Assembly (NCBI GenBank): GCA_017416485.1
Contig: JAFQCH010000018.1
Span: 1-64,000 of the forward strand
Direction of reading: 5' to 3'
DNA: 64,000 nucleotides
Origin: Clostridia bacterium
GTDB taxonomy: Bacteria; Bacillota; Clostridia; Oscillospirales; Acutalibacteraceae
A model generated the notes under the pieces. The model ran no database searches, was not told where the DNA came from, and saw nothing but the letters and a program-made list of their open reading frames with translations. Below are positions 1 through 64,000 of this stretch, in pieces. Numbering within the stretch: position 1 is the first letter of the stretch; every line of letters begins with the position of its first letter. The position numbers and the translations under genes were made by a program.

Positions 1-2
1 TT

Positions 3-116
3 GATGATGTTGTTGATTCCAAATGGACATTAACAGTTTGCGGTTATTTACTTATGCAATCCGGTTGTGAACAGGTTGTTCCATTTGCATTAGCTGATAG
101 CAGCAGTAAGGAGTAG
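3..116 (+). CDS. C-terminal end of RecQ-type helicase with phosphoribosyltransferase-like tail (partial)
   Basis: The reading frame is open from the window edge to a TAG at 114-116 and gives the last 37 residues of a protein. The residues begin DDVVDSKWTLTVCGYLL and continue to VVPFALAD. The DDVVDS.WTL signature followed by a hydrophobic helix and VxPxALA is what I know from the C-terminal phosphoribosyltransferase-like domain found on a subgroup of RecQ-family DNA helicases and on ComF-like proteins. Only the tail is visible, so the helicase part is inferred. The stop is 2 bases before the dprA-like start, so the two genes are almost certainly one transcript. The base composition is AT-rich like dprA and unlike the rest of the window. 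Confidence 0.6.
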   Translation, partial: DDVVDSKWTLTVCGYLLMQSGCEQVVPFALADSSSKE

Positions 117-118
117 TT

Positions 119-1096
119 ATGAATAAAAATTCAGAAGCAATAGTGATCTTTTGCAGTCATTTGTGTGTCGATGCAGATATTAAACCATTAGAACCTAGGG
201 AATGGGGAGAACTTGCTTCGCGTTTGTTTTCTAAAGGGTTGGAGCCTAATGATTTGTTGATTTTCAGTAAATCTGATTTTTTAGAAAAGTTAGAAGTAGA
301 TGAAATGATGGCAAATAGATATTTGCGACTATTGGAAAGAAGCGGCAGTATAAGCTTTGAGATTTCCAAATATGAAAATATGGGAATTATGATTACAACG
401 CGAGCCGAAAATAATTACCCAAGGTTGTTAAAACAAAAATTAGGTAATAACTGTCCACCAATTTTCTACACCGCAGGTAACATTGAACTTTTAAATAAGC
501 AGTCTGTTGGTTTTGTAGGTTCACGAACTGTTAATGACGATGATATTGGTTTTACTCAAAACACCGTATCAAAAGTAATGCAAAAGGGTTATGGCATCGT
601 TACGGGTGGTGCCAAGGGAATTGATACAGCATCCACACAAACAGCATTAGATAATAATGGCTTTGTTATAGAATACTTAGCTGATTCTATGATGCAAAAA
701 ATGCGAAAGGCAGATATAGTGAAATCTATTAATAGAGGTAATTTGTTGTTATTATCTGCTTCAATACCAACCGCGGGATTTAATGTAGGATTTGCTATGA
801 TGAGAAATAAATACATCTACTCTCAAAGCGATGCAACCATTGTCATAAAAACTGATAAAAACAAAGGTGGTACTTGGAACGGAGCAATCGAAAACCTAAA
901 AAAGGGTTGGTGTACCGAGTATTGTCGCAATATCGAATATTCCGGAAATTTGGAACTTATAAAAATGGGTGCAATTCCGATAGATGAAAATTGGAGTGGA
1001 GTTATAACCAAAATTGAATTTGACAAGTCAAAAGTCAAATCAATTCAAAGTGAAGTAAAAAAAAATGTAGGTGTTCAATTAAGTTTCTTTGATTAA
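119..1096 (+). CDS. DprA/Smf-family DNA-processing protein
   Basis: This is a 325-residue protein with the DprA Rossmann-like fold at about residues 130-275. It shows a GSR motif at 134-136, GGAKGID at 163-169 and MMRN near 227-230, the positions where DprA binds single-stranded DNA. Residues 40-80 look like a helix-hairpin-helix/SAM-type N-terminal segment. DprA normally loads RecA on incoming ssDNA in transformation. This copy is divergent, has no clear C-terminal winged helix, and sits 2 bp behind a helicase/phosphoribosyltransferase gene rather than beside topA or rnhB. A role in mobile-DNA handling or defence is therefore as likely as competence. RBS aaggag lies at 108-113, although the overlap with the upstream stop means coupling is also possible. 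AT-rich codon use suggests transfer. Confidence 0.8.
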   Translation: MNKNSEAIVIFCSHLCVDADIKPLEPREWGELASRLFSKGLEPNDLLIFSKSDFLEKLEVDEMMANRYLRLLERSGSISFEISKYENMGIMITTRAENNYPRLLKQKLGNNCPPIFYTAGNIELLNKQSVGFVGSRTVNDDDIGFTQNTVSKVMQKGYGIVTGGAKGIDTASTQTALDNNGFVIEYLADSMMQKMRKADIVKSINRGNLLLLSASIPTAGFNVGFAMMRNKYIYSQSDATIVIKTDKNKGGTWNGAIENLKKGWCTEYCRNIEYSGNLELIKMGAIPIDENWSGVITKIEFDKSKVKSIQSEVKKNVGVQLSFFD

Positions 1097-1104
1097 TTAT
1101 ATCG

Positions 1105-1136
1105 AAAACTGCTGTTATTATAATGGCAGTTTTTTG
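1105..1136 (+). terminator. Rho-independent terminator after dprA-like gene
   Basis: The arms AAAACTGC (1105-1112) and GCAGTTTT (1126-1133) enclose a 13-nt loop and are followed by a run of T. It closes the helicase-dprA transcript. Confidence 0.75.
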
Positions 1137-1353
1137 ATTTACCAAGAAAAATATTTGTTGTTTAAGATAATAATTTTCGCCTACAAAATTTGATGTCAAA
1201 TTTATGCGTATCTTTTTGTGAAAAACTTACAATAAAATTGCCATGTGGTCTATGTTTAACACCAACCACCCCATAGCTGCACCCATAATTGAAGTGCCAC
1301 AAACCCAGTAAAATCAAGGGTTTTGAGGTTTTGAAAAATTTTATGGTTTTCTC
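1137..1353. other. Non-coding AT-rich junction region
   Basis: No gene with an RBS and family match is seen here. The region lies between the dprA terminator and the point at which SpoVAD homology starts abruptly. It probably holds the right-hand boundary of the AT-rich helicase-dprA segment. I could not identify an integrase, direct repeat or attachment core with confidence. Confidence 0.4.
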
Positions 1354-1755
1354 TTGACATTTACCCCCGCTGCGGCAGATACCATAGAACGATTCCTGAA
1401 ACAAACCAACACAACCCCGTTTGACTATGACTGCATTTTAACAGGCGATCTTGGCTCGGTGGGTTCACAACTCCTGTGTCAGATTCTATTTCACAAGGGG
1501 GTTGATATCAGCGGAGTGCATGAGGATTGCGGCAATCTGTTGTTTGATACCACGCTACAGGATGTTCACGCAGGTGCTTCGGGGTGCGGATGTTCGGCGG
1601 CATTGGTCAGCACCCTGTTTCGTCGTAAAATCGAAAAAGGCGAACTGCAAAGGGTGCTGTTTGTCGGCACGGGTGCGTTGATGTCACCGTTGAGTGTGCG
1701 GCAAGGGGAGAGTATCCCCGGTATTGCGCATGCGGTTCTTCTTGCAAAAAAATAA
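1354..1755 (+). pseudogene. spoVAD: 5'-truncated spoVAD (stage V sporulation protein AD)
   Basis: The 133-residue frame matches the C-terminal part of SpoVAD, a thiolase-fold protein that carries dipicolinic acid uptake with the other SpoVA proteins during spore formation. The match starts at TPAAADTIERFL, which corresponds to about residue 205 of the ~338-residue Bacillus protein. It runs through ILTGDLGSVGSQ, a DCG motif, AGASGCGCSA and ESIPGIAHAV to a normal end. The first ~60 percent, including the ligand-binding N-terminal half, is absent. The only possible start is a TTG without a convincing RBS, and an in-frame TGA lies at 1324-1326. I read it as the left-over 3' part of a gene cut by insertion or deletion at about 1345-1360. 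Its composition matches the native genome, not the AT-rich DNA to the left. Confidence 0.85.
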
Positions 1756-1769
1756 TAGTCGGATATAAG

Positions 1770-1803
1770 CAACACCGCAGATGAAATTACATCTGCGGTG
1801 TTG
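1770..1803 (+). terminator. Hairpin downstream of spoVAD remnant and lytTR gene
   Basis: A perfect 14-bp stem runs from 1770-1783 (CAACACCGCAGATG) to 1790-1803 with a 6-nt loop. There is no long T-run, but it sits between convergent transcription units and could end both. Confidence 0.6.
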
Positions 1804-1829
1804 TGCGTGGATATTACAGGATGTTCAGC

Positions 1830-2324
1830 CTATTCCTGTTTGTTTTTATAAAAATTTAAAAACGCTTTTTTAAAAGCGGCAATTTTTCTTGATGAAGTAT
1901 AAACGGAATGTGTTTCATCGCCGTATTTTATTTTTACAAAATCTTTTGTTACTTCGTCCACATAATTTAAATTTACAAGGTAACTGTAATGTGGTTGCGC
2001 AAACACTTTTTCATCCAGCAAGTTTGCCCAATGCTGAATGCTATAAGTCGTTTCAATTTTTTTGTCAGGCAAATACAAAACCGATCTTCTGTTCTCTATT
2101 GCGATATACAAAATTTCGTGAGGATATATTCTGTATATGGTATCTTTATCGCAGGATTTTACATTTATTGCAGCTTCGTAACCGTTGTTTTGTTCTTTAT
2201 CAAGCAAAATGCAAAGTGCATTACACCCGGCACACGTTGTTGCGCTGTATTGTATGCCGTTAGCATCTAATATTTCAGAAATTTCTGCCTTTGTTTTGGT
2301 TTGTTTATAAACTTTTGACAACAT
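1830..2324 (-). CDS. LytTR-domain DNA-binding protein
   Basis: The 164-residue product has a LytTR DNA-binding domain at about residues 60-160. Seen are YRIYPHEILYIAIENRRSVL, a central PHYSYLVNLNYVD and a C-terminal K-rich strand, the pattern of AgrA/LytR-type regulators. There is no receiver domain. The N-terminal ~50 residues are short and carry a CAGCNALC cysteine cluster that might bind metal or act as a redox switch (inference). The start is the ATG at 2322-2324 because AGGA lies 9 nt upstream on the minus strand; a longer reading frame to 2495 has no such signal. A promoter TTGCAA-17-TAATAT precedes it. It is divergent from a MATE exporter, so autoregulation and control of the exporter are likely. 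Confidence 0.8.
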   Translation of the reverse strand: MLSKVYKQTKTKAEISEILDANGIQYSATTCAGCNALCILLDKEQNNGYEAAINVKSCDKDTIYRIYPHEILYIAIENRRSVLYLPDKKIETTYSIQHWANLLDEKVFAQPHYSYLVNLNYVDEVTKDFVKIKYGDETHSVYTSSRKIAAFKKAFLNFYKNKQE

Positions 2325-2359
2325 AATATTTTTCCTGCCTAAATATATTGATGAAATAT

Positions 2360-2388
2360 ATATTAGCACAATGTAAGTATTTTTGCAA
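2360..2388 (-). promoter_or_regulatory. Predicted promoter of lytTR gene
   Basis: On the minus strand TTGCAA (2383-2388) and TAATAT (2360-2365) are separated by 17 nt. The start codon lies about 35 nt downstream of the -10 box. Confidence 0.6.
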
Positions 2389-2489
2389 TTTATTTTTTGA
2401 AAATAAAAAAATAAAACAAAAACGAGAAATGTGTTGAATTTATTCTTCATATAGATGTAATTTGACTTCGCAACTAAAAAAATAAGCAC

Positions 2490-2518
2490 TTGCAACTGTA
2501 TTGTTTCTTTGCTATTAT
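2490..2518 (+). promoter_or_regulatory. Predicted promoter of MATE gene
   Basis: TTGCAA (2490-2495) and TATTAT (2513-2518) are 17 nt apart. It mirrors the lytTR promoter across a ~100-bp AT-rich spacer in which a LytTR operator would be expected. Confidence 0.6.
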
Positions 2519-2552
2519 TAGTAACTGACTAAAAAAGAAACGGTATTTTTTT

Positions 2553-3950
2553 ATGAAAGAAAATTTGCTTCTGCGTTTGCGCAATGGTGAAAATCTGAAT
2601 ACTCGGCAGCAGGTCACCATGATTCTGCAACTGAGTCTGCCTGCTATTTTTGCGCAATTGTCAAGCATTGGCATGCAGTACATTGATGCATCCATGGTCG
2701 GTCAACTCGGTGCACAGCAATCGGCATCCATCGGGCTTGTTTCCTCCAGCACATGGCTGTTTAACGGCGTCTGCAATGCGGCAATCACGGGCTTTTCGGT
2801 GCAGGTGGCACAGTGCATTGGTGCAGGGAAAAACAGGGATGCCCGTTCTGTTATGAAACAAGGCTTTTTGGTTGCGCTTGGTGTGTCGGTGCTTTTGTGT
2901 GTGCTTGGTGCGGGTATCAGCGGCAAATTGCCCGCGTGGCTCGGTGGCAATGCAGACATCTGTGCGGATGCAACATGGTATTTTCTCATTTATGCATTGG
3001 CATTGCCTTTTTCACAGCTCAACAACATTTCCGCCGCCATGCTGCAGGCAAGCGGGAATATGCGAACCCCGAGTATGTTGTTTGTTGTGATGTGCTTGCT
3101 GGACGTTGTTTTTAACTTCTTCCTGATTTTCCCGACAAGGCAGGTTTACGGCATTACTGTTTTCGGTGCAGATCTCGGTGTAACGGGGGCTTCACTCGGC
3201 ACAGCGCTGTCGCATATTGTGAGTGCCGTTATTATGACACTGATTCTTCTTGTTCGTTCGGGCAGTCTGCATCTTCGCAGAAAAGAAAAATTGTGTATGA
3301 CCGTTCAGGCACTCCGTAAGGCAGCAAAAATCGGCATTCCTGTCGGCATCGAACAAACTATTATGTGCGGTGCATACATTTGCGGAACCCGCATTGTTTC
3401 CCCTTTAGGAACGGTTGCCATTGCGGCAAATTCCTTTGCCATCACCGCCGAAAGCCTTTGCTATATGCCCGGCTACGGCATCGGCAATGCCGCGACCACG
3501 CTCATCGGGCAAAGCATCGGTGCAAAACGGCATGATCTGACACGACGTCTCGGTTGGCTGACAACGGGCCTCGGTATGCTTGTTATGGGCTTTGCTGCAA
3601 TGCTGATGTATATTTTCGCCCCTGTTATGATCGGCATTATGACACCCGATGAATCGGTCGTTGCGCTCGGCGCGCAGGTGCTTCGTATCGCTGCATTTGT
3701 GGAGCCGTTTTATGCCGCTTCCATTGTTGCAAACGGAGTGTTCAGAGGGGCAGGGAATACCCTTGTTCCGAGTTGTCTGAACTTCGTCAGTATGTGGGCT
3801 GTGCGCCTGCCTCTGGCGGCAGTGTTGTCTGTGCGATACGGCTTAAAAGGCTATTGGCTTGCCATGTGCATAGAACTGTTTGTGCGTGGGGTGCTGTTCC
3901 TGTTGCGACTGAAAAGCAAAAAATGGATGCAGGCAAGCAGAAAAAATTGA
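2553..3950 (+). CDS. MATE-family multidrug/Na+ antiporter
   Basis: This 465-residue membrane protein has the twelve-helix layout of the MATE family, in two homologous halves. The N-terminal half contains LQLSLPAIFAQLSSIGMQYI, the usual first-helix pattern, and Q/N-rich helix 5-6 positions. The second half repeats it from about residue 250 (GIPVGIEQTIM). It exports organic cations or other small molecules in exchange for Na+ or H+. Length is normal for the family. The RBS is weak (GAAACGG). Its promoter faces that of the LytTR gene, which suggests local regulation. The substrate cannot be told from sequence. Confidence 0.92.
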   Translation: MKENLLLRLRNGENLNTRQQVTMILQLSLPAIFAQLSSIGMQYIDASMVGQLGAQQSASIGLVSSSTWLFNGVCNAAITGFSVQVAQCIGAGKNRDARSVMKQGFLVALGVSVLLCVLGAGISGKLPAWLGGNADICADATWYFLIYALALPFSQLNNISAAMLQASGNMRTPSMLFVVMCLLDVVFNFFLIFPTRQVYGITVFGADLGVTGASLGTALSHIVSAVIMTLILLVRSGSLHLRRKEKLCMTVQALRKAAKIGIPVGIEQTIMCGAYICGTRIVSPLGTVAIAANSFAITAESLCYMPGYGIGNAATTLIGQSIGAKRHDLTRRLGWLTTGLGMLVMGFAAMLMYIFAPVMIGIMTPDESVVALGAQVLRIAAFVEPFYAASIVANGVFRGAGNTLVPSCLNFVSMWAVRLPLAAVLSVRYGLKGYWLAMCIELFVRGVLFLLRLKSKKWMQASRKN

Positions 3951-3960
3951 TAAAATTTTA

Positions 3961-3996
3961 ACAGAACGGTGTGTTTTTTTCGTTCTGTTTTTTTTG
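3961..3996 (+). terminator. Rho-independent terminator after MATE gene
   Basis: ACAGAACG (3961-3968) pairs with CGTTCTGT (3981-3988), followed by eight or more T. Confidence 0.85.
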
Positions 3997-4068
3997 TTGG
4001 TTTTGCACAAAAAAAGTATGTAAAATTTTATTTGAAAATAACAAGAAATTGAATAAAATTCCCCCTTT

Positions 4069-4097
4069 TTGACTTGATTATTTTTTAAGTTTATGTT
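4069..4097 (+). promoter_or_regulatory. Candidate promoter of the giant secreted-protein gene
   Basis: TTGACT (4069-4074), 17 nt, TATGTT (4092-4097). It lies in a very AT-rich ~300-bp spacer (3951-4286) that holds no gene. A second AT-rich box, TATACT near 4165, is an alternative. Confidence 0.4.
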
Positions 4098-4196
4098 AAG
4101 ATATGCAAGAATGGGTTTATATATATTAAAATGAAATAAAAAAGCACTTATTTAAAAAAATATTATACTCATTCAATACTTTTTGGTTAATTATTT

Positions 4197-4245
4197 GTTC
4201 CGATCAGGCAGAAAAAGCCCACATTTTTCTGTTTGCAGGCGGAAC
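4197..4245 (+). promoter_or_regulatory. Leader hairpin upstream of the giant gene
   Basis: Outer arms GTTCCG (4197-4202) and CGGAAC (4240-4245) enclose inner arms CAGAAAAA (4209-4216) and TTTTTCTG (4224-4231). The structure ends 42 nt before the start codon, inside the expected 5' leader. It may stabilise the very long mRNA or modulate translation (inference). Confidence 0.45.
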
Positions 4246-4286
4246 GTATAGTTAAAATAAAAAACATAAAAAAGGAAGGGTTTTTT

Positions 4287-7200
4287 ATGGAACAGAAAGC
4301 AAAGTTCACAAAGAAACTGCTCAGCACGTTTCTGGCTCTGCTGATGATTTTCTCTGCGTGTTACGCAGGGGTCAACGGTGTTTACACCGTTTATGCCGCA
4401 GCCGGCGACTCCAAGTACACCCATGCAGAAGTCATCGAAAGCATCAATGCTGCACTGGCAGACGGCAAGTCTTATTCCAGCGCCAACAATGCCTTCACGG
4501 TAACCGGCGACAACGGTAAGACTCTTGCTGCCGCAGAACGCATTTTTGACTACGCAGTCAAAACGTACAGAGGCGGCAGAGCCGACACTGCAAGCAACAA
4601 CTCGGGTGATACACTCCTTGCTGCATTCCTTGCAGAATTCCAGAGTGAATTCTCCAGCGATGAGCGCGGTACGCAGCTTGCTACTGCCGTTCTGAATCCG
4701 GCAGGCACAACTGTTAAGGGATATGAAAACAGAACTTGGGTAGAAAACAAGAAAAAAACAGGCCAGAGTAGCAACCCTGGGGTTGGTGCAGATTACACCG
4801 CCAATGCAACAGAATGGCCGAGTGGGGTGCCTGCATCTACAACAAAGACAGTTTCCATCAAAGTTGATGTGGATGCATTCCTGCAGTCTTATGATTTGAT
4901 TGATGATATTCCGTCATCTTTCCTTACGGAAGTGTCCTACACCTATGCATATGCCCAAGGTAAATATGCAGAGACTACAAAGGTGGATACCATTGACGGT
5001 GGTTGTGACGACGATACCTATGATGTGACTTACAAGTCTACTGTATGGAACTACATGTCCGCAAAGCCGGTCAGAACTGTCACCAAGAACACAACTGCTA
5101 AAAAGTACCTGAAATCCATTCTTAAGTTCTTCAATGAAGAAGTTTTGGCATACACGCAGGAAGATTTGCTTGATATGCCTCTTTCCACACTGGAATATTT
5201 GGACAAACAGGCGGTTGACTTCCAGGAGATGATGAACAACAACTTCAATGATGCAACCCTTGCTCATTTCGATGTTCCCAAGAGCGAAATTTCTGCATTC
5301 ATCACAAGACTTGCTTTTGCACACAAGGTTGTTGCCGCAAAGAGTGCTATCGACACCATGGATGCTTGGGTCGGCTCCGAATACAATGTCGAAAGTTACA
5401 GCCAGATGTCTTCCTTGTATAATAAGGTAAACTCTGCTTACAAAACAGCCAACGGCATGCAGACCGATGTCAAGACTTTCATCCTTGCAAACTATCCCGA
5501 AGTTGCTGCAAAGTACAACAGCATCAACTTCACTGAAGCCAAGGCTTATATTGACACTCTGTATGAGATCATGACCGAACAGCGCTTGGAAGAAATGGTC
5601 AACTCCATGATGGCAAAGTATAATGAGTATGATGCGCTGCTGATTCGTGAGAATGTCAATGATCCTTCCGATCCCGATGTTTCTTCGCTTCTTTCCAGCA
5701 AGAACACATGGAACAGCATTCTCGGCTCTTACACGAACAAAGCCTACTACCGCACCTATTACACCACTGGAATTCAGGCTCAGTGGGAATCTTTTGCTGC
5801 AAAGATTGATGCGGTTGCAGAAGTACGCGGGCTGAAGGCTGATTATCAGACTTATTATAATTATTTCTATCCTATTATATATACAGCAGATGTCAACAAT
5901 CATGACAATGATTTCCTGATGACTCTGTATGATGAAATGGATGGTCAGCTCGACAACCTGTCCAACAAGTACAAAGACATCAAAACAAACTACAACGAAA
6001 CCATTGCAGAGAACATTTTTACCCTCAACTATGGTGGTAAAGATCAGCTTCTGCAGGATATTGTAACCGAACAATCCGGAGCCGGTAAGGACGAAATCAA
6101 GAATATTCTCGTTGCAAGAACCGAACAGCAGATTGATAACGTGCAGGCTTATGCCGGTGTTACAACGGTTAACTTCGACAACTTTGCCGTGATCAAGTCC
6201 ACCATTTCTCACTTTGACTATGATCTTTATGATTATGTAACCAATAAGGGTTGGCTGTCTTCCGATTACGTTTCTAAGTACGGAATGGTGCAGACTCTGC
6301 TTGACAGATATCATGCATTCTCCAAGGCAGGAGACGGCGGCAAATCATTCTTCGATGAAGACTTTACCTTTGAAGAAGACGGCTACTATGCAATCCGTTA
6401 TGCAGGTGACCAGAAGGTTGCAACCGGTGAAACCGATGAAAACGGCGATGCAATCGTTGAACAACTCGGCTATCCCAACGACCTTGTCAGAGACGGTGCA
6501 GACGATAACTATTATGTAACCGAACAGACAATGGTTGACACCATTGCAAAACTCGACGGCTTCATCACCTCCCGTGACTTCGGTGCATTGCTGAACTTCT
6601 ATAATGAAGAAGAAGATGCATATGTAGGTCTCAAAGAGTACCTCAACATGATGCTTACGGATATGCTTTACACCGACAAGATGATCAACACCCTTGTCGG
6701 TGCCATCTTCCCGATGCTTTGTGAGATGATTGCCAACAAACTTGTTGGTGCAATCGGTGATCTTGACGGTGCGTGGGTAGATGATAACGGTATTCCGTGG
6801 ATTGATCTGCAGGCTGTCACCGGCTCCATCGGCGGCAATATTGCCCTTTATCTTGATAATGCAAGAGCTGCTTCACATGACGGTGGGGATCAGAAGGATT
6901 TTCCGACTGTATTCAAAGAACTCGGACTGTATATTTATCCGTATACTCTTGCACAGTCTCTTGCCATTTCCAACCCATCCTTCTATGGACCTGAATCCGA
7001 TATCTATAAAGCTCTCACCGCAGCCGGCAGGGATTGGTCCAAGCTTGTTGCTGAAGACGATCCTGCTACCCTCGATGTTGATGAAACCAAGGCTCTCGAA
7101 TTTGCCTGGGGTGTTTACGATCAGGATTCCTTCCTGGATACTCTTGCTTGCATTCTTGACTCCATCATTCCGCTGTTGCAGGCGGCGTTCTCAACCAAAG

Positions 7201-10200
7201 CATTTTCTGAAGAAGTTTCCAATGCTGCGATTGCATATTCTCCCGAGTTGCTTACTGTTAAGTCTGTTTTCATCCGCGGCGGTCTGAGATTGTCGATTCC
7301 TGCACTCGGTGCATACAACACGCTTATTGTTCCCCTGTTTGAAGTGCTCGGTGTTAAATCGATTCCCACTCTTTCTCCCGACTGCTCCGGTGACGATGTT
7401 TCACAGGCTGTATTCGGCACTTTGCTCAAGAGAGTGAATGAAATTCTTGATGCACCGCTTTCCACAATTCTTGAAATCCTTCCCAATCTTGTATATTTCC
7501 TTTCTATGGACAGTGTGCAGGAAATGCTGGACAGTCTGACGATTCCGCTGACTCTTTCCATTCACGAAGTTGAAGTTATTGACTTTGACGGTTGGTTAGG
7601 TTACTTGCTTGATGGTCTTGACGGCATGCTTGCTGATAAGATTTCCTTTGATGTCGAATTGGTTGTTGCAGATCTGATCAATGAACAGGGCGGGCTGTAC
7701 GGCCTGCTTGGCTTCGAACTTACCAACTTCAATGAAGTCATTACAGGGCTCATTCCGATGCTCGGCGGCCTGCTCGGCGGCGAAGAATCCGCAATTGACC
7801 TTTCCGCGCTGACCCTGCCTCCCATCAGACAGCAGGATCTCATTTTCTGTTCTGACTGGGTCGGTGCAGAAGGCGATCCCGCACCTCTCAGAGCCAACAA
7901 GGGCGACCTGCTTTACTGGTTGCTTGACTACCTTGTTTCTGCTCTTGAAGATCCCGCATTTATGGATATGATCATGGGCTTGCTCGGTTCTTCCGAAGAA
8001 GGCGGAATCAGCGGTATGATTACTCCTTTGATTCAGAAGATCACTGCTTCCTTTGCCGGTAATCCCAGAGGTGCACTTGCCGCAATCATGGAAGTGCTCA
8101 ACCCCGTATCCTATGACCTCAAGGAAATGACATGGGTTGAAAGCCAGTGGGGCTACGAAGGCATCGACGGCCTGCAGCCCGTTGACATGATCTATCTTAA
8201 TTACTCCAACGACTGGAACGAAGAAAAGGCTAACTACCTTGTAGATAACTTTGATTCTCTTCTTTCCACCATTCTTGAAATGGTTGAAATGGATCTCGGT
8301 GATGCCGAAAACCTCGGTGCATTCCTGCAGGGCAAGATCAATGCTCTGTTCACCAATGCAAACATCACCAAACTGGTTGAAATGCTTTGCGGCCTCGGTG
8401 ACAGCGCAAGCGCAGTCATTGCAGACGTTGTTACCAATCAGGTCGGCATCAACATTGCATCCTGGTTCAAGGCATTCGGTTATCTCTTCCCGGCAGAAAC
8501 CTGGGCAGAAGATGCTGAAATCATCAAACCCACCGATAAGGCTTATATCAACAACCTCGGCATTGAAGGCATTGCAAATGAAGACGGCACCATTTCCTGG
8601 TTCTTCAACAGAATGCCGCTTGTTGACGGCGACGGCTACACCTTCGTCAACATCCTTTCCAGACTGCTCGGCGAAGCACAGATCCTTATTGAGTTCCTGT
8701 TTGCGGGCACAGACGTTTCCGCATTCGCAGGTGTTCTCAAACTCATCGGTTACGAAACCTTTGAAAGCACCCTCGGTATGCTCATGGAAGCAATCGGTGT
8801 TGTAGGTGTGCCTTCGCAGGCACAGTTCAATGCTGACCCGATGGGTAGCTTCACCAACACCCTCATTGCTCTTCTTGACTGGTTCTATGCTCTGACCGAT
8901 GCGGAAGACTTTGCATCTCAGCTTCTTGAGCTCATTCCCGACCTCTTCTATTACATTGAAAGCAACGGCCTGTCCGTCCTGCTTCACAACCTTCTCATGC
9001 CCGTTCTGGTATTGGTTGATACCATCAGACCGCTGTTTGATATCAACATCAACCAGCTTCTGTCCATCATCGTTTCCGATTTCATTTCCTTCGGTGAATT
9101 CAACATGGACACCATTCTGCAGTATGTTCTCCATGGTATCTATATCGGTTCCGATGATCCCGATTATGTAGAAATCAATATTGATCTCAACAACCTCAGA
9201 GTTTCCGACATTCTTAAGATTGTTGATCAGATTGCAGGCACAAACCTCTATGAAAGCAACCTTGTGGAATATGGTGTCACAGGCTTCTGCTCCGGTGTTA
9301 TTGATGTAACCACCGACGAAGGTTATGCTTACAAGATGACCACCGTTACCGCAGCCGATGCCATTACCATTCTGGTAACCGGTCTGCTGGAAGCTCTTGG
9401 CCAGCCCGCACAGGATACCACCAAGACCAACGGCGATGTCCTCTTCGCATTCCTTGGCGAAATGATGAACAGTGCAACCATTGCCGGTCTGTATCCCGTC
9501 CTTGCAGGTATTCTTGAAGGTATTGACGTCACCTATACCGAACCCAATTGGGGCTATATGCTTCCCGCCGGCGGCGACATCTTCACCCTCGGTAACGCAA
9601 GAGAAACCATTGGCTATCTTGCTTACACCACCGACTGGACACCTGCAAGAGCAGCTGCTGTTTACGATAAACTCGATGAACTTCTTGTTTCCCTCGTTGC
9701 TGACTTCGACGGCGATGTTGCAACACTTGTCAACAGCATACTCGAAGACAAAGTTTACTCCGATGCAAACCTCAACATGATCATTGAAACAATCGTAAAC
9801 CTGTTCGCAGGTATCAATGCTTCTTTGTTTGATCTTGTTGATGTTATCCTCGATACTGAAATCGCCGACTGGTTCGGTATGTGCGAAGAACAGACCGATG
9901 CCGAAACCGGCGAAACCAAGCTTGTCTGCACCAAGGATTGGGGTGTTGATGAAGCAACCGATAAGAGAGCAACCTTCATGGCAGCTCTTGTCGAAGTTCT
10001 CACGCCCGCAAACACCCTTCTTGAATGGGCACTCTTCGGCAACGGTATTGAATTCTTCACCGGCTCCGAAAAGGATGAAGACGGCAACTACACTTATAAT
10101 GATATAATTGCCATTGCCGGCAGCGAAGGCTATGACCGTGCAATCGTTCCGATCTTCAGAGCACTCGGTATTGCTCTTGCTCCCGCTTCTTCCTTCAACA

Positions 10201-13200
10201 ATGCGGTGGAAGCTGTTGAAGCAATCCTCAACGGTCTGTTTGATCTTATTGATTCTCTCACGGATGCAGAAAGCACCGTTGCTGCTGTTATTAACCTGAT
10301 TCCGAATCTCATTTACTTCCTGAATGCAGACGGCTTCAAGTCCAGCATCAACAACCTGCTTGATCCCATCAATGCACTGCTTAAAAAAGTCGGTCCTCTT
10401 CTTGGTGACGGCGAAGAAATCAGCATCAATGCTCTTCTCGGTGATTCTCTTCCCATTGATATCACCAACCTCACCACCGAAGCAGTTCTTAAACTTCTCA
10501 CAACACTCGAAGTCAATGGCGCACCTCTCAACATTCAGTTTGTCGCTTATGACGAAGACGGTAATGAACTGTATGATCTCGGTGAAATCCTCAGCACGCT
10601 GTATGTCGGCGAACTTGCAGCTTACGACTATGCTGACGATCTTACCGGTTACTATCTTGATCTCGGCGATGCCGAATACGATGTTCTGACTCTCGTTCTC
10701 AGCTTTGCAATTGAACTGTTCACCATCAACGGCGACCTCTTTGCAGGTCTCATCGGTGAAGACAGTGCTGCCATCATCGACGGCATCATCGGCTTGCTTG
10801 CAGGTTACTCCGTAACTTACACTGCTCCCGATTGGGCTTACATGTATGAAGGCGAAGATGCACTTGCACAGCTTGCTGCAAACGGCTTCCCGAAAATTGA
10901 ATTTGCATATCTTGCTTATGCAAATGAATGGGATGCACCCACTGCACAGGGCATCTATGATATGCTCGATGACGTTCTTGTTATGGTTATGGACAGCGTT
11001 GCAGGCGGTAACACCATTGCTCAGCTTATCGAAGGCATTCTGACCGACAAAGTTTACTCCGATGCAAACCTTACCGCTATCGTTGAACTGATCGTCAATG
11101 CAATCGCAGGTTTCGATGCAAACCTCCGTGATCTTCTTGACATCGTTCTTGATACCGACATCGCAACCTGGTTCACATTCTGTAAAGAACAGACCGATGC
11201 TGAATCCGGTGAAACCAAGTTCGTCTGCACCAAGGATTGGGGCGTTGATGCCGCAGCTGATGCCGCCGCAAAGAAAACCGCATTCGTTGCAGGTCTTAAG
11301 GAAGTCCTTGCTCCCGCAAACGCACTTCTCGCATGGCTGTTCTTCGGCGAATCCTACACCTTCTTCAACGGTCACGATGGTGAAGTTCTCATCAATCTTG
11401 CCGGTAACGAAGGTTATGCACAGGGTCTTGTACCTCTGTTTGAAGCTCTTGGCTGCACCATGAAACCCGCATCTGATTACTACGATGCAACCAATAAAAC
11501 TTACAACGTCGGCAATGCTGTTGCAGATATCCTCGATGCTGCACTTGCTCTCGTTGATAAAATCTCCGCCAATCCGATTCCCGAAGCATTCGCACTCATC
11601 CCGAACCTGCTGTACTTCATCAATGCAGGCGGTCTGAACTCCGCAATTGCAAACCTTCTTGCTTCTGTCAACGGCGTCATTGCTAACCTTGGCGATGTTG
11701 TCGGCGCAGAAAGCGCACAGGCACTGCTTGCAAAACTTATTAACTTCGACCTCAGCAACCTTGACACCGATGCTGTCTTTGCACTTCTTGCAACAAAAGT
11801 CGGATTCATCACCAATGCCGAAATGGTTGCAGCTGTAAAGAACATTTTTGCAGTCGGTGAAGCTGATTCCTTCACATCCGCAAACGGTGCAACCGCTTAC
11901 AGAGTTGACATCGCCGGCAGGGAATACGATGTTCTTACTGTGGTGCTTGCATTCGCACTCGATGCATTCAAACTCAACGGCGAACTCTTCTCCGAACTTC
12001 TCGGTGCTGAACAGTATCAGGCAGTTCTCAACCTGCTTGCAGGTGCAATCGATGAATTTGAATATGTCGATATCAACTGGGCATACATGTATGACGGCGA
12101 CCTTGCACAGCTTGAAAATGCAAACGGCGAATTCCCCGAAAGAACCGGCTCCGCATACACCATCTACACCCAGTATATGAACAACTGGAACAAGGAAACT
12201 GCTGATTATCTCAACGACGTACTTGATACTCTTGTTCAGGAAATCGTCAAGATCGCAAAGGATGAAAACACCAGCATCGGCAAGATGCTTGATGATGCCA
12301 TCACCAACGGTCTGTACACCAACAACATTCTCAATTCTTTGATTAAAGCTGCTGTCGGCGCTTTGGTTGCCTATGAAGATATCATCGTCAAGGCAGGCGT
12401 TCTTCTTGATGCACAGGGGCTTGCAACCTGGTTCGATGATTACTGTGTCATCGATAAGGAAGGCAATGTAACTGTTACCAAGGATTGGGGCATTGACTCC
12501 GCAGCAACAAATGAAGCCAAGAAGGCAGCATTCGTTGAAGGCTTTGTTGAAGCACTTCAGCCCGCATACAGACTCCTTGCATGGCTTCTGTTCGAAAAGG
12601 ACTTCGAATTCCTGACCGACTACGCAGGTGCTGACCACATCGTTATCACCGGCGGCGCAGGCTACAACGAAGCATTCGTACCTCTCCTCGAAGCGCTCGG
12701 TGCTGAAATGAAGCCCGCAAGTGCATACACAGATGCTGACGGCAACATCGATATGGAAAATGTTGTCAGAGACATCTTCACCGCAGTTACCGATATTCTT
12801 TCCTCTATCTGCGGCGATCTGCAGAATCCCGGTGAAAAGGGTGCAATCGGCACTATGCTCGATCTGCTTCCCAATGTCATTTACTTCATCAATGCAGACG
12901 GTGTAAAGGCAGTTGTCAACAACCTGCTGGCTCCCGTAAACTTCATTCTCAATGAACTCAAGGCATTCGGTGTCAACATTGACTTCGCAACTCTTATCGA
13001 AGGCATCGACATCACCAACCTTGACTGGTATGCAGTATTTGATATTGTTGAAGATCTTGTGCCGCTGTACTTCCCGGATTTCACACAGGAATTCCTTGCA
13101 ACCCTTTACATGGGCAAGGCTGAAGCTTACACTTCCGCAAACAGTGAAACCGCATACCGCATGGTTTACACCGAAGAAGAATCCAGAAGAGATATGATCA

Positions 13201-14930
13201 CGGTTGTTATTTCCTTCGTCGGCGATGCATTCGTTGATGCAAGAAATAAAGATCAGCTTGTTGACTGGATGGGCGAGGATATCTATAAGGTTCTCCTTAC
13301 TTACCTCTCCTGTGCTGCCGTTTCTGTTGAAATGCAAGACTTTACATGGTTGAGCACGGAAGCAGGTACGAAGTTCTCTCCCATCACCGGCAGACCTTCC
13401 AGTGGTTCTGCAAGTGTGCCTGCAGGCGAAGGCAGCATCTATGATACCGTTTACGGTAAGTACTTCACCCCTGAAATGGGTCAGTACATGGAAGACACTC
13501 TTCCCGAATTCATTGACACTGTAATCGAACTGCTTGGTTTTGAAGATGCAAACGGCGATGGTGTTTACGAAAATCTTGAAGAAATTCTTGATTCTCTCAT
13601 CGGCGAAACCCTTTACACCAAGTCCAATCTCGAAGCCATTGCTGGTGCTCTTCCCGGCTTGATCGATATGATTAAGGAAGCTGTCGGCGAAGAACTTTAT
13701 GTCATGATCGCCAACGTTCTCAATACTGCTCTCGGTATTGACCTGAACTACTGGAATAACTACAGAGTTTCCGATATCGAAGAAGGCAACAGAGATCAGT
13801 TTGTTGGCGAACTCATCAGACTTCTCAAGCCTGTACATCCCATTCTCGGATGGTTGCTTGCTGACGAAGACCTGATCGCTCTGTTCCACAGTGCAGACGG
13901 TTCCGGCAGAGACTTGATCGTTGTCGAAGGTGCCGAAGGTTATGCTTACGGTATCATTCCGATTCTCGAAGCGCTCGGTTGCGATGCAGACAGCATCCGT
14001 ACTCCGGAAGAATTCAAGCTTGTTGCCGAAAGCAATCAGCCTGAAAACATGCTCAGACTGATTCTCAACCCGCTGCTTGACAAGGTTGACATCGTTCTGG
14101 CTGATCCCGTCAATGAACTCTTTGAAATCCTTCCCGGCGTCATCTTCTTTATGAATTCCAATGGTCTTGATACCATTATCAAGAACACCGCAAATGCAAT
14201 CTTTGCAGTTCTTGAAAATCTTGAACCCGCTATCGGCAAACTTGATATTTATGAACTGATCGGATTCGATCCGACCACTCTGAATATCAACACCATCATC
14301 GAAGAAATGCTTGCAGATCTCGATGAAAAGACCGAACTTGAGTTCAAGGCAGCTGCTATGGATGCTGTCGGCGAACTGACCATCGGTGAAGTTGTCGAAT
14401 TCACTTCCAAGAACGGCAACACCGCATACACCATGAAGTATGCATCCGAAGAAGACAGAACCGATATGGCAACCGTACTTCTCCGTTTCGTTCTGACCAT
14501 CGTCACGGTTGAAGAAAATGCAAGATCCATTAAGATCATGCTCAAGGATGCTCTGGATGAAGATGCTTATAAGTTCGTTTGTGCGTTGCTTGACAACTTC
14601 GTTGACATGGCACAGTCGGCTGACGGCATGGATAAGATCCTCTACACCATCTACTACATCTATGTAGGCGCTAAAGAAGGTGCCGACGGTGTGGACGGCG
14701 CACTTGACGATGCAAACGACAACTATGGCTTTATGCAGGATCTGCTTGAAAACAGCAGTGTTCCTTTCCTGAAAGACATTGCCGGCACGCTCGGCGATTT
14801 CCTGGATAAGAACTTCGATGATATTGTTGATTCCGAAGGCATTATTCCCAATGGCTTCATCAAGTTCTTCCAGTCTCTGTTTGATCTCTTTGAAAAGATC
14901 ATCAACTGGTTCAAAGGTTTCTTCAATTAA
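4287..14930 (+). CDS. Giant secreted repeat protein (~3547 residues), function unknown
   Basis: The start is the ATG at 4287, 6 nt after AAGGAAGGG; an in-frame upstream ATG at 4233 lacks an RBS. Residues 1-38 are a signal peptide: a basic KFTKK stretch, LLSTFLALLMIFS and a cleavage region near VYAAAG. Residues 40-~900 are helical with no domain I recognise. From about 1279 onward there are five divergent repeats of 415-470 residues, starting near residues 1279, 1751, 2179, 2594 and 3017, plus a degenerate one before. Each opens with a W-x-YM-like motif and contains a Y(S/T)xAN(L/I) helix, an ASWF/ATWF motif, a TKDWG motif in three copies, an (L/I)IPNLIYF(L/I)N helix and a YDVLTLVL segment. 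The protein is acidic and Cys-poor. There is no LPxTG or SLH domain; it ends in a hydrophobic amphipathic helix (FEKIINWFKGFF). A surface or matrix role is inferred. Confidence 0.85.
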   Translation: MEQKAKFTKKLLSTFLALLMIFSACYAGVNGVYTVYAAAGDSKYTHAEVIESINAALADGKSYSSANNAFTVTGDNGKTLAAAERIFDYAVKTYRGGRADTASNNSGDTLLAAFLAEFQSEFSSDERGTQLATAVLNPAGTTVKGYENRTWVENKKKTGQSSNPGVGADYTANATEWPSGVPASTTKTVSIKVDVDAFLQSYDLIDDIPSSFLTEVSYTYAYAQGKYAETTKVDTIDGGCDDDTYDVTYKSTVWNYMSAKPVRTVTKNTTAKKYLKSILKFFNEEVLAYTQEDLLDMPLSTLEYLDKQAVDFQEMMNNNFNDATLAHFDVPKSEISAFITRLAFAHKVVAAKSAIDTMDAWVGSEYNVESYSQMSSLYNKVNSAYKTANGMQTDVKTFILANYPEVAAKYNSINFTEAKAYIDTLYEIMTEQRLEEMVNSMMAKYNEYDALLIRENVNDPSDPDVSSLLSSKNTWNSILGSYTNKAYYRTYYTTGIQAQWESFAAKIDAVAEVRGLKADYQTYYNYFYPIIYTADVNNHDNDFLMTLYDEMDGQLDNLSNKYKDIKTNYNETIAENIFTLNYGGKDQLLQDIVTEQSGAGKDEIKNILVARTEQQIDNVQAYAGVTTVNFDNFAVIKSTISHFDYDLYDYVTNKGWLSSDYVSKYGMVQTLLDRYHAFSKAGDGGKSFFDEDFTFEEDGYYAIRYAGDQKVATGETDENGDAIVEQLGYPNDLVRDGADDNYYVTEQTMVDTIAKLDGFITSRDFGALLNFYNEEEDAYVGLKEYLNMMLTDMLYTDKMINTLVGAIFPMLCEMIANKLVGAIGDLDGAWVDDNGIPWIDLQAVTGSIGGNIALYLDNARAASHDGGDQKDFPTVFKELGLYIYPYTLAQSLAISNPSFYGPESDIYKALTAAGRDWSKLVAEDDPATLDVDETKALEFAWGVYDQDSFLDTLACILDSIIPLLQAAFSTKAFSEEVSNAAIAYSPELLTVKSVFIRGGLRLSIPALGAYNTLIVPLFEVLGVKSIPTLSPDCSGDDVSQAVFGTLLKRVNEILDAPLSTILEILPNLVYFLSMDSVQEMLDSLTIPLTLSIHEVEVIDFDGWLGYLLDGLDGMLADKISFDVELVVADLINEQGGLYGLLGFELTNFNEVITGLIPMLGGLLGGEESAIDLSALTLPPIRQQDLIFCSDWVGAEGDPAPLRANKGDLLYWLLDYLVSALEDPAFMDMIMGLLGSSEEGGISGMITPLIQKITASFAGNPRGALAAIMEVLNPVSYDLKEMTWVESQWGYEGIDGLQPVDMIYLNYSNDWNEEKANYLVDNFDSLLSTILEMVEMDLGDAENLGAFLQGKINALFTNANITKLVEMLCGLGDSASAVIADVVTNQVGINIASWFKAFGYLFPAETWAEDAEIIKPTDKAYINNLGIEGIANEDGTISWFFNRMPLVDGDGYTFVNILSRLLGEAQILIEFLFAGTDVSAFAGVLKLIGYETFESTLGMLMEAIGVVGVPSQAQFNADPMGSFTNTLIALLDWFYALTDAEDFASQLLELIPDLFYYIESNGLSVLLHNLLMPVLVLVDTIRPLFDININQLLSIIVSDFISFGEFNMDTILQYVLHGIYIGSDDPDYVEINIDLNNLRVSDILKIVDQIAGTNLYESNLVEYGVTGFCSGVIDVTTDEGYAYKMTTVTAADAITILVTGLLEALGQPAQDTTKTNGDVLFAFLGEMMNSATIAGLYPVLAGILEGIDVTYTEPNWGYMLPAGGDIFTLGNARETIGYLAYTTDWTPARAAAVYDKLDELLVSLVADFDGDVATLVNSILEDKVYSDANLNMIIETIVNLFAGINASLFDLVDVILDTEIADWFGMCEEQTDAETGETKLVCTKDWGVDEATDKRATFMAALVEVLTPANTLLEWALFGNGIEFFTGSEKDEDGNYTYNDIIAIAGSEGYDRAIVPIFRALGIALAPASSFNNAVEAVEAILNGLFDLIDSLTDAESTVAAVINLIPNLIYFLNADGFKSSINNLLDPINALLKKVGPLLGDGEEISINALLGDSLPIDITNLTTEAVLKLLTTLEVNGAPLNIQFVAYDEDGNELYDLGEILSTLYVGELAAYDYADDLTGYYLDLGDAEYDVLTLVLSFAIELFTINGDLFAGLIGEDSAAIIDGIIGLLAGYSVTYTAPDWAYMYEGEDALAQLAANGFPKIEFAYLAYANEWDAPTAQGIYDMLDDVLVMVMDSVAGGNTIAQLIEGILTDKVYSDANLTAIVELIVNAIAGFDANLRDLLDIVLDTDIATWFTFCKEQTDAESGETKFVCTKDWGVDAAADAAAKKTAFVAGLKEVLAPANALLAWLFFGESYTFFNGHDGEVLINLAGNEGYAQGLVPLFEALGCTMKPASDYYDATNKTYNVGNAVADILDAALALVDKISANPIPEAFALIPNLLYFINAGGLNSAIANLLASVNGVIANLGDVVGAESAQALLAKLINFDLSNLDTDAVFALLATKVGFITNAEMVAAVKNIFAVGEADSFTSANGATAYRVDIAGREYDVLTVVLAFALDAFKLNGELFSELLGAEQYQAVLNLLAGAIDEFEYVDINWAYMYDGDLAQLENANGEFPERTGSAYTIYTQYMNNWNKETADYLNDVLDTLVQEIVKIAKDENTSIGKMLDDAITNGLYTNNILNSLIKAAVGALVAYEDIIVKAGVLLDAQGLATWFDDYCVIDKEGNVTVTKDWGIDSAATNEAKKAAFVEGFVEALQPAYRLLAWLLFEKDFEFLTDYAGADHIVITGGAGYNEAFVPLLEALGAEMKPASAYTDADGNIDMENVVRDIFTAVTDILSSICGDLQNPGEKGAIGTMLDLLPNVIYFINADGVKAVVNNLLAPVNFILNELKAFGVNIDFATLIEGIDITNLDWYAVFDIVEDLVPLYFPDFTQEFLATLYMGKAEAYTSANSETAYRMVYTEEESRRDMITVVISFVGDAFVDARNKDQLVDWMGEDIYKVLLTYLSCAAVSVEMQDFTWLSTEAGTKFSPITGRPSSGSASVPAGEGSIYDTVYGKYFTPEMGQYMEDTLPEFIDTVIELLGFEDANGDGVYENLEEILDSLIGETLYTKSNLEAIAGALPGLIDMIKEAVGEELYVMIANVLNTALGIDLNYWNNYRVSDIEEGNRDQFVGELIRLLKPVHPILGWLLADEDLIALFHSADGSGRDLIVVEGAEGYAYGIIPILEALGCDADSIRTPEEFKLVAESNQPENMLRLILNPLLDKVDIVLADPVNELFEILPGVIFFMNSNGLDTIIKNTANAIFAVLENLEPAIGKLDIYELIGFDPTTLNINTIIEEMLADLDEKTELEFKAAAMDAVGELTIGEVVEFTSKNGNTAYTMKYASEEDRTDMATVLLRFVLTIVTVEENARSIKIMLKDALDEDAYKFVCALLDNFVDMAQSADGMDKILYTIYYIYVGAKEGADGVDGALDDANDNYGFMQDLLENSSVPFLKDIAGTLGDFLDKNFDDIVDSEGIIPNGFIKFFQSLFDLFEKIINWFKGFFN
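8125..14650 (+). repeat. Array of five long protein-coding repeats inside the giant gene
   Basis: Repeat units begin near 8125, 9541, 10825, 12070 and 13339 and are about 1.25-1.4 kb each. Units 2 and 3 are the most alike: a stretch around 9749-9774 recurs almost unchanged at 11047-11072, and both carry near-identical DNA for an EQTDAE.GETK segment followed by TKDWGVD. Units 1 and 5 are the most divergent. This pattern fits growth by tandem duplication from the middle. Confidence 0.75.
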
Positions 14931-14937
14931 CCTCAAA

Positions 14938-14970
14938 AACCCCGCTTGCGGATATCCGCAGGCGGGGTTC
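14938..14970 (+). terminator. Hairpin after the giant gene
   Basis: AACCCCGC (14939-14946) pairs with GCGGGGTT (14963-14970), with an inner palindrome TGCGGATATCCGCA. The following T-run is weak. Confidence 0.65.
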
Positions 14971-15019
14971 GTCTGTATATAGAATAAAATACTCTGCAAA
15001 TAACCAAAATGGTGTGTTA

Positions 15020-15295
15020 GGCGGACTCACATAGGGATTTACACGGTTTTGAAGGAATCTTTTCTCCCACAGAAACACCCGAAGGCTTTGAAATACACAA
15101 AGTATTTCTGCATCCTCCGGTTGCTCCTGTGAGAAAAAATCTAACCTTCAAAACTTCAAAGCACTCCAAAAAGAGAGATTTTTTCGCAGGACAATGAAAA
15201 AAGCCATGGTAAGGCTGACGCCTACCATGGCTTTTTGAAGTAGTATTGCGGGAAAATATCCATTTTGGAGCGTATAAATCCTATGTGAGTCCGCC
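15020..15295. repeat. 276-bp non-coding element with inverted terminal repeats
   Basis: The left end (15020-15041, GGCGGACTCACATAGGGATT plus TA) is the reverse complement of the right end (15275-15295) apart from one extra base. Inside, a second imperfect inverted repeat joins TTTGAAGGAATCTTTTCTCC (from about 15047) to CTGTGAGAAAAAATC and CCTTCAAAA near 15134-15160. A strong hairpin follows at 15199-15238. No reading frame of note is present. The form is that of a MITE-like or other miniature element, or a long structured RNA. No target-site duplication could be seen with confidence. Confidence 0.6.
15199..15238. terminator. Strong bidirectional hairpin within the 15-kb element
   Basis: AAAAGCCATGGTA (15201-15213) pairs with TACCATGGCTTTT (15225-15237), with an inner GGC/GCC pair and a 4-nt tip. 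A-run and T-run flanks allow termination on both strands. Confidence 0.7.
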
Positions 15296-15338
15296 TTTTG
15301 CAAAGTTCTTTTTGTTATGTCGATAGTTTGGGGGGGAA

Positions 15339-17411
15339 TTATTTCAGTGCAACGGCGGCATTATAAGCCGATTCTGTGGCGTTTGCAAGGTTGCCGAGCT
15401 TGTCGGCATCACCGATTTTGTAGCAGCGCCAATTGGTTTTTTGCAGGTCTTCCCACAGAGCTGAGCACGGCTTTGAACCCAGTGCGAGCACCACTGCATC
15501 CACGGGCATTTCGGTTTTTTTGCCGGTTTTTGTGTTCTTTGAAACAATTTTATCTTTATAGATTTCGCAAAGGGCTTCATCTGTTCGGATGACCGTGCCA
15601 GCTGCTTCAAGACGGGGCAAGATATCGTCAATGTGTTGCATCCATGCACCGGGCGCTACGGAAGATGCCATTTCAATGATGGTCGTGCGGTTGCCGGCTT
15701 CGTTGAGGTATTCAGCTGTTTCAAGCCCTGTAAAGCCCGAACCGATCACAGCAACATTTTTGTCCGACAACTTGACTTTGCCCGAGAGAATGTCTTCAAA
15801 TGTCAGCAAGTTTTCGTAAGTATATTTGCCGCCGAAGAAAGGTTTGTGTGCGGTACTGCCGACTGCGCAGAAGACGGCATAGGGGTGAATATCTGCAATG
15901 AGTTCTCTTGTTGCTTCCGTGTTGAAAATGAATTTTGCGCCGTGGTCAACCGCCATCTTGTAAAGATCCTGCGTGAACCAGTCAATTTTGTCCTTTTTCG
16001 GGGGCATTTTTGCAAGATTGATCTGTCCGCCGGGTTGTGCATCCTTTTCAAAAACGGTTACATCAAAGCCTCTTTGAGCCAGAATATCAGCGGTCATCAG
16101 GCCGGCAGGACCTGCGCCGCAGATAACTACGCGTCTGTCGGCACCGTCTTTTTTCAGTTCTGTTCCTTCGTGACCGACAAACGGATTGACGGCACATTCA
16201 CCGTGTGAACCGCTGTAAGCATTGGTCTGCATGGTTTCAATGCAGTTTAAGCAACAGATGCAGCGGCGGATCGTTTCACCGTTTTCAGCTTTCTTTGCCC
16301 AATGCGGGTCGGCAATGTGCGGTCTGCCGAGAGACACAAAATCCTGTGTGCCTTCTTGCAGCTGTGCTTCGGCCTGTTCGGGAGAACGTATCAGGTTGGC
16401 GGCAAGAACGGGGATGTTTACCGCTTCCTTGACGGCCTTTGCCATGTATTTTCTCCAGCCTGGTTCAAACGAAGACGGCTCGAGCCAGTAGTTGAATGTG
16501 TCGTAACCCGCAGAAGAAACGTCAATGGCATCAATGCCTAAGTTTTCCAGTGCTTTTGCAATTTTAACACCCTCTTCAAGGTTGTAACCTTTGTCGGGTT
16601 GACCAATGCGGTCATAGCATTCATCGACGGTCAGACGGACGATAAGCGGGAAGTCTCTGCCGCATTTTTCGCGGATGCCGTTGATGATATTTGTGATAAA
16701 GCGCATTCTGTTTTCAAAGCTGCCGCCGTATTCATCGGTGCGCTGATTGGTAACAGGACTGAAAAACTGTTGCAACAAATATCCGTGCGAAGCGTGCAGT
16801 TCCACGCCGTCAATTCCCGCTTTCTGGACGCGGACCGCACCTGCAATGAATTCCTGTTCGAGCTCTTTGATTTCTTCAATCGTCAGTGCTCTGACCTTGC
16901 CGCCTGCAAAATAAGCAGGCTCGCAGGCAGAGGGCGCAACCGAAGCGGGCGCCACATTCTTTTCAATGAGTGTCGGACCCAATGCGGGGGTGAGCTTATA
17001 AAGCAGCTTGCCGTAAAATCCCTTTGTCAGTTTTTCCATCTGAATGCTCAACGGAACCGTGCCGACAAGCAGACCGATGTTCTGTCTGCCGGGATGGTGC
17101 AACTGCACAAAAATCTTTGCATTGTGTTTGTGGATTCGCTGTGCAAGCTCGGAAAGCGAGAAAATGTTTTCGTCTGTACTTGCAGACAACTGTGCAAAAG
17201 CTGCGGAACCCGTCTTGTCGTCAATACGGGTGATTTCGGTAATAATGAGTCCCGTACCGCCCTTGGCGCGTTCTTCGTAGTAATTGAGCATCTTTTCGGT
17301 GGTTTTGCCGTCAAACCGACCGAATCCCATGAGCATGGGTGCCATAACGATACGGTTTTTGATTTCGCAAGAGCCGATGTTCATCGGTGTGAACAGCATT
17401 TTGTCAGTCAT
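15339..17411 (-). CDS. NADH:flavin oxidoreductase / 2,4-dienoyl-CoA reductase-type FMN-FeS-FAD enzyme
   Basis: The 690-residue protein has an N-terminal Old Yellow Enzyme TIM barrel (about 1-370) and a C-terminal FAD/NAD(P) Rossmann part (about 400-690). Barrel signatures include NRIVMAPM, QLHHPGRQ, HASHGYLLQQFFSP and EYGGSFENR. A cysteine cluster, CICCLNC followed by CAVNP, marks the 4Fe-4S site between the domains. VVICGAGPAG is the FAD-binding motif and VAVIGSGFTG the second dinucleotide site. The family includes FadH, trimethylamine dehydrogenase and the bile-acid enzymes BaiCD/BaiH. It reduces enones or enoyl thioesters with NAD(P)H. The ATG overlaps the stop of the upstream SDR gene by 8 nt, so they are made together. 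The substrate is unknown; a steroid or phenolic enone is possible but not shown. Confidence 0.88.
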   Translation of the reverse strand: MTDKMLFTPMNIGSCEIKNRIVMAPMLMGFGRFDGKTTEKMLNYYEERAKGGTGLIITEITRIDDKTGSAAFAQLSASTDENIFSLSELAQRIHKHNAKIFVQLHHPGRQNIGLLVGTVPLSIQMEKLTKGFYGKLLYKLTPALGPTLIEKNVAPASVAPSACEPAYFAGGKVRALTIEEIKELEQEFIAGAVRVQKAGIDGVELHASHGYLLQQFFSPVTNQRTDEYGGSFENRMRFITNIINGIREKCGRDFPLIVRLTVDECYDRIGQPDKGYNLEEGVKIAKALENLGIDAIDVSSAGYDTFNYWLEPSSFEPGWRKYMAKAVKEAVNIPVLAANLIRSPEQAEAQLQEGTQDFVSLGRPHIADPHWAKKAENGETIRRCICCLNCIETMQTNAYSGSHGECAVNPFVGHEGTELKKDGADRRVVICGAGPAGLMTADILAQRGFDVTVFEKDAQPGGQINLAKMPPKKDKIDWFTQDLYKMAVDHGAKFIFNTEATRELIADIHPYAVFCAVGSTAHKPFFGGKYTYENLLTFEDILSGKVKLSDKNVAVIGSGFTGLETAEYLNEAGNRTTIIEMASSVAPGAWMQHIDDILPRLEAAGTVIRTDEALCEIYKDKIVSKNTKTGKKTEMPVDAVVLALGSKPCSALWEDLQKTNWRCYKIGDADKLGNLANATESAYNAAVALK

Positions 17412-18204
17412 CCCACTTTACCGCCTTTCCGTCTTTTACCGAGGCCTTGTATTCTTCAAACTTTTTCTTTTCCATGCCCCAATAAATACTGCGAACAAAA
17501 GGCATGAACTTCATAAGCTGTTTGGAAATGGTAAACAGCATGCACGGACTGACATTTTCTGCCCCGTTTTCAATGCCTTCCACCATTTTTGCGGCAACAA
17601 CATCGGGCTGCTGAACAGGGAAGGGCTTTTTGAAAATGAATTTGTTGGCAGTCTTGAAAAAGTTTGTGTCGGTCGCCACGGGGTAAAGGCAGGTCAATTG
17701 CACATTGTCCGGTTTTTCAAGACGAATGCCTTGCTGAAAACCGTTCATGGCAAATTTTGAGGAACTGTAAAGGGAAAATCCGGGCATTGCCATTTCACCG
17801 ATTGCAGAAACGGTAATAGCAAAAATACCATTCCTGCCGTTGAGATATTGCACATATTTTTCGTACGAATAGATCGGGGAGAAGACATTGGTTTCATATA
17901 TTCTCTCGATGTGTGCCCAATCCGCATTGTCGAGTTCTTCATAATAGGCATAGCCTGCATTTGCATAGAATATGTCAATAAAATCAAAAATCTCCTGCGA
18001 TTTTTCAAATATAGCATCCACGGCCTCTTGGGAAGAAACATCAAGATGCATGATTGTTACCTTTGAAGGGTCAAATTTTACAAGATTATCCGTATCTCTG
18101 TCAATGCACAGAATATGATTATTGCCTTTGACCAGTAATTTTAAAACTTCGAGTCCGATGCCGCTGTTGCAACCTGTCAGAACAATGTTTTTTCCTGTTA
18201 ACAT
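17404..18204 (-). CDS. Short-chain dehydrogenase/reductase
   Basis: This 266-residue protein is a classical SDR. TGCNSGIG (10-17) is the nucleotide-binding turn, NAG (82-84) the structural motif, and Y146-SSS-K150 the catalytic pair. It oxidises or reduces an alcohol/ketone with NAD(P)(H). The start at 18204 has AAAGGAGG 7-8 nt upstream on the minus strand; a longer frame to 18381 would run through the promoter and is rejected. A TTGAAA-17-TATAAT promoter precedes it. Its stop overlaps the ATG of the iron-sulfur flavoenzyme, so the two probably act on one substrate in succession. Confidence 0.9.
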   Translation of the reverse strand: MLTGKNIVLTGCNSGIGLEVLKLLVKGNNHILCIDRDTDNLVKFDPSKVTIMHLDVSSQEAVDAIFEKSQEIFDFIDIFYANAGYAYYEELDNADWAHIERIYETNVFSPIYSYEKYVQYLNGRNGIFAITVSAIGEMAMPGFSLYSSSKFAMNGFQQGIRLEKPDNVQLTCLYPVATDTNFFKTANKFIFKKPFPVQQPDVVAAKMVEGIENGAENVSPCMLFTISKQLMKFMPFVRSIYWGMEKKKFEEYKASVKDGKAVKWDD

Positions 18205-18234
18205 CACTTCTGCCTCCTTTTGATTGATGTATAT

Positions 18235-18263
18235 ATTATACCACAATAAATACCGACTTTCAA
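18235..18263 (-). promoter_or_regulatory. Predicted promoter of the SDR-flavoenzyme operon
   Basis: On the minus strand TTGAAA (18258-18263), 17 nt, TATAAT (18235-18240). Confidence 0.65.
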
Positions 18264-18304
18264 TTATTATTAAAAAAACAATATTTGTCAGGATTTCTTT
18301 GCTA

Positions 18305-18333
18305 TTGCAAATTGAAAGAGTTAATGCTATAAT
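18305..18333 (+). promoter_or_regulatory. Predicted promoter of the 18.4-kb (+) operon
   Basis: TTGCAA (18305-18310), 17 nt, TATAAT (18328-18333) with an extended -10 TG. Confidence 0.7.
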
Positions 18334-18359
18334 GATTTTATAAAATGGAGGTGTGTGCC

Positions 18360-19214
18360 ATGATTTTATCCACACAAACACATGAAACTGCTGAACGCTT
18401 CGGTGATATTGAAGCTGTCAAGCATATCGCGCAGGCAGGTTTTGATGCCATTGACTATACCATGTTTGAAGACTACAACGAGCAGGAACTTTTTTATAAC
18501 GACAAGTATGAAGAATATGCCTATAAACTTTTGCAGACGGCAAAAGAAAACGGTGTCTTCTTCAATCAGGCACATGCACCGTTCCCGTCGTATAGAGTGG
18601 GCGATGATGAGTATAATAAAAAAACATACCCCAAACTGCACCGCAGCATTGAAATCTGCGGCATTCTGGGAGTGAAAAATATCATCATCCATCCTGTTGA
18701 TTTCAAAGGCGATAACAAAAAGAAAAACATCGCTATGTACAGGGATCTGCTTCCCACCGCAAAAAAAGCAGGGGTGAAGATTGCACTTGAGAATATGTGG
18801 ACACGCAATCCCCGCACCCGCAACATTTCTCCGAATGTATGCTCTGTTTCTTCCGAATTTGCAGATTTTCTGGAAGCGCTGGATCCCGCATGGTTTACCG
18901 CTTGCCTGGATTTAGGACACATTGGTCTTATTGGTGAGGATGAAGCACAATTCATCCATGCCCTCGGCAGAGAAAAGCTCACGGCTCTGCATGTGCATGA
19001 CACCACCTTTGTTGAAGATTCCCACACACTGCCGTTCTGCGGAAAAATGGATTGGAGTGCTATTACCAAAGCACTCAAGGATATCGGTTATAAGGGTGAT
19101 TTCACCTTTGAAGCAGATAATTTCCTCTCCCGTATTCCGAACGGCTTTTTTGATACCGCACTCAAATACATGCACGATTGCGGCAGATACTTAATTTCCA
19201 TGATCGAGGAGTAA
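18360..19214 (+). CDS. Sugar phosphate isomerase/epimerase-like TIM-barrel protein
   Basis: The 284-residue product has the xylose-isomerase-like TIM-barrel fold (AP endonuclease family 2). Metal-ligand positions are suggested by NQAHAPFP, IIHPVDF, IALENMW, CLDLGHIGL and LHVHDTT. It probably isomerises or epimerises a sugar or sugar acid. The start is ATG 18360 because GGAGGTG precedes it; an upstream in-frame ATG at 18345 is itself part of that RBS. It leads a (+) operon with a glycosyltransferase only 3 bp downstream. The exact substrate is not predictable. Confidence 0.85.
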   Translation: MILSTQTHETAERFGDIEAVKHIAQAGFDAIDYTMFEDYNEQELFYNDKYEEYAYKLLQTAKENGVFFNQAHAPFPSYRVGDDEYNKKTYPKLHRSIEICGILGVKNIIIHPVDFKGDNKKKNIAMYRDLLPTAKKAGVKIALENMWTRNPRTRNISPNVCSVSSEFADFLEALDPAWFTACLDLGHIGLIGEDEAQFIHALGREKLTALHVHDTTFVEDSHTLPFCGKMDWSAITKALKDIGYKGDFTFEADNFLSRIPNGFFDTALKYMHDCGRYLISMIEE

Positions 19215-19217
19215 AAA

Positions 19218-20156
19218 ATGAAAACCGTTGCTCTCATTATTCCGTGTTACAACGAAGCGGATGTGCTTGAACTGCTTCGTACAGAACTTTACAGAGTCTG
19301 CGATCCTTTGCAGCAATTTAATTTTGAATTTGTTTTTGTCAATGACGGTAGTAAGGATGAAACGCTCAACATTATCAAACGCTTTGCCGACACGGACAAG
19401 CGTTGTAAATTTATTTCATTTTCGCGTAATTTCGGCAAGGAAGCCGCCATGCTTGCAGGTATGCAGTATGCTGTGCATGCAGATTACATCGGTATTATTG
19501 ATGCCGATTTGCAGCATTCGCCCGATCTGATCCCCGAAATGATCGAAGCCTGCGAAACAGAAGGCTATGATGTTGCCGCAGCAAGAAGATCCGACCGTGA
19601 AGGCGAAGAAGCACTCAAGAGTGCTTTGTCAGGTGCTTTCTATAAGGTCATCAACAAGGTCAGCGAAATCAACATCAACGACAGCGCACAGGACTTCCGC
19701 ATTATGAAGCAAAAGGTTGTGCTGTCCATTCTGTCCATGCCCGAACGCATCCGTTTTTCCAAAGGCATCTTCACATGGGTTGGATTCAACACCAAGTGGT
19801 TCAGCCATGAAAACCGCGAACGTGCGGCAGGGGAAACCAAATGGTCGATTCGCAAACTTGCAAAATACGCATTGGACGGCATTTTAGGCTATACAACATC
19901 GCCGCTTCGCCTTGCTTTATGGCTTGGTGTGCTGTTGTGTGTTGTCGGTGTCGGTGTCGGCATTTATGCCGTTGTGTGCCGCTTTGTCTGCGATGAACTG
20001 CTCATGCAGTCCTTTATAACACTTTACAGTGTGCTGTTTCTGCTTGTCGGCATCCTGCTCGGTGTCATCGGCATTCTCGGTGAGTACCTTGCCCGTGTCT
20101 ACACCGAAATCAAAGGCAGACCCGTTTATATTATCTCTGAAACCAATACCAAATAA
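19218..20156 (+). CDS. Family 2 glycosyltransferase with C-terminal membrane helices (GtrB/DPM-like)
   Basis: The 312-residue protein has a GT-A catalytic domain at 1-~225: LIIPCYNEA at the start, NDGSKDET, and DADLQH (95-100) as the metal-binding DxD. Two transmembrane helices follow at about 232-252 and 266-292. This is the layout of bactoprenol glucosyltransferase GtrB and polyprenyl-phosphate sugar transferases, which move a sugar from a nucleotide donor to undecaprenyl phosphate. The product would decorate teichoic acids, glycans or other surface polymers. It is 3 bp after the epimerase gene. No flippase gene is adjacent. Confidence 0.9.
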   Translation: MKTVALIIPCYNEADVLELLRTELYRVCDPLQQFNFEFVFVNDGSKDETLNIIKRFADTDKRCKFISFSRNFGKEAAMLAGMQYAVHADYIGIIDADLQHSPDLIPEMIEACETEGYDVAAARRSDREGEEALKSALSGAFYKVINKVSEININDSAQDFRIMKQKVVLSILSMPERIRFSKGIFTWVGFNTKWFSHENRERAAGETKWSIRKLAKYALDGILGYTTSPLRLALWLGVLLCVVGVGVGIYAVVCRFVCDELLMQSFITLYSVLFLLVGILLGVIGILGEYLARVYTEIKGRPVYIISETNTK

Positions 20157-20180
20157 ATAATCTGAAAGGAAATATAAAAA

Positions 20181-20381
20181 ATGACTGTTACCAAAACCAC
20201 AAAAATCGGCGATATTCTTGACTTTGACAGAGGTGTTGCTCCCTTTTTCCTGAACATGGGCATGCACTGCCTCGGTTGTCCTTCCGCAAGAAGCGAAACC
20301 CTTGAACAGGCTTGTGCAGTTCACGGCGTGAATGCAGATGAACTTGTTTCTCAGATTAACGCTTATTTCGCAAACAAATAA
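20181..20381 (+). CDS. DUF1858-domain small protein
   Basis: This 66-residue protein carries the DUF1858 pattern: an N-terminal ILDFDRGVAPFFLNMGMHC and a CLGCPS cysteine motif, then a short helix pair. DUF1858 domains occur alone or joined to hybrid-cluster or redox proteins; a role in iron-sulfur or redox handling is inferred from the two cysteines. AAAGGAAAT at about 20164 serves as RBS. It abuts trmK with no spacer. Confidence 0.8.
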   Translation: MTVTKTTKIGDILDFDRGVAPFFLNMGMHCLGCPSARSETLEQACAVHGVNADELVSQINAYFANK

Positions 20382-21059
20382 GTGAATCCCGGCAAAAGAC
20401 TGACTGCCGCCGCAGAAACAGTGCGCCCGGGTAAACGGGTGGTTGATGTCGGTACGGATCATGCGTATCTGCCGGCATATCTGATTCTCGACGGAAAAAC
20501 ACCGCATTGCCTTGCTGTCGATATCGGCGCGGGCCCGCTTGAAAACGCAAGAAAAACGGTCGAAAAGTATGCACTTTCCGACCGTATTGTCCTGCGCATT
20601 TCTGATGGTTTGCATGCAGTTGCCCCCGAAGAAGCAGAAGACATCACCATCTGCGGCATGGGAGGCACATTGATGACGAAAATTCTGTCCGAATGCAAAT
20701 GGTTAAAAAAGCAAGATCTTCATCTTGTTCTGCAACCGCAGTCCCATGTGTGGGAGGTGCGCACTTTTCTTTTGCTGAACGGTTTTTGCATCGACAATGA
20801 AACCGTTCTGGAAGATGCAGGGAAGTTGTATATCACCATCAGTGCTTTTTATGACGGACAAGAACGTGAAGCAGATAATGGGTTCTGCTATTTCGGTACG
20901 CTGTTGCAAAAAAATGATACACTAACCTGTGCATACGCCGAAAACCTGTATCGTCAGTTGTGCATCCGTTTGCAGGCTTTGCAGAATGCAAATGTCTGCA
21001 ATGATGAAAGCGCATGGTTGCAGAATTGCCTTGCGTTTTATGAAAAGAACAAAAATTAA
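20382..21059 (+). CDS. trmK: tRNA (adenine22-N1)-methyltransferase TrmK
   Basis: This 225-residue Rossmann methyltransferase uses SAM to methylate N1 of A22 in bacterial tRNA. Motif I is VVDVGTDHAYLP, typical of the TrmK/YqfN family, and ICGMGG is the catalytic-loop signature. The start is GTG at 20382, directly after the TAA of the DUF1858 gene. It leaves KRL near the N-terminus as in relatives. It is followed by the Nif3-like gene, the same order as yqfN-yqfO in Bacillus, which supports the call. Confidence 0.9.
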   Translation: MNPGKRLTAAAETVRPGKRVVDVGTDHAYLPAYLILDGKTPHCLAVDIGAGPLENARKTVEKYALSDRIVLRISDGLHAVAPEEAEDITICGMGGTLMTKILSECKWLKKQDLHLVLQPQSHVWEVRTFLLLNGFCIDNETVLEDAGKLYITISAFYDGQEREADNGFCYFGTLLQKNDTLTCAYAENLYRQLCIRLQALQNANVCNDESAWLQNCLAFYEKNKN

Positions 21060-21080
21060 CTTTTACGGTGGTATTTTTAA

Positions 21081-21830
21081 GTGAAAATTTCTGTTGTTTA
21101 TAATTACATAGATGCCATTGCTCCCTTTGACACACAGATGTCCTTTGACAATGCGGGGCTTCTTGTCGGTGACCGCAATGCAGAATTCAACAATGCTTTG
21201 CTGTGTCTGGACATTACCCCGGCCGTGGTGGAAGAAGCCGTGCAGAAAAATTGCACGCTCATCATTTCGCATCATCCTGTTATCTTTCAAGCGGTCAAAA
21301 CCTGCCTTGCAAACAGCGTGCCGTATCTGCTTGCCAAAAACGGCTTAACTGCCATCTGTGCCCACACAAACTGGGATCAGGCGGTCGGCGGTGTGAATGA
21401 TACTCTGTGCAAAATTCTCGGCATTGATTGTTCCGCAACCGCACAACCGAATACGGAATTCAGAATCGGCACACTGGAAAATGAAATGTCTGCAAAGGAA
21501 TTTGCCCGTTTTGCGGCTGAAAAACTGCAAACGGCAGTGCGCACGACCTGCCCTGACAAGATGGTAAAGACCGTTGCCGTCTGCGGCGGTGCAGGAAGTG
21601 ATTATTATGAAGAAGCCGCCCTGAACGGTGCGGATCTGCTCCTGACGGGAGAAGTCAAGCACCATGAATTTCTTGCTGCGGATGCGCTCGGTTTTTCGTT
21701 GGCGGCCGCAGGACATTACGAAACGGAAGTTATTGCCATGACCGCTTTGGCAGAAAAACTGCGCGTTGTGTTCCCGATGAATACATTTTTTGTCAGTGAA
21801 CTGAGAAATCCGGTTGAAACGGTGATGTAA
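21081..21830 (+). CDS. Nif3-like dinuclear metal centre protein
   Basis: The 249-residue product is a member of the NIF3/YqfO/DUF34 family. Metal-ligand motifs are SHHPVIF near residue 74, AHTNWD near 95 and GEVKHHEF near 190. The family has GTP cyclohydrolase-like folds, and its cellular role is not settled. The start is GTG with GGTGG upstream. It lacks the long inserted PII-like domain of Bacillus YqfO, so it is the short form. It directly precedes rqcH: its TAA is followed at once by the rqcH ATG. Confidence 0.9.
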   Translation: MKISVVYNYIDAIAPFDTQMSFDNAGLLVGDRNAEFNNALLCLDITPAVVEEAVQKNCTLIISHHPVIFQAVKTCLANSVPYLLAKNGLTAICAHTNWDQAVGGVNDTLCKILGIDCSATAQPNTEFRIGTLENEMSAKEFARFAAEKLQTAVRTTCPDKMVKTVAVCGGAGSDYYEEAALNGADLLLTGEVKHHEFLAADALGFSLAAAGHYETEVIAMTALAEKLRVVFPMNTFFVSELRNPVETVM

Positions 21831-23567
21831 ATGGGAACAGACGGACTTTTTCTGCATTTTCTGAAAAATGAAATCGCTGACTTTGCCGTCGGTGCAAGAG
21901 TTGAAAAAATTTATCAGCCTGCCAAACACGAGGCGGTTTTGTTGTTGCGCACCCGCACCGAACAAAGAAAACTCTTTTTCTCGGCTTCGGGCAATTATCC
22001 TCGCGTGCATTTTACCACCATGGCGGTCGAAAACCCCATGAAACCGCCCATGCTTTGTATGCTTTTAAGGAAACATCTGACGGGAGCGATCGTAAAAAGC
22101 GTGTCGCAGGTCGGGCAGGACCGTATTCTGCGTTTTGATTTCGATGCCACCAATGAAATCGGTGATCGTGTCAACCGTGCACTGATTATTGAAATCATGG
22201 CACAGTACAGCAATATCATCCTCTTGGATGAAAATGAAGTTATTATCGATGCCGTCAAACGCATCGATGAAACCAAATCAAGTGTGCGTGAGATTTTACC
22301 CCATGTGCACTACTGTCTGCCTCCGCAGCAGAATAAACTGTCTTTCACCCGCAACACACCTGAAGAACTGACTGCAAGTGTGCTTGCAAAAGAAAATAAG
22401 CAGCTGTCGGGTGCTATTCTCGGCAGCATCGAAGGCATTTCTCCCTTGCTTGCAAATGAAATTGCCTACCGTGTCACCCTGGGTGATGTTGCCGTCAAAG
22501 AGATGTCTTCAGCCATGCAGGCAAGGCTGTCGCAAGAGCTTTCCGAATTGCAGCAAAAGGTATTGTCGGGCAGTGCAACACCGTGGTATTGTACTGATGT
22601 CGACGGGCAGATTGCGGAATATTCCTATATGCCCGTAACACACCACCCCATGTGTGCAAATGCAAAAACAGCGAACAGTTTTTCGGCTCTGCTTGATGCG
22701 TACAGTTTCGGTAAAGAACGCTATTTTCGATCAAAAGCCAAAGCCGCCGATTTGTTCAAAACCGTGGAAACACTCATTGAACGCACGGCAAGAAAGCTGT
22801 TGTTGCAACGCGAAGAACTCTCCGCCTGTGCCGATAAAGAGAGCAAACGCATTTTTGCGGAACTCATCAATGCAAACCTTTATCAGCTCGAAAAAGGCGC
22901 ATTTTATTACGATATTCCTAATTATTACGATAATTATAATGTTGTCCGCATCCCTGTGCAACCGCATCTTACCCCCACCGCTAACGCACAGCGCTATTAT
23001 AAGGAATATCGCAAAGCGCAGACCGCGGAAAAGATGCTGACCGATCTTATCGAAAAAGGCGAAGCGGAACTGGAATATTTCAAAACGGTTGAAGATGCAC
23101 TCAGTCGTGCGCAGACCGAACGCGAGTTAGGAGAAATTCGCTCCGAACTCAAAGATGCAGGTTATATCAAAAAGACCGCACAGGATAAAAAGAGCACAAA
23201 ACCCTTGCCGCCGTTGGAATTTACAAGTCCGAACGGATACAAAGTGTATGTCGGCAGAAACAATCTTCAAAATGAGCGATTGTCACTGAAAACCGCAGCC
23301 AAGAACGATTGGTGGTTCCACGTGCAGAAAGCGCCGGGTTCGCATGTTGTGCTCTCGACCAATGGGGAAGAAGTCCCTGCCGCAGATATGGAATATGCCG
23401 CCGCTGTTGCCGCATTTTTCAGTTCTTTGGCTTCGGGCGGGTTGGTTGAAGTCGATTACACACAGGTGAAAAATCTTAAAAAACCGCCTGCATCCGCACC
23501 GGGTTTTGTTATTTATCATGTTTACAAAACCATGCGCATTCAACCGCTTGATCCCGAAAAATCATGA
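21831..23567 (+). CDS. rqcH: RqcH, NEMF-family ribosome quality control factor
   Basis: The 578-residue protein is the bacterial Rqc2/NEMF homologue. It binds obstructed 50S subunits and recruits tRNA-Ala to add alanine tails. The NFACT-N domain (about 1-200) contains the D97-R98 pair in GQDRILRFDFD, which is needed for tRNA binding in RqcH. A helical H2TH/coiled-coil region (about 260-440) follows. The C-terminal NFACT-R domain (about 455-570) contains NDWWFHVQKAPGSHVVL. It is also annotated as a fibronectin-binding protein in older databases, which is likely misleading. It overlaps the next gene by 4 nt. Confidence 0.93.
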   Translation: MGTDGLFLHFLKNEIADFAVGARVEKIYQPAKHEAVLLLRTRTEQRKLFFSASGNYPRVHFTTMAVENPMKPPMLCMLLRKHLTGAIVKSVSQVGQDRILRFDFDATNEIGDRVNRALIIEIMAQYSNIILLDENEVIIDAVKRIDETKSSVREILPHVHYCLPPQQNKLSFTRNTPEELTASVLAKENKQLSGAILGSIEGISPLLANEIAYRVTLGDVAVKEMSSAMQARLSQELSELQQKVLSGSATPWYCTDVDGQIAEYSYMPVTHHPMCANAKTANSFSALLDAYSFGKERYFRSKAKAADLFKTVETLIERTARKLLLQREELSACADKESKRIFAELINANLYQLEKGAFYYDIPNYYDNYNVVRIPVQPHLTPTANAQRYYKEYRKAQTAEKMLTDLIEKGEAELEYFKTVEDALSRAQTERELGEIRSELKDAGYIKKTAQDKKSTKPLPPLEFTSPNGYKVYVGRNNLQNERLSLKTAAKNDWWFHVQKAPGSHVVLSTNGEEVPAADMEYAAAVAAFFSSLASGGLVEVDYTQVKNLKKPPASAPGFVIYHVYKTMRIQPLDPEKS

Positions 23568-24163
23568 AACTGAACAAGGAATTTTATTTGTGTGACGGGC
23601 TTACTTTAAGCCGTAACCTGCTCGGCAAGGTGCTGTGCAGAAAAACCGAAAACAGTGTTCTGAAAGCCCGCATCATTGAAACCGAAGCCTACATGGGACA
23701 TGGCGACAAAGCAGCCCATGCCTCCAAAGGAAAAACAGACCGCACCGCCGTGCTGTTTGAAGACGGCGGCAAGACTTACATTTACCTTATTTACGGTATG
23801 TACTGCTGTCTGAACATTTCCGCTAATGTCACAGATATGCCGGACTGTGTGCTCATCCGTGCGCTGGAACCCATGGAAGGCATGGATGCCATGTGTCGGA
23901 ACCGCAATACGGACAAGGTTTTCAATCTTTGTTCCGGGCCGGGCAAACTGTGTCAGGCGATGCAGTTGTCAAAGCAAGATAATGCAACGGATTTGACAGG
24001 TGACCGTATATGGATTGAAGATGACGGTTTTGTTGTGAATGAAATTGCAACCTCAAAGCGCATCAATATTGATTATGCCGAAGAAGCTATCGACTTTTTG
24101 TGGCGGTTTTATATTCCCGATAATCCTAATTTATCTGTAAAAATTAAAAAACAAAAATCTTAA
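23564..24163 (+). CDS. 3-methyladenine (alkyladenine) DNA glycosylase, AAG/Mpg family
   Basis: The 199-residue enzyme removes alkylated purines and hypoxanthine from DNA. IETEAYMG contains the catalytic Glu and the stretch DKAAHASKGKTDRT the family signature; YLIYGMYCCLN matches the tyrosine-bearing DNA-intercalating region. SGPGKLCQAM is the conserved C-terminal motif. Length is normal. The start overlaps the rqcH stop by 4 nt (ATGA), so it is the last gene of this operon. Confidence 0.92.
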   Translation: MKLNKEFYLCDGLTLSRNLLGKVLCRKTENSVLKARIIETEAYMGHGDKAAHASKGKTDRTAVLFEDGGKTYIYLIYGMYCCLNISANVTDMPDCVLIRALEPMEGMDAMCRNRNTDKVFNLCSGPGKLCQAMQLSKQDNATDLTGDRIWIEDDGFVVNEIATSKRINIDYAEEAIDFLWRFYIPDNPNLSVKIKKQKS

Positions 24164-24187
24164 CATAAAGAATGTGAGGAATGAATT

Positions 24188-25858
24188 ATGGCAAAATACG
24201 CAATCGGTGTTGACTACGGTACACTTTCGGGCAGAGCATTGCTTGTGGATGTGCAAAGCGGTGAAGAACTCTGCTCGGCAGTTCTCGATTATCCCCATGC
24301 CGTTATGGATGAAACCTTGCCCTGCGGCAAAAAATTAGGTGTGGACTGGGCTTTACAGCATCCGCAGGACTATCTGGATGTGCTTTACACCACCATTCCT
24401 GCCATTCTTAAAGAATCCAAAATCAACCCTGCCGATGTCATCGGTATCGGTCTTGATTTTACAGCCTGCACATTGTTGCCTGTTAAAAGAGACGGCACAC
24501 CGCTGTGCTTCATGGAAGAATACAAGAGTGAACCCCACGCCTATGTGAAGCTGTGGAAACACCATGCCGCACAGGCGCAGGCAAACAAACTCAACGAGAT
24601 TGCAGAATCACGCGGTGAAGAATGGCTCAAGAACTACGGCGGAAAAATTTCTTCCGAATGGGCAATCCCGAAGATTTGGCAGGTGCTCGATGAAGCCCCC
24701 GAAATCTACGAAGCCGCAGATACCTTTATTGAAGCCGCTGATTGGGTTACATGGCAGCTTTGCGGTAAAGAAAACAGAAGTGCCTGCTGTGCAGGTTACA
24801 AAGAAATGTGGAACAAGCGCACGGGCTATCCGTCCAAAGATTTCTTCAAAGCGCTTGATGCAAGACTTGAAAACGTTGTCGAAGATAAACTCGGCAAAGA
24901 AATCAGCCCCATGGGCGGCAAAGCAGGTGAACTGACCGCTGAAATGGCAGCTAAAACAGGTCTTTGCGAAGGCACCGCTGTTGCGGTCGGCATTATCGAT
25001 GCACACGTTTTCGTACCTGCTGTCGGCATTGCCGAAGAAGGTAAAATGCTTGCCATTATGGGTACTTCCACCTGTCATATGCTTCTCGGTAAAGAAGAAA
25101 AGCAGGTGCAGGGTATGTGCGGTGTGGTTGAAGACGGCATTCTGCCCGGATTCTTCGGCTACGAAGCAGGTCAGTCCTGTGTGGGTGACCACTTTGCATG
25201 GTTTATTGACAACTGTGTGCCCGAATCTTACAAAAAAGCAGCCGCAGAAGAAGGCATGAATATACATAAATATCTTCGTTCCAAGGCCGAAAAACTGAAA
25301 GCCGGCGAATCCGGTCTTGTTGCACTCGATTGGTGGAACGGCAATCGTTCCTGCCTTGTTGACGTGGATCTGACGGGTATGATGCTCGGAATGACTCTGC
25401 AGACCAAACCTGAAGAAATCTACAGAGCACTCATTGAAGCCACGGCATACGGCACAAGAATGATCATCGAAACCTTCCGTGAATACGGTGTTCCCGTGCA
25501 TGAGTTCTATGCCGCAGGCGGCATTGCCAAGAAAGATCCCATGACCATGCAGATCTATGCCGATATCATCCGCATGCCCATCCGCATTGCAGGCAGTGAT
25601 CAGGGCGGTGCACTCGGCTCGGCTATTTTCGGTGCTTGTGCCGCAGGAAAAGAAAACGGCGGTTATGATGATGTTTTTGAAGCCGCAAAGAAACTCGGTA
25701 AGGTTATGGATACGGTTTATTATCCCAACGAAAAATCCGCAGAAATTTACGATGCACTGTTTGCCGAATACAGAATTCTGCATGATTACTTCGGCAGAGG
25801 TGCCAATGACGTTATGAAGCGCCTTAAAAACATCAAAAAGAAAGTGGCAGGTGTGTAA
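24188..25858 (+). CDS. araB: L-ribulokinase AraB
   Basis: This 556-residue FGGY-family kinase phosphorylates L-ribulose to L-ribulose 5-phosphate. [13 protein letters not shown] is the N-terminal phosphate-binding segment, GLDFTACT the substrate region, MGTSTCHM and [12 protein letters not shown] the ATP-binding motifs. E. coli AraB is 566 residues. The RBS is GAGGAATG before ATG 24188. It is the first gene of an araB-araA-araD set, so L-arabinose enters the pentose phosphate pathway. No transporter or AraR is in the window. Confidence 0.96.
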
Positions 25859-25859
25859 G

Positions 25860-27329
25860 ATGAAACAGAATAAATTCTACTTTGTTGTCGGTTCACAGCA
25901 CCTTTACGGTCCCGAAACCCTGCAGATGGTCGATGCGGATGCAAAGACAATGGTAGACGGTTTTAATGCCGATGAGAATATTCCTTGCGAAATTGTTTTT
26001 CTGCCTTGCGTGAAAACTTCTGCCGAAATTGCGGATGTTATGAATAAAGCCAATAATGACCCCGCTTGCGCAGGTGTCATCTGCTGGATGCACACCTTCT
26101 CTCCATCCAAAATGTGGATCAAAGGTCTTTCCATGTTGCAAAAGCCCTATCTGCATCTGAACACGCAGTTCAACCGTGATATTCCGTGGAGCACCATCGA
26201 CATGGATTTCATGAATCTTAACCAGTCTGCCCACGGTGACCGCGAACACGGCTACATCACAGCCCGTCTGAACAAAGCCCGCAAAGTTATTGCAGGCCAT
26301 TGGGAAAATGCCGACTTCCGCAAGGAAATCGGTGTGTGGATGCGTGCTGCCGTCGGCTATAAAGAGAGCATGTCCCTTCGTTGCCTGCGCATTTCCGATA
26401 ATATGCGTTCCGTTGCTGTTACCGACGGCGACAAGGTCGAAGCACAGTACAAACTCGGTTGGGAAATTGAACACTACGGTGTCGGCGATATCATCAACTA
26501 TGTTGAACAGGTCACTGATTCCGAAATCGATGCACAGATCGAAGAATACAAAAAATATTACACCTTTGCGACTGATAACACGGATGCTGTCCGTTATCAG
26601 GCTCGTGAAGAAATTGCCATCAAGCGCTTTATGGATGAAAGAGGCTTCACCGCTTTTCATACCAATTTTGAAGATCTGCAGGGGCTTCGTCAGTTGCCCG
26701 GTCTTGCATCGCAGGATCTCATGCGCCTCGGCTACGGCTTCGGTGCAGAAGGCGACTGGAAGGTAGCCGCCATGACAAGAGTGCTCAAAGCCATGACCGC
26801 AGATATGAACGGCGGAACGGCATTCATGGAAGACTATACCTATCATTTTGAACCCGGTAACGAAATGATTATGGGTGCACACATGCTCGAAATCTGCCCG
26901 ACCATTGCGCAGACCAAGCCCGAAATTCAGGTACATCCCCTCGGCATCGGCGGCAGGGAAGACCCCGCAAGACTTGTCTTCAAAGCCAAGCCCGGTGCTG
27001 CCATTGTTGTTTCTCTTGTCGATATGGGAACCCATCTTCGCATGATCGTCAATGACATCGAATGCGTTGAACAGGTCAACGAAATGCCCAAACTGCCGGT
27101 TTCCGGTGTGCTGTGGAAGCCGATGCCAAACCTTAAAACATCCGCAGAAGCATGGATTTATGCAGGCGGTGCACATCATTCTGTGCTGTCTTATGATGTC
27201 ACGGCAGAAATGATGCGTGACTTTGCCGAAATGGCAGGAATTGAATTTGTGCACATCAATAAAAATACAAAAATTGCAGATTTCAGACGCGAACTGCAAT
27301 ACAATGCCGTCATTTTCGGCAGAGGTTAA
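25860..27329 (+). CDS. araA: L-arabinose isomerase AraA
   Basis: The 489-residue enzyme converts L-arabinose to L-ribulose. FYFVVGSQHLYG at the start, MHTFSPSKMWI, LHLNTQFNRDIPW, and the Mn-binding E/H positions in MEDYTYHFEPGNE and GAHMLEI are typical. ATG 25860 is chosen: it lies one base after the araB TAA with AGGTG upstream. An alternative GTG at 25851 would add three residues and overlap araB. Confidence 0.96.
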   Translation: MKQNKFYFVVGSQHLYGPETLQMVDADAKTMVDGFNADENIPCEIVFLPCVKTSAEIADVMNKANNDPACAGVICWMHTFSPSKMWIKGLSMLQKPYLHLNTQFNRDIPWSTIDMDFMNLNQSAHGDREHGYITARLNKARKVIAGHWENADFRKEIGVWMRAAVGYKESMSLRCLRISDNMRSVAVTDGDKVEAQYKLGWEIEHYGVGDIINYVEQVTDSEIDAQIEEYKKYYTFATDNTDAVRYQAREEIAIKRFMDERGFTAFHTNFEDLQGLRQLPGLASQDLMRLGYGFGAEGDWKVAAMTRVLKAMTADMNGGTAFMEDYTYHFEPGNEMIMGAHMLEICPTIAQTKPEIQVHPLGIGGREDPARLVFKAKPGAAIVVSLVDMGTHLRMIVNDIECVEQVNEMPKLPVSGVLWKPMPNLKTSAEAWIYAGGAHHSVLSYDVTAEMMRDFAEMAGIEFVHINKNTKIADFRRELQYNAVIFGRG

Positions 27330-27332
27330 GCT

Positions 27333-28031
27333 ATGTTTGAAGAACTGAAACAACGCGTATATGAAGCCAATATGATGCTTCCCGCGTATGGCATTGCTCC
27401 TTTTACCTGGGGCAATGCTTCGGAAATCGACCGTGAAGCAGGTGTGTTTGCCATCAAACCCTCGGGGGTTGCTTACTGTGATTTAAAGCCCGATGATATT
27501 GTGGTTCTGAATATGAACGGCGAAGTGGTGGACGGTAATCTCAATCCGTCCTCCGACACCGCAACCCATCTTGAACTATATAAGGCATTTCTGACCCTTG
27601 GCGGGGTTGTGCACAGTCATTCCGAATTTGCTGTGGCCTTTGCGCAGGCAGGACGTGACATTCCTGCCTACGGCACAACTCATGCCGACTTTGCCTATGG
27701 TGATATTCCTTGTTGCCGTGCACTCACCAAAGAAGAAATCGAAGGCGAATACGAAAAGAATACAGGCCTTGTCATTGCCGAACATTTTGCAAAGAACAAT
27801 CTTGATCCCAATGCAATTGTAGCGGTCAATGTCAAGTCACACGGACCCTTTGCATGGGGCAAAAATGCAAAAGAAGCCGCCAAAAATGCCGCAACACTCG
27901 AAATCGTTGCTCGGATGGCACTTAAAACGGAGCTGCTCGGCGGTAAAGAACGAGTAGACAACAATCTTTTGGATAAGCATTATTTTCGTAAGCACGGCGA
28001 AAATGCTTATTACGGTCAGAAAACGGAGTAA
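27333..28031 (+). CDS. araD: L-ribulose-5-phosphate 4-epimerase AraD
   Basis: This 232-residue class II aldolase-like enzyme makes D-xylulose 5-phosphate. WGNASEIDR, KPSGVAY, DTATHLELYKAF, HSHSEFAVAFAQ with the zinc histidines, and GTTHADFAYG are visible. The size is that of E. coli AraD (231). It begins 3 bp after araA. Confidence 0.96.
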   Translation: MFEELKQRVYEANMMLPAYGIAPFTWGNASEIDREAGVFAIKPSGVAYCDLKPDDIVVLNMNGEVVDGNLNPSSDTATHLELYKAFLTLGGVVHSHSEFAVAFAQAGRDIPAYGTTHADFAYGDIPCCRALTKEEIEGEYEKNTGLVIAEHFAKNNLDPNAIVAVNVKSHGPFAWGKNAKEAAKNAATLEIVARMALKTELLGGKERVDNNLLDKHYFRKHGENAYYGQKTE

Positions 28032-28037
28032 ACAACC

Positions 28038-31000
28038 ATGACACCCTTCACCCATTTGCATTTACATACCGAATACAGTCTGTTGGACGGTGCCTGCCGC
28101 ATCAAACCTTTGATGAAACACGCAAAGGAACTGGGCATGACGAGCATCGCCATGACAGACCACGGGGTTATGTACGGAGCCATTGATTTTTACAAAGCGG
28201 CACATGATGCAGGCTTGCACCCGATCATCGGATGCGAGTGTTATGTTGCACCCCGAAGCCGACATGACAAGGTGCACGCTTATGACTCGGAGCGATTCCA
28301 TCTTGTTCTGCTTTGTGAAAATCAGACAGGATACCAGAATCTCATCAAAATGGTTTCCGCCGCATGGACAGAAGGGTTCTATACCAAACCCCGTATTGAC
28401 AGAGAGTTGCTCGAACAACACCATGAAGGCCTTATTTGTCTTTCTGCCTGTCTTGCAGGGGAAGTCCTGCAAAATCTCTTGAAGGACGACTACGAAAAGG
28501 CAAAAGAGGTCTGCTTGTGGTACAACAATCTGTTTGGACAGGGGAATTATTATCTCGAATTGCAGGATCACGGTCTGGAAGAACAAAAACAGACCAATCC
28601 TTTGCTCATCTGCCTTTCACGCGAAACGGGCATTCCGCTTGTTGTCACAAACGACTGTCACTATATCCGCAAGGAAGATGCCGAAATTCAGAAGATCCTC
28701 GTTTGCGTGTCCACAAAGCACACCATTGATGAGGACACGGGAATGGGATTCTCCACGGAAGAATTCTATGTCAAGTCCGGCGACGAAATGGCGGCATTGT
28801 TCCCCGAAATTCCCGAAGCGATCGAAAATACAAACAAAATTGCCGAACGCTGTCATGTGGATTTCAAGTTCGGCGACACAAAACTTCCCATATTCAAAGT
28901 CCCGAACGATCAGGATCATTTTGAATACTTCAAAGGTCTTTGCTATGACGGTATGATCCGCTGTTACGGTGAGAATTACCCGCAGGAATACATGGACCGT
29001 CTGAATTATGAACTCGGTATCATCAATCAGATGGGCTTTATTGACTACTTCCTCATCGTGTGGGACTACATCAACTACGCAAAATCCATCGGCATTCCCG
29101 TTGGCCCCGGCCGCGGCTCGGGTGCCGGCAGTATTGCCGCTTTTACCTGCGGCATCACCGACATCGACCCCATGCGTTACAGCTTGCTGTTTGAACGTTT
29201 TTTGAATCCCGAACGTGTCAGCATGCCCGACTTTGATATCGACTTCTGCTATGAACGCAGGCAGGAGGTTATCGACTATGTTGTCCGTCAGTACGGTGCA
29301 GACCATGTTGCGCAGATCGCAACCTTCGGCACCATGGCGGCAAAAGGTGCTGTGCAGGATGTCGGGCGCGTGCTCGGTATGTCTTTTGCAGATGTCAACG
29401 CCGTTAAAAAAGAAATCCCCGCAGAACTCGGCATGACCATTGAAAAGGCCTTGCAGAGTTCGCAGGATCTCAAAAAAATGTACGATTCCAATCCCGATGT
29501 CAAAAAACTCATTGACGTTTCCATGCAGGTTGAGGGAATGCCCCGCAACACGGGTATGCACGCGGCAGGTGTTGTTATTTGCGACCGTCCTGTTGATGAT
29601 TATGTTCCCTTGTTCAAATCGGGTGATTCCGTTGTTACACAGTATTACAAAGGATGGGTCGAAAAGTTAGGTCTTTTAAAAATGGACTTCCTCGGTCTGC
29701 GTACACTGACCGTTATCGCCGATGCCGAAAAGATGATCCACAAACGCGAACCCGATTTTGATATCCGTAAAATCGACATCGATGATGCCGAAACCTATAA
29801 AATGCTCGGCGAAGGCGGTACGTTCGCCGTGTTCCAGTGCGAATCGGGCGGTATCCGATCGCTGATGATCAACATGCAGCCGCGAAATCTTGAAGATATC
29901 ATTGCTGTTATTGCACTGTATCGTCCCGGGCCCATGGACTTCATTCCCGCTTACCTTGAAAACCGTGCACACCCCGATAAAATCACATATCATTGCCCCG
30001 AATTGCAGCCCATTCTTGATGTTACCTGCGGTGTTATCGTTTATCAGGAACAGGTTATGCAGATTTTCCGTGAACTTGCAGGTTATTCACTCGGTGCGGC
30101 TGATATGGTGCGTCGTGCAGTTGCAAAAAAGCAGGCTGATGTGCTTGCCGAACAGCGTAAATATTTTCTGTACGGTTCGGACGGCACAGACGGCGGCTCG
30201 AAGTGTGACGGTTGCTTAAAGCGCGGTATTTCCGAAGATGCCGCCAATGCCATTTTTGATGATATGGCATCGTTTGCATCCTACGCATTCAATAAGTCTC
30301 ACTCGGCTGCCTATGCACTTGTTACCTTCCAGACGGCTTATTTGCGCTGTCATTATCCAGCCGAATTCATGGCATCCATGCTTACAAGCGTGCTTTCCAA
30401 CACCGACAAGGTTGTCGCTTACATCGATGAATGTGCAAACCTCGGTATCGAAGTATTACCGCCGAGTGTCAATGAATCGGGCGAAAAGTTCACCGTTGTG
30501 GACGGTAACATTCGCTTCGGTCTGCTGGCAATCAAAAACCTCGGTGCCGGCTTCATCAGTTTCCTCATTCAGGAACGCGAAGAAAACGGCCCGTTCCACA
30601 GTTATTATTCCTTCTGCAAGCGCGTATATTGCAAGGAATTCAACCGCCGTTCGCTTGAAAACCTCATCAAAAGCGGTGCTTGCGATTGCTTCGGTCACAA
30701 TCGTCGGCAGATGCTTCTGATGATCGACGATATTTTGGCATCCCTTGAAAGCGACAAGAAATCCAAAATCGAAGGGCAGATCGGGTTCTTTGATTTGAGC
30801 GCAGACCTTGCGCAGGCAAGTGAACCGCCCGTTCCCGATGTCAAGGAACTGCCGGAACGCGAACGCTTGCAACTTGAAAAAGAAACCACGGGTATGTATA
30901 TGTCAGGCCATCCCATGACCGAATATGCAACCCTTTCCAAAAAACTCGGAAGTGCAAAAACATCTTCGCTGATGGCTTCCGACCTCAACGACCCCGAAAG

Positions 31001-31805
31001 CCCCTACCATGACGGCGACAAGATCCGTATTCTCTGTCTGTTGTCCACTGTCCGCAAGAAAATCACAAAGAACGACACCACCATGGCATTTTTGTCCATC
31101 GAAGATACGGCAGGATCCATTGAAGTTCTTGTATTTCCGAAGAAATACGAACAGTTTGCCGATCTTCTTGTGGAAGATACCGTTGTGCTGTTAACAGGGA
31201 AACTGTCTTTGCGTGATGACGAAGTGCCGAAACTCCTGCTTGAAGAAGTCGCATCCGTGGACGGCATGAAAGATGATGACGATCTGATTAAAAATTATCG
31301 TCTTCCGCCCATGGAATTCAAACCTTTGCAAAGAAGTCAGGGAAGTGCGGATGAACTTCCTCCGCCTCCACCCGTTGCAAGCAGTACCCCGTCTGCGGAT
31401 TATGATGCAGACTACGGTTATGTCTCGCCCGAAGATTACAACAATATCCCCGTACCCGATTACAATGACGTCCCGCCCGCAGCCCCGCCCGCACCCGAAA
31501 AGCCGAAACCCGTGATGCGTGCGTTGCCGAAGAAGCAATTGCCGGCACCGCAGGTTTCCGTTACGCATGACAATGCGAAAAAAGGTTTGTTCCTGCGCGT
31601 TGCAAGCCGCAACGGGGAAGTGCTCAACAAGGTAAAAAGCCTTTGCGGTATTTTTGAAGAAGACGGCACACTGCCTGTGATCTTCTATTATGCAGACGAA
31701 AAGCAATATGACTTTGCAAGCGGCCTTCGCACAGAATGGAATGAACCGCTGGCATTCTGTCTTGCCACTTTATTGGGCGAAAAAAATGTCGCCGCAAGGC
31801 TGTAA
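28038..31805 (+). CDS. dnaE: DNA polymerase III subunit alpha DnaE
   Basis: The 1255-residue replicative polymerase has an N-terminal PHP domain (about 1-210: HLHTEYSLLDG, MTDHGVMYG). The Pol III palm contains GPGRGSGAGS and PDFDIDF (about residues 398-404), which supplies catalytic aspartates. A helix-hairpin-helix region precedes an OB-fold domain (about 990-1085). Between the OB fold and a C-terminal ~90-residue domain lies an unusual linker rich in Pro, Asp and Tyr (about 1105-1180). The gene starts 6 bp after araD, with ACGGAG as RBS, so it seems to share transcripts with the arabinose genes. It is not the PolC type. Confidence 0.95.
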   Translation: MTPFTHLHLHTEYSLLDGACRIKPLMKHAKELGMTSIAMTDHGVMYGAIDFYKAAHDAGLHPIIGCECYVAPRSRHDKVHAYDSERFHLVLLCENQTGYQNLIKMVSAAWTEGFYTKPRIDRELLEQHHEGLICLSACLAGEVLQNLLKDDYEKAKEVCLWYNNLFGQGNYYLELQDHGLEEQKQTNPLLICLSRETGIPLVVTNDCHYIRKEDAEIQKILVCVSTKHTIDEDTGMGFSTEEFYVKSGDEMAALFPEIPEAIENTNKIAERCHVDFKFGDTKLPIFKVPNDQDHFEYFKGLCYDGMIRCYGENYPQEYMDRLNYELGIINQMGFIDYFLIVWDYINYAKSIGIPVGPGRGSGAGSIAAFTCGITDIDPMRYSLLFERFLNPERVSMPDFDIDFCYERRQEVIDYVVRQYGADHVAQIATFGTMAAKGAVQDVGRVLGMSFADVNAVKKEIPAELGMTIEKALQSSQDLKKMYDSNPDVKKLIDVSMQVEGMPRNTGMHAAGVVICDRPVDDYVPLFKSGDSVVTQYYKGWVEKLGLLKMDFLGLRTLTVIADAEKMIHKREPDFDIRKIDIDDAETYKMLGEGGTFAVFQCESGGIRSLMINMQPRNLEDIIAVIALYRPGPMDFIPAYLENRAHPDKITYHCPELQPILDVTCGVIVYQEQVMQIFRELAGYSLGAADMVRRAVAKKQADVLAEQRKYFLYGSDGTDGGSKCDGCLKRGISEDAANAIFDDMASFASYAFNKSHSAAYALVTFQTAYLRCHYPAEFMASMLTSVLSNTDKVVAYIDECANLGIEVLPPSVNESGEKFTVVDGNIRFGLLAIKNLGAGFISFLIQEREENGPFHSYYSFCKRVYCKEFNRRSLENLIKSGACDCFGHNRRQMLLMIDDILASLESDKKSKIEGQIGFFDLSADLAQASEPPVPDVKELPERERLQLEKETTGMYMSGHPMTEYATLSKKLGSAKTSSLMASDLNDPESPYHDGDKIRILCLLSTVRKKITKNDTTMAFLSIEDTAGSIEVLVFPKKYEQFADLLVEDTVVLLTGKLSLRDDEVPKLLLEEVASVDGMKDDDDLIKNYRLPPMEFKPLQRSQGSADELPPPPPVASSTPSADYDADYGYVSPEDYNNIPVPDYNDVPPAAPPAPEKPKPVMRALPKKQLPAPQVSVTHDNAKKGLFLRVASRNGEVLNKVKSLCGIFEEDGTLPVIFYYADEKQYDFASGLRTEWNEPLAFCLATLLGEKNVAARL

Positions 31806-31838
31806 AAGTCGCTTTTGTGTCAAATTGTGAAAATAAAG

Positions 31839-31864
31839 GACTGTTAAGTCTTGACAAAACAGTC
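31839..31864 (+). promoter_or_regulatory. Inverted repeat over the pfkA -35 region (possible operator)
   Basis: GACTGTT (31839-31845) and AACAGTC (31858-31864) are perfect inverted arms around a 12-nt centre that contains most of the -35 box. It could be a repressor site or a weak dnaE hairpin; no T-run follows. Confidence 0.45.
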
Positions 31865-31879
31865 AATTCGGACTATTAT
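31851..31879 (+). promoter_or_regulatory. Predicted pfkA promoter
   Basis: TTGACA (31851-31856), 17 nt, TATTAT (31874-31879). Confidence 0.75.
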
Positions 31880-31923
31880 ATATTGAACAAAAAATGTTAT
31901 TATTCCTTCAGGAGGATCTACCC

Positions 31924-32913
31924 ATGAAAACAATTGCCGTACTTACCAGCGGCGGCGACGCCCCCGGCATGAATGCTGCAATCCGTGCCGCAGTTCGCAC
32001 AGGCTGTGAAAACAATGTAAAAATGCTCGGCATCCGCCGCGGATTCAAAGGCCTTATGGAAGGCGATATGTATGAAATGAATCTGCGCAGTGTTTCCGAT
32101 ATCATTCATCGCGGCGGCACGATGCTGTATTCCGCACGCAGCACTGAATTTGCCACCGAAGAAGGCATGGCAAAGGCTATTGAAGTATGTAAGGCAAACA
32201 ACATCGAAGGCATCGTTGTCATCGGCGGCGACGGTTCTTTCAGAGGTGCACGTGACCTTTCCGTCAGAGGCATCAACTGTGTCGGTGTTCCCGGAACCAT
32301 CGACAATGATATTGCATGCTCTGATTACACCATCGGTTATGACACTTGTCTGAATACCATCATGGATATGGTTGACCGCATCCGTGATACAACCGAATCG
32401 CATGACCGTTGTTCCGTTGTTGAAGTGATGGGCAGAAGAGCAGGTTTCCTTGCTCTGAATGCAGGTATCGCTGTCGGCGCTACCTCCATTCTCATTCCCG
32501 AAATTGAATTCAATATTGAACGCGACATCATCGACCGCATGCGTCGTACCATGAAGACCGATAAAAAGCACTTCATCATTGTTGTTGCGGAAGGCATCAC
32601 CGAAAAGCTCGAAGAACAGGGCATCAACGGTGTTAATGCTCTTGCAAAATACATTCAGCATACTCTCGGTGTTGAAAGCCGTGCAACCGTTCTCGGTCAC
32701 GTACAGCGCGGTGGTTCCCCCTCTGTCAAAGACCGCGTAGTCGGCAGTCAGATGGGTTCTTATGCAACGCATCTTCTTCTCAACGGCATCGGCAACCGTG
32801 TTGTTGCTATGAAGAAAGAAGATATCATCGACTATGATATCGTCGAAGCGCTCAACATGAAGAAAGTCATTGACCGTGAACTTTACAACACGGCAATGGA
32901 AATCTCCATCTGA
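31924..32913 (+). CDS. pfkA: ATP-dependent 6-phosphofructokinase PfkA
   Basis: The 329-residue enzyme phosphorylates fructose 6-phosphate in glycolysis. TSGGDAPGMNAAIRA, GGDGSFRGA, TIDNDI with the catalytic Asp, and MGRRAGFLALNAG are all present. Gly rather than Asp after GGDG marks it as the ATP-using form, not the pyrophosphate one. ATG 31924 follows AGGAGG closely; a frame opening at 31894 is not needed. It has its own promoter and terminator. Confidence 0.95.
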   Translation: MKTIAVLTSGGDAPGMNAAIRAAVRTGCENNVKMLGIRRGFKGLMEGDMYEMNLRSVSDIIHRGGTMLYSARSTEFATEEGMAKAIEVCKANNIEGIVVIGGDGSFRGARDLSVRGINCVGVPGTIDNDIACSDYTIGYDTCLNTIMDMVDRIRDTTESHDRCSVVEVMGRRAGFLALNAGIAVGATSILIPEIEFNIERDIIDRMRRTMKTDKKHFIIVVAEGITEKLEEQGINGVNALAKYIQHTLGVESRATVLGHVQRGGSPSVKDRVVGSQMGSYATHLLLNGIGNRVVAMKKEDIIDYDIVEALNMKKVIDRELYNTAMEISI

Positions 32914-32939
32914 TTTGTCAAAAAAAGATTTAACTGTAA

Positions 32940-32975
32940 AAAAACGGAATCCGTACTTGCGGATTCCGTTTTTGT
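32940..32975. terminator. Bidirectional terminator between pfkA and coaX
   Basis: AAAACGGAATCCG (32941-32953) pairs with CGGATTCCGTTTT (32960-32972), flanked by A- and T-runs. It serves both convergent genes. Confidence 0.88.
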
Positions 32976-32979
32976 GATT

Positions 32980-33744
32980 TTAACTGTTCTTTTCATAAAT
33001 CTTCATAAGACCTTTCAGTAACAGATCTTCGTCGATAATGATTTCATTTTTACAAAGCGGGGCAATCACGGTAGAAAGTCCGCCTGTTGCAACAACCGTG
33101 CACTTTTCTTTGAGTTCATCGTTTATTCTTTCAATCAATCCGTCCAGCATACCTGCATTGCCGTAAAGCAAGCCGCTTTTTATGCAATCAACGGTGTTGC
33201 TTCCGATCACTTTTTTCGGTTTTTCAAAAGCAATTTTTGAAAGCTGGGAAGTTCTGCTGATGAGTGCATCGTGTGATACTGCAAGACCGGGAATAATCAT
33301 ACCGCCGATATACTGCTTGTCTGCATCAATAACCGAAACGGTGGTTGCCGTGCCCATGTCGATAATAATAAGCGGTGTGGGATATTCACTGATGCCTGCC
33401 ACTGCATCCACCACAAGGTCGGAGCCGAGCTGGCTGGGATTGTCGATCATAATGCTCAAGCCTGTTTTGATGCCGGGGCCGATGATGAGGGGCGTTATGC
33501 TGAGATATTTTTCGACAGCGGTTTTAACGGTATTTGTAACAGCGGGCACAACCGAAGAAAGAATGGAGCCGGTAATGTCCTCTTTCTTGATATCGTTCAT
33601 TTCAAATGCGGTTTTGATGGTTACCACATATTCAAGAACGGTGGCTGTGTGATTGGTTGAAAGCCGTTCGCGGAAAATAACTTTTTTATCATCAAAACAG
33701 CCGATCACTATGTTTGTGTTGCCGATATCGATTGCAAGAATCAT
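32980..33744 (-). CDS. coaX: Type III pantothenate kinase CoaX
   Basis: The 254-residue ASKHA-fold kinase phosphorylates pantothenate in the first step of CoA synthesis and is insensitive to CoA feedback. ILAIDIGNTNIVIG is the N-terminal phosphate motif; GSDLVVDAVAG and IIIDMGTATT are the second and third signatures. It is downstream of an ECF S-component gene by 9 bp. coaBC is divergently placed beyond, so the three genes form a pantothenate-to-CoA block. Confidence 0.94.
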   Translation of the reverse strand: MILAIDIGNTNIVIGCFDDKKVIFRERLSTNHTATVLEYVVTIKTAFEMNDIKKEDITGSILSSVVPAVTNTVKTAVEKYLSITPLIIGPGIKTGLSIMIDNPSQLGSDLVVDAVAGISEYPTPLIIIDMGTATTVSVIDADKQYIGGMIIPGLAVSHDALISRTSQLSKIAFEKPKKVIGSNTVDCIKSGLLYGNAGMLDGLIERINDELKEKCTVVATGGLSTVIAPLCKNEIIIDEDLLLKGLMKIYEKNS

Positions 33745-33753
33745 ACTGTTACC

Positions 33754-34365
33754 TCATTTTAATTTTATTACTTTTGATTTATATAGTATGGAACCGATAG
33801 AACCTGTTATAACCGTGCTTGCAAGGATTTCGAAAATTGCATTGATGCCGACAAAAGTGCAAATGAAAACAATCACATTTTTGCCACCCATCAATTCCTG
33901 TAAGTAAGTCGTGTTGCCGAACAGTAAAACCAAAGCCCCCATAAACAGCAGGGTGTTGAGAAACGCGGCAAGAAAGCCCGTAATAAAGCAAGAAATTTTT
34001 TCACCGATTTTTTTTACCATGAATTTGTGCAGCAGACCGATGATAAGTCCGTCGAGAACTCTCGGCACAAAGCGTTGCACAAACGCAAGAACGGGATTCA
34101 ACTGAAACAACGCAGCACCCATTGCGCTTACGCCACCAACTCCGATGCACTGCAAAAAGCTTGTAATTCCGAAAACGGCTCCCATGGCTAAACCGCCTGC
34201 GGGGCCAAGTGCAATTGCCGCGATTCCGAGCGGAATCACATTCAGAGTGATAGCAAGAGGACCAATGTTGAGGTAGCCAAGCGGAGTAGTTGACATGATG
34301 ATCATGATTGCTGTAAACAAAGCAAGCAATACAAGTCTTGTAACTTTTTCGTTTGATTTAGTCAT
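33754..34365 (-). CDS. ECF transporter S-component, probably for pantothenate
   Basis: The 203-residue protein has about six transmembrane helices. The features PLGYLNIGPLAITLNVIPLG and ALGPAGGLAMGAVFG are typical of the substrate-binding subunit of energy-coupling factor transporters. The family needs the shared EcfA/A'/T module, which is not in this window. Pantothenate is the likely substrate because coaX follows at 9 bp and coaBC is next door; the sequence alone does not prove it. ATG 34365 has AGGAGGT upstream on the minus strand, and an upstream in-frame start at 34398 has none. Confidence 0.82.
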   Translation of the reverse strand: MTKSNEKVTRLVLLALFTAIMIIMSTTPLGYLNIGPLAITLNVIPLGIAAIALGPAGGLAMGAVFGITSFLQCIGVGGVSAMGAALFQLNPVLAFVQRFVPRVLDGLIIGLLHKFMVKKIGEKISCFITGFLAAFLNTLLFMGALVLLFGNTTYLQELMGGKNVIVFICTFVGINAIFEILASTVITGSIGSILYKSKVIKLK

Positions 34366-34470
34366 ATGCAGACCTCCTGAAGATGTTATTATTCTCAAAT
34401 GAGATACAATACAACATCAGTATAACATATTTTTTTTGCTGTGTATATATCTTTTTTTTCAAATATATGC

Positions 34471-34476
34471 TATACT
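34471..34476 (+). promoter_or_regulatory. Extended -10 element of coaBC
   Basis: TGCTATACT at 34468-34476 has an extended -10 form in a very T-rich spacer; no good -35 box is seen. Confidence 0.45.
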
Positions 34477-34516
34477 TTAAAAGCAAATTTAATTTTTTTT
34501 ATAAAGGACTGAGATT

Positions 34517-35713
34517 ATGCTGAACGGAAAAACCGTAGTGCTTGCTGTTACAGGCAGTATCGCCGCATACAAAATCGCAAATCTTGCAAGAATGTTGAAA
34601 AAACTGCATTGCAATGTGCAGGTTCTTATGACGCAGAATGCAACAAACTTTATAAATCCCATCACCTTTGAATCTCTCACGGGGCAGAAGTGTCTGATCG
34701 ATACCTTTGACAGAAATTTTGAATTCAGTGTCGAACATGTAGCCCTTGCAAAAAGAGCAGATGTTGTGCTTGTGGCTCCTGCCTCTGCCAATGTAATCGG
34801 AAAAATTGCCAACGGCCTTGCCGATGATATGCTCACAACCACCGTTATGGCTTGTCCTTGCAAAAAAATCGTTTCCCCTGCGATGAATCATAACATGTTC
34901 CACAATCCCATTGTCAAGGATAATATTGAAAAACTTAAAAAATTCGGATATGAAATCATTGAGCCCGACCACGGAATGCTGGCGAACGGCGACACGGGGG
35001 ACGGCAGAATGCCTGACGAGGAAGTGCTTCTTGAATACATTCTCAAAGAAATTGCTTTTAAAAAAGATCTTGCCGGCAAAAAAGTGCTTGTAACAGCCGG
35101 CGCAACAAGAGAAAGCATTGACCCTGTGCGCTTCATCACCAATCATTCAAGCGGCAAAATGGGCATTGCGTTGGCAAAGGCGGCAGTTTTAAGAGGTGCA
35201 GATGTGACTCTCGTGGCGGCACATACGGATGTTGCATTGCCGATGTTTGTGAAGACTGTCAAAGTAAAATCGGCAGAAGATATGTTCTGTGCGGTAACGG
35301 AAAATATGCATGCATACGATTGTATTATCAAGGCGGCTGCAGTTGCCGATTATACGCCTGTTACGGTTGCTGACGGTAAAATCAAAAAGACAGACAGCAA
35401 TATGGCAATTGAACTTAAGCGTACAAAGGACATTCTTGCCTATCTCGGCGAACACAAAAAAGACGGACAATTCATCTGTGGCTTTTCAATGGAAACCGAC
35501 AATGTTCTTGAAAACTCAAGAAAGAAACTCACAAAGAAAAACTGTGATATGATTTGTGCCAATTCGCTCAGAACACAAGGTGCAGGCTTCGGCACGGATA
35601 CAAACGTTATCACGCTGATAACAAAAGACGCAGAAACCGAACTTCCGATTCTTTCAAAACAGGAAGCCGCACACAGAATTTTAACAGAAATTTTCGGGAC
35701 GGAAAATCAGTAA
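34517..35713 (+). CDS. coaBC: Bifunctional phosphopantothenoylcysteine decarboxylase/synthetase CoaBC
   Basis: The 398-residue protein joins CTP-dependent 4'-phosphopantothenate-cysteine ligation to FMN-dependent decarboxylation. The flavoprotein domain (about 1-175) shows AVTGSIAAYK, APASANVIGKIANG and PAMNHNMF with the catalytic Asn. The CoaB part (about 185-398) shows VTAGATRESIDPVRFITN and HSSGKMG. Length is normal. It diverges from the ECF-coaX pair. Confidence 0.95.
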   Translation: MLNGKTVVLAVTGSIAAYKIANLARMLKKLHCNVQVLMTQNATNFINPITFESLTGQKCLIDTFDRNFEFSVEHVALAKRADVVLVAPASANVIGKIANGLADDMLTTTVMACPCKKIVSPAMNHNMFHNPIVKDNIEKLKKFGYEIIEPDHGMLANGDTGDGRMPDEEVLLEYILKEIAFKKDLAGKKVLVTAGATRESIDPVRFITNHSSGKMGIALAKAAVLRGADVTLVAAHTDVALPMFVKTVKVKSAEDMFCAVTENMHAYDCIIKAAAVADYTPVTVADGKIKKTDSNMAIELKRTKDILAYLGEHKKDGQFICGFSMETDNVLENSRKKLTKKNCDMICANSLRTQGAGFGTDTNVITLITKDAETELPILSKQEAAHRILTEIFGTENQ

Positions 35714-35744
35714 ACTGTTTGCTTTGGTGATTTTGATATAAACA

Positions 35745-35774
35745 AAAGGCTCCGCGTGCAAAGCGGAGCTTAAT
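35745..35774. terminator. Bidirectional terminator between coaBC and the TIM-barrel gene
   Basis: GCTCCGC (35749-35755) and GCGGAGC (35763-35769) form the stem, with A- and T-rich flanks. Confidence 0.75.
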
Positions 35775-35788
35775 TTTATGTATCTGTG

Positions 35789-36574
35789 TTATTCGGCGCA
35801 CTTTGCTGCAAGCTCGTTCATATAAGCCCAGCTTTCTTCCGTTGCCTTGAACGGATCGTTGTCCACCCAGTCAATATCCTGCTCATAAACAATGTAGGGA
35901 ATACCGAGCTTCTGACAAGCCTTGTAGCAATCTTCAAGATTCACAAGTCCTTTGCCGAGGGAGCAGAACTTGCGTTCACCGTCGGGCAAAATATAATCTT
36001 TAAAGTGCAGAACTTTGACTCTGCCTTTTATTTTTTCAAGATATTCGGCAGGGTTCACACCGGCATAGTGCATCCATGCCACATCGGGAATAAACCAGAA
36101 TAAATCGGGGTCGGTTTCTTCCAGCAGAATGTCCATAATGGTCTTGTCGCCGTCCACTTTTTTGAACTCAAAATCGTGGTTGTGATAGCAAAAACGTTCA
36201 CCGCGCTCACGCATAGCTTTGCCGATTTCGGTAGCTTTGGCTATGAATGCACGCACAGCCTCTGCGGATTCCCTTGCTTCGCCCGGCATACCGCCGATGC
36301 CCATGCAATCGCAGTCAATAAGCTTGTGTTCATCGATCATAGCATCAAGGTCATTGAGCATTCTGTTGAAATCCTTGTGTGTGACACAAACATCCATATC
36401 GTATTTTCTGACAATATCAGCCGTGGTTTGCGGATCAATGGGTCCGATTCCCGAAATCTGAATCACACGGACGCCCATATTATGCAATCTTTTGAGTGTT
36501 GCATCAAAATCTTGGGCGGTCTGAATATGATCCCTGAGTGTATAAAGCTGAATTCCCAATTTTATATCTGCCAT
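35789..36574 (-). CDS. Sugar phosphate isomerase/epimerase family protein
   Basis: The 261-residue TIM-barrel protein resembles the IolE/xylose-isomerase-like family. GIQLYTLRDHIQ at the start is typical. YHNHDFEF, PDVAWMHYAG and KVLHFKDY hold likely metal ligands. It probably acts on a sugar or inositol derivative. ATG 36574 is preceded by CGGAGGT on the minus strand; the longer frame to 36745 would run through the shared promoter region. Confidence 0.85.
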   Translation of the reverse strand: MADIKLGIQLYTLRDHIQTAQDFDATLKRLHNMGVRVIQISGIGPIDPQTTADIVRKYDMDVCVTHKDFNRMLNDLDAMIDEHKLIDCDCMGIGGMPGEARESAEAVRAFIAKATEIGKAMRERGERFCYHNHDFEFKKVDGDKTIMDILLEETDPDLFWFIPDVAWMHYAGVNPAEYLEKIKGRVKVLHFKDYILPDGERKFCSLGKGLVNLEDCYKACQKLGIPYIVYEQDIDWVDNDPFKATEESWAYMNELAAKCAE

Positions 36575-36605
36575 AAAAGAACCTCCGTAAAACTTCATTA
36601 TTTTC

Positions 36606-36633
36606 AGTATATCATACTCAAAAAATATCGCAA
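36606..36633 (-). promoter_or_regulatory. Predicted promoter of the 35.8-kb epimerase-like gene
   Basis: On the minus strand TTGCGA (36628-36633), 16 nt, TATACT (36606-36611). Confidence 0.5.
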
Positions 36634-36701
36634 GTCTTTTTCCTTGCTCTTTTCGCACAAAAATAACGGGCAGAATTTGTATATTATTTTTAAAATAATC
36701 T

Positions 36702-36730
36702 TTGACAAAGAAAACAGAAAATGGTAAAAT
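36702..36730 (+). promoter_or_regulatory. Predicted promoter of the secreted phosphoesterase
   Basis: TTGACA (36702-36707), 17 nt, TAAAAT (36725-36730). Confidence 0.75.
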
Positions 36731-36760
36731 ATTTTTACTAAACATAAAGGAGTAAAGAAA

Positions 36761-37933
36761 ATGAAAAAAGTCCTTTCCGTTATCCTTTCACTTTGCATGG
36801 TTCTTCCGTTTGCATTTGCTGTAACTGCAACGGAAAACACAGATGTACTGCAGTTTGATGAAAACGGCGAATTTGTGATTATGCATCTTTGTGACTGTCA
36901 GGACGGTTTCCCTGCAAGCGAAACCATGCTTGCGTTCATCCGCTATACCATTGCAAAGTATGATCCTGATATCGTTGTTCTCGGCGGCGACAACACCGTT
37001 GGCCCTAAAGAAACAAAGGCACAGGCCATTGAAGAACTGGTTACCCCCTTTGTTGAAAGTGAAACCTATTTTGCTGTTACCTTCGGCAATCACGACAATG
37101 AACAGGGTGTTGATAAGGAACAACTGTTGGAATACTATCAGCAGTTCGGCGGCGAATATTGCCTGACGATTGATATTGTTCCCGAGCTGTTCGGTGTCGG
37201 CACACACAATCTGCCTGTTCTCAGTTCCGACGGCAGCAAATATGCTTTCAACATCTGGACATTTGACTCCAATACCTATGTTGAAGGCGGCGGTTATGAT
37301 GCCGTGCATGAAGATCAGATCGAATGGTACAAGCAGACCGCTGCTGATCTTGCAGCAGCCAACGGCGGTGAAGTTGTTCCCGCAATGGCATTCCAACACA
37401 TTATTGTCGGCGAAGTTTTCCCGGCTATATTCCAGACTTATCCCGAAGCACTTGCAGTGCCGGACATCACCAAGACCGTTGACGGTGTGACCTATTCTTT
37501 CACTCCGCAGTATGACCGCATCACAAGCGGCGTTGTTATGGAATTCCCGTGCCCCGGCGAAATCAACTACGGTCAGTTTGATGCCTTCCTTGCAGTCGGC
37601 GATGTGATTGCAACCTTCTCCGGCCATGACCACATCAACTCCTTTACCGTTCCTTATAAGGGCATTGACATTGTCAATACCCCCGGTGCAACATTTAACT
37701 CTTACGGTGATGATTCCAACCGCGGTTGCCGCATTCTGACCATCAACGAAAATGATCCCGAAAATTACAAGAATGAACTTGTCAGCATTTCGGATGTTAT
37801 TCTCAGCGGCGAAGACGAAGCACTCAATGCAACAAAAGATGCTTCCATGATCAAAGCTTTGTTCGGTAAATTCGTGCAGATCATCATCGATGTTTTCTGC
37901 AAGGTTGTCGGCTTTATTCAGGGCATTGCATAA
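36761..37933 (+). CDS. Secreted calcineurin-like metallophosphoesterase
   Basis: The 390-residue protein starts with a signal peptide (MKKVLSVILSLCMVLPFAFA, residues 1-~22). The metal motifs of the calcineurin family follow in order: D near residue 46, GGDN at about 76-79, GNHDNE near 107, a central H in FQH, and SGHDH near 290. These bind two metal ions and hydrolyse phosphoester bonds; the target may be extracellular nucleotides or sugar phosphates. The last ~25 residues form a hydrophobic helix (FVQIIIDVFCKVVGFIQ), like the end of the giant protein. AAAGGAG precedes the ATG. Confidence 0.88.
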   Translation: MKKVLSVILSLCMVLPFAFAVTATENTDVLQFDENGEFVIMHLCDCQDGFPASETMLAFIRYTIAKYDPDIVVLGGDNTVGPKETKAQAIEELVTPFVESETYFAVTFGNHDNEQGVDKEQLLEYYQQFGGEYCLTIDIVPELFGVGTHNLPVLSSDGSKYAFNIWTFDSNTYVEGGGYDAVHEDQIEWYKQTAADLAAANGGEVVPAMAFQHIIVGEVFPAIFQTYPEALAVPDITKTVDGVTYSFTPQYDRITSGVVMEFPCPGEINYGQFDAFLAVGDVIATFSGHDHINSFTVPYKGIDIVNTPGATFNSYGDDSNRGCRILTINENDPENYKNELVSISDVILSGEDEALNATKDASMIKALFGKFVQIIIDVFCKVVGFIQGIA

Positions 37934-37956
37934 GTCATAAAACAGAATAATACAAC

Positions 37957-37998
37957 ATATGCTCTTGTGGGATATTTCCTGCAAGAGCATATATTTTT
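37957..37998 (+). terminator. Terminator after the secreted phosphoesterase
   Basis: ATATGCTCTTG (37957-37967) pairs with CAAGAGCATAT (37982-37992), followed by ATTTTT. Confidence 0.8.
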
Positions 37999-38017
37999 GC
38001 CTGAAATTGTCTATTTT

Positions 38018-38041
38018 TTAACGTTAATAATTTAACGTTAA
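38018..38041. promoter_or_regulatory. Twin palindromes TTAACGTTAA
   Basis: Two perfect 10-bp palindromes (38018-38027 and 38032-38041) have centres 14 bp apart. They are ~92 bp upstream of the permease -35 box and may be an operator for a dimeric regulator. Confidence 0.4.
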
Positions 38042-38132
38042 AGCATTAACAAAAACTTGATTGATATTGCACAAATTGCAAAGATACTCCTTGTGCAGAC
38101 TATTTAAACTTTTTTATCATCCGTGAATTTGC

Positions 38133-38161
38133 TTGCAATCAATTTGTTTTCATGTTACAAT
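38133..38161 (+). promoter_or_regulatory. Predicted promoter of the permease gene
   Basis: TTGCAA (38133-38138), 17 nt, TACAAT (38156-38161). Confidence 0.65.
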
Positions 38162-38192
38162 TTTACCGAAATTTTTGTATTTATAGGAGAAC

Positions 38193-39467
38193 ATGATGAT
38201 TCCTGCCATTATTCTTTTTGCTTTGACCTATGTGCTGATTCTTGTTTTCAGCAAATATCGTCCGTATATTGCATTGGCTTCGGGGGTTCTTTTTGTTGTT
38301 ACCGGAATGTTGCCGCTTGGTGATGTTTTCGGCTCCATTGACTTTAATGTTCTTTTGATGATTGCGGGTACCATGGGAATCGTCGCTTTGTTCATTGAAA
38401 GCAAAATGCCGTCGCTGCTTGCCGACCTTGTTATGGAAAAAGTTCCCACTGTGCAAATAGCGGCAGTTGCCATGGCATTGTTTGCTGGCATCATTTCCGC
38501 TTTTGTTGATAACGTTGCGACCGTTCTGATGGTGGCGCCTGTTGCCTTGGAGATTTGTAAAAAGCTGAAAACCAACCCTGTTCCGTTTATTATCGGCATT
38601 GCTGTTTCTTCCAACCTGCAAGGTGCGGCAACGCTGGTCGGTGACACCACCGCAATCATGCTCGGTTCCGCCCTGGATATGAGTTTTCTTGACTTTATTA
38701 TCTACAATGGAAAACCCGGTATATTCTTTGCGGTTGAACTCGGTGCCGTGCTTTCTGCATTGATTCTCGCTGTTCTCTTCCGCAAAGAAAAGAAACCTAT
38801 TCCGAAAACCGGTGAAAGAACAAAAGTCACAGATTACGTTCCTACTGTCCTTCTTGTCGGTGTTATTGTGGCACTCATCGGTGCATCGTTTATTCCCAAC
38901 AAACCCGACATCACCAATGGTTTGATCTGTTGTGTGCTGATGGTGATCGGGCTTGTTTATAACTTTATTCGCAAGAAAAATATTTCCGCAATCATCGAAC
39001 CTGTCAAACAGATCGACTTTGAAACCATCGGCTTATTGCTCGGATTGTTCCTTATGATCGGCGGTATCTCCGCACAGGGCGTTATTGATGCAGCGGCAAA
39101 TCTGCTTGCAAAAGCAGGCGGCGGCAACATCTTCTTCCTTTACACGGTTGTTACCTGGGCATCGGTTCTGATTTCTGCATTTATCGACAACATTCCGTAT
39201 GTCGCAACCATGATTCCCGTTATCGGCGGGCTTGCTACGGCTCTTGATATTGACCCGACGGTGCTGTATTTCGGTCTTCTTTCGGGGGCAACCCTCGGCG
39301 GCAACTGCACTCCCATCGGTGCATCTGCTAACATTACGGGTATCGGCATCCTTCGCAAAGAAGGTTACGAAGTCAAAAACAGCGACTTCTTCAAGATCGG
39401 CATTCCGTTCACACTTGCCGCTATTATTCCGGCTTACATCTTCCTGTGGATCTTCTACGGCGTATAA
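38193..39467 (+). CDS. Ion-transporter-superfamily permease (SLC13/ArsB/CitM-like)
   Basis: The 424-residue membrane protein has about 11-12 helices in two related halves. The half-repeats carry AFVDNVATVLMVAP and AFIDNIPYVATMIP, the re-entrant loop pattern of the IT superfamily (ArsB, NhaD, SLC13). SNLQGAATLVGDTTA and GGNCTPIGASANI are the paired substrate/ion-binding motifs. It moves an anion such as a dicarboxylate, sulfate or arsenite, or works as a Na+/H+ antiporter; no arsenic genes are nearby. TAGGAGA is the RBS; ATG 38193 is used, 38196 is possible. Confidence 0.85.
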   Translation: MMIPAIILFALTYVLILVFSKYRPYIALASGVLFVVTGMLPLGDVFGSIDFNVLLMIAGTMGIVALFIESKMPSLLADLVMEKVPTVQIAAVAMALFAGIISAFVDNVATVLMVAPVALEICKKLKTNPVPFIIGIAVSSNLQGAATLVGDTTAIMLGSALDMSFLDFIIYNGKPGIFFAVELGAVLSALILAVLFRKEKKPIPKTGERTKVTDYVPTVLLVGVIVALIGASFIPNKPDITNGLICCVLMVIGLVYNFIRKKNISAIIEPVKQIDFETIGLLLGLFLMIGGISAQGVIDAAANLLAKAGGGNIFFLYTVVTWASVLISAFIDNIPYVATMIPVIGGLATALDIDPTVLYFGLLSGATLGGNCTPIGASANITGIGILRKEGYEVKNSDFFKIGIPFTLAAIIPAYIFLWIFYGV

Positions 39468-39474
39468 AAACAAG

Positions 39475-39508
39475 AGCGCTTGGTGAGCTGTTCACCAAGC
39501 GCTTTCTT
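39475..39508. terminator. Bidirectional terminator between permease and phosphoesterase
   Basis: AGCGCTTGGTGA (39475-39486) pairs with TCACCAAGCGCT (39492-39503). Confidence 0.82.
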
Positions 39509-39513
39509 CATGT

Positions 39514-40662
39514 TTATTTTGTGATTTTGCGGATAACGGCAGCGGTTGTGCCGATGAGAGCAACTGCGGTTGCTCCCAACAGGGAATACTTGTATTTCTG
39601 CAAACCGTCTGCATCCAGCAGATAACGAAGCTGTGCCCAAACGCCATTGCCCATAATATTATCATAGGTCAGATGGTAGGTCTTGAAATCTGCGGGGTTC
39701 TTTTCGTCCAGTTCAAAAATACGCACACCGCGGTTTTTGACACCGTAACAACGTAAGGAGGCACATGCTGTTTGAATCATACGAACCCCGTTCCATGTGC
39801 CGTCAAAGCAATTAGTGTGGTCATGCCCTGCAACGACGGCCTGAATGGTGCCGTCTTCTTTAATCGCATCAAACAGCCCTGTATTCTTTTCAAGCATGCA
39901 CGGAAACTCACCGAGATCACCGCTTGCAAGATGCGGATTCAGGCGATAAAATTTCTTTTCTTTGGTTTCTCCATACAGATGATGGTCGATCACACCGCCC
40001 ACATACGGCGGGCATTCTTCCAGCAGATTTGCTTGCTCGGGCAGGGGAATGTGGATAAAGAACAGGCCCGGGATTGCACCGACAGTTTCCTTTGTTTTAG
40101 TGCTTACCTTTCTGAACCATGCAACTGCTTCTTCTGTTACGTAGGAATAAGTTTTCTTTTCCTGCTTGTCCTGCCATGCACTGTCAAACAGCCAAAAACG
40201 GAAAATCTCCTTTGTTTTGTCGGAAGAAAACAGGGGAATATAGCAAGTTCCGACTTCATGTATGTATTCTTTTTCTGTCGGCATTATGCAATTGGGGTAA
40301 CTGCTGTAAATTTCGGCTATTTCCTGCTTTGTAAGGCAGTTCATGTCATCGTGGTTGCCGAAGATGTAAACGAACGGAATGCCCCTTTTTTCAAGCGGAG
40401 CAATGATGTGGTCAATGGCTTTGATCATTCTTTTCTTTTCGCCGGCATCTGTTTTAACGGTATGTTTGGAACCGAACCGCGCATCGCGCAGATGATTGCC
40501 GAGCACATTGTCCCCGGTAAACACAACAAGGTCGGGTTTGACCTGATCATATACTTTATCAAGCATTGCGATCATGGTGTGGTTTGCAAAAGAAAGATCC
40601 TGCGGGTCGCTGACCTGCATCACGGTCAAATGTCCGTTCTTAAAACATATTTTTTTATTCAT
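39514..40662 (-). CDS. Calcineurin-like metallophosphoesterase with C-terminal membrane anchor
   Basis: The 382-residue protein shows VSDPQD (about 19), FTGDN, GNHDD, a central H and AGHDHTN, the ordered metal motifs of the family. There is no signal peptide; the C-terminus has one hydrophobic helix (LGATAVALIGTTAAVI) followed by RKITK, so it may be a tail-anchored membrane protein facing the cytoplasm. The ATG at 40662 is chosen; a TTG two codons earlier is possible. No clear RBS is seen, and a strong terminator hairpin lies only 12 nt upstream. It is related to the secreted phosphoesterase at 36.8 kb. Confidence 0.85.
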   Translation of the reverse strand: MNKKICFKNGHLTVMQVSDPQDLSFANHTMIAMLDKVYDQVKPDLVVFTGDNVLGNHLRDARFGSKHTVKTDAGEKKRMIKAIDHIIAPLEKRGIPFVYIFGNHDDMNCLTKQEIAEIYSSYPNCIMPTEKEYIHEVGTCYIPLFSSDKTKEIFRFWLFDSAWQDKQEKKTYSYVTEEAVAWFRKVSTKTKETVGAIPGLFFIHIPLPEQANLLEECPPYVGGVIDHHLYGETKEKKFYRLNPHLASGDLGEFPCMLEKNTGLFDAIKEDGTIQAVVAGHDHTNCFDGTWNGVRMIQTACASLRCYGVKNRGVRIFELDEKNPADFKTYHLTYDNIMGNGVWAQLRYLLDADGLQKYKYSLLGATAVALIGTTAAVIRKITK

Positions 40663-40694
40663 AATCAAAAATCGGGGCGGTCTGCAGACCGCCC
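40661..40694 (-). terminator. Terminator at the end of T-box operon A
   Basis: A perfect 20-bp palindrome, GGGCGGTCTGCAGACCGCCC (40675-40694), is followed on the minus strand by CGATTTTT. It ends the ACT-protein transcript, just before the next start codon. Confidence 0.85.
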
Positions 40695-40703
40695 TTGTCC
40701 TTT

Positions 40704-41141
40704 TTAAAGAGATTGAATGTCGCTTTCGTTGATTTCGCGAATGCCTTTTTCCCGGAACAGTTTTTCTGCGGTGGCGAGATCATGCTCATTGATGCGAAGC
40801 ACCACATAGGCATCCTTTTTGGAGTTGGAAATGAACGCATAGGTGTATTCAACAACAATGTTTGCATCTGCAAGAATGCGCAATACGCTTGCAAGGCCGC
40901 CGGGTGTATCGGGAACGGCAACCGCGCAGATTTCGGTGATGTTTACAACGCAGTTTTTGTCGCGAAGCACTTTTGCGGCTTTTTCGGTGTCGTTGACGAT
41001 CAGACGAAGAATGCCGAAATCCTGTGTTTCTGCAATGGAAAGCGCACGAAGGTCAACGCTGTTTTCAGCAAGAATGCCTGTGATATCGGCGAGTGCACCG
41101 GACTTGTTTTCTACAAAAATGGAAAGCTGTTTAATAGCCAT
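40704..41141 (-). CDS. Tandem ACT-domain protein
   Basis: The 145-residue protein is two ACT domains in a row: about 1-68 (KQLSIFVENKSGALADITGI) and about 70-145 (VPDTPGGLASVLRILADANI). ACT domains bind amino acids. Genes of this type are usually beside paaK in anaerobes, as here (12 bp gap), and are thought to sense or modulate aromatic or branched-chain amino-acid metabolism. It is the last gene of operon A. GAGGAATA precedes the ATG. Confidence 0.88.
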   Translation of the reverse strand: MAIKQLSIFVENKSGALADITGILAENSVDLRALSIAETQDFGILRLIVNDTEKAAKVLRDKNCVVNITEICAVAVPDTPGGLASVLRILADANIVVEYTYAFISNSKKDAYVVLRINEHDLATAEKLFREKGIREINESDIQSL

Positions 41142-41153
41142 TTTTATTCCTCC

Positions 41154-42464
41154 TTAATCGTGCAGTTTTCTGTTGTCGATTACTCTCTTTGCTTTGCCTT
41201 CAAAACGGGGGAGTGTATTGGGGGCAACGAGCTTCACCGTAGCCTGAATTCCGAGCAGTTCTCGGATAGCAATTTGCAGTTTTCTTTCAGCTGCAGTCAG
41301 TGCCGTTGTGACATCGCTGAACATGTCGGCGGAAATTTCAACCTGCACTTCAAGTGTGTCGGAATTCTTAACACGGTCAACCACAAGCATGTAGTTGGGG
41401 GCAAATCCCTGTTCAAGAAGCACGGTTTCAATTTGCGACGGGAATACATTGACACCGCGGATAATAAGCATGTCATCCGTTCTGCCGAGAATCTTGCTCA
41501 TACGGGCAAAACTTCTGCCGCATTCGCACTTTTCGCGAGTGATGTAACCGAGGTCCTTGGTTCTGTAGCGAATAACAGGGAAGGCTTCTTTTGTGATGCA
41601 GGTGAATACGATTTCACCAATCGTGCCGTCGGGCACGGGGTCAAATGTTTCGGGATCAAGCACTTCAATAATGAAATGGTCTTCATTGACATGCATGCCG
41701 CACTGCTTTTCACAAGTGAAAGAAACGCCGGGGCCCATAACTTCTGTAAGGCCGTAAATATCATAAGCCTTGATTTTCAGTTTATCTTCGATATACTGAC
41801 GCATTTCTTCCGTCCATGGTTCTGCACCGAAAATACCTGCTTTCAGCGGCAGTTTGGAAGCATCAATGCCTGCCTGTTCAACCGCTTCCGCAATGGTCAT
41901 TGCATACGACGGGGTGCAGCAGAGAATGGTCGAACCGAAGTCTTCAAGGATGGTAACCTGTCTTTTTGTCTGACCGGCAGAAACAGGGATGGCCGTTGCA
42001 CCAATCTGCTGTGCACCGTAGTGCAGGCCGAAACCACCGGTAAAAAGACCGTAACCGTAAGAAACATGCACAAAATCGGTTTCATCTGCACCTGCTGCCA
42101 CAAGAGCTCTTGCGCAGATTTCACCCCAGGTGTGAACGTCCTTTTCGGTGTAACCGACAACGATCTGTTTGCCGGTTGTGCCGCTGGAAGCGTGCAGCTC
42201 AACCACTTCACTCAGGTCTGTTGCAAACATGCCGTAAGGATACGTATCACGCAGATCCTGCTTGGTGGTGAAGGGAAGCTTTGTGATGTCTTTGATATTT
42301 TTGATGTCTTCGGGTTTTACGCCTGCTTCATCCATACGCTGACGGTACATCGGTACTTTTTCATATACTCTCTTGACCGTTGCAATAAGACGTTCGCTTT
42401 GAAGAGAATCGAGCGTTTCGCGTGAAGCGGTTTCGATCTCCTCCTGCCAATACTTCATTTTCAT
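41154..42464 (-). CDS. Phenylacetate-CoA ligase PaaK-type
   Basis: The 436-residue adenylate-forming enzyme activates phenylacetate or indoleacetate (or another carboxylate) to its CoA ester. Visible are YWQEEIETASRE at the start, LHASSGTTGKQIVVGYT as the ATP-binding P-loop, YDIYGLTEVMGPG, and a C-terminal RKLHD. It follows iorAB in the same operon, so it works with the CoA ester that Ior makes or consumes. The ATG at 42464 is chosen: AAGGA lies 9 nt upstream. Upstream ATGs (42473, 42515) have poor spacing. Confidence 0.9.
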   Translation of the reverse strand: MKMKYWQEEIETASRETLDSLQSERLIATVKRVYEKVPMYRQRMDEAGVKPEDIKNIKDITKLPFTTKQDLRDTYPYGMFATDLSEVVELHASSGTTGKQIVVGYTEKDVHTWGEICARALVAAGADETDFVHVSYGYGLFTGGFGLHYGAQQIGATAIPVSAGQTKRQVTILEDFGSTILCCTPSYAMTIAEAVEQAGIDASKLPLKAGIFGAEPWTEEMRQYIEDKLKIKAYDIYGLTEVMGPGVSFTCEKQCGMHVNEDHFIIEVLDPETFDPVPDGTIGEIVFTCITKEAFPVIRYRTKDLGYITREKCECGRSFARMSKILGRTDDMLIIRGVNVFPSQIETVLLEQGFAPNYMLVVDRVKNSDTLEVQVEISADMFSDVTTALTAAERKLQIAIRELLGIQATVKLVAPNTLPRFEGKAKRVIDNRKLHD

Positions 42465-42492
42465 AGTAACCATTCCTTTATATAAAAATTGA

Positions 42493-43065
42493 TTATGCGT
42501 TAAAGCCGAGTGCAAATGCTTTTTTGTTCAGTTCCACAAATTTGGGAGCGACAAGTTGCTCGATCTGAGCGATCCACTTGTCATACTCAATGTGGAAATA
42601 CTTTGCAAGTCTGCCCATCAGCACAATGTTGACAGCCTTGGAGGAACCTGCTTCGTTTGCAAGGGAAAGTGCATCCAATCCGTCCACAAACGCACCCTGT
42701 GCGGTGATCTCATCGAGAATATCATGCGGATAAACAGCCGCCCCCGTGATAACGGGCATGGGGTCAATTTCTTGGGTATTCACAATGATCTTGCCGTCTT
42801 TTTTCAGGCATTTTGCCCAACGGGCAGCTTCGAGTTTTTCAAACGAAATAATGAAATCGGCTTCGCCGTCTTCAATGATGGGGGATGCGACCTTGTCGCC
42901 GAAGCGGACATAAGTAACCACGGAACCGCCACGCTGGCTCATGCCGTGAACTTCCGAAACTTTTACATCGTAGCCTTCATTCACAAGGAGATTGCCGAGC
43001 ACGCGGCTTGCAAGAAGCGAACCCTGTCCGCCGACACCGACGATCATAATGCTGGTTGTGTTCAT
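42493..43065 (-). CDS. iorB: Indolepyruvate:ferredoxin oxidoreductase beta subunit IorB
   Basis: The 190-residue gamma-type domain begins with IMIVGVGGQGSLLASR, the GGQG motif of 2-oxoacid:acceptor oxidoreductases, and has SEVHGMSQRGGSVVTYVR. It pairs with IorA. ATG 43065 is preceded by AAGGAGGTT; a longer frame to 43143 overlaps iorA and is rejected. The complex links arylpyruvates, CoA and ferredoxin to aryl-acetyl-CoA and CO2, and the reaction is reversible. Confidence 0.92.
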   Translation of the reverse strand: MNTTSIMIVGVGGQGSLLASRVLGNLLVNEGYDVKVSEVHGMSQRGGSVVTYVRFGDKVASPIIEDGEADFIISFEKLEAARWAKCLKKDGKIIVNTQEIDPMPVITGAAVYPHDILDEITAQGAFVDGLDALSLANEAGSSKAVNIVLMGRLAKYFHIEYDKWIAQIEQLVAPKFVELNKKAFALGFNA

Positions 43066-43078
43066 CTTTGTAACCTCC

Positions 43079-44800
43079 TTATTCAATTGCGCCGAATGCG
43101 CAAAGCTGTTCGCAGACACCGCAACCCACGCAAAGCGTTGCATCGATGTGTGCCTTGCCGTCTACCATGCTGATAGCGGGACAACCGATCTTCATGCACA
43201 TTTTGCAGGAACGGCATTTGTCTTTATCAATTTTAACGGGCGGTTTTGCCTTGACGGATTTAAGAAGCACGCAGGGACGTCTGGAAATAATGACGGACGG
43301 TTCGTCTGCGGCAAGTTCTTCTTTGATTGCCGTATCGCAGGCTTTCAGGTCATAAGGATCCACCACGCGGACGCGCTTGATTCCGACAGCACGGCAAAGT
43401 GCTTCAAGATCGATCTTTGCGGCGGGATCGCCTTTGATGTTGTAACCCGTGGTCGGGTTCTGCTGATGTCCGGTCATGCCGGTGATAGAGTTGTCAAGAA
43501 TAATAACAAGAGAGTGTGAGTCATTGTAAGCAATGTTGACAAGCCCCGTAATACCCGAGTGCATGAAGGTGGAGTCACCGATGACGGCACAGGTCTTCAT
43601 TTCGTCATTGCCGAGTGCCTTGTTGAAACCGTGCAGACCCGATACGGATGCGCCCATGCAAAGAACGGCATCCAGTGCATCCAACGGCTTCTGTGCACCG
43701 AGCGTGTAGCAACCGATATCACCCATAACGGTGACTTTGTTCTTGGAAAGAGTATAGAACAAACCTCTGTGCGGGCAACCGGCACACATAACGGGAGGAC
43801 GTACGGGAATGGCAGATGCGGGAGCAAAGCCCGTTTTTTCTTCCAGACCGAAAACCTTGGCAATGCTCTTTTGGGAATATTCGCCGAGAGGTGTGAACAA
43901 GTCTTTGCCTTCGCAAGCAAGACCGAGGTTTTTACAATGGGTTTCAATGATGCCGTCGAGTTCTTCAATCACAACAAGACGGTTAACCTTTGCGGCAAAT
44001 TCAGTAATCAGTTTAACGGGCAGGGGATTGACAAGACCGAGTTTGAGGACACTGACGCTGTTGCCGAAAATTTCTTTGACATACTGATAGCAAGTGCCCG
44101 ATGTGATGATGCCGAGCTCTGTGCCGCCCATTTCCACCTTGTTGAACGGACAGTCTTCTGCAAAGGCAACCAGTTTTTGTGTGCGTTCTTCAACGATGGG
44201 ATGACGCAACTTTGCGTTTGCGGGCATCATAATGTTTTTGCCTGCTTTCTTTTCGTAAGCAATGCGCGTTTTTTCTTCTCTTTCACCGAGTTCAACAATG
44301 CTCTGCGAGTGTGCGATTCTGGTGCACATTCTCAAAATAACGGGAGTGTCAAACTCTTCGGAAATGTCAAAAGCGGTTTTTGCAAAGAAAAGGCTTTCTG
44401 CGGAATCGGCAGGTTCAAGCATCGGCACTTTTGCGGCAATGGCGTAGTGGCGCGAATCCTGTTCATTCTGCGAAGAGTGCATGCCGGGGTCATCTGCAAC
44501 GCAAATCAGCAAACCGCCGTTGACACCCGTATAAGAAAGGGTGAAAAGCGGGTCTGCAGCCACGTTCAGACCGACGTGCTTCATGGCACAAGCGGAACGA
44601 ACCCCTGCAAGGGATGCGCCGAAAGCAGCTTCCATGGCAACCTTTTCGTTGGGTGCCCATTCGCAGTGCATTTCGTCATATTTCGCGGAAAATTCCGTGA
44701 TTTCCGTGGACGGCGTACCGGGGTAACTGGAAACGACCTTGACACCGGCTTCATAAATACCTCTGGCAACGGCTTCGTTGCCGATCATCAGTTTTTTCAT
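43079..44800 (-). CDS. iorA: Indolepyruvate:ferredoxin oxidoreductase alpha subunit IorA
   Basis: The 573-residue subunit has the pyrimidine domain at the N-terminus (SSYPGTPSTEITEF, EWAPNEKVAMEAAFGASLAG) and the TPP-binding domain after residue ~340 (CAGCPHRGLFYTL, GDIGCYTLG, and the GDS...N motif in VIGDSTFMHSGI). The C-terminal ~50 residues hold two ferredoxin clusters, CRSCKMCMKIGC and CVGCGVCEQLC. Substrates are aromatic 2-oxoacids (indolepyruvate, phenylpyruvate). Regulation by the upstream leucine-type T-box is unexpected for a purely catabolic enzyme. Confidence 0.94.
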   Translation of the reverse strand: MKKLMIGNEAVARGIYEAGVKVVSSYPGTPSTEITEFSAKYDEMHCEWAPNEKVAMEAAFGASLAGVRSACAMKHVGLNVAADPLFTLSYTGVNGGLLICVADDPGMHSSQNEQDSRHYAIAAKVPMLEPADSAESLFFAKTAFDISEEFDTPVILRMCTRIAHSQSIVELGEREEKTRIAYEKKAGKNIMMPANAKLRHPIVEERTQKLVAFAEDCPFNKVEMGGTELGIITSGTCYQYVKEIFGNSVSVLKLGLVNPLPVKLITEFAAKVNRLVVIEELDGIIETHCKNLGLACEGKDLFTPLGEYSQKSIAKVFGLEEKTGFAPASAIPVRPPVMCAGCPHRGLFYTLSKNKVTVMGDIGCYTLGAQKPLDALDAVLCMGASVSGLHGFNKALGNDEMKTCAVIGDSTFMHSGITGLVNIAYNDSHSLVIILDNSITGMTGHQQNPTTGYNIKGDPAAKIDLEALCRAVGIKRVRVVDPYDLKACDTAIKEELAADEPSVIISRRPCVLLKSVKAKPPVKIDKDKCRSCKMCMKIGCPAISMVDGKAHIDATLCVGCGVCEQLCAFGAIE

Positions 44801-44821
44801 ACCATATCCTCATTTTTTTCA

Positions 44822-47335
44822 TTATTTGTTTTCAGCCATTGCTTTGAGTCTTTCAACAGCCTGCTCGCGCATTTTGTATTTCAGAATCTTACCTGCCACG
44901 TTCATCGGGAAGTCGTTCATGAAATGCACATAACGGGGAACTTTGTGCTTTGCCATGTGGGCATCAACAAACTTCTTCATTTCATCTTCGGTGCAGGTTT
45001 CACCTTTTTTAAGAATCACGCAGGCCATGATTTCTTCACCGAAACGTGGATCGGGAATGCCGATAACCTGTACGTCGTGCACCTTGGGGTTGGTCAGGAT
45101 CAGTTCTTCGATTTCTCGGGGGTAAATATTTTCACCGCCGCGGATGATCATATCCTTGAGTCTGCCCGTGACCTTGAAATAACCTCTTTCGTCGCGGCAA
45201 CAAAGGTCACCCGAATGCAGCCAGCCATCTTTGTCAATTGCCTCGGCTGTGGCCTTGGGCATTTTGTAGTAGCCTTTCATGACGTTGTAGCCGCGTACCA
45301 CGAATTCACCGTTGACACCGTCGGGCACATCTTCGCCCGTTGCGGGGTCAATGTTTTTGCATTCGATATAGGGGAATGCCTTGCCGACGGTTTCCACACG
45401 GTCATCAAGCGATTCCGTGACTTCACCCATGGTGCATCCGGGGGATGCTTCCGTCAGCCCGTAAACACTGAGAATGCCTGTCATGTTCATTTCTGCAGCG
45501 GCTTTGCGCATCAGTTCAGGCGGGCAGTTTGCACCTGCCATAATGCCTGTGCGCATATAGGAGAAGTCGGTTTTGGTAAAATCGGGATGCGTGAACATCA
45601 GGTTGAACATGGTCGGAACACCATGGAAAACGGTAATTCGTTCATTGTTGATGCAAGCAAGAGAAGATTTGGGGGAGAAATAGGGAATTGGCATCATGGT
45701 AGATCCGTGCGTAACCGAAGCGGTCATGGCAAGCACCATGCCGAAGCAGTGCACCATGGGAACCTGAATCATCATGCGGTCTGCCGTGGACAAGTCCATA
45801 CGGTCACCGATGCACTTGCCGTCATTGATGATGTTGTAATGTGTGAGCATAACACCTTTGGGGAAGCCTGTAGTACCCGATGTGTACTGCATATTGCAGA
45901 CATCGTGAATGTCAATGGCAGCCGCCATGCGGTTGACTTCATCCTGACTGACAAGGTCTGCTCTTGCCAGTGCTTCGTTCCATTCCAGACATCCTTTCAT
46001 GCGGAAGCCGATGGTGATAACATTGCGAAGGAAGGGAAGTCTTGCCGAGTGCATTTTTTCACCCGGTTTCAGGTTTTCAAGTTCAGGACACAACTCCTGA
46101 ATGATCTCTTTATAGTTAGAATCCTTGAATCCGTCAATCATAATGAGTGTATGTGTATCGGACTGACGGAGAATGTATTCCGCTTCGTGGATTTTATAAG
46201 CGGTGTTCATGGGAATCAGAACTGCACCGATTTTTGTGACAGCCCAGAATGCAATATACCACTGCGGCAGGTTGGTTGCCCATGCCGTAACGTGCGTGCC
46301 GGGTTTGACACCCATGGAAATCAGTACACGGCAGAACTCGTCCACATCGTCACGGAACTGTGCGTAGGTTCTTGTATAATCAAGGGTTGTGAATTTGAAC
46401 ATATATTGGTCGGGGAATTCTTCGACCATTTTGTCAAGCAACTGCGGGAATGTGATGTTGACAAGCGATTCCTTTTTCCACACAAACTTGCCCGTGTGTG
46501 CCATGTTGTCATACAGATGGCTTTTTGTTTTGCGCTCCTGTTCAAACAGGCTCATGTAGCTGACAAAGTGTGAGAAAATAACGGACGGATCCTGCAGGTC
46601 GGGCATCCATTCGGGATCCCATTCCAGAGAAATATAACCTGCATAGTTAAGAGTTCGCAGTGCGTTGTGAATTTCATCCACAGGCAGTGTTCCTTCGCCG
46701 ATGAGGCGATACTGCAAGCCATCTTCCGTTTCTTCGGAATCCTTGAAGTGAACGTGCTTGATGTATACACCAAGGTTTGTGACTGTCTGATCGGGGGCTT
46801 CTTTTGCATCACGGTAGGTGTGGTGCACATCCCACAGAACAGCAAGATTGTCACATGCAAATCTGTTGAGCAGATTGCACAGTTTTTTTGTATCGGAGTA
46901 AATGCCCGCGGTTTCCATGAGCAGGGTGATGTTCGCATCTTCTGCCATGGGGACTGCTTTTGCAAGATATGCAAAAACGGCATCATCCACACATTCGTCG
47001 TTGTCAACAACAGGAGCATGAATGCGGATATAAGGCACTTTCAAAGCCTTTGCATAGGCAATGCAAGAGGCGGTTTCAGCCATATTTTCTTCCAGTTTTT
47101 CTGCATTGCCGATGTTGCAAAGCGCATCAAGGCAGGGGATGCAGAGGTTGTTTTCAATGAGGTTGCGAACGGTGGCTGCTGCCATTTCCATGTTGGCAGG
47201 ACCTGTTTTTTCGCTGAATTCGGGTGCGTTTATATCATGGATCTCAATGCCGGAAAAACCTGCTTCCACGGCTTCGGAAACGAATTCCTGCCATGTTGTG
47301 TTTTTCCAACCTTTGGTTGAAAAAGAAAGTTTCAT
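44822..47335 (-). CDS. Fusion of TIM-barrel epimerase-like domain and AMP-dependent acyl-CoA synthetase
   Basis: The 837-residue protein joins two enzymes not normally fused. Residues 1-~275 are a xylose-isomerase-like TIM barrel (FSTKGWKNTTWQEF, IRIHAPVVDN, LLMETAGIYS, LWDVHHTYRD, KHVHFKDSEE). Residues ~295-837 are an acyl-CoA synthetase: YTSGTTGFPKGVMLTHYN near 480, VYGLTEASPG, HSGDLCCRDERGYFKVTGR and a C-terminal PMNVAGKILKYKMRE with the catalytic Lys. It resembles medium/long- or branched-chain acid ligases. The ATG shares one base with the preceding stop (TGATG), so translation is coupled. No stop or frameshift lies at the domain junction, so the fusion is real in this sequence. The role of the barrel is unknown. 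Confidence 0.85.
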   Translation of the reverse strand: MKLSFSTKGWKNTTWQEFVSEAVEAGFSGIEIHDINAPEFSEKTGPANMEMAAATVRNLIENNLCIPCLDALCNIGNAEKLEENMAETASCIAYAKALKVPYIRIHAPVVDNDECVDDAVFAYLAKAVPMAEDANITLLMETAGIYSDTKKLCNLLNRFACDNLAVLWDVHHTYRDAKEAPDQTVTNLGVYIKHVHFKDSEETEDGLQYRLIGEGTLPVDEIHNALRTLNYAGYISLEWDPEWMPDLQDPSVIFSHFVSYMSLFEQERKTKSHLYDNMAHTGKFVWKKESLVNITFPQLLDKMVEEFPDQYMFKFTTLDYTRTYAQFRDDVDEFCRVLISMGVKPGTHVTAWATNLPQWYIAFWAVTKIGAVLIPMNTAYKIHEAEYILRQSDTHTLIMIDGFKDSNYKEIIQELCPELENLKPGEKMHSARLPFLRNVITIGFRMKGCLEWNEALARADLVSQDEVNRMAAAIDIHDVCNMQYTSGTTGFPKGVMLTHYNIINDGKCIGDRMDLSTADRMMIQVPMVHCFGMVLAMTASVTHGSTMMPIPYFSPKSSLACINNERITVFHGVPTMFNLMFTHPDFTKTDFSYMRTGIMAGANCPPELMRKAAAEMNMTGILSVYGLTEASPGCTMGEVTESLDDRVETVGKAFPYIECKNIDPATGEDVPDGVNGEFVVRGYNVMKGYYKMPKATAEAIDKDGWLHSGDLCCRDERGYFKVTGRLKDMIIRGGENIYPREIEELILTNPKVHDVQVIGIPDPRFGEEIMACVILKKGETCTEDEMKKFVDAHMAKHKVPRYVHFMNDFPMNVAGKILKYKMREQAVERLKAMAENK

Positions 47336-48735
47336 CAGTTTTTCTCCTCCTCATAAACGATTTTGTTGAGTGCATTGAGATAAGCGCGTATGGAAGCGCC
47401 GACAATGTCGGTGGAAATGCCGTTGCCGGAATACAGCTTGCCGTTTGCACGCAGACGGATGATTGCATTACCGACGGAATCTCTGCCTTCGGTGATGGAG
47501 CGAATGCGGAAATCATCGAGCTCATAGTGCACACCGATAATCTGTTCAATTGCCATGAAAGCCGCATCAATGGGGCCGTCGCCCATGCTGATACCCTGCA
47601 TAAGGGTGCCGTTCTTTTCAATTGCAATCGTTGCGGTGGAAACGATGTCACTGCCCGAGTTGCTTACAAAGCTCTTCATGCGGTAAACAGGCGGCACCTG
47701 CATAGCGGCAGAAGCAACAATGGCATCGAGTTCTTTCAAAGAAACATTTTTCTTGTCGGCAACGGTTTTGAATGCTTCAAATACCTTTGCATTGTCGTCG
47801 TCGGAAAGGTCATAACCGAGTTTTTTAACAGCCTTTGCAACGGTGGCGGCATCGTCGGTTTTTGTAAGCAGAACGCCGTTTGCGAAAATATCATTTTCTT
47901 CCGTGCGGGAAATCTGCTCCTGTCTGTGGCGGATAAAGTTGATGATCTGTTTTTCGGTTCTTTGCAAGCCTGTATGGTCAAGTCCGCTTGTAACAGCGCA
48001 GGAATCACCGCGCAGTCTGAACAACTGTGCAATGCTCGAAAGGGCAGGGGCATCAAATCCGGCAACAGCGGTCTTAATTTTATCTGCACCTGCACGCACA
48101 CTGGCGGCTGTGCATGCACAAGCCATATCCATTGCATTGGAACAACGTACACCGAGGGCAATACCTGCGGGCATATCAAGTGTTGTAATAAAATTAGCGA
48201 ATTCATCGGGCATCATCGTGCCGGCTGTGTCGCAAAGGGTAACCGTTGTTGCGCCGGCTGCAACAGCTTTGTCGATGGCCGCGGTGAGAAAATCAGGCTC
48301 ACTGCGGGTTGCGTCTTCTGCCACAAATTCAACATCATTGCAAAGGGAAGCACACTTAGCAACCAGTTCGCCGATCATTTCAAGCACTGCACTGCTCTTT
48401 TTGTGGCAGAAATATTCCATCTGCACGGGAGAAACGGGCACGCAGACCTGCAATCTTGCCTTTGCGGCATTCTTCATGGAACTCCATGCAAGGTCGATTT
48501 CTTCAACAGAAAGACCGACAGGAAGCACCACACAAGCCTTGCGGATGACTGCGCAGACGGTTTTTACAAGCAGTGTATCTGTTTTTACATCATAAATTGC
48601 AGGCAGTTCAATATAATCAACACCCGCTTTTTCCAGTAGCTTTGCAATTTCCGTTTTTTCACGGAAAGTAAGGCTTATGTCCCTTTTGCGGGAAGCGGCT
48701 TTGAGTGTTTCATCTGCAATTCTGATTCTTTTCAT
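47335..48735 (-). CDS. Catalytically degraded 2-isopropylmalate synthase (LeuA) homologue
   Basis: The 466-residue protein aligns over its length with LeuA/citramalate synthase: a TIM barrel (about 1-270), linker and C-terminal LeuA dimer/regulatory domain (about 350-460; GRDSVGNAIIRLRANGK, STDIVGASIRAYLNALN). Catalytic motifs are lost. The family's DTTLRDGEQ reads DETLKAASR, removing the metal-binding Asp and the Arg; the HxHND metal site reads RCSNA; the G-x-GERAGN motif is changed to GFDAPALSS. DVEFVAEDATRSEPDF remains. It is therefore unlikely to make isopropylmalate. The intact C-terminal domain, which binds leucine in LeuA, and the leucine-type T-box upstream suggest a leucine-linked sensor or altered enzyme. 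AAGGAG precedes the ATG. Confidence 0.85.
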   Translation of the reverse strand: MKRIRIADETLKAASRKRDISLTFREKTEIAKLLEKAGVDYIELPAIYDVKTDTLLVKTVCAVIRKACVVLPVGLSVEEIDLAWSSMKNAAKARLQVCVPVSPVQMEYFCHKKSSAVLEMIGELVAKCASLCNDVEFVAEDATRSEPDFLTAAIDKAVAAGATTVTLCDTAGTMMPDEFANFITTLDMPAGIALGVRCSNAMDMACACTAASVRAGADKIKTAVAGFDAPALSSIAQLFRLRGDSCAVTSGLDHTGLQRTEKQIINFIRHRQEQISRTEENDIFANGVLLTKTDDAATVAKAVKKLGYDLSDDDNAKVFEAFKTVADKKNVSLKELDAIVASAAMQVPPVYRMKSFVSNSGSDIVSTATIAIEKNGTLMQGISMGDGPIDAAFMAIEQIIGVHYELDDFRIRSITEGRDSVGNAIIRLRANGKLYSGNGISTDIVGASIRAYLNALNKIVYEEEKN

Positions 48736-48763
48736 CTGTCTGAACTCCTTATATTCAAGAAAT

Positions 48764-49035
48764 AAAAAATCCCCGAGGTAAAAACCTCAGGGACGAATAA
48801 AAATCCGCGGTACCACCCTAATTACCGTTTACATAAACGGTCACTTTGCAGGCTCAATCAAGCCTTTCGCCATGGTAACGGGGCGATCCGCAGCTCCTTA
48901 TGCACTCATTTTGAGGGTTAGGGAGCCGAGCTCCGGAACGAGGCCGGTGCAATACTTCAATGTTGGCTCGCAGCAACCTGCCAACTCTCTGAAAAATCCG
49001 TACTGTCCGTAATTCCTTCACAGCCTTTATTTATT
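48764..49035 (-). promoter_or_regulatory. T-box riboswitch leader A (leucine-type specifier)
   Basis: On the minus strand the T-box sequence AGGGTGGTACCGCGG is at 48805-48819. It is followed by a terminator hairpin (48771-48794, GTCCCTGAGG ... CCTCGGGG) and a T-run (48764-48770). Upstream, CAGAGAG and a GTTGGC/GCCAAC apical stem mark stem I. An AGTA motif, a CGGA/TCCG helix and a GGA/TCC base helix place the specifier loop at GAGCTC, giving CUC (48928-48930), a leucine codon. Uncharged tRNA would prevent termination and switch operon A on. The specifier call is by hand and less certain than the T-box itself. Confidence 0.9.
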
Positions 49036-49041
49036 GGTGGA

Positions 49042-49070
49042 ATTATAACATATGAACTTTACAAAGTCAA
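49042..49070 (-). promoter_or_regulatory. Promoter of T-box operon A
   Basis: On the minus strand TTGACT (49065-49070), 17 nt, TATAAT (49042-49047). Start of transcription is expected near 49035. Confidence 0.8.
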
Positions 49071-49080
49071 GTATTTTTTC

Positions 49081-49109
49081 TTGACTTTTTTATTTATATA
49101 TGCTATCAT
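49081..49109 (+). promoter_or_regulatory. Promoter of ileS
   Basis: TTGACT (49081-49086), 17 nt, TATCAT (49104-49109) with an extended -10 TG. It is back to back with the operon A promoter. Confidence 0.65.
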
Positions 49110-49180
49110 CCATGATATTATGGAATGCGTATGCGCACAAATATTGTCAAAATATGGAGCGCATTTTTTTGGAGGTAAAT

Positions 49181-52100
49181 ATGTACGACAAAGTGTCTAC
49201 CGAACTCAACTTTGTTGAGCGCGAAAAGCAAACGGAAAAATTCTGGCGTGAAAACGACATTTTCCGCAAGAGTACTAAAATGCGCGAAGGTTGCGGCTCT
49301 TATGTTTTCTATGACGGCCCGCCGACTGCAAACGGCAAACCGCATATCGGTCATGTTCTGACCCGTGTTATCAAGGATATGATTCCGCGTTACCACACCA
49401 TGAAAGGTGCCATGGTTCCGCGTAAGGCAGGTTGGGATACCCACGGTCTGCCCGTTGAACTTGAAGTTGAAAAACTCTTGGGCATCGACGGCAAGGAACA
49501 GATCGAAAATTACGGTATTGCTCCTTTCATTGAAAAATGTAAAGAAAGTGTCTGGAAATACAAGGGTATGTGGGAAGATTTCTCGGGTACTGTCGGTTTC
49601 TGGGCCGATATGGACGATCCGTATGTAACCTACCACGATTCTTACATCGAATCCGAATGGTGGGCGCTTCGCCAAATCTGGGATAAGGGTCTGCTTTACA
49701 AGGGCTTCAAGGTCGTTCCTTATTGCCCGCGTTGCGGCACGCCGCTGTCTTCTCACGAAGTCGCACAGGGCTACAAGGACGTCAAAGAACGTTCCGCAAT
49801 CGTCCGTTTCAAGGTTCTCGATGAAGATGCCTACATCCTTGCATGGACAACCACACCCTGGACACTTCCGTCCAATGTGGCTCTTTGCGTGCATCCCGAA
49901 TATGATTATGTAAAAATCCGCAACGGCGAATTCGTTTACTATCTTGCCGAAGGTCTGTTAAGTGTTATTGAGGGTGATTATGAAATCCTTGAACGCATGA
50001 AAGGTAAGGATCTTGAATACAAGAAGTACATGCCTCTGTTTGATTTCATCGACCGCCGTGATGATGCTTATTTTGTCTGCTGTGACGAATATGTTACCCT
50101 GACAGACGGTACCGGTGTTGTTCATCTTGCTCCCGCATTCGGTGAAGACGATAACCGTGTCGGCAGACGCTACAAACTGCCCTTTGTGCAGCTTGTTGAT
50201 GCCAAGGGCTGTATGACAAAAGAAACACCCTGGGAAGGCACTTTCTGCAAGGATGCCGACAAGCAGGTTCTTATTTATCTTGAAACCGTCGGCAGACTGT
50301 TCTCTGCACCCGTATTTGAACACAGCTATCCGCATTGCTGGCGCTGTGACACGCCTCTTATTTACTACGCCCGTGAGAGCTGGTATATCGAAATGTCTGC
50401 TGTCAGAGACCGTCTGATTGCAAACAACAAGACCATCAACTGGATTCCCGAAAGCATCGGCACAGGCCGTTTTGGCGACTGGCTTGAAAATGTGCAGGAC
50501 TGGGCACTTTCCAGAAACCGTTACTGGGGTACTCCGCTTAATATCTGGGAATGCGGTTGCGGCCACAGACATTGCATCGGCAGTATTGAAGAACTCAAAT
50601 CTATGTCCGACAACTGCCCCGAGAAAATAGAACTGCACCGTCCTTACATTGATGCTGTTACCATCCGTTGCCCCGAATGCGGAAAAGAAATGAAACGTGT
50701 TCCCGAAGTCATTGACTGTTGGTTCGACTCGGGTGCCATGCCGTTTGCACAGCATCATTATCCGTTTGAAAACAAGGATTTGTTTGAACAGCAGTTCCCG
50801 GCAGACTTCATCTCCGAAGCCGTTGACCAGACAAGAGGTTGGTTCTATTCGCTTCTTGCCATTTCCACCTTGCTGTTTGACAAAGCACCTTATAAGAATG
50901 TTATCGTTCTCGGTCTTGTGCAGGACGAAAACGGTCAGAAAATGTCCAAGTCCAAGGGCAATGCCGTTGATCCGTTTGATGCACTCGAAAAGTTCGGTGC
51001 AGATGCCATCCGTTGGTATTTCTACACCAACTCCGCGCCGTGGCTTCCGAACCGCTTCTATGACAAGGCGGTTCTTGAAGGACAGAGAAAGTTCATGGGC
51101 ACTCTTTGGAATACCTACGCATTCTATGTGCTTTATGCCAATATCGATAAGTTCGATCCGTCCAAGTATGAGCTTGATCTTTCCAAGCTGAGTGTTATCG
51201 ACAAGTGGCTGCTTTCCAGACTCAATTCCACGGTTGCTGAGGTTGACAAGCAGCTCGGTAATTATGCAATTCCCGAAGCTGCCCGTGCACTTGACAGCTT
51301 TGTTGACGAAATGAGCAACTGGTATGTCCGCCGTTGCCGCGAGCGTTTCTGGTCCAAGGAAATGACACAGGACAAGATCAACGCTTACATGACCCTTTAC
51401 ACCGCACTTGTTACAATCAGCAAGGCGGCAGCTCCCATGATTCCGTTCATGACCGAAGAAATCTACCGCAATCTTGTCTGCAATATTTATAAAGATGCTC
51501 CCGAAAGCATCCATCTTTGCGACTTCCCGACGGTGGATGAAAAGTTCATCGATGCAGACCTCGAAAAAGCAATGGATCTTGTTCTGCAAATCGTTGTGCT
51601 CGGCAGAAGCGCAAGAAACGGTGCAAACCGCAAAAACAGACAGCCTCTGGCTCTGCTTTCTGTTGCTTGCAACGAAACACTCGATGAAACCTACCTTGAG
51701 ATCATCCGTGACGAACTCAATGTCAAGACGGTTGAATTCATCGACGATGCTGACGGACTGCTGACCTATGTCTTCAAGCCGCAGCTCAAGACCGTCGGGC
51801 CGAAATACGGCAGACAGCTCAACGACATCCGCAATGCTCTTGCAACGATTGACGGCAATGCCGCAAAGCGTGAACTCGATGCCAACGGCATGATCGTGCT
51901 TGATCTTACAAGCGGTAAGGTCGAACTGACCGTGGATGATCTTCTCATCTCCTGCTCGCAGAAGGAAGGCACATTCTCGCTGTCCGACAACGGTGTTACC
52001 GTATCTCTTGACACCAACCTCACCGATGCACTCATCGAAGAAGGTCATGTCAATGAAATCATCAGCAAGGTGCAGACCATGCGTAAGGAAGCCGGCTTTG

Positions 52101-52288
52101 AAGTGACCGATCACATCCGTGTCACCTTTAAAGCAAGCGAAGCCATGACCGCACTTCTGCTTGCTAACACCGACCGTATTGCCAAGGTCGCTCTTGCCGA
52201 TTCTGTTGAAGCTACAGCTCCCGCAGGCTATGTAAAGGCATGGGATATCAACGGCGAAGAAATCAACTTCGGCGTAGAAAAAATCTGA
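49181..52288 (+). CDS. ileS: Isoleucyl-tRNA synthetase, long (type 2-like) form
   Basis: The 1035-residue enzyme charges tRNA-Ile. GPPTANGKPHIGH holds the HIGH motif, GWDTHGLPVE follows, AWTTTPWTLPSN is in the editing domain, and GQKMSKSKGN the KMSKS loop (about 586). A zinc-finger-like CGCGHRHC/CPECGKE pair is inserted near 460-510. After the anticodon domain there is a ~150-residue C-terminal extension like the archaeal/eukaryotic type. Type 1 bacterial forms are ~920-930 residues; the length and C-terminus point to type 2, which includes mupirocin-tolerant enzymes (tolerance not tested here). ATG 49181 is set by TTGGAGG; no T-box precedes it, only a ~70-nt leader. Confidence 0.93.
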   Translation: MYDKVSTELNFVEREKQTEKFWRENDIFRKSTKMREGCGSYVFYDGPPTANGKPHIGHVLTRVIKDMIPRYHTMKGAMVPRKAGWDTHGLPVELEVEKLLGIDGKEQIENYGIAPFIEKCKESVWKYKGMWEDFSGTVGFWADMDDPYVTYHDSYIESEWWALRQIWDKGLLYKGFKVVPYCPRCGTPLSSHEVAQGYKDVKERSAIVRFKVLDEDAYILAWTTTPWTLPSNVALCVHPEYDYVKIRNGEFVYYLAEGLLSVIEGDYEILERMKGKDLEYKKYMPLFDFIDRRDDAYFVCCDEYVTLTDGTGVVHLAPAFGEDDNRVGRRYKLPFVQLVDAKGCMTKETPWEGTFCKDADKQVLIYLETVGRLFSAPVFEHSYPHCWRCDTPLIYYARESWYIEMSAVRDRLIANNKTINWIPESIGTGRFGDWLENVQDWALSRNRYWGTPLNIWECGCGHRHCIGSIEELKSMSDNCPEKIELHRPYIDAVTIRCPECGKEMKRVPEVIDCWFDSGAMPFAQHHYPFENKDLFEQQFPADFISEAVDQTRGWFYSLLAISTLLFDKAPYKNVIVLGLVQDENGQKMSKSKGNAVDPFDALEKFGADAIRWYFYTNSAPWLPNRFYDKAVLEGQRKFMGTLWNTYAFYVLYANIDKFDPSKYELDLSKLSVIDKWLLSRLNSTVAEVDKQLGNYAIPEAARALDSFVDEMSNWYVRRCRERFWSKEMTQDKINAYMTLYTALVTISKAAAPMIPFMTEEIYRNLVCNIYKDAPESIHLCDFPTVDEKFIDADLEKAMDLVLQIVVLGRSARNGANRKNRQPLALLSVACNETLDETYLEIIRDELNVKTVEFIDDADGLLTYVFKPQLKTVGPKYGRQLNDIRNALATIDGNAAKRELDANGMIVLDLTSGKVELTVDDLLISCSQKEGTFSLSDNGVTVSLDTNLTDALIEEGHVNEIISKVQTMRKEAGFEVTDHIRVTFKASEAMTALLLANTDRIAKVALADSVEATAPAGYVKAWDINGEEINFGVEKI

Positions 52289-52294
52289 ATTCAA

Positions 52295-52326
52295 AAGGGT
52301 GTGTGCTGAACATCCCCTTGCTTTTT
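52295..52326 (+). terminator. Hairpin after ileS
   Basis: AAGGGTGTGT (52295-52304) pairs with ACATCCCCTT (52310-52319) with one mismatch, then GCTTTTT. It nearly touches the RBS of the next gene. Confidence 0.5.
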
Positions 52327-52337
52327 AGGAGGATACT

Positions 52338-53537
52338 ATGGCTGATTTTACCCCGATTTTCAGAATGATCGTTACAAGCGACATTCATATTCAGAAGGAT
52401 GATTATCAGATTGCGCGTTACAGAAAAGGCATGAAATTTGCTTATGAATATGCAAAATCACAGCCTTATAATAAAATCGATGCCTTTTTTGCTGTCGGCG
52501 ACTTTGCAAACAGCGGCTCGGAATGGGAAATGCTGGCCTTCCGTGATTTAATGGATGAATGTCTTTCTCCCGAAACCGAAAGAACCCTCATGCTTGCAAG
52601 CCATGAATTCAAAACCGACGGTCAGCAGGGTGCTTATGACAGATTGAAGTCTATTTATAATATGGAACCCGATACCCATAAAATCTTTAAAGGGTTTCAC
52701 TGCATTTCCGTTTCCACTGAAGACGGCTGCCGTTTCAGAGGAGGCAAACAGAATTTTTTGCGTGAAGAACTCAAAAAAGCCGCCGCGGATGATCCCAAAA
52801 AGCCCATTTTCGTCTTCCAGCATCCGCACATCACAGATACCGTTGCAGGCTCTATCAACTGGGGTGAAGATGATCTTACTGCTATTATGATGGATTATCC
52901 GCAGATCATCGACTTTTCCGGACACTCTCATGCACCGATCAATGATCCGAGAAGCATTCACCAGCGTCATTTTACCTGCCTTGGTACGGGTTCATTCAGT
53001 TATTTTGAACTCGATGAATTTGATAAAATTTACGGCACGATTCCCCCTGATTGTGATGATCAGGCACAGTACCTCATTGTTGAAGTCAGTGCTGACGGTT
53101 CGGTACTTATCAAGAGCGTTGATGTGCTGACCGATCATTTCTTCCCCTGCGACCGCTTTATTGAAACACCGTGGGAACCGACATCGTTTGTTTACACGGA
53201 TGCACGCTATCTGACAAATGTAAAACCGTATTTTGCAGACGATGCAAAAGTGGAATATGAAAAAACGGAAGAGGGATTTACCATCCGTTTTTCACAGGCG
53301 AAAATCGATGAAGATATGGTGGATGATTACATCATCAGGCTTCGTAATAAAAAAGACGGCACTGTCGCAAAACAGGCCGCCGTATGGTCTTCTTATTACC
53401 TTTATAACATGCCCGAAACCTGTTCGGTCATATTGAAAGATGTCGCTGCAGGGGAGTATATCGCCGAAATATTTGCACAGGGCTTCTGGAAAAACCGCAG
53501 TGAAAAACCGCTGTGTGCCGACATCACTGTTGATTAA
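52338..53537 (+). CDS. Calcineurin-like metallophosphoesterase, variant motifs
   Basis: The 399-residue protein has TSDIHI (13-18), VGDF in place of GDxxD, ASHEF in place of GNHD, FQHPHI and SGHSHAP. The order is right for the calcineurin fold, but the Asn of GNHD is replaced, so metal binding or catalysis may differ. The last ~120 residues form a beta-rich domain after the phosphoesterase part. No signal peptide is seen. TAGGAGGAT precedes the ATG. Its end overlaps the convergent alaX-like gene by 14 bp. The substrate is unknown. Confidence 0.82.
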   Translation: MADFTPIFRMIVTSDIHIQKDDYQIARYRKGMKFAYEYAKSQPYNKIDAFFAVGDFANSGSEWEMLAFRDLMDECLSPETERTLMLASHEFKTDGQQGAYDRLKSIYNMEPDTHKIFKGFHCISVSTEDGCRFRGGKQNFLREELKKAAADDPKKPIFVFQHPHITDTVAGSINWGEDDLTAIMMDYPQIIDFSGHSHAPINDPRSIHQRHFTCLGTGSFSYFELDEFDKIYGTIPPDCDDQAQYLIVEVSADGSVLIKSVDVLTDHFFPCDRFIETPWEPTSFVYTDARYLTNVKPYFADDAKVEYEKTEEGFTIRFSQAKIDEDMVDDYIIRLRNKKDGTVAKQAAVWSSYYLYNMPETCSVILKDVAAGEYIAEIFAQGFWKNRSEKPLCADITVD

Positions 53538-54675
53538 AGAAAGCAATAATTTCTTCTTTTGTTGCCTTGAAAGAACCCTGAATCATGGTCGGCTGACCGC
53601 CGCCTCTGCCGTTTAATGCAGCGTTGATTTCTTTGGATTTTTCACGCAGGTTCACGTTTGCAGAGCCGATGATATAAGCATATCCGTTTTCGTCATTGCC
53701 GCTGCAAACGCACATCATCTGTTTGCATTTCGGCAGGCAAAGATTGCAAAGCGAGCGCAGTTCGTCCGCTTTTGCATCATCCAGGAACATAACCGCAGAA
53801 CCGTCTGTTTGTTCGAGTCCGTCAGCAAGCAGGCGGTTTATTTTTGTCTGCAAAGTCGTGATTTCTCGCTTAAAACCGACAATATCCTCCTGCAGTTTTT
53901 CAACTCCTTGCGGTGTTTCGATCGCTCTTGCAGAGAGCAGGGCAGATACTTTTCGGTTGCAGTTGTAATGCACACGCAGATGTTCAAAAGCATCCAGACC
54001 GCAAAGCAGTGTAATACGTGTACCGCCCCTGTGGGGCATGCAATCCAGGATTTTCAGAATGCCCACTTCGCCTGTCATTTCCACATGCGGTGCACAACAG
54101 GCACAAAGGTCAATGCCTTCAATTTCAACAAGGCGCACATCTTCCGTCAGTTCCAGCTTGGAACGGTAGTCAAGCGTTTCAAGTTCTTTCGCACTCGGGA
54201 AAATGCAGTTCACTGCCACATTTTTTGCAATGAGGCGGTTGCACTCGTCTTCGATTTCTTTGAGCTGCTCTGCATTGAGCGCACCGTCAAAATCAACCGT
54301 CATGCAATCATCGGCCATGTGAAAACCGACATTCGTGTAACCGTAAGTTGCATGCACCACACCCGAAAAAACATGCTCGCCCGTGTGGTTCTGCATTCTG
54401 CGGAATCGCTGTTCCTCGTTGAGTACACCGTGCACGATTGCACCAACAGTAAGCGGTTTGTTTGTTGAGTGGGTAATAATGCCGTTTTTCTCTTGCACAT
54501 CCAGCACATTTGCTCCATCTAAAGTGCCGTTATCAGCCTTCTGTCCGCCACCTTCGGGGAAGAACGCAGTCTTGTCAAGAATGCACAAAAACTGTTCACC
54601 TTTTTGTTCGCAGGACAGGACCGTTGCGGTGAAGGTATATAATTTACTGTTTTTATAATAAAGTTTTTCTGTCAT
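53524..54675 (-). CDS. AlaX-type alanyl-tRNA editing protein with DHHA1 domain
   Basis: The 383-residue protein resembles the C-terminal half of alanyl-tRNA synthetase. The editing domain has H97-x3-H101 (QNHTGEHVFSG) and C193-x3-H197 (CACCAPHVE) as zinc ligands, which remove serine or glycine from mischarged tRNA-Ala. Residues ~1-90 form the AlaRS-like beta barrel (AFFPEGGGQ). After a coiled coil (~240-290) comes a DHHA1 domain ending in GRGGGQPTMIQG. It is the long AlaX form. ATG 54675 has AGGTG upstream; the longer frame to 54753 overlaps trmB. Divergent from trmB. Confidence 0.9.
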   Translation of the reverse strand: MTEKLYYKNSKLYTFTATVLSCEQKGEQFLCILDKTAFFPEGGGQKADNGTLDGANVLDVQEKNGIITHSTNKPLTVGAIVHGVLNEEQRFRRMQNHTGEHVFSGVVHATYGYTNVGFHMADDCMTVDFDGALNAEQLKEIEDECNRLIAKNVAVNCIFPSAKELETLDYRSKLELTEDVRLVEIEGIDLCACCAPHVEMTGEVGILKILDCMPHRGGTRITLLCGLDAFEHLRVHYNCNRKVSALLSARAIETPQGVEKLQEDIVGFKREITTLQTKINRLLADGLEQTDGSAVMFLDDAKADELRSLCNLCLPKCKQMMCVCSGNDENGYAYIIGSANVNLREKSKEINAALNGRGGGQPTMIQGSFKATKEEIIAFFNQQ

Positions 54676-54733
54676 TGTTTTCACCTGTTGACATAAAAAG
54701 AATTTTGCGTTAAAATAGTGCGCGGTGATAATT

Positions 54734-55414
54734 ATGAGAATGAGAAGAATCAAAAATCATGACGAGCGCAAACTTGCTTGCCTTTCCCGCATGCTGTATG
54801 TGGAAAAGACGGACGAGGATTACAGAGAGATCGTCAAAAGAAAAGAATTGCTTGATTATAAGACCATTTTCGGCAATGACAATCCCGTCGAAATGGAAAT
54901 CGGTTGCGGCAAGGGCCGATTTGTGCTTGAACTTGCAAAACGCAATCCCGATATCAACTACATTGCAGTCGAAGTCAACAGTAATGTCATCATCGAAGCC
55001 TGCGAATCTGTCATGGAAGAAAACGTTCCGAACATATACTTCATGCGATGCGGTGCGGAACTGCTTGAAAAGTACATTCCTGCCGGCAGTATTCATCGCA
55101 TTTATCTGAATCATTCCTGCCCATTTCCGAAAAACCGTTACGAAAACCGCCGTCTGACGAACCTCAAATTCATGCCGATTTATTCGCATTGCCTTGTTGC
55201 AAACGGTGAGATTCATCAGAAGACGGACAATATGCATTTCTTTGAATATTCCATTGAGCAGTTTTCGGCTTACGGTGTGAAACTTAAAAACATTTCACTT
55301 GATCTGCATAATTCAGGCTTTGAAGACAATATCATAACCGAATATGAAGCCAAGTTCCTGCGTAAGAATATGCCGATTTACCGCTTGGAAGCGGTTTTTA
55401 ATCATAACACCTGA
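54734..55414 (+). CDS. trmB: tRNA (guanine-N7)-methyltransferase TrmB
   Basis: The 226-residue Rossmann methyltransferase makes m7G46 in tRNA. MEIGCGKGRFVLELAKR is the SAM motif and NRRLTNLKFM the family signature. The normally strict DPWPK stretch (YLNFSDPWPKKRH in relatives) reads YLNHSCPFPKNRY here: Asp is Cys and Trp is Phe. This may lower activity or mark a variant subfamily. ATG 54734 fits the usual MRMR N-terminus; a GTG at 54725 is less likely. It starts 58 bp from the divergent alaX-like gene and its 3' end overlaps rlmI by 13 bp. Confidence 0.88.
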   Translation: MRMRRIKNHDERKLACLSRMLYVEKTDEDYREIVKRKELLDYKTIFGNDNPVEMEIGCGKGRFVLELAKRNPDINYIAVEVNSNVIIEACESVMEENVPNIYFMRCGAELLEKYIPAGSIHRIYLNHSCPFPKNRYENRRLTNLKFMPIYSHCLVANGEIHQKTDNMHFFEYSIEQFSAYGVKLKNISLDLHNSGFEDNIITEYEAKFLRKNMPIYRLEAVFNHNT

Positions 55415-56628
55415 AAAATATAGAATTTTAAGTATGAGGTCTCCGGTACACCCCACAGAATGGGATGATCGGGGGCCTGTTGTCTTGCTTCGACCTGTAA
55501 AAGCGAAACCCCTGCATCGTGTGCGGCATCTCTGAGCATTTTGCAGAACAGATCTTCGGGCATAAAATGCGAGCAAGAGCAGGTTGCAAGAAAGCCGCCG
55601 CGGGGGAGTAAGTGCATGGCTCTGCGGTTGATTTCCTTGTAGCCTCTGAATGCGCTCTGTACGGTCGAACCACTCTTTGTAAATGCAGGCGGGTCGAGGA
55701 TGATATAATCAAACGGCTTTTTCTTTTCATTGTCCAGTGCGGTGAGATAGTCAAAAACATCCACCGTCTTCGTCTGCATATTGGTAAGATTGTTGAGTGC
55801 AATATTCCTGTTTGCCGTTGCAATGGCATCGGCGGAAATGTCCAGTGCCGTAACACTTTGTGCACCCGCTTTTGCACAATTGAGGGCAAAAGAACCTGTG
55901 TGAGTAAAGCAATCAAGCACATTTTTACCCGGGGCGATTCTGGAGGCGGCAAGACGGTTGTATTTTTGGTCAAGGAAAAATCCCGTTTTTTGTCCGTTTT
56001 CAAAGTCAACCTCATACAGAACGCCGTTTTCATTGATGATAACTTTGTTGTCTTCCTTTGTGCCGAGGTCATCAGCTTCCACATAGCCTTTGCCGAGGGT
56101 AAGTCCTTCTTTTTCGCGCACGGCAACATCATTTCTTTCAAAAATAGCGGAAATAGTGAAACCTGCATTGCGAAGTTCGGTTTTTAAGGCATTGAACAGA
56201 ATCGGTTTTCTTAATTCCATGCCGTAAGACATGGTCTGTGTGACGAGTACATCGCCGAATTTGTCGCAGATAAAACCGGGAAGACCGTCCGAATCACCGA
56301 AAATAACACGGAAACAATCCGTATCATCACCCATTACAGACAATCTGTATTGCAGTGCATAACGGATTCTGCGGATGAAAAACGCTTCGTCAAAACGATC
56401 ATTCGCATTTTTAGAAAGAATGCGGACTAAAATTTTGGAATTGTCGTTATAAAGTCCCGAACCGATGTATGTGCCTTTTTCGGTCACGGCATCCACAATA
56501 TCTCCGTTTTTAACTTCCCCAAAAACAGAAATTGTATCCGAACCGTAAATCCACGGATGCCCGTTCTGAACCTGCATTGCACCTTTTTTGCTGACGGTCA
56601 CCACGGGGTAGTTTCTGTTGTTTTTCAT
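55402..56628 (-). CDS. rlmI: RlmI-type 23S rRNA (cytosine-C5) methyltransferase
   Basis: The 408-residue protein has an N-terminal PUA domain (about 1-75, GHPWIYGSD) and a Rossmann SAM domain. KTGFFLDQKYNR, VLDCFTHTGSFALNCAKAGA, DYIILDPPAFTKS and TCSCSHFM (motif with the nucleophile Cys) are family marks. It methylates C1962 in E. coli; the equivalent here is inferred. Its ATG overlaps the stop of the thioesterase gene by 4 nt. Confidence 0.9.
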   Translation of the reverse strand: MKNNRNYPVVTVSKKGAMQVQNGHPWIYGSDTISVFGEVKNGDIVDAVTEKGTYIGSGLYNDNSKILVRILSKNANDRFDEAFFIRRIRYALQYRLSVMGDDTDCFRVIFGDSDGLPGFICDKFGDVLVTQTMSYGMELRKPILFNALKTELRNAGFTISAIFERNDVAVREKEGLTLGKGYVEADDLGTKEDNKVIINENGVLYEVDFENGQKTGFFLDQKYNRLAASRIAPGKNVLDCFTHTGSFALNCAKAGAQSVTALDISADAIATANRNIALNNLTNMQTKTVDVFDYLTALDNEKKKPFDYIILDPPAFTKSGSTVQSAFRGYKEINRRAMHLLPRGGFLATCSCSHFMPEDLFCKMLRDAAHDAGVSLLQVEARQQAPDHPILWGVPETSYLKFYIFQVL

Positions 56629-57035
56629 TTCTGTCCGACCGCCTGTCTGCTGCCTGTCACGGAAGCCTGTGCCGTCAGAGTGCCTTCGTCATCCGTAATG
56701 TCGATGCGGTAGAAACAGAGGTTTTTGCCCATTTTCAGCGGAACGGCAGTTGCATGCAATGTGCCTGTGCGGGTTGCACGCAAGAATGTAATATTACACT
56801 CAAAAGACATGGCGATATATTCGCCTGAATTGTTTGCGGCCGCAGCAAAACATAAATCGGCAAGTGTAAAGATAGCACCGCCCATTACCGTGCCGTAGGC
56901 ATTTTTGTGTTGCGGTGTAATCTGCATGGAGCAAACAGCGGTGTCGGGACCGATTTCATCAATCACAATACCTGTCTGTTCTGTTGCATAGCGGTCTTTT
57001 GCCATAATCATTTTCATTTGTTCAAGTGTCAGCAT
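56625..57035 (-). CDS. PaaI-family hot-dog thioesterase
   Basis: The 136-residue protein has the hot-dog fold pattern. NAYGTVMGGAIFTLADLCFA contains the family signature with the catalytic acidic residue, and RATRTGTLHATA the second strand block. It hydrolyses aryl- or acyl-CoA esters and would release CoA from dead-end intermediates. It is downstream of the Vor operon and is separated from it by a hairpin (57055-57084), then coupled to rlmI. A role with operon B is plausible but not proven. Confidence 0.88.
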   Translation of the reverse strand: MLTLEQMKMIMAKDRYATEQTGIVIDEIGPDTAVCSMQITPQHKNAYGTVMGGAIFTLADLCFAAAANNSGEYIAMSFECNITFLRATRTGTLHATAVPLKMGKNLCFYRIDITDDEGTLTAQASVTGSRQAVGQK

Positions 57036-57054
57036 ATTTGTTCACCTCATTGAA

Positions 57055-57084
57055 AGAAAGCGTCGCAAAAAAGCGGCGCTTTCT
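57055..57084 (-). terminator. Hairpin between vor gamma and thioesterase genes
   Basis: AGAAAGCGTCGC (57055-57066) pairs with GCGGCGCTTTCT (57073-57084) with one mismatch across a 6-nt loop. It likely ends or attenuates operon B. Confidence 0.65.
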
Positions 57085-57091
57085 GTTTTGT

Positions 57092-57622
57092 TTATTCGCA
57101 GTAGTTGTAGCCGTATTCAATACCCTTGAGATTGCCTTCAATCAGATGCTGTTTGGTGGGCGGAACAATCTTTTCAATAACCTTTTCGGCAAGGGAATAG
57201 GGCATGATATTGCTCGTCTTCAGCAGGTAGCCGAGCATGATCATGTTAGCAGAAAGTCCCGTGTCACGGGCAAGTTTTGTGGCAGGAATGTAAAATGCCT
57301 TCACATCTTCTCTATCAATCTTTCTTTCAATCAGAGAGGAGTCAACATAAATGCTGCCGTCTTTTTCGACTGCGCCTTCAAACTTGTCAAGAGAGGGGAG
57401 ATTGAGTGCGATAAGAATGTCAGGATGGTCAACAACGGGAGAACCGATGGGTTCGTCACTCAAAGTAACACCGCAGTTGGATGTGCCGCCGCGTACTTCA
57501 GGGCCGTAGCTGGGCATCCAGCAAACTTCACGGTCTTCAATAAGACCTGCATAAGCGAGGAATTTACCGATGAACAGAACACCCTGTCCGCCGAAACCTG
57601 CAATCAGGAGTTTTGTTGTCAT
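57092..57622 (-). CDS. 2-oxoacid:ferredoxin oxidoreductase gamma subunit (Vor/Kor type)
   Basis: The 176-residue protein has GFGGQGVLFIGKFLAYAG at the N-terminus and SYGPEVRGGTSNCGV, the gamma-domain signatures. With the TPP, pyrimidine and ferredoxin subunits just upstream it completes a four-gene 2-oxoacid:ferredoxin oxidoreductase. It is 2 bp after the TPP subunit gene and is the last structural gene before the 57.06-kb hairpin. Its position and the VorB-like alpha suggest branched-chain 2-oxoacids. Confidence 0.9.
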   Translation of the reverse strand: MTTKLLIAGFGGQGVLFIGKFLAYAGLIEDREVCWMPSYGPEVRGGTSNCGVTLSDEPIGSPVVDHPDILIALNLPSLDKFEGAVEKDGSIYVDSSLIERKIDREDVKAFYIPATKLARDTGLSANMIMLGYLLKTSNIMPYSLAEKVIEKIVPPTKQHLIEGNLKGIEYGYNYCE

Positions 57623-57624
57623 AA

Positions 57625-58374
57625 TTATTCTTCCTCCTTTGCAAATCTGTCTTTGTAGACACCGAGCGGATAGTAGGGGATAACGGTGTTTTCAAGTCTT
57701 TCAAGAGCCTTGGTGGGTTCCAGTGCCCAGTAAGTCGGGCAGGCGGAAAGAACTTCAATCAGCGAGAAGCCTTTGCCTTCCATCTGATTCTGGAATGCTT
57801 TCTTGATGGCTTTCTTTGCATTTCTGATGTTCTTTACATTGTTGACTGCAACTCTTTCAAGATAGCTTGCGCCGTCAAGCTGTGAAAGCATTTCAACGAC
57901 CTTGACGGGATAGCCGACGGTCTGTGTATCTCTGCCGTAGGGGGATGTCTGTGTGACCTGACCGGGCAGGGAAGTCGGAGCCATCTGACCGCCTGTCATG
58001 CCGTAAATACCGTTGTTAACGAAAATGATTGTGATATTTTCGTTTCTTGCGGCGGCGTGAACGGTTTCGCAAGTGCCGATGGATGCAAGGTCGCCGTCAC
58101 CCTGATAGGTGAAAACGATTTTGTCGGAGTCTGCTCTTTTCAGCCCCGTAGCAACTGCGGGTGCTCTGCCGTGTGCGGCTTCAACCATGTCGCAGTTAAA
58201 ATAATTGTATGCAAAAACGGAACAGCCGACGGGAGCAACACCGATGGTCTTGCCTTCAATGCCGAGTTCGTCAAGTGCTTCGGCTACAAGACGGTGAATA
58301 ATACCGTGTGTGCATCCGGGGCAGTAATGCAGAGGAATGTCTGCCAATGCGTGCGGTCTGTCGAATACTACCAT
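57625..58374 (-). CDS. 2-oxoacid:ferredoxin oxidoreductase TPP-binding beta subunit (Vor/Kor type)
   Basis: The 249-residue subunit binds thiamine pyrophosphate and a 4Fe-4S cluster. YCPGCTHGIIHRL provides cysteines and the first TPP contact; YQGDGDLASIG with the later NNGIYGMTGGQ is the Mg-TPP motif. The size fits VOR/KOR beta subunits. Its start shares one base with the stop of vorB (TGATG-type overlap at 58374). Confidence 0.92.
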   Translation of the reverse strand: MVVFDRPHALADIPLHYCPGCTHGIIHRLVAEALDELGIEGKTIGVAPVGCSVFAYNYFNCDMVEAAHGRAPAVATGLKRADSDKIVFTYQGDGDLASIGTCETVHAAARNENITIIFVNNGIYGMTGGQMAPTSLPGQVTQTSPYGRDTQTVGYPVKVVEMLSQLDGASYLERVAVNNVKNIRNAKKAIKKAFQNQMEGKGFSLIEVLSACPTYWALEPTKALERLENTVIPYYPLGVYKDRFAKEEE

Positions 58375-59438
58375 TATGCGTTACCTCCTTTTGCGGCTTT
58401 TTTGATGGAGTTGAGAATATCTTCTGTGGTCGGGATCATACCGCCGACACGGTTGCAAAGCGAAACAGGCTTCTTGCAACGGATTGCAAGTTCAATGTCT
58501 TCGATCATCTGGCCCATGGAAAGTTCAACCGAAATAAAGGAATTTACCTTATCCGCTGCTTCAAGAAGCGGCTTCTTCGGGAACGGCCACAGGGTAATGG
58601 GGCGGATCATGCCGACCTTAATGCCTTCTGCACGGGCAGCATCAATGGCATTCTTGGAAACGCGTGCGGCAATACCGAATGCAACAATACAGATATCTGC
58701 ATCGTCCATAAGATAGGTGTCATACATCGCTTCGGTTGCTTCGATTTCTTCGTACATCTTGTAACGTGCGAAGTTGACCTGTTCAAGCTCTTCCGGCTGC
58801 AGAAACAGGGAATTTACGATGTTATGTTCTCTTTTAAGTTCTGTGCCTGTCAAAGCCCAGGGCTTTTCGTATGTTTTAACTTCGCCGATGTCAAGCACAA
58901 CGGGTTCCATCATCTGACCGAGTGTGCCGTCTGCAAGAAGCATCGAGGGCATGCGGTATTTGTCGGCAAGTTCAAAACCTTTAACAGTCAGCGTTACCAT
59001 TTCCTGCACGGTAGACGGTGCAAAAACGAGCAGATGGTAGTCACCGTGACCGCCTCCTCTGGTTGCCTGGAAATAGTCTGCCTGTGAGGGTTGAATGCCG
59101 CCAAGACCGGGGCCGCCGCGCTGTACGTTGACGATCAGTGCAGGCAGGTCGCAACCTGCAAGATAGGAAATACCTTCGCTTTTGAGCGAGATTCCGGGGC
59201 TGGAGCTGGAAGTCATAACTCTTTTGCCTGCGGATGCAACACCGATAACCATATTGATAGCGGCGATTTCGCTTTCAGCCTGTAAAAATGTGCCGCCGAT
59301 TTTGGGCATTTTCTTTGCCATATAAGCGGCAACTTCTGTCTGGGGAGTGATGGGATAACCGAAGTAGTGACGGCATCCTGCAAGAATAGCAGCTTCTGCC
59401 AGTGCTTCGTTTCCTTTCATAATTACTTTGTTTGCCAT
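58374..59438 (-). CDS. vorB: 2-oxoacid:ferredoxin oxidoreductase alpha subunit, VorB type
   Basis: The 354-residue subunit binds the 2-oxoacid and TPP pyrimidine. The sequences MKGNEALAEAAILAGCRHYF, GYPITPQTEVAAYMA, QAESEIAAINMVIG and SSSSPGISLKSEGISYLAG match subunits annotated as 3-methyl-2-oxobutanoate (2-ketoisovalerate) dehydrogenase VorB. The enzyme links branched 2-oxoacids, CoA and ferredoxin to isobutyryl- or isovaleryl-CoA and CO2, in either direction. Whether 2-oxoglutarate is also used cannot be told. Confidence 0.92.
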   Translation of the reverse strand: MANKVIMKGNEALAEAAILAGCRHYFGYPITPQTEVAAYMAKKMPKIGGTFLQAESEIAAINMVIGVASAGKRVMTSSSSPGISLKSEGISYLAGCDLPALIVNVQRGGPGLGGIQPSQADYFQATRGGGHGDYHLLVFAPSTVQEMVTLTVKGFELADKYRMPSMLLADGTLGQMMEPVVLDIGEVKTYEKPWALTGTELKREHNIVNSLFLQPEELEQVNFARYKMYEEIEATEAMYDTYLMDDADICIVAFGIAARVSKNAIDAARAEGIKVGMIRPITLWPFPKKPLLEAADKVNSFISVELSMGQMIEDIELAIRCKKPVSLCNRVGGMIPTTEDILNSIKKAAKGGNA

Positions 59439-59450
59439 TGCTCTTCCTCC

Positions 59451-59657
59451 TTATTTCTCAACACGGATCACGCAGTCCGGACACATGGTTGCACAGAATG
59501 CACAGCCGATGCAGGCGTCCATATCCGTAACGCCTGCCGGATGGTAGCCCTTGGCATTGATTTTGTCTGTCAGCAATGCGACGATCTTTTTCGGGCAAGC
59601 ACCGACACAAAGACCGCAGCCTTTACATCTTTCTTCATTGAATGTTACTTTTGCCAT
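59451..59657 (-). CDS. Ferredoxin-type delta subunit with two 4Fe-4S clusters
   Basis: The 68-residue protein has two cluster motifs, CKGCGLCVGACPKK and CIGCAFCATMCPDC, the usual 2[4Fe-4S] ferredoxin fold, and passes electrons from the Vor catalytic subunits. ATG 59657 is chosen because GGAG lies 7 nt upstream; an ATG at 59663 overlaps the previous stop (ATGA) but is too near the RBS. It is 12 bp before vorB. Confidence 0.9.
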   Translation of the reverse strand: MAKVTFNEERCKGCGLCVGACPKKIVALLTDKINAKGYHPAGVTDMDACIGCAFCATMCPDCVIRVEK

Positions 59658-59659
59658 AG

Positions 59660-60340
59660 TCATTCTCCTTTTTTATTCCATCCCTGGCGCAGATAAAGCG
59701 TAACGGGGAATAAATTTACGATTTTGTTTTCAAGCTCTGCAAACAGTTCTTCTTTACAGGCGGTGAACGCAACGGGAAGACCGCTTAATTCGGAAAGGCG
59801 GTTTATGTACTCGACCGAGCCGAGTACATCTTCCTGCGTTGTTTCGTCGCCTAAGTTTGCATTGTTGATGATTTTTGTAAAACGGAAACCGAGCACGGCT
59901 TCAATTTCTTCTTTTGCTTCCATGGCAAGTTCAACCGTTCTCGTCAAAGGTCGGAACGGATTGACCACCCAGAAGCAATCATAGTTGTTTTCTTCTAAAA
60001 TAGCCTCGCGGAAACGTCCGAGTGCGGCAGCACCGACATCGTCACCGCCGAGATCAATGACAGCATATCGGTCCTTGTTGTCGAACATGGAATAGGCATC
60101 ACTCGGCATGGCGGGCATATCGACATTTGTGTTTGCGTATTCGGATGCAATCATGCCGATGCCTTTCTTTTCGAGTGCACACTTTGCATCTTTGGATCGG
60201 AAGTACGGGTTTACAATGTCGAGGTCTGCACACACAACCTGTGCACCGTCTTCTTTCATTTTCATTGCAAGGTTGATGGCAATGTTCGTTTTGCCGCTGC
60301 CGTAATGTCCGGCTATTATGTTAACTCGTTTGTATTGCAT
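59660..60340 (-). CDS. MinD/ParA-like P-loop ATPase
   Basis: The 226-residue protein is a SIMIBI-class NTPase. GHYGSGKTNIAINLA is the Walker A motif and DLDIVNPYFR a switch region with Asp; VIDLGGDD is the Walker B/switch II site. Related genes with this CobQ/MinD-like domain are often next to 2-oxoacid:ferredoxin oxidoreductase genes. A role in assembling or inserting iron-sulfur clusters, or in regulating the complex, is inferred. It starts 5 bp after the ligase gene and overlaps the ferredoxin gene region. Confidence 0.82.
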   Translation of the reverse strand: MQYKRVNIIAGHYGSGKTNIAINLAMKMKEDGAQVVCADLDIVNPYFRSKDAKCALEKKGIGMIASEYANTNVDMPAMPSDAYSMFDNKDRYAVIDLGGDDVGAAALGRFREAILEENNYDCFWVVNPFRPLTRTVELAMEAKEEIEAVLGFRFTKIINNANLGDETTQEDVLGSVEYINRLSELSGLPVAFTACKEELFAELENKIVNLFPVTLYLRQGWNKKGE

Positions 60341-60345
60341 TTTTC

Positions 60346-62613
60346 TTACAGCTTGTTTCTCTGAATCTTGCCGCTGGTGGTCTTGGGCAGGGATTCGCGG
60401 AATTCAACAATTCTCGGATATTTATAAGGTGCGGTGTGGGTCTTGACGTAGTTCTGAATTTCTTTTTTGAGTTCTTCAGTGCCTTCGGTACCCTTGGTCA
60501 GCACGATACATGCCTTAACGATCTGCCCTCTGACTTCATCGGGAGCGGCACAGACGCCGCATTCCAGAACATAGGGAAGTTCCATGATAACGCTTTCAAT
60601 TTCAAACGGCCCGATGCGGTAGCCCGAAGATTTAATTACATCGTCGCTTCTGCCGACATACCAATAGAAGCCGTCTTCATCTCGCCATGCAACGTCGCCC
60701 GTAAAGTACATGCCGTCGTGGTAGACCTCGTTTGTCTTTTCGTCATCCTGATAGTAACCCATGGTAAGACCGCAAGGGTATCCGAGTTTCGGTGTGCGTA
60801 TGACGATATTGCCGGAAACACCAACGGGACAGGAAACACCGTCGGAATCCACAATGTCAACATCATACAGCGGAACGGGTTTACCCATGGAGCCGATTTT
60901 ATGTGACTGACCGACCTGGTTGCCGATGATAAGGGTCGATTCGCTCTGACCGAAGCCTTCCATGATACTCAGTCCCGTTTCGCGTTCAAACTGACGGAAC
61001 ACTTCGGGGTTGAGTGCTTCGCCTGCCATGGAAGCGTGTTCCACGGAAGAGAAGTCATACTTTGTCATATCTTCCTTGATGAGCATTCTGTACATCGTTG
61101 CGGGACTGCAGAATGTTGTAATCTTGTATTTTGCAAACAGGGGAAGAATGTCGTGTGCATCAAAGCGGTTGAAGTCGTAAACGAAAACGGGGGCTTCGCA
61201 GAGCCACTGACCGTAGAGTTTACCCCACAGGCATTTTGCCCATCCCGAATCGGCAATGGTCAGATGCAGACCGTTGGGGTTAACATTGTGCCAGTATTTG
61301 GCGGTGATGAAATGACCGAGCGGATACATGAAGTTGTGCATGGTCAGTTTCGGGTTGCCGGATGTGCCGGAAGTGAAGAACATCAGCATCAGGTCTTCAC
61401 CGCAGGCGGCATCGGCAGGTCTGTCGAATTTGCCTGTATATAAAGAATATTCATTGTCAAAATCGTGCCAGCCTTCACGGGAACCGCCGACAAGAATCAG
61501 ATTCTTCACGCAATCGCATTTTGCTGCAGCTTTTTCGGCATGCATTGCGGTGTCACCGTCTGCCGTGCAGACAAGAGCATCAATGTTTGCGGCGTTAAAA
61601 CGATACTCAAAGTCATGTTCCTGCAACATGTTGGTGGCAGGAATGGCAACCGCACCGAGTTTGTTGAGTGCCATCATACAGAACCAGAACTGATAATGAC
61701 GCTTGAGGACGAGCATGACTTTGTCGCCTTTTTTGATACCCAATGAACGGAAATAGTTTGCCGTCTGATTGGAAGCACGCTTGAGATCAGAGAAGGTGAA
61801 TCTTCTTTCGTTCTTGTCTGCATCCAGATGAAGCAGGGCCAACTGATCGGGTTTGACACGGGCGATTTCATCGAGAATATCAAAACCGAAGTTGAAGTTT
61901 TCGGTGTTGCTGAACGAAATGTCCGTGCAGGTACCTTTTTCGTTTTCGGTGGTATGAATGTATTTTTCACAGACCAGTCTGTCGCGTTTGACGGAGCTGA
62001 TGATGGTTTCAATTGCTTTCTTTTCTTCGCTCTTTTCACCCGGAATAACAAAGGCGATGAAATGGCAGTCTTCGCCGTTGACTGCGATCATGCCGTGCGG
62101 CGTGGAACTGTCATAGAAAATGGAGTCACCCGCATTCAGCACTTCCGTATGTGCACCGATCTGAATTTTCAGACTGCCGCTGATAATATAGTCAAATTCC
62201 TGACCGCCGTGCGTGGTGACATGAATGGGTTTGTTCTGCTGTTCGGGATGATACTCATAACGGGTCATGTACGGTACAGCAATCTTGTTTTTGAACTGTG
62301 CTGCAAGGTTTTTCATGAGAATACCCGATTCGTTGATGGTTTCAAGACCGCCGCCGTTTCTTGTGACGGTGTACGAAGTCAGTTTCGGAGTTGTACCTTC
62401 AAGCAGGTTAGCGATTTCAAGGTTGAATGCGATGGCACATTTGTGCAAAAATGTAAACGGAAAATCCGCCGCACCTGTTTCATAGGAAATATATTCCTGT
62501 GCAGTAACATCCGTCAAAGTTGCCATTTCATTTACGCTCAGTCCGCTGACTTCTCGCATTTCACGGATACGTGCTGCAATTTCATTCAGTTTGTTGCCGG
62601 TTGCAGTGTTCAT
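60346..62613 (-). CDS. HTH-cupin-acyl-CoA synthetase triple fusion
   Basis: The 755-residue protein has three parts. Residues ~8-70 are an XRE-type helix-turn-helix (IREMREVSGLSVNEMATLTD). Residues ~110-190 are a cupin (HVTTHGGQEFDYIISG with H135/E139, and STPHG with H173). Residues ~225-755 are an AMP-dependent acyl-CoA synthetase: FFTSGTSGNPKLTMHN near 412, GFGQSES, TGDVAWRDEDGFYWYVGRSD and C-terminal KTTSGKIQRNKL with the catalytic Lys. XRE-cupin regulators usually stand alone, so the fusion suggests a ligase that also controls transcription, or one that uses the cupin as ligand sensor. ATG 62613 follows AGGAGG. A T-box leader controls it. Confidence 0.87.
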   Translation of the reverse strand: MNTATGNKLNEIAARIREMREVSGLSVNEMATLTDVTAQEYISYETGAADFPFTFLHKCAIAFNLEIANLLEGTTPKLTSYTVTRNGGGLETINESGILMKNLAAQFKNKIAVPYMTRYEYHPEQQNKPIHVTTHGGQEFDYIISGSLKIQIGAHTEVLNAGDSIFYDSSTPHGMIAVNGEDCHFIAFVIPGEKSEEKKAIETIISSVKRDRLVCEKYIHTTENEKGTCTDISFSNTENFNFGFDILDEIARVKPDQLALLHLDADKNERRFTFSDLKRASNQTANYFRSLGIKKGDKVMLVLKRHYQFWFCMMALNKLGAVAIPATNMLQEHDFEYRFNAANIDALVCTADGDTAMHAEKAAAKCDCVKNLILVGGSREGWHDFDNEYSLYTGKFDRPADAACGEDLMLMFFTSGTSGNPKLTMHNFMYPLGHFITAKYWHNVNPNGLHLTIADSGWAKCLWGKLYGQWLCEAPVFVYDFNRFDAHDILPLFAKYKITTFCSPATMYRMLIKEDMTKYDFSSVEHASMAGEALNPEVFRQFERETGLSIMEGFGQSESTLIIGNQVGQSHKIGSMGKPVPLYDVDIVDSDGVSCPVGVSGNIVIRTPKLGYPCGLTMGYYQDDEKTNEVYHDGMYFTGDVAWRDEDGFYWYVGRSDDVIKSSGYRIGPFEIESVIMELPYVLECGVCAAPDEVRGQIVKACIVLTKGTEGTEELKKEIQNYVKTHTAPYKYPRIVEFRESLPKTTSGKIQRNKL

Positions 62614-62633
62614 TTTTTCCTCCTGTTCGGGGG

Positions 62634-62911
62634 GTATTAAAAAAATAAAACGCCCCAGAAAATTGATTCTGAGACGAGAAAAATTCCCGCGGTACCACTC
62701 AAATTGCATCTTTCGATGCCGCTCTACGGCTCTGACAAGCCTTCCGCTTTGACGCAGCGGTTACGGATGCTCTTACTGATATTACTGTTCGGAACACCTG
62801 CTCGGAAGTGACAGCCGTATGAAAACATCCGCCGCAGACTTGCATCACCCGTCTGCTTTCTGAAGACTTTTGCTTTCGACATTCTTCGTCATCGCATTTA
62901 CTATTCAATTT
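62634..62911 (-). promoter_or_regulatory. T-box riboswitch leader B
   Basis: On the minus strand GAGTGGTACCGCGG lies at 62687-62700. It is followed by a terminator hairpin (62651-62676, CGTCTCAGAA with TTCTGGGGCG) and a T-run (62634-62650). CAGAAAGC and a GCAGAC/GTCTGC apical stem mark stem I. By hand I pair GAAAGC with GTTTTC and TGAC with GTCA, which puts the specifier within ATACGGCT, but no codon is clearly favoured. It would control the ligase-Vor operon by tRNA charging. Confidence 0.88.
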
Positions 62912-62917
62912 TTATAT

Positions 62918-62946
62918 ATACTAACACGCATATAGTAATTTGTCAA
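62918..62946 (-). promoter_or_regulatory. Promoter of T-box operon B
   Basis: On the minus strand TTGACA (62941-62946), 17 nt, TAGTAT (62918-62923). Confidence 0.75.
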
Positions 62947-63013
62947 TGAATATTTTTAACAATGTTGAATGTCAAAAAATAAGATATTTTATCTGTTTTT
63001 TACTATTGTATTA

Positions 63014-63042
63014 TTGACAATTTTTTGACAATACTGTAGAAT
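63014..63042 (+). promoter_or_regulatory. Promoter of rubrerythrin gene, with repeated TTGACA
   Basis: TTGACA (63014-63019), 17 nt, TAGAAT (63037-63042). A second TTGACA at 63025-63030 lies in the spacer, so TTGACAA-type repeats are 11 bp apart, one helical turn. Confidence 0.7.
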
Positions 63043-63081
63043 AGAAAAAAAACCGCTTATGCGGGAACGGAGGAAATTATT

Positions 63082-63627
63082 ATGAACAATACAAATCCCT
63101 ATGCCGGCACCAAAACCGAACAGAACCTCAGAGCTGCTTTTTCCGGTGAAAGCGAAGCCAGAAACAAGTACACCTATTTTGCAAGTGTTGCAAAAAAAGA
63201 AGGTTTTGAACAGATTTCTGCGATTTTCCAGAAGACTGCCGATAACGAAAAAGAACATGCAAAAATGTGGTTCAAAGAACTCAAGGGCATCGGCTCCACG
63301 GCTGAAAATCTGCTTGCCGCCGCCGAAGGTGAAAATTACGAATGGACCGATATGTATGCAACATTCGCCAAGGAAGCCGAAGAAGAAGGCTTTACAGCTC
63401 TTGCTGCTAAATTCCGTGCTGTTGCCGCTGTTGAAAAGGAACACGAAGAACGCTACCGTGCTCTGCTTCACAATGTGGAAGCACAGGAAGTGTTTGCAAA
63501 GAGCAGTGTAACGGTCTGGGAATGCCGCAACTGCGGTCACATCGCCGTCGGTATGAAGGCTCCCGAAGTCTGCCCCGTATGTGCCCATCCGCAGGCTTAC
63601 TTTGAAGTCAACGCAAAGAATTATTGA
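63082..63627 (+). CDS. Rubrerythrin
   Basis: The 181-residue protein has an erythrin-like four-helix diiron domain (about 1-140) with [18 protein letters not shown] and EKEHEERY giving Glu and His ligands. The C-terminal rubredoxin domain (about 145-178) has CRNCGH and CPVCAHP. It reduces hydrogen peroxide in the cytoplasm of anaerobes using NAD(P)H-rubredoxin electrons. Length is typical of short rubrerythrins (~180-190). GGAGG precedes the ATG. It stands alone with its own promoter and terminator. Confidence 0.95.
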
Positions 63628-63644
63628 TTCTTATTTTTATTCTG

Positions 63645-63669
63645 CCGCCCGTTTTCGGGCGGTTTTTTT
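63645..63669 (+). terminator. Terminator after rubrerythrin gene
   Basis: CCGCCCG (63645-63651), TTTT, CGGGCGG (63656-63662), then seven T. Confidence 0.92.
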
Positions 63670-63670
63670 G

Positions 63671-63699
63671 TTGCAAAAAGCACACGTGTATGATATGCT
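63671..63699 (+). promoter_or_regulatory. Predicted promoter of the NamZ-like gene
   Basis: TTGCAA (63671-63676), 17 nt, TATGCT (63694-63699). Confidence 0.55.
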
Positions 63700-63718
63700 T
63701 ATCATGAGGTGAGTTCGG

Positions 63719-64000
63719 ATGAAACAAACTGTTTTCAATGCCTGCGATTTGCTTGATACATTACAAGCAAACTCTCTGCTGTCGGGAAAACGGCTGGGAC
63801 TTCTGACCAATGTTTCGGGGGTAAGCCGAGACTTGCAGAAAACAAGCGTCAGATTGTCGCAGTTATATAATCTTTGTGCTTTGTTCAGCCCGGAACACGG
63901 TCTTTCCGGTGTTCAGCAGGCAGGCGGATTTGATACGGATGTGTTCATTGATCCGCAGACAGGGGCGCCTGTTTATGATCTGTATGGCAAAACAGACGGC
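63719..64000 (+). CDS. N-terminal part of DUF1343/NamZ-like exo-muramidase (partial)
   Basis: The frame is open from ATG 63719 to the window edge (94 codons) and is preceded by GAGGTGAG. The translation contains GKRLGLLTNVSGV, LFSPEHGLSG and TGAPVYDLYG, the N-terminal signatures of the DUF1343 family. Its characterised member NamZ is an exo-beta-N-acetylmuramidase that takes MurNAc from muropeptide glycans. No signal peptide is visible in this part, so the enzyme may be cytoplasmic. The C-terminal half lies beyond the window. Confidence 0.82.
   Translation, partial: MKQTVFNACDLLDTLQANSLLSGKRLGLLTNVSGVSRDLQKTSVRLSQLYNLCALFSPEHGLSGVQQAGGFDTDVFIDPQTGAPVYDLYGKTDG

Follow-up and report, generated by a model that had tools for sequence, protein, structure and literature searches.

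The gene at positions 4287-14930 of the window, the whole 64,000-nucleotide stretch of Clostridia DNA that was analysed, encodes a giant secreted repeat protein that ends in a greasy helical tail shared with unrelated exported proteins of the same lineage and, judged from the sequences, this tail looks like an undescribed way to hold proteins at the cell surface. On the same basis, the repeat units define a lineage-restricted and formerly unnamed protein family whose giant members reach about 10,600 residues. We regard as evenly balanced the case for a Sec-exported, modular giant of the cell surface whose tail would hold it at the membrane or at an anionic polymer of the envelope, with the tail serving as a retention signal throughout the lineage. 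The gene, its flanking start region and the parts of the protein are as follows.

4270..4286, + strand: ribosome-binding region AGGAAGGG, 5′ of the ATG at 4287 (direct sequence reading)
4287-14930, + strand: repeat-protein gene, one intact ORF, 3,547 aa (ORF list, translation)
4287..4400, + strand: signal peptide, residues 1-38, with a probable SPase I site near AAA36-39 (sequence)
4401..6410, + strand: N-terminal domain, residues 39-708, ~670 aa (profile and BLAST comparison)
6411..7997, + strand: repeat unit 1, residues 709-1237, long and divergent (profile 1e-62)
8139..9506, + strand: repeat unit 2, residues 1285-1740, longer and more divergent (profile 5e-80)
9525..10784, + strand: repeat unit 3, residues 1747-2166 (profile 1e-101)
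10809..12041, + strand: repeat unit 4, residues 2175-2585 (profile 3e-122; AlphaFold model m890f103eda14)
12051..13310, + strand: repeat unit 5, residues 2589-3008 (profile 5e-123)
13323..14594, + strand: repeat unit 6, residues 3013-3436 (profile 2e-114)
14595..14852, + strand: C-terminal domain, 86 aa, residues 3437-3522, of the NFxxMxxTxDGMDKILYTIYYIF type (comparison of C-termini)
14853..14927, + strand: aromatic amphipathic tail GFIKFFQSLFDLFEKIINWFKGFFN, 25 aa, residues 3523-3547, three heptads (tail profile E 1.7e-8)

The ATG at 4287 appears to be the start of the gene, an in-frame TTG at 4233 being the poorer candidate. A MATE transporter gene upstream ends at 3950 and is followed by a hairpin and a T run, so that the giant gene looks monocistronic, and the order MATE transporter, giant and FMN oxidoreductase is kept in three species. 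The ortholog in the Oscillospiraceae MAG SIG562 (SVOJ01000002.1, L022) is 83% identical at the amino acid level, with a dN of 0.107, a dS of 0.535 and a dN/dS of ~0.2; at the sequence level the gene is under purifying selection, which together with the synteny indicates that it is real. Its marked codon bias (ENC 40, compared to 47 pooled) suggests high expression. The codons TTA, CTA and TCA occur 1.7 times per 1000 in the giant gene versus 7.7 in the other genes of the window and, as their complements are stops, their avoidance keeps the antisense frame open; the antisense ORF at 7596-14999 (- strand, 2,467 aa) was accordingly rejected as a gene, its open frame being accounted for by codon choice. 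A 7,693-aa antisense frame in another genome (G014:C33) has the same cause and is likewise not a gene. Elsewhere in the window, an L-arabinose cluster at 24188-28031 (+ strand) comprises an FGGY kinase (AraB-like), the isomerase AraA and a probable AraD epimerase.

The coordinates, the 3547-residue length and the signal peptide given by the first-pass annotation are all confirmed by the ORF and its sequence, whereas the internal division of the protein is revised. The non-repeat N-terminal part amounts to ~670 residues instead of the ~900 that had been proposed, and homologous versions of the domain are present in seven giants from the genus, that of the ortholog being 90% identical. The iterated repeat profile then resolves six units of 410-530 residues (E 1e-62 to 5e-123) in place of the five originally counted, and the repeats stand well above chance, with self-BLAST E values down to 1e-94. 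The previously noted IPNLIYF(I/L)N motif is real and occurs once per unit, at 1065, 1550, 2005, 2438, 2861 and 3282. After the last repeat come a C-terminal domain, which is conserved and lies 3′ of the last unit in other giants too, and the tail, both missing from the earlier description. The mature protein has a pI of about 4.05, a net charge of -347 and a cysteine content of 0.5%. In an alignment of 42 units invariance is confined to W9, F159 and N390, while Y37, P169, L174, F186, G199, G202, Y203, A213, L214, Y269, F270, N272, G275, N282, G350, D374 and T377 are near-invariant; no obvious conserved catalytic residue set is seen in this alignment, as would fit a unit with a structural or binding role.

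Searches of Pfam (best E 0.099 and 13.4 bits against a cut-off of 22), NCBIfam (best E 0.2) and, with phmmer, the PDB sequences yielded no match for the giant, in agreement with the earlier statement that it has no recognised domain; three of its paralogs are likewise without a Pfam match, and a 42-row repeat profile reached at best E 0.03 in the PDB, onto short unrelated stretches. A clear homology of the repeat to a known family was thus looked for and did not occur. Structure prediction of a single unit, as had been proposed, gave a weak model of helices and hairpins: with an alignment of 12 rows, AlphaFold2 modelled unit 4 at best with a pLDDT of 56 and a pTM of 0.53, which is low confidence, and the central stretches of the model, at about residues 130-190 and 210-260, have a pLDDT of 64-87 and contain helices and beta-hairpins. 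A phase-shifted unit was modelled more poorly (pLDDT 46.7, pTM 0.39) with similar secondary structure, the folding alignments being only 10-12 rows deep, and a Foldseek search of the PDB with the low-confidence unit 4 model returned a best E of 1.3. The most that such weak models allow is a unit that is probably mainly helical with beta-hairpins, so the helical part of the formerly suggested repeated helical fold is retained with hairpins added to it. The three predicted beta-hairpins also raised the idea of a duplication within one unit, which was rejected as quarter-versus-quarter profiles gave boundary overlap only.

The profile search with the repeat that the annotation had called for revealed, besides the six units, a family confined to one lineage. 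In the source genome 33 unit-like matches fall in five genes, namely the window giant and four paralogs, which together make up about 51 kb of 3.0 Mb or ~1.7% of the genome. The largest paralog, on contig 13 (391-32322; L023, L024), is a 32-kb gene with a 10,643-aa frame and 18 units. The paralog on C8 is a 1500-aa frame with two units, an acidic linker and an amphipathic tail, that on C27 a 915-aa frame with two units, a C-terminal TM segment and lysines, and that on C35 a 484-aa frame with an N-terminal TM segment and one unit; the different attachment of these three suggests that the units are shown at the membrane via interchangeable anchors. The number of units per relative ranges from 4 to 18, with 6 in the window giant. 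The last unit and the C-terminal domain are the best-kept parts, with 38-58% identity between paralogs versus about 30% elsewhere, as would be expected if the arrays expanded by internal duplication.

The first genome search found repeat relatives in 26 of 26 genomes of the genus and in four more genera of the family. Overall, 18 of the 119 genera of the bacterial family carry the repeats, no relative turned up in the 23 genomes searched from the order's other families, and in a class-wide draw of 391 genomes the source genome was the only one with relatives. In a second genus a 9,406-aa frame contains at least 14 unit matches in the part of the frame that was read. A viral origin of the giant was considered and rejected, IMG/VR holding no relative. 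The genomes compared appear to be mostly MAGs, and contig 13, which carries the 10.6-kaa gene, matches a contig in the bin of another species (G017:C38) at 100% identity over 36.2 kb, so that an error or contamination in one of these bins is probable. A full-length ortholog of the 10,643-aa paralog is found in the genome G014, and its 79% identity keeps pace with the 83% of the ortholog of the window giant (P0001), which favours the placement of contig 13 in the genome of the window.

The tail itself follows the consensus FFxKIIxFFxxIIxFFKxLF, with three heptads, paired hydrophobic positions and near-invariant F12, F13, F20, L23 and F24. In the window giant it lies 0 residues from the stop and has a hydrophobic moment of 0.77; the mean of 41 tails is 0.73, compared to 0.33 for random 28-mers (95th percentile 0.53). 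Phe and Trp make up 30% of the tails, the last 26 residues have an average net charge of +2.3, and a flexible acidic linker with a mean charge of -4.7 precedes them. The mean hydrophobicity of 0.65 is low for a membrane-spanning helix, and among the 39 C-terminal tails compared the linker is variable, the helix is amphipathic rather than transmembrane and no invariant short motif occurs 5′ of it. With its high moment and positive charge the tail has the sequence properties of in-plane amphipathic anchors, as which it may therefore be classed provisionally.

In the source genome, 16 tail-profile matches at E<=0.01 were found in frames of 230 to 10,643 aa, 14 of which end within about 14 residues of the stop, the other two being N-terminal; the tail thus closes 13 proteins besides the window giant. 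As the profile was built partly from source-genome sequences, their scores are partly so by construction, but an earlier, independent profile made from the giants only had already found the source-genome tails, seven of them at E<0.003. In this genome the tail is found on proteins with CHAP, with Big_2/DUF285/Flg_new, with SASA esterase and with BspA-type LRR (LRR_5) domains, a type I phosphodiesterase and a papain protease with a lectin-like domain, and in other species alpha/beta hydrolases and Ig-like arrays; no NCBIfam model matched the tails of the nine proteins scanned. Nearly all complete ORFs with a C-terminal tail that were examined have a signal-peptide-like N-terminus, as called by simple hydrophobicity rules in place of a trained predictor, and in the same check three tail-bearing relatives were 5′-incomplete or had no clear start; the N-terminus of the window protein is of the same type as those of the giants compared. 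Throughout the lineage sample, 39 of 42 tail matches lie at most 14 residues from the stop and three start at the initiator Met. These N-terminal helices belong to L107 (G000:C8:20108), L106 (G000:C23:64746) and L161/L200 (G007:C194) and have no separate signal peptide, and a domain scan of two of the three identified L107 and L200 as BD-FAE-type alpha/beta hydrolases. A 24,959-aa frame ending in a tail-like helix in G538, a genome of another genus (C10:5132-80008, L217-L220), was discarded, as 96% of its bases are N and it is not readable as protein.

All 26 genomes of the genus carry tails, from 2 to 22 each, while only five of the 390 class genomes other than the source have one weak match each. 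Among 120 family genomes the tail is present in 14 of 19 with repeats versus 10 of 101 without (Fisher p ~2e-8, which is indicative only, since some tails are on repeat proteins and the genera are not independent), and two or more tails in 12 of 19 versus 3 of 101. Two genomes, G448 and G450, have many tails and no repeats, so that the tail is an independent module; in the genus g3 repeats are present and no tail matches at E 0.01. Tail-bearing genera include g1, g4 and g9 as well as those to which G448, G450 and G489 belong. Sortases are found throughout the genus, and the tail would therefore be an additional route and no substitute for them. In the class genomes G129 and G203, both of a distant family, one ORF each (L177, L178) ends in a similar helix, NFFTSVGDFFKSIGDFFVNLFGG, which may be convergent. 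A signal-peptide protein at 36761-37933 (+ strand) of the window has as its C-terminus a weaker amphipathic helix that includes SMIKALFGKFVQIIIDVF and is possibly a degenerate tail, and an ORF resembling it at 39514-40668 (- strand) ends in a TM-like helix.

In the model that we propose, the giant would be exported by Sec, its order being signal peptide, ~670-aa N-terminal domain, array of ~430-aa units, C-terminal domain and tail. Once exported, the giant would be retained on the cell by its positive, Phe/Trp-rich tail, which would lie either within the outer leaflet of the cytoplasmic membrane or along an anionic polymer of the envelope. The array could then act as a long acidic spacer, presumably extended, across the wall and past it, and the N-terminal domain would face outward, probably for adhesion or contact, while unrelated exported proteins of the lineage would use the same tail for retention at the surface. 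In its general form, to which we give roughly equal weight for and against, the tail would be a C-terminal surface-retention signal of one Clostridia family, working through membrane insertion or a dedicated receptor and by no covalent processing, on giants as well as on smaller enzymes and adhesin-like proteins. Weighing against the model are the sortases of the genus, which already offer a route of anchoring, the repeats of g3 with no tail match and the tails of G448 and G450 with no repeats. A cell-surface location is plausible from the tail and the membrane-anchored paralogs, and to that extent the surface fibre envisaged by the first-pass annotation is plausible too, its shape as an extended rod being conjectural given the weak models.

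Several features of the tail, namely its strictly C-terminal position, a conservation exceeding plain amphipathicity at F12, F13, F20, L23 and F24, and its restriction to the lineage, would also suit a recognition tag for a receptor, an assembly factor or a sorting machine dedicated to it in this lineage, in which the tail is docked or processed and not in lipid, by analogy to cohesin-dockerin pairs or to a sorting enzyme with its CTERM tag. However, no invariant motif precedes the helix as in the LPXTG, PEP and GlyGly signals, a TM segment and basic tail are absent, no partner was found, and the occurrence of the helix at the very N-terminus in three ORFs, including two alpha/beta hydrolases, is better suited to lipid binding, so we consider such a tag unlikely, if still a serious candidate. 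The heptad spacing with two neighbouring hydrophobic positions per turn could likewise indicate an oligomerisation helix that, as a coiled coil or helical bundle, gathers the giants or other exported proteins in fibres or complexes and has no role at the membrane. This appears improbable, since small hydrolases and giants share the tail with no obvious reason to co-assemble, its net charge is positive and its core positions are mostly aromatic, which is unusual in coiled coils.

Two further possibilities concern other parts of the giant. Cys25 lies within a non-canonical lipobox, F-S-A-C at residues 22-25, with Y/F-T-A-C in several relatives, and could be acylated, making the giant a lipoprotein attached to the cell by its N-terminus instead of its C-terminus; yet a Phe at -3 departs from the canonical lipobox, the 10.6-kaa paralog and the G004 giant lack the Cys, and AxA-type sites lie downstream at about 35-45, which together leave this the most doubtful of the readings. 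Scarcely more probable is that the units form an array that binds or shuttles ligands, lipids or other hydrophobic molecules at the cell surface. The predicted amphipathic helices and the conserved aromatics W9, Y37, F159, Y203, Y269 and F270 would be consistent with such a function, which had been suggested before, but it found no direct support: no lipid-binding fold was matched, though the unit model is weak, and no lipid-related genes were found among the neighbours of the giant gene. If the tail does retain proteins as in the proposed model, many apparently secreted proteins of these uncultured bacteria would in fact stay on the cell, and much of the lineage's surface proteome would be predictable with a simple profile of the C-terminus.

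Giant secreted repeat proteins are already known as a kind, but the present family has no match in Pfam, NCBIfam or the PDB; the literature searched, in which few subscription journals were covered, yielded no account of such a tail or repeat family, and a review of surface display in monoderms nowhere uses the words amphipathic, amphiphilic or monotopic (PMC5817068). By analogy, the nearest in kind to the giant appear to be the Giants of Apilactobacillus kunkeei and Embp. Giant1-5 are secreted proteins of 3,000-8,000 aa with a signal peptide, of which Giant2 has 13 imperfect repeats of 366 aa, Giant1-3 form helical rods and Giant1-4 have N-terminal beta-solenoids; their C-terminal domain is the SH3b-like DUF5776 (PMC12863079). 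The window family has in common with them the size class, signal peptide, long internal repeats, conserved C-terminal segment and lineage restriction, but differs in its repeats, its C-terminal domain and its amphipathic tail, and no Pfam match to a DUF5776 or SH3b-like domain is present anywhere in the window giant. Embp of Staphylococcus epidermidis is described as an array of F-repeats (10) and FG-repeats (40) with two alpha-helical bundles in every repeat, and is likewise a megadalton-class, repeat-built and helical protein on the cell surface, helicity and surface location being predicted for the window giant, which in contrast has ~430-aa units, predicted beta-hairpins and no Pfam match (PMC7587433). 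The tail, in turn, seems closest by distribution to the CTERM signals. LPXTG/sortase, PEP-CTERM/EpsH (PMC1569441) and GlyGly-CTERM/rhombosortase (PMC3237569) are C-terminal sorting signals, and the tail resembles them as a short C-terminal homology on unrelated exported proteins of certain lineages only, but lacks their signature motif and their hydrophobic span with a basic cluster; on direct reading, the C-terminus of the window giant also has no LPXTG-like motif. By presumed mechanism the closest counterpart would be the pestivirus Erns, which is described as exported and membrane-held by an in-plane C-terminal amphipathic helix (PMC4536213); Erns is a single viral protein with a longer helix, and the likeness to the tail would be one of mechanism only.
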